From a bacterium (GTDB lineage Bacteria > SM23-31 > JAUVVT01): 10,449 nucleotides of DNA. The position numbers and the translations under genes were made by a program. Position 1 is the first letter of the stretch. Each line of letters begins with the position of its first letter. This document shows positions 1 through 10,449 of the stretch, in pieces. Under the pieces are notes generated by a model. The model searched no databases. It worked only from the letters and a program-made list of their open reading frames with translations, and was not told where the DNA came from. The stretch is taken from the NCBI GenBank assembly GCA_030616165.1, contig JAUWXV010000127.1, positions 1-10,449 of the forward strand, given 5' to 3'.

Positions 1-2
1 GT

Positions 3-248
3 GACAGTCAATATACACCAGAGGAATATAGAAAATCAAAGTTAGAATGGGGGCACAGCACATTTGTTGATGCTGTAAATCTGGCTATTAGAGGAAATGT
101 TAAACAGTTAGTATTGTTTCATCATGACCCCAATCATTCTGATGATTTTATTGATGAAATGGTAGAAAAGGCAAAAATAGTTATAGAAGAAAAAAATCAT
201 AACCTGCTTTGCTTTGGTGCAAGAGAGAGAATGAAAATTACCCTGTGA
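3..248 (+). CDS. MBL-fold metallo-hydrolase, C-terminal fragment (5' end outside window)
   Basis: This is an open frame running in from the left edge, 81 codons ending at a TGA (246-248). The fragment begins DSQYTPEEY, continues with WGHSTF and LVLFHHDPNHSDDF, and ends near CFGARERM. These match the C-terminal part of stand-alone metallo-beta-lactamase-fold hydrolases of the PhnP/cyclic-phosphodiesterase-like group. In that family the Asp of the DxQY segment bridges the two metals and the His of the HHDP motif is a late metal ligand. The N-terminal HxHxDH metal motif should lie just left of the window and cannot be checked. The substrate is unknown; relatives cleave phosphodiester or cyclic phosphate bonds, so a nucleotide or phosphodiester substrate is inference. 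The next gene starts 69 bases downstream on the same strand, so co-transcription is possible. Confidence 0.8.
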   Translation, partial: DSQYTPEEYRKSKLEWGHSTFVDAVNLAIRGNVKQLVLFHHDPNHSDDFIDEMVEKAKIVIEEKNHNLLCFGARERMKITL

Positions 249-317
249 ACAAATATTTTTCAAATTAATCATAATAACTTAAGAATTTGACCATCTAAAA
301 AATGAGGTTTTTATAGA

Positions 318-1277
318 ATGAGGAATAAATTATTAAAGTCAGCAAGAACAGCTTTAACCCAGTGCTTGAATGTAAAGCCAAATGAATTGGTTTTGATAGT
401 TACCAATCCTGAAAAGATGTCAATATCTGACGCAATTTATACTGAAGCAATCAAGTTGAAAGCAGAACCAAGTATAATAATTTATCCTGCAGGCAAGATA
501 AACGGAGAAGAGCCTCCAAAGATAGTAGAAGAGGCACTGATGAATGCAGATGTTGTCTTAGCACCAACTGTAGTGAGTATTTCTCATACTGAAGCAAGGA
601 GAAGGGCGAGCAGTGAAAGAAAAGCACGTATCGCAACCCTTCCCGGTATAACAGAAGAGATTTTCGTTCGCGGGCTGAGCGCTGACTATACAGAAATTTC
701 AAAAATATCTAAAAGAGTTCAAAGATATTTGACAAGAGCAAAAAAGGCATACGTTACATCGCCAAGTGGAACAAATATTGAAATAGATACAGATAATCCG
801 GCTTTAATCAGTGATGGCAATATTAAAAAAAGAGGAGCATTTTCTAACCTTCCGGACGGTGAAACTGAATTGGCACCAACTAATGCTAATGGAACCATAG
901 TTATTGACAGATGCGGGGCTGTTATTTCTAAACCCACTAAAATTGAAATTAAGAATGGATATATTATAAAATATGAAAATTCACCTTCTGGAAAGAGATT
1001 CAAAAAAATGATTGAAAATGCTAAAAAGATTGATAAAAACAATAATGCCTGCTATATCGCGGAATTTGCAATAGGCACAAATCCTTCCGCTAAGGTTACC
1101 GGTGTAATACTTGAGGATGAAAAGGCTCTCGGTACGTGCCACATAGCATTTGGTGATAATATGAGCTTTCTGGGAGGAAAAAATAAAAGCATTATCCATT
1201 TAGATATTATTGTTCTTAAACCAACTATTAAACTCGATAAAAAAATCATCATGGAAAAAGGAAATCTTCTGGTATAA
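318..1277 (+). CDS. M29-like aminopeptidase-family metalloenzyme, short form
   Basis: The 319-residue protein resembles peptidase family M29 (AmpS/aminopeptidase T) and its relatives. Metal-binding segments can be aligned in order: NLPDGETELAP with E182, AEFAIGTNP with E249, CHIAFGDN with H275, and IHLDIIV with H294 and D296. These correspond to the Glu, Glu, His, His and Asp ligands of the co-catalytic metal site in M29 enzymes. The usual M29 aminopeptidase is about 400 residues, so this is a shorter version. The N-terminal part (residues 1-140) is a compact alpha/beta region. There is no signal peptide, so it should be cytoplasmic. The NicX-type ring-cleaving dioxygenases share this fold and have similar length, so peptidase activity is not certain. 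The ATG start is supported by a GAGG at 304-307, ten bases upstream. A terminator overlaps the stop codon. Confidence 0.8.
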   Translation: MRNKLLKSARTALTQCLNVKPNELVLIVTNPEKMSISDAIYTEAIKLKAEPSIIIYPAGKINGEEPPKIVEEALMNADVVLAPTVVSISHTEARRRASSERKARIATLPGITEEIFVRGLSADYTEISKISKRVQRYLTRAKKAYVTSPSGTNIEIDTDNPALISDGNIKKRGAFSNLPDGETELAPTNANGTIVIDRCGAVISKPTKIEIKNGYIIKYENSPSGKRFKKMIENAKKIDKNNNACYIAEFAIGTNPSAKVTGVILEDEKALGTCHIAFGDNMSFLGGKNKSIIHLDIIVLKPTIKLDKKIIMEKGNLLV

Positions 1278-1292
1278 AAGCAGAAGTTTTTT
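1266..1292 (+). terminator. Intrinsic terminator overlapping the aminopeptidase stop codon
   Basis: CTTCTG (1266-1271) pairs perfectly with CAGAAG (1281-1286) around a 9-base loop and is followed directly by six T residues (1287-1292). The left arm codes for the last residues of the upstream protein, and the TAA (1275-1277) falls in the loop. The 6-bp stem is short but has an immediate T tract in the correct orientation, which makes a rho-independent terminator likely and separates this gene from amrS. Confidence 0.6.
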
Positions 1293-1331
1293 CCTTACTC
1301 GACAGATTATGCTCAACGGATGAATAATCCC

Positions 1332-1358
1332 TTTACAAAAAGTTGTGAGTTTTAAAAT
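1332..1358 (+). promoter_or_regulatory. Candidate sigma70-type promoter for amrS
   Basis: TTTACA (1332-1337) and TAAAAT (1353-1358) each match the -35/-10 consensus at five of six positions. The spacer is only 15 bases, shorter than the usual 16-18. The site lies after the upstream terminator and about 37 bases before the amrS start, where a promoter would be needed. AT-rich sequence yields such matches by chance. Confidence 0.3.
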
Positions 1359-1394
1359 TTATCAATACTTTGTGATGGCTTTAAAGGTAAAATT

Positions 1395-2393
1395 ATGAAA
1401 GAAGCATTATTCTGGGAAGGACTTGATGGCAGGGTATTGTGTTATCTTTGTCCCAGAAATTGCAAAATAGGTGAGGGGAAAATAGGTTTTTGCTTTATAA
1501 GAAAAAATATAAACGGGAAACTATATTTACTTGCCTATGGCAAACCCTGTGCAGTTCATGTAGACCCGATGGAGAAAAAACCTCTTTATCATTTTTTACC
1601 TGGTTCTAACATAATTTCTTTAGGGACAGCAGGATGCAATTTGGCTTGCAAATACTGCCAGAACAATGATATAACAAAAGTTCGACAAGAGCAGGTGAGA
1701 ACATTTAATATGCCTCCTGAGGATGTTATTAAAACTGCGGTCGAAAATAATTGTAAAAGTATTGCTTATACATATAATGAACCAAATATCTGGGCTGAAT
1801 ATGTTATGGATATTTCTAAATTGGCAAGGGAAAAAGGATTAAAGAGTGTTATGGTAACAAATGGGTATATCAATATTAAACCGCTTCACGAAGTATATAA
1901 ATGTATAGATGCAGCAAATGTCGATCTTAAAGCAATAACTGAGGAATTTTATACCTCACTTACTCTCTCTCATCTAAAGCCAGTTCTCGATGCTTTAATT
2001 GAAATGAAGTCTATGGGAATTTGGATTGAAATAACCAATCTTGTGATCCCAACTATGAACGATTCATCTGATGAATTAAAAAAGTTAAGTAACTGGATAT
2101 ATAGTAACTTAGGTGATGATGTTCCTCTTCACTTTTCTGCTTTTCACCCCGATTTTGAACTTCTTAATCTGTCAAGGACTCCTGCAAAAACACTCGAAAA
2201 AGCAAGAAAAATAGCAATGGACATTGGTTTAAAATATGTCTATGAAGGAAACATTTCTTCTGAAGAGGGGAGTAATACATACTGTCCATCCTGCGGGAGG
2301 CTTCTAATAAGAAGAAACTGGCACAGCATTAACAGCAACAATTTGATTAATGGTAAATGTTCTTGCGGGCAAAATATCAGTGGGTATTTTTAA
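1395..2393 (+). CDS. amrS: AmmeMemoRadiSam system radical SAM enzyme (AmrS)
   Basis: This 332-residue protein has the full architecture of AmrS, a relative of pyruvate formate-lyase activase. An N-terminal cysteine motif CxxCx3Cx9C (C16, C19, C23, C33) is followed by the HVDPMEKKPLYHF segment typical of AmrS. The radical SAM motif CNLACKYC (C81, C85, C88) should hold the [4Fe-4S] cluster that cleaves S-adenosylmethionine. A C-terminal zinc-ribbon-like CPSC...CSC (C297, C300, C322, C324) closes the protein. Length is normal for the family. AmrS usually occurs with genes for a MEMO-family protein and an AMMECR1-domain protein; neither is in this window. The modified substrate is not established to my knowledge. 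The ATG start has AAAGGT a few bases upstream and gives a typical AmrS N-terminus. The enzyme should be cytoplasmic and oxygen-sensitive. Confidence 0.93.
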   Translation: MKEALFWEGLDGRVLCYLCPRNCKIGEGKIGFCFIRKNINGKLYLLAYGKPCAVHVDPMEKKPLYHFLPGSNIISLGTAGCNLACKYCQNNDITKVRQEQVRTFNMPPEDVIKTAVENNCKSIAYTYNEPNIWAEYVMDISKLAREKGLKSVMVTNGYINIKPLHEVYKCIDAANVDLKAITEEFYTSLTLSHLKPVLDALIEMKSMGIWIEITNLVIPTMNDSSDELKKLSNWIYSNLGDDVPLHFSAFHPDFELLNLSRTPAKTLEKARKIAMDIGLKYVYEGNISSEEGSNTYCPSCGRLLIRRNWHSINSNNLINGKCSCGQNISGYF

Positions 2394-2624
2394 TCTTATT
2401 TAGAACCGCACATTAGAATCCAAAACAGCATTTAATAAGGCGATAATAATACTTTTTAATTAATTTGTATAAATATTTAATAATAAAAAACTTATTTTGT
2501 TATATATAATTTTTATTAAGGATTTTTATCTCCGAAAGTCATACTATTATACTTCGTGTAAAAATTAAAAATTATTGGTGTTTGATTTATTAAATCTAAT
2601 GTTATCTCCTTTTTTATTTTTTTA

Positions 2625-2653
2625 TTGACAAATTTTATAACTTTTGTTAAATT
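2625..2653 (+). promoter_or_regulatory. Probable sigma70-type promoter of the activase fusion gene
   Basis: A perfect TTGACA (2625-2630) is followed after 17 bases by TAAATT (2648-2653), which matches four of six -10 positions. It is preceded by TGt, giving an extended -10 element. Transcription would start near 2660, leaving a 5' leader of about 175 bases. This is the best promoter match in the left half of the window. Confidence 0.45.
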
Positions 2654-2690
2654 TAGAGGCTAACAAGCTCAATTCATTAGTTCCTGATCG

Positions 2691-2712
2691 AATGTCATAT
2701 CAATTTGACATT
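2691..2712. repeat. Inverted repeat AATGTCA-N8-TGACATT in the leader
   Basis: Two perfect 7-base arms (2691-2697 and 2706-2712) flank 8 bases. The element lies about 30 bases downstream of the predicted transcription start of the activase gene. Its size suits a dimeric regulator's operator, or a small RNA hairpin; no T tract follows, so it is not an intrinsic terminator. A regulatory role is inference. Confidence 0.35.
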
Positions 2713-2820
2713 TAAATTATTATTAAAATTTGTAAAATTATTGTTTTTCAAAGTTATATTTTCTTTCTAAAATTATAATGGTCTTTGGTTTTATCTAATT
2801 CTGAATTATCTTAGTCAAAA

Positions 2821-2827
2821 AGGAGGT
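2821..2827 (+). promoter_or_regulatory. Strong Shine-Dalgarno (AGGAGGT) of the activase gene
   Basis: This is a near-full match to the anti-Shine-Dalgarno. It lies 8 bases before a TTG (2836) and 11 bases before the in-frame ATG that follows directly (2839). The spacing favours TTG slightly and codon preference favours ATG. The product differs by one residue only. Confidence 0.8.
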
Positions 2828-2835
2828 CTGCTAAG

Positions 2836-5800
2836 TTGATGCGTATTAATGAGGATATTGTTGTTGGTATAGATGTGGGTTCAGTAAGTGTAAATACAGC
2901 GGTATTGGGAAGAAGTGGGAATGTTTATGAGACAAGTTACATAAGGCATTATGGTCAGCCTTTAGAAACTGTTATAAATTCATTTCAAAAGATATTAGAT
3001 AAATATAATTGTGAGGAAATTTCAAGTGTTTCGGTAACTGGTTCTGCGGGCGAGATAATTTCTGAGTTACTGGGTGCAAGTTTTAACAACGAGGTTATTG
3101 CTGTAGCAAAGGCGATTGGACACTTGCATCCTGAAATAAAAACGGTAATTGAACTCGGTGGAGAAGATTCAAAGTTTATGATTTTAAATCCTGATAAGAA
3201 AGAGAGTAAAGATGGTTTATACTTGAAAGATTTTTCTATGAATACAGTTTGTGCCGCAGGAACTGGTTCATTTCTTGACCAGCAAGCATCACGACTTGGA
3301 ATTAATATTGAAAATGAGTTTGGGGAGATGGCTTTAAATTCGAAGTATCCTCCTCATATTGCGGGCAGATGTTCTGTTTTTGCCAAATCTGATATGATTC
3401 ATCTTCAGCAGATCGGGACACCAGATTATGATATCGTTGCAGGACTTTGCTTTGCTGTGGCGAGAAACTTCAAAAGTACTATTGCAAGGGGTAAAAAGAT
3501 TATAAAACCTGTGGCTTTTGTCGGAGGTGTTGCTTACAACAAAGGTATGATAAGAGCATTTAAAGATGTTCTTGATTTAGACGAGGAAAATTTTATTATA
3601 CCAAAATTTTATGATTGCCTTGGCGCGATTGGAACGGCGTTAATTGAAATTGAAGAAAAAAAGAGCGTAGGATTTATTGGTCTTGACAGGATAAAAAGTT
3701 ATGACAAGACTTCTAAAAAGATTAAAAGCAATCTTAAAAAACTAACACTTGAAAAATCACGAAAGATTGAACCTGTTAAAGTTGATTCAAAGATACTCGA
3801 AGCAGAAAAAATAAATGTATATCTGGGGATTGATGTTGGGTCTGTGAGCACTAATGTAGTATTAATAGATGAAAATAATAATGTGCTTGCAAGCAGGTAT
3901 CTCCCCACAGCAGGGAGACCTATTGAGGCTGTAAAACGGGGACTTAGAGAAATAGGTGAAGAGATAGGATATAAAACAGTCGTAAAGGGAGTTGGGACAA
4001 CCGGTTCGGGAAGATATATGATTGGTGACCTTATTGGAGCAGATATAGTAAAGAATGAGATTACCGCACATGCGAGGGGTGCGATTGAGATTGATCCGAG
4101 TGTTGATACAATCTTTGAGGTTGGTGGGCAGGATTCAAAGTATATTTCGATTGATAACAGTGTTGTTGTGAACTTTGAGATGAATAAAGTTTGTGCAGCA
4201 GGAACGGGCTCTTTCCTTGAAGAACAGGCAGAAAAATTAAATATGAATATCATCAGAGAATTTGAAGTTAAAGCAATGAGGTGTGATAGCCCTGCAAAAT
4301 TTGGCGAGCGGTGTACAGTATTCATTGGTTCCGACCTTATTACGCACCAGCAAGCAGGTGCTTCTAAAGAGGAACTCGTTTCGGGACTGGCTTATTCCGT
4401 TGCACAAAATTATCTGAACCGTGTTGTAATTAAAGGAAAGATAGGGAATAATATTTTTTTTCAGGGTGGGACTGCAAACAATATGGCGGTTGTAGCAGCG
4501 TTTGAGAAGATATTAGATAAGAAAATAACCGTCCCTCCTCATAATGATGTTATCGGTGCTATTGGGGTCGCAATACTTGCCAAAGAAAATTGTAAAGATA
4601 CTCCAAGTAGATTCAAAGGATTTGATTTCTCAAAGAGAAAATATTCATTGAAATCTTTTATCTGTAAAAAGTGCCCAAATCGCTGCGAAGTAAAGATGGT
4701 AAAGATAGAGAATGAAAAGCCGCTGTTTTATGGGAGCAGATGTGAAAGATATGATTATGATAAAAAGATATCACTTGGAGAAAATCTTCCTGATATCTTT
4801 GAAATGAGAGAAAAACTGTTACTTGGAGAATTTTATGATAAAGGTGAATCAGGTAGAATAGTCAAGAAAAGAGAAAAAGATAGAAAAAAATCTGAAAAAC
4901 CGAGAGTGGGCTTCCCAAGAATGCTCCAATTTTTCGAAAACTTTCCATACTGGAAGACCTTTTTTGAGTCTGTAGGATGGGAAGTTGTAATCTCAGACAG
5001 GACTTCAAAAGAGATTATAGAAGAAAGTGCAGATTATATAACTGCTGAATTTTGTTTTTCTGTAAAAGCTGGCTTTGGTCATGTGGTCAATCTTTTGAAA
5101 AAAGATATCGACTATATATTTCTTCCAAGTCTTATTAGTCAGTCTAAGATATCATCAAATTTTTCAAATGCATACAATTGCCCGTATATCCAGTCAACCC
5201 CATATATATTGAAAAGTGGAATCGATTTTGATAAAACTGGAGTAAAAATTATAGAACCCCATCTCAATTTTCAGAAGGGAAGAAAATTTATTGAGAATGA
5301 GTTAATTAAATGTTTCAAAGCGTTTAGACTAAAAAAATCAAAGATAATAGAGGCTATAAATGAAGCCGAGAAGGCGGATGCAATATTTAGTGAAGAACTT
5401 AATAAAATTGGAGATGAAGTTTTAGCCGATTTGGAGAATGGTAAGTATGAAGAAGTAATTGTACTTGTCGGAAGGTCGTATAATACCTGTGACGAAGGAT
5501 TGAATTTGAATATTCCTAAGAAATTTAAAGACCTTGGAGTAGCTACTCTTCCCATGGATTGTTTGAGGATTGAAAATACTGAATGCTGGCGCGAGTTCCC
5601 TAATATGTATTGGAAATATGGACAGAAGATTCTGGGAGTATCAGAGATTGTAAAAAGGTACAGAAATCTTTATTGTGTATATATAACAAATTTCGGATGT
5701 GGTCCCGACTCTATGATTAATCATATCTTCCAGTATAATATGGGTGAGATACCATATTTGCAGCTCGAACTTGACGAGCATTCTGCTGATGGTGGTGTTT

Positions 5801-7107
5801 TAACAAGGTGTGAGGCTTTCCTTGATAGTATAGAGAGTATTAAGGATAAAAAATTAAAAACAAAGAATCCTCCGATAGTCGAGACTAAACCGAGATTGAA
5901 GAAACTTTATCTTCCATATATGTGTGATCATGCCTTTGCAATAGCAGCTGCTTTCAGAAATAGTGGAATCGATACAGAAGTCCTGCCCCATCCAACTGTT
6001 GAATCATCTGATTTAGGAAGGAGGTTTACTTCCGGAAAGGAATGCTATCCTTGTATAGTAACCACAGGGGATATGGTTAAGAAAATCAGAAGTCCCGGTT
6101 TTGATATAAAAAATTCTGCCTTTTTTATGCCTACTGCCTCCGGTCCCTGCCGATTTGGGCAGTACCGCTCTTTGCAGAAGATAGTTCTAAAAGAATTTGG
6201 ATATGATTCTATTCCAATATTATCTCCTGGTTCTGAAAATTCTTACAGAGACTTTGGTAATGTAGGTCGGAGTTTCCGGAAGAAGGGCTGGTATGGTGTT
6301 GTGGCTGTGGATGTGATGGGAAAAATGTTAAGGGAGATAAGACCATATGAAATGAATAAAGGTGAAGCACACCAGGTTTACTGGGAATGCCTTATGAAAT
6401 TAGTAGAAAACATAGAAAATGATGGAGACCTTATAGAACTGATGGAGGAGATAAAAAAGAGAATGAAAGCAATTCCCACAGTAAATTCAAAAAGGAAACC
6501 TGTAGTAGGTATAGTTGGAGAGATATATCTGAGACATAATGAATTCAGCAATAGTAATTTGATTATAGAGATTGAAGACTTTGGAGGTGAAGCATGGCTT
6601 GCTCCTATGGCTGAATGGATATTTTATACAAATAACAGGATGATAGTTGATGGGCTTGAAAATAAAAATTATAAAAAATACTTTATAGGTCTTCTAACCG
6701 ATATGGTTCAGACAAGAATGGAACATAAAATTATGCATATATTCAAGGATGAACTTATATATAATTATGATCCACCAATAAAAGAAATTCTTGAAAATAG
6801 CTCTACCTATATGCACTATTCTTTCGGAGGAGAAGCAATTCTAAGCGTTGGGAAGGCTATTGATTATTATTATAAAGGTGCTTCAGGAATAGCAAATGTA
6901 AGTCCATTTACCTGTATGCCAGGAACTGTAGTTACAGCAATTTCAAAAAGGATTCGAGAAGATTTGGATAATATTCCTTGGATTAATCTTTTTTATGATG
7001 GACAGCAGAATGATATAAGTTTCAGAACAAGGCTTGAAGCATTTATGTTTCAAGTTAAAAATTATAACAATAATGACCGATTAAGGGATAAAAAAGAAAC
7101 TAAATAA
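2836..7107 (+). CDS. Fused 2-hydroxyacyl-CoA dehydratase activase (two ASKHA domains) with DUF2229 and HgdB/COG3581-like domains
   Basis: This 1423-residue protein should be an ATP-driven low-potential electron carrier fused to its own acceptor. ASKHA domain 1 (about 8-275) opens GIDVGSVS and has CAAGTGSF with C139 and GRCSVF with C179. ASKHA domain 2 (about 328-583) repeats this with GIDVGSVS, GGQDSK, C453 and C493. These cysteine pairs match the ligands of the bridging [4Fe-4S] cluster in the activase HgdC. A cluster CKKCPNRC plus C636 (C610, C613, C617, C636) follows, then a DUF2229-like domain (about 690-910) and an HgdB/COG3581-like domain (about 1020-1400) with C1030, C1070, C1073, C1105 and C1360. 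HgdB-like proteins include dehydratase subunits and the double-cubane cluster protein. Proteins of this layout are known as large activase fusions, but their substrate is not established. No signal peptide or membrane segment is seen. The start may be TTG 2836 or ATG 2839. No CoA-metabolism gene lies alongside. Confidence 0.9.
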   Translation: MMRINEDIVVGIDVGSVSVNTAVLGRSGNVYETSYIRHYGQPLETVINSFQKILDKYNCEEISSVSVTGSAGEIISELLGASFNNEVIAVAKAIGHLHPEIKTVIELGGEDSKFMILNPDKKESKDGLYLKDFSMNTVCAAGTGSFLDQQASRLGINIENEFGEMALNSKYPPHIAGRCSVFAKSDMIHLQQIGTPDYDIVAGLCFAVARNFKSTIARGKKIIKPVAFVGGVAYNKGMIRAFKDVLDLDEENFIIPKFYDCLGAIGTALIEIEEKKSVGFIGLDRIKSYDKTSKKIKSNLKKLTLEKSRKIEPVKVDSKILEAEKINVYLGIDVGSVSTNVVLIDENNNVLASRYLPTAGRPIEAVKRGLREIGEEIGYKTVVKGVGTTGSGRYMIGDLIGADIVKNEITAHARGAIEIDPSVDTIFEVGGQDSKYISIDNSVVVNFEMNKVCAAGTGSFLEEQAEKLNMNIIREFEVKAMRCDSPAKFGERCTVFIGSDLITHQQAGASKEELVSGLAYSVAQNYLNRVVIKGKIGNNIFFQGGTANNMAVVAAFEKILDKKITVPPHNDVIGAIGVAILAKENCKDTPSRFKGFDFSKRKYSLKSFICKKCPNRCEVKMVKIENEKPLFYGSRCERYDYDKKISLGENLPDIFEMREKLLLGEFYDKGESGRIVKKREKDRKKSEKPRVGFPRMLQFFENFPYWKTFFESVGWEVVISDRTSKEIIEESADYITAEFCFSVKAGFGHVVNLLKKDIDYIFLPSLISQSKISSNFSNAYNCPYIQSTPYILKSGIDFDKTGVKIIEPHLNFQKGRKFIENELIKCFKAFRLKKSKIIEAINEAEKADAIFSEELNKIGDEVLADLENGKYEEVIVLVGRSYNTCDEGLNLNIPKKFKDLGVATLPMDCLRIENTECWREFPNMYWKYGQKILGVSEIVKRYRNLYCVYITNFGCGPDSMINHIFQYNMGEIPYLQLELDEHSADGGVLTRCEAFLDSIESIKDKKLKTKNPPIVETKPRLKKLYLPYMCDHAFAIAAAFRNSGIDTEVLPHPTVESSDLGRRFTSGKECYPCIVTTGDMVKKIRSPGFDIKNSAFFMPTASGPCRFGQYRSLQKIVLKEFGYDSIPILSPGSENSYRDFGNVGRSFRKKGWYGVVAVDVMGKMLREIRPYEMNKGEAHQVYWECLMKLVENIENDGDLIELMEEIKKRMKAIPTVNSKRKPVVGIVGEIYLRHNEFSNSNLIIEIEDFGGEAWLAPMAEWIFYTNNRMIVDGLENKNYKKYFIGLLTDMVQTRMEHKIMHIFKDELIYNYDPPIKEILENSSTYMHYSFGGEAILSVGKAIDYYYKGASGIANVSPFTCMPGTVVTAISKRIREDLDNIPWINLFYDGQQNDISFRTRLEAFMFQVKNYNNNDRLRDKKETK

Positions 7108-7182
7108 ATATATTTAATCACCTGAATTTCTGACTCTACAATTATAAAATCCTCATAGTGAACTTACTTTTCCAATATAGTT

Positions 7183-7226
7183 TGAAAATTTTAAAAAATT
7201 TAGTTCGAAATTTTCACTTCATTTTT
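7183..7226 (+). terminator. Possible terminator after the activase gene
   Basis: TGAAAATTT (7183-7191) pairs with AAATTTTCA (7208-7216), with one further T-G pair inside and a 14-base loop. Five T residues (7222-7226) follow after a 5-base gap. The stem is AT-rich and the T tract is offset, so termination is plausible but weak. No better candidate lies between this gene and birA. Confidence 0.35.
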
Positions 7227-7322
7227 AATAAATCGTAATCAAATTTCTTCAACAAATCTATTTTGTACGCCTTCGTTTTTTAATATATCAATTGAAATAA
7301 TACTTGTAAGTATATTCTCTGT

Positions 7323-7339
7323 CTGAAACAGAATTTCAG
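7323..7339. repeat. Small inverted repeat CTGAAA-N5-TTTCAG upstream of birA
   Basis: Two perfect 6-base arms surround five bases, just upstream of the predicted birA promoter. It overlaps an alternative CTGT/ACAG pairing (7319-7331). It could be an operator half-site pair or part of a hairpin. No T tract follows. Chance occurrence is possible. Confidence 0.25.
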
Positions 7340-7347
7340 GTTCATAA

Positions 7348-7376
7348 TTTAAATTATTATTGATTTTTGATATAAT
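7348..7376 (+). promoter_or_regulatory. Extended -10 promoter of birA
   Basis: A perfect TATAAT (7371-7376) is preceded by TGA, giving an ideal extended -10. TTTAAA (7348-7353), four of six matches to the -35 consensus, sits at exactly 17 bases. Transcription would begin near 7383, only about 12 bases before the birA ATG, so the mRNA would have a very short leader. Confidence 0.55.
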
Positions 7377-7394
7377 AATTGATAATTTTAAAAT

Positions 7395-8195
7395 ATGTTT
7401 CTAAATGAAAAAAGTATAAAAGAAGACTTGGTAACAAATATAATAGGTAAAAAGATATTTTTTCTTGAGAAAGTTGATTCGACGAATACGTATGCTCGAA
7501 AACTTGTTCAAAGAGGATTCGGAGAAGGAATAGTGGTAATTGCAGACCACCAGACTAAAGGAAGAGGGCGTTTCGGGAAAAAATGGCATTCTCCTCCAGG
7601 TACAGGAGCCTGGATGTCGGTTATATTAAATCCAGTCGGTAGTAAAGATTCACTTATTAACATAAATTATATTTGTGCTTTATCGGTTGTTGAAGCTATA
7701 TATAATCTGACTTATGTGAAGGGAGAAATCAAATGGCCAAACGATATTTTGATAAATAAAAAGAAGGTAGGGGGAATTTTATCTGAACTGGTGAAATTCG
7801 AAGATAAGAAAGAATTTATGATTGCCGGGATAGGAATAAATATCAATCAGAGTTATGATGATTTTCCATCTGATTTAAGAGAAATTGCTACATCTCTTAA
7901 AATTATATGCGGTATTGAACTTGTAAGGGAGGAAATTATAATTAATATTCTTCAATTTCTGGAAAAATACTATCTTTTGTCTTTTGAAAATAGAACAGAT
8001 GTTATTTTCAAAGAATGGTTGAAATGGTGCACTACCATTGGTAAAAAAATCAGGATAGCAACTTCTGAAAAATACTTTGAAGGAGTTGCCGAATCTATCA
8101 AACCTGACGGTAAATTATTATTGAGAAATAGTTTAAATGAAATTAAGGAAGTTACGCCAGGTGACATAATTCAGGTTATAGAATATATTAATTAA
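7395..8195 (+). CDS. birA: Biotin--[acetyl-CoA-carboxylase] ligase, catalytic form without DNA-binding domain
   Basis: The enzyme forms biotinyl-5'-AMP from biotin and ATP and transfers biotin to a lysine of biotin-carboxyl-carrier domains. Visible motifs are DSTNTYA (28-34), the biotinyl-AMP loop GRGRFGKKWHS (56-66), KWPND (113-117), KKVGGILSE (123-131) and GIGININ (145-151). A BPL C-terminal SH3-like domain follows (about 217-262, GKKIRIATS to TPGDI). At 266 residues it starts almost directly at the catalytic domain. It therefore lacks the N-terminal winged helix of E. coli-type BirA and should be a monofunctional ligase, not a repressor. The biotinylated target (carboxylase or decarboxylase) is not in the window. 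The ATG has no recognisable Shine-Dalgarno and lies about 12 bases after the predicted transcription start. It heads a compact four-gene cluster. Confidence 0.93.
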   Translation: MFLNEKSIKEDLVTNIIGKKIFFLEKVDSTNTYARKLVQRGFGEGIVVIADHQTKGRGRFGKKWHSPPGTGAWMSVILNPVGSKDSLININYICALSVVEAIYNLTYVKGEIKWPNDILINKKKVGGILSELVKFEDKKEFMIAGIGININQSYDDFPSDLREIATSLKIICGIELVREEIIINILQFLEKYYLLSFENRTDVIFKEWLKWCTTIGKKIRIATSEKYFEGVAESIKPDGKLLLRNSLNEIKEVTPGDIIQVIEYIN

Positions 8196-8208
8196 AATCT
8201 GTTTTTTT

Positions 8209-8358
8209 ATGAAGCATTCAAAAATGCACAAGAGAAAAATAAAAATAAGTGAATTTATAAAGAAAAATCCTAAGTTAGAAGCCTTAAAAAGGCTGCCGCC
8301 AGAAGTCATTGTACGTGCTATAAAATCAAAGATGAATGAAGAAGACAACAAACAATGA
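8209..8358 (+). CDS. Small basic hypothetical protein, 49 residues
   Basis: A short ORF starts 13 bases after the birA stop and ends 19 bases before the preferred glycosyltransferase start. The product is strongly basic, with 12 Lys and 3 Arg against 6 acidic residues. It begins MKHSKMHKRK and has a probably helical centre (ISEFIKKNP, LEALKRLPPEVIVRAIKSK) with an LPPE turn and hydrophobic residues at helical spacing. There is no signal peptide, membrane segment or cysteine. I do not recognise the family. No Shine-Dalgarno is visible before ATG 8209 or the internal ATG 8224, but the neighbouring genes lack one too. The gap between two co-oriented genes would otherwise be 182 bases in a cluster whose other gaps are under 20. 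A chance ORF cannot be excluded. Confidence 0.45.
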   Translation: MKHSKMHKRKIKISEFIKKNPKLEALKRLPPEVIVRAIKSKMNEEDNKQ

Positions 8359-8377
8359 AGTCTATAAAAGTAAGATT

Positions 8378-9205
8378 ATGCATAAGGTAAGTGTAATAAT
8401 TTCCACATACAACAGATTTTCATTTCTTGTTGAAGCAGTGGAGTCAGTCTTATCTCAGACTTTTACTGACTTTGAACTAATAATAGTGGATGATGGTTCA
8501 GTCGATGAGACTCGTAAAATTCAAGAAATTTATCAGCATAGAGTTAAATATATCTTTCAAGAAAATAGAGGTGTAAGTTCTGCAAGAAATAAAGGAATTA
8601 GGCTTTCTAATGGGGAATATATCTGTTTTCTTGATTCTGACGATATGTGGGAAAAAGATAAACTTGAGACCCAGGTTAATTTCATGGATAAGAATAAGGA
8701 TTTATTAATCTGCTACACTGATGAGATATGGATGAGAAATGGTGTAAAGGTAAATCCGATGAAAAGGCATAAAAAGTATTCTGGTATGATTTATGACAAA
8801 TGCCTTCCTCTATGTATAATAAGTCCTTCCAGCGTGATGATGAAAAGAGAAATTTTCGATAAAGTCGGCTATTTTGATGAGAATCTTCCCGTATGTGAGG
8901 ATTATGATTTATGGTTGAGAATTTCTAAAGATTACCCGATATTTTTTATCAATAAAAAATTGATAATAAAGAGAGGAGGTCATCCTGACCAATTATCACA
9001 TCTATACTGGGGGATTGATAGATTTCGGATTAGGGCTTTGACAAAAATGCTCGATAATCGAAGTCTGAATCCTGAACAAAGAAGGCTCACTATCATGGAA
9101 CTTCAGAAAAAATGTGATATACTTTTAAGTGGTTTTTGGAAAAGAGGAAAATTAAAAGAGTTTAATCAATATAAACAACTGCAAATCTCATACAGTTCTT
9201 TGTAA
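8378..9205 (+). CDS. Family 2 glycosyltransferase (GT-A fold)
   Basis: The product should transfer a sugar from a nucleotide-sugar donor to an unknown acceptor, probably in surface polysaccharide or protein glycosylation. The N-terminus MHKVSVIISTYNRF is the classic first strand of GT2 enzymes. IIVDDGS is the nucleotide-binding Asp motif, ENRGVSSARNKG follows, and FLDSDDMW carries the DxD metal motif. CEDYDLWLR holds the catalytic-base region (Glu-Asp). The protein has 275 residues from this start, with no membrane segments, so it is likely cytoplasmic. I chose ATG 8378 because it gives the standard GT2 N-terminus and avoids overlap with the small ORF. An in-frame ATG at 8336 would add 14 unusual residues and overlap that ORF by 23 bases; neither start has a good Shine-Dalgarno. 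The ParB-like gene follows 16 bases downstream. Confidence 0.9.
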   Translation: MHKVSVIISTYNRFSFLVEAVESVLSQTFTDFELIIVDDGSVDETRKIQEIYQHRVKYIFQENRGVSSARNKGIRLSNGEYICFLDSDDMWEKDKLETQVNFMDKNKDLLICYTDEIWMRNGVKVNPMKRHKKYSGMIYDKCLPLCIISPSSVMMKREIFDKVGYFDENLPVCEDYDLWLRISKDYPIFFINKKLIIKRGGHPDQLSHLYWGIDRFRIRALTKMLDNRSLNPEQRRLTIMELQKKCDILLSGFWKRGKLKEFNQYKQLQISYSSL

Positions 9206-9221
9206 AAGAGATGCAATTTCT

Positions 9222-10247
9222 ATGTATAAAAAATTCACAGCAAAATTTATAAACTATAAGCAGGTTTTGATGAATGATATAAAAAAAAGATTAAAAAATG
9301 CTGAAATTGATTCTATTGATTGCAAAGATACTACATTTATTTATACATTTCCTGTAAGGATTGAAGAAATAACAGAATCTATAAAAAGGATAGGAGTTTT
9401 AAATCCGGTTCTTCTCTTTGAGTATGATAATAAATACAAAATAATTTCCGGTTTTAAAAGAGTTCTTGCCTGTAAATCGCTGTGTTTTGATGCCATTTCC
9501 TCATTTGTATTTGAAAGTGATTCCATTTCTGAACTGAATGCTTTTATGATTGCTGTTTACGATAATATTTCAATACGCAAACTGAATATTATTGAAAAGA
9601 GTATTATATTAAACAAATTGAAAAGTTATCATAGTTTGAAACATAACGAAATAATTAAAGATTTTATGCCCATTATCGGATTGGAACAAAGCGAGAAACT
9701 TCTCGAGTGTTATCTTTCTTTATCTGAAATTGATGATGATTTAAAAGAGCATATTGTAAATCGAGAGGTTCCAATAAAAACATCATCTCTAATTGCCTCA
9801 GTATCAAAATATAAGCTGCCATTAATATCAGAAATTATAATAAAATTTAATCTCGGCACAAATAAAATAAAGGAACTCATTTATCTCATTGATGAAATTA
9901 CCGAGAGGGATAATATAGATATTAAAAAATTGCGTTCAGACTTGAATCTGGACAGGGTAATAAAAAATGAAAGAATGACTTTATCTCAAAAATGGGAGAA
10001 AATTGTTTCTTTATTGAGAGAAAAAAGATTCCCGATGTGGAGTAAAATAGAAAAAAAACTTTTGAGAAACATATCTTCACTTTCTCTTCCGAAGAATGTA
10101 AATTTAAGCTATCCTCCTTATCTTGAAGGCGATAAGTTAAGAATTGAAATCGAGTTTTCTACATCTGATGAATTGAAAATTATCGGTCAAAAATTGATTG
10201 ATATTTCTAAAAAGGAAGAATTATCCGAAATTGTTAAACTAATGTGA
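9222..10247 (+). CDS. ParB N-terminal-domain protein, orphan (no ParA)
   Basis: The 341-residue protein has a ParB/Srx-like N-terminal domain at about 35-125. ITESIKRIGVLNPVLL (50-65) matches the conserved helix-strand of ParB. KIISGFKRVLACKSL (73-87) sits where ParB has GERRxRA, and DNISIRKLNIIE (114-125) sits at the ENIQRxxLNPIE box. The middle (about 125-215) is helical, with YLSLSEIDDDLKEHI and a TSSLIAS segment reminiscent of the KorB/Spo0J helix-turn-helix region. The C-terminal third is helix-rich without a recognised domain. GERR is replaced by SGFKR, so canonical CTP binding is doubtful. No ParA or parS-like site is visible, so chromosome partitioning is unlikely; a regulatory or nucleotide-binding role is inference. 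AAGAG lies 11 bases before ATG 9222. An alternative start at ATG 9270 has AGG five bases upstream and would drop 16 residues. Confidence 0.75.
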   Translation: MYKKFTAKFINYKQVLMNDIKKRLKNAEIDSIDCKDTTFIYTFPVRIEEITESIKRIGVLNPVLLFEYDNKYKIISGFKRVLACKSLCFDAISSFVFESDSISELNAFMIAVYDNISIRKLNIIEKSIILNKLKSYHSLKHNEIIKDFMPIIGLEQSEKLLECYLSLSEIDDDLKEHIVNREVPIKTSSLIASVSKYKLPLISEIIIKFNLGTNKIKELIYLIDEITERDNIDIKKLRSDLNLDRVIKNERMTLSQKWEKIVSLLREKRFPMWSKIEKKLLRNISSLSLPKNVNLSYPPYLEGDKLRIEIEFSTSDELKIIGQKLIDISKKEELSEIVKLM

Positions 10248-10449
10248 TTTAAAGTTTTTTATGCAAATTTTTAAAGTTGCGTATCCAGATTATTTTTAAT
10301 ATATTTAAATATAAATTTTATATTAAAAAAGACTTATTGCAAAAAACAATTTAAGAGTGCATAAAGAGCAATATCTCTTATTTCTAATCTTATCTTTCTC
10401 TTTTAAGCCTGAAGTGAAGTTTGACAACAATTTAAAGGCTTGTTCCTTC
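10248..10449. other. Right-edge region, apparently intergenic
   Basis: No + strand gene is visible. On the - strand a frame open from the window edge to a TAA at 10323-10325 encodes about 41 residues (KEQAFKLLSNF near its start, RYCSLC in the middle). It could be the end of a convergent gene, but I recognise no family and there is no start within the window. The edge half is somewhat less AT-rich than 10260-10330. Confidence 0.3.
10293..10329. repeat. AT-only 11-bp inverted repeat after the ParB-like gene
   Basis: TTTTTAATATA (10293-10303) and TATATTAAAAA (10319-10329) are perfect inverted arms around 15 bases, about 45 bases after the ParB-like stop. It may mark transcript ends in one or both directions. 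It has no G or C and no T tract after the second arm on the + strand, so it is not a classical intrinsic terminator. Confidence 0.35.

Follow-up and report, generated by a model that had tools for sequence, protein, structure and literature searches.

A gene in the window, the 10,449-nucleotide stretch of bacterial DNA analysed here, very probably belongs to the PlsA/PlsR-Ger family and encodes a one-chain reductase of glycerolipid esters that is driven by ATP and works at low potential. Judged from its sequence, the protein is a new representative of this kind rather than a reductase of unknown function. The conversion of an ester to an ether in the membrane lipids of anaerobes is known from the literature for its relatives and would, by analogy, be its reaction too. 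A gene that carries only the database name 'acyl-CoA dehydratase activase' would thereby gain a link to anaerobic ether-lipid synthesis in a bacterial lineage about which little is known.

Domain architecture and gene context

The preliminary description proposed that two activase domains and their electron acceptor are fused in one polypeptide, and the reading frame of 1423 codons bears this out: two tandem activases, Act1 and Act2, share a chain with two halves of HGD-D fold, Red1 and Red2, so that the acceptor is indeed fused in cis (Table 1). The Shine-Dalgarno-like stretch AAGGAGGT precedes TTG 2836 by 8 nt and ATG 2839 by 11 nt. Pfam finds two stretches of PF01869 in the protein, DUF2229 at residues 690-909 and, below the cut-off, a weak HGD-D match at 923-999. 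Full-length relatives match at E = 0 and the architecture is identical across many bacterial families; together with 14 invariant cysteines, this places the single-chain architecture far from chance.

Table 1. Coordinates of the gene and its features in the window
Feature	Position	Strand	Putative ligands (codon positions)	Basis
Shine-Dalgarno-like AAGGAGGT	2820..2827	+		read directly from sequence
Probable PlsA/Ger-type single-chain reductase, 1423 aa	2836..7107	+		ORF reading, Pfam, full-length homology
Act1, first ASKHA/BadF-type activase domain	2857..3660	+	C139 (3250-3252), C179 (3370-3372)	phmmer, VIA
Act2, second ASKHA domain	3814..4590	+	C453 (4192-4194), C493 (4312-4314)	phmmer, VIA
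Cys4 motif CX2CX3CX18C, between Act2 and Red1	4663..4743	+	C610, C613, C617, C636	conservation
Red1, DUF2229 plus HGD-D-like half	4903..5841	+	C740 (5053-5055), C782 (5179-5181), C955 (5698-5700)	Pfam, VIA, hhalign
Red2, PlsR-like, second HGD-D-like half	5899..7065	+	C1070 (6043-6045), C1105 (6148-6150), C1360 (6913-6915)	hhalign, split forms

The neighbouring genes encode an M29-type peptidase, an AmmeMemoRadiSam radical SAM enzyme, BirA, a GT2 glycosyltransferase and a ParB-like protein; acyl-CoA genes are thus absent nearby, in agreement with the earlier reading. No lipid-synthesis gene is adjacent at the window locus, and a comparison of 37 loci found nothing conserved in the gene neighbourhood of the main family; both points count against the PlsA/Ger reading. 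The absence of CoA-ester pathway genes bears on one alternative, a single-chain acyl-CoA reductase or dehydratase with HAD or benzoyl-CoA reductase (BCR) function, which we consider very improbable. In its favour, fold and cofactor ligands match the BCR/HAD family, and aromatic acyl-CoA reduction has been proposed for a similar fusion in Ruminococcus MAGs (PMC11362221), but 12 of the 27 genomes that carry the PlsA/PlsR-Ger family lack a classical HGD-D protein, that family extends to organisms like Lactococcus and Listeria, its members make ether lipids when expressed (PMC12838417, PMC11150832), and its activase domains fall into clades separate from HgdC/YjiL/Bzd-type activators.

The tandem activases

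Searches with phmmer connect both activase domains to HadI (1.5e-26 for Act1, which also finds HgdC, and 7e-33 for Act2), and structure comparison with VIA superposes each on a solved activator at 2.2 Å, Act1 on MbdQ (9gba_D, Z 28.6, 257 residues) and Act2 on 4ehu_B (Z 21.6, 255 residues). In the alignment, C139/C179 and C453/C493 are both in register with C127/C166 of HgdC. The intramolecular activase pseudo-dimer that had been suggested, predicted here from Act1 and Act2, is well supported by this register and by the superpositions. The structure models were of middling confidence (pLDDT 71 and 63), with pLDDT below 50 near the activase cysteines.

In the window protein, Act1 and Act2 both carry the ATP motifs DxGS, GGxD and GGxxxN. 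Among readable relatives the Act2 residues D333, G335, S336, GGQD and N549 are invariant and their Act1 counterparts variable; an ATP-motif residue has been lost in 19 of 30 Act1 domains, all 30 of which keep both cysteines. In the activase tree, Act1 and Act2 each lie on their own side of a branch (support 97/93 and 97/99), and the six classical activators in it cluster together (100/100), away from both, a separation that fits an obligate pair.

The (R)-2-hydroxyacyl-CoA dehydratase systems HgdC/HgdAB and HadI/HadBC share the activase fold, ligands of the C127/C166 type and an HGD-D fold with three-Cys clusters, but have a homodimeric activator, separate from a heterodimeric acceptor and devoid of the Cys4 motif, and act on CoA esters. 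Class I benzoyl-CoA reductases (BzdNO/BzdPQ, MbdONPQ) resemble the window protein in their heteromeric activase pair, and the spacing of C95/C128/C380 in BzdO (33/252) resembles that of Red2 (35/255); they differ in the double cubane of BzdN and in their four separate subunits.

Acceptor halves and conserved cysteines

Red1 is recognized by Pfam as DUF2229 at 9.6e-62, and in VIA it superposes on 3o3m_D of 2-hydroxyisocaproyl-CoA dehydratase (Z 15.3, 281 residues, 4.1 Å). When Red1 is aligned to HGD-D (hhalign, 97%), its three cysteines coincide exactly with the core triad there. For Red2, hhalign gives 96% to HGD-D and 98.5% to Red1; C1070 and C1360 are in register with HGD-D, and C1105 is 2-3 residues off directly and in register via Red1. 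Structure comparison gave no match for Red2 by itself, and PDB sequences searched with an acceptor profile yielded just two weak matches, both unrelated, with no HAD and no BCR among them.

Alignment of the relatives reveals 14 invariant cysteines: four in the activases, four in the Cys4 motif and three in each acceptor half. The Cys4 motif, a candidate metal or cluster site that may be new relative to the published architecture, is kept in 32/32 relatives, single-activase three-gene forms included. All nine cysteines listed in the preliminary description (C139, C179, C453, C493, C1030, C1070, C1073, C1105 and C1360) are present at those positions; within the acceptor, C1070, C1105 and C1360 proved invariant, but C1030 is a cysteine in only 3/32 relatives and C1073 in only 8/32. 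The Cys4 motif and the Red1 cysteines C740, C782 and C955 had been overlooked.

Each acceptor half therefore keeps only its three core cysteines, as expected of a single-cubane site; a double cubane is ligated by six (PMC11971306). The idea that the C-terminal cysteines are double-cubane ligands fails on this count, and the six-Cys signature is absent. A small-molecule reductase resembling the double-cubane cluster protein (DCCP), as was first suggested, is accordingly an extremely remote prospect, even though Red1 superposes on DCCP 6eno (Z 13.9, 285 residues, 4.2 Å) and C1030 lies, by eye, near one extra DCCP cysteine position: the extra cysteines C40, C273 and C302 of the Kp protein are unconserved in both halves, and C1030 is as variable as stated above. 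DCCP and DCCP-R do share with the window protein the HGD-D fold and an ATP-driven reductase partner; they differ in having six conserved cysteines per subunit.

For a PlsA/Ger-type enzyme we infer the following mechanism. Act1 and Act2 would form an intramolecular pair holding one [4Fe-4S] cluster on two cysteines per domain, and ATP hydrolysis, chiefly at Act2, would pass low-potential electrons one at a time to the acceptor. The two acceptor halves, Red1 and Red2, would pair as a pseudo-heterodimer with the HAD/BCR fold, and each would bind a [4Fe-4S] cluster through three cysteines, leaving one iron site open. In this acceptor a phospholipid would have its sn-1 acyl ester reduced, with dehydration, to a vinyl ether, giving a plasmalogen; alternatively, reduction would continue to a saturated alkyl ether. 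The expected cofactor set is thus corrected to putative single-cubane sites together with an uncharacterised Cys4 site, which gives clear mutants for dissecting ATP-driven electron delivery to an unactivated ester.

Family membership and diversification

Plasmalogen synthase and Ger activity have been shown by heterologous expression (PMC12838417, PMC11150832, PMC9702350). In E. coli, PlsA/PlsR and Ger turn glycerolipid esters into vinyl or alkyl ethers by reduction (PMC12838417, PMC11150832), and single-ORF PlsA, with the domain order Act1-Act2-Red1-Red2, yields plasmalogen (PMC12838417). All four domains of the window protein recur, identically ordered, in PlsA of Enterococcus faecalis, Lactococcus cremoris and Bifidobacterium longum and in the plasmalogen synthase PlsA-PlsR of Clostridium perfringens (CPE1194-1195). 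Its alignment to the Listeria protein spans the full length (E 2e-166; 27.9% identity across 1475 columns), and it has all 14 cysteines in common with the proteins of Listeria, Haliovirga, Collinsella and Fusobacterium. The published order, the Listeria homology and the common cysteines argue for PlsA/PlsR-Ger membership, as do natural split forms (two genes in Fusobacterium, three in Monoglobus, with Red2 as a separate gene), which match the published plsA plus plsR split. Listeria plsA/plsR orthologues have been reported active under anaerobiosis (PMC9702350). Counting against PlsA/Ger function, this nearest literature-supported orthologue is less than 30% identical, and a literature search found no assay of the window protein or its close relatives.

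Ger, a PlsA homologue for which two activation domains are described, makes alkyl ethers from glycerolipid esters (PMC13274423, PMC11150832); the window protein is likened to Ger of Thermotoga maritima (Tmari_0479) and Desulfatibacillum alkenivorans through published descriptions. According to published work, sequence alone cannot distinguish Ger from PlsA. One PF01869 domain tends to accompany plasmalogen and two alkyl ether (PMC13274423), but our scan found two stretches in every full-length protein, the Listeria one included, and the domain count was rejected as a discriminator in this set.

The architecture is common, with DUF2229 present in 135 of 386 sampled genomes. Contrary to the earlier statement that its function is not established, function is known for relatives from expression studies. 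Among the control genomes with DUF2229 are L. lactis and T. maritima, which are close to or the same as the experimentally shown sources of PlsA and Ger; E. coli, which makes no plasmalogens, has none. Viral contigs contain two fragments of the family only.

In the full-length tree, a clade of eight (SH-aLRT 100), which includes the proteins from Listeria, Fusobacterium, Collinsella and Haliovirga, excludes the window protein, which by this placement lies outside PlsA sensu stricto; this lowers the sensu stricto reading and leaves the wider PlsA-Ger membership. Proteins outside the Listeria-type clade form a test set for what separates vinyl-ether (PlsA) from alkyl-ether (Ger) makers. One genome (G004) carries a member of each clade, and with this coexistence the substrate could differ from that of PlsA. 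We regard it as unlikely that the window protein is a paralogue whose retained machinery serves a different ester or a substrate other than a lipid: the separate clade and the loss of the Red2 triad in a related, hcp-linked subfamily indicate that the family does diversify, but the window protein keeps all 14 cysteines and both halves intact, and Ger, a homologue of altered architecture, also uses glycerolipid esters (PMC11150832, PMC13274423).

The P0002-type subfamily had no match in 386 genomes at E 1e-150, a strict cut-off. The hcp-linked subfamily, which may be new, has lost the Cys4 motif together with the Red2 triad. A tentative and rather doubtful proposal is that the Cys4 site works with the Red2 cluster, that the hcp-linked subfamily, having lost both, became a reductase of a different substrate, possibly a nitrogen species, and that Act1 is mainly cluster-holding, its ATP site being dispensable.

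The window protein and the PlsA–Ger family

The single-chain architecture set out in the preliminary description, two activase domains fused to their electron acceptor, is right. In the long ORF of the window, Pfam finds two BcrAD_BadFG stretches, DUF2229 and an HGD-D match below threshold. AAGGAGGT lies immediately upstream of this ORF. Its neighbours encode an M29-type peptidase, an AmmeMemoRadiSam-system radical SAM enzyme (directly upstream, same strand), BirA, a GT2 glycosyltransferase and a ParB-like protein. In the assembly, which is 90% complete, the window protein is the sole HGD-D or DUF2229 match, and its own two activase domains are the only ones above the Pfam cut-off.

The decisive lead to its function came from the literature on plasmalogen synthase (PlsA, PlsA/PlsR) and glycerol ester reductase (Ger). 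PlsA/PlsR is a BCR/HAD-family enzyme with two activase domains (Act1, Act2) and two acceptor halves (Red1, Red2), encoded by a single ORF in Enterococcus, Lactococcus and Bifidobacterium and by a plsA-plsR operon in C. perfringens; expression of PlsA or PlsA/PlsR in E. coli yields plasmalogen (PMC12838417). The earlier statement that no function is established is out of date. PlsA orthologues are reported from Listeria and many anaerobes (PMC9702350). In T. maritima and D. alkenivorans, the PlsA homologue Ger produces alkyl ethers, and sequence does not yet tell the two enzymes apart (PMC13274423, PMC11150832). The proposed mechanism comprises two sequential electron reductions, protonation and dehydration (PMC8788747).

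The window protein is real, well formed and already explained in kind; judged by sequence, its gene is a member of the PlsA–Ger family, with a vinyl ether, an alkyl ether or another compound as candidate product. In the full-length tree, the Listeria, Fusobacterium, Haliovirga, Collinsella and Lachnospiraceae proteins form one clade (SH-aLRT 100), and the window protein falls in another, with Gemmatimonadota and Prolixibacteraceae members of 49–52% identity. A genome of the window's class, G004, has members in both clades (L042 and L057), one of them a PlsA-type protein of the Listeria clade.

Coordinates of the features discussed
Feature	Location	Strand	Remarks
Long ORF	window:2836-7107	+	1423 aa
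Radical SAM enzyme, AmmeMemoRadiSam system	window:1395-2393	+
Cys4 motif, CX2CX3CX18C	window:4663-4743		invariant; between Act2 and Red1
Divergent PlsA-like relative, Paraclostridium bifermentans	L088:5833-9681		plasmid-borne
Divergent PlsA-like relative, genome G070	L124:7888-11742
Activase–acceptor fusion, Azoarcus sp. KH32C	L090:4950-7007		plasmid; 685 aa

Invariant cysteines and the acceptor halves

AlphaFold2 models built from shallow alignments had pLDDT values of 71 (residues 2–1010) and 63 (residues 595–1423). Act1 matched the benzoyl-CoA reductase subunit MbdQ (Z 28.6, 2.2 Å, 257 residues), Act2 the activator HadI (Z 21.6, 2.2 Å, 255 residues), and Red1 both the 2-hydroxyisocaproyl-CoA dehydratase subunit 3o3m_D (Z 15.3, 4.1 Å, 281 residues) and the double-cubane cluster protein (DCCP) 7yyl_D (Z 14.2, 4.2 Å, 283 residues); Red2 was not matched by itself.

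Exactly 14 Cys are invariant, gaps aside, in a 32-member alignment: C139, C179, C453 and C493 in the activases, C610, C613, C617 and C636 in the Cys4 motif, C740, C782 (Ile in one sequence) and C955 in Red1, and C1070, C1105 and C1360 in Red2. A second alignment, extended by named organisms, shows that the Listeria, Haliovirga, Collinsella and Fusobacterium proteins also have these 14. All Cys named in the preliminary description are at their positions; two of them, C1030 and C1073, are not conserved (Cys in 3 and 8 of the 32). We found no description of the Cys4 motif in the cited PlsA/Ger literature; it also occurs C-terminally in the single-gene activases of three-gene operons.

A set of 19 HGD-D proteins shares three invariant Cys, and 14 of the set carry three further DCCP-type Cys. 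Profile comparison aligns the Red1 triad exactly with the core three; in Red2, C1070 and C1360 align exactly and C1105 lies 2–3 residues off in direct alignment, and the whole Red2 triad is in register with that of Red1. The benzoyl-CoA reductase subunit BzdO holds a single [4Fe-4S] cluster on C95/C128/C380 (spacings 33/252), and a double cubane takes six Cys ligands (PMC11971306). The Red2 spacings are 35/255. With three conserved Cys per half where a double cubane needs six, a single cubane would be expected in each, and the earlier suggestion about the acceptor's cofactor, a double-cubane link, is incorrect in its details.

The activase pair

C139/C179 and C453/C493 align in register with HgdC C127/C166, numbered by counting in a printed alignment. 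In a 71-domain tree, one branch (97/93) has all Act1 domains on one side and another (97/99) all Act2 domains, indicating that the duplication is old and the halves stayed distinct. Two further groups are the single-gene activases of three-gene operons and, at 100/100, the classical activators. The ATP-motif residues of Act2 are invariant in readable sequences. Of 30 scorable Act1 domains, 19 (e.g., those of L053, L059, L060 and L061) have lost one or more of the residues D13, D111 and N235, but both Cys are kept in all 30, a pattern that fits retention of Act1 to complete a four-Cys cluster. The window protein itself appears to have two intact ATP sites.

Split, fused and divergent relatives

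Matches occur in 37 of 60 related and sampled genomes, and DUF2229 in 135 of 386 in a wider sample. The architecture exists fused (about 1400 aa), as Act1-Act2-Red1 with a separate Red2 (e.g., L046, L049 and Fusobacterium L087) and as three genes with one activase (L064, Monoglobus L084), so the chain is composed of separable modules. The Azoarcus fusion is of another kind, one activase domain plus an HGD-D acceptor, and lies next to two more genes, one for a second activase and one for a second acceptor. The loci of relatives have no conserved neighbour gene in common; in two unrelated genomes, the family genes (L043, L052) have tetrapyrrole genes, hemC and cobA/hemD-type, in their vicinity. 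Among control genomes, DUF2229 is present in Lactococcus lactis and Thermotoga maritima and absent from E. coli, in agreement with the PlsA/Ger literature. Further reported carriers are Thermus composti and Deinobacterium chartae, whose groups are mostly aerobic, which is unexpected for an oxygen-sensitive enzyme.

The divergent relatives L088 and L124 share 46–47% identity in distant genomes, G070 being possibly of Fusobacteriota. Both retain all four Cys of the activases and the three of Red1, but neither has the Cys4 motif or the Red2 triad. This joint loss suggests that the Cys4 site and a Red2 cluster act together. Each gene has hcp, for hydroxylamine reductase/hybrid cluster protein, and cupin genes beside it, and the hcp linkage suggests a different role for this subfamily. 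L088 and L124 form one clade, so a single event may underlie the pattern. The L088 locus also carries Crp/Fnr regulator, ABC transporter, ferredoxin and hemerythrin genes.
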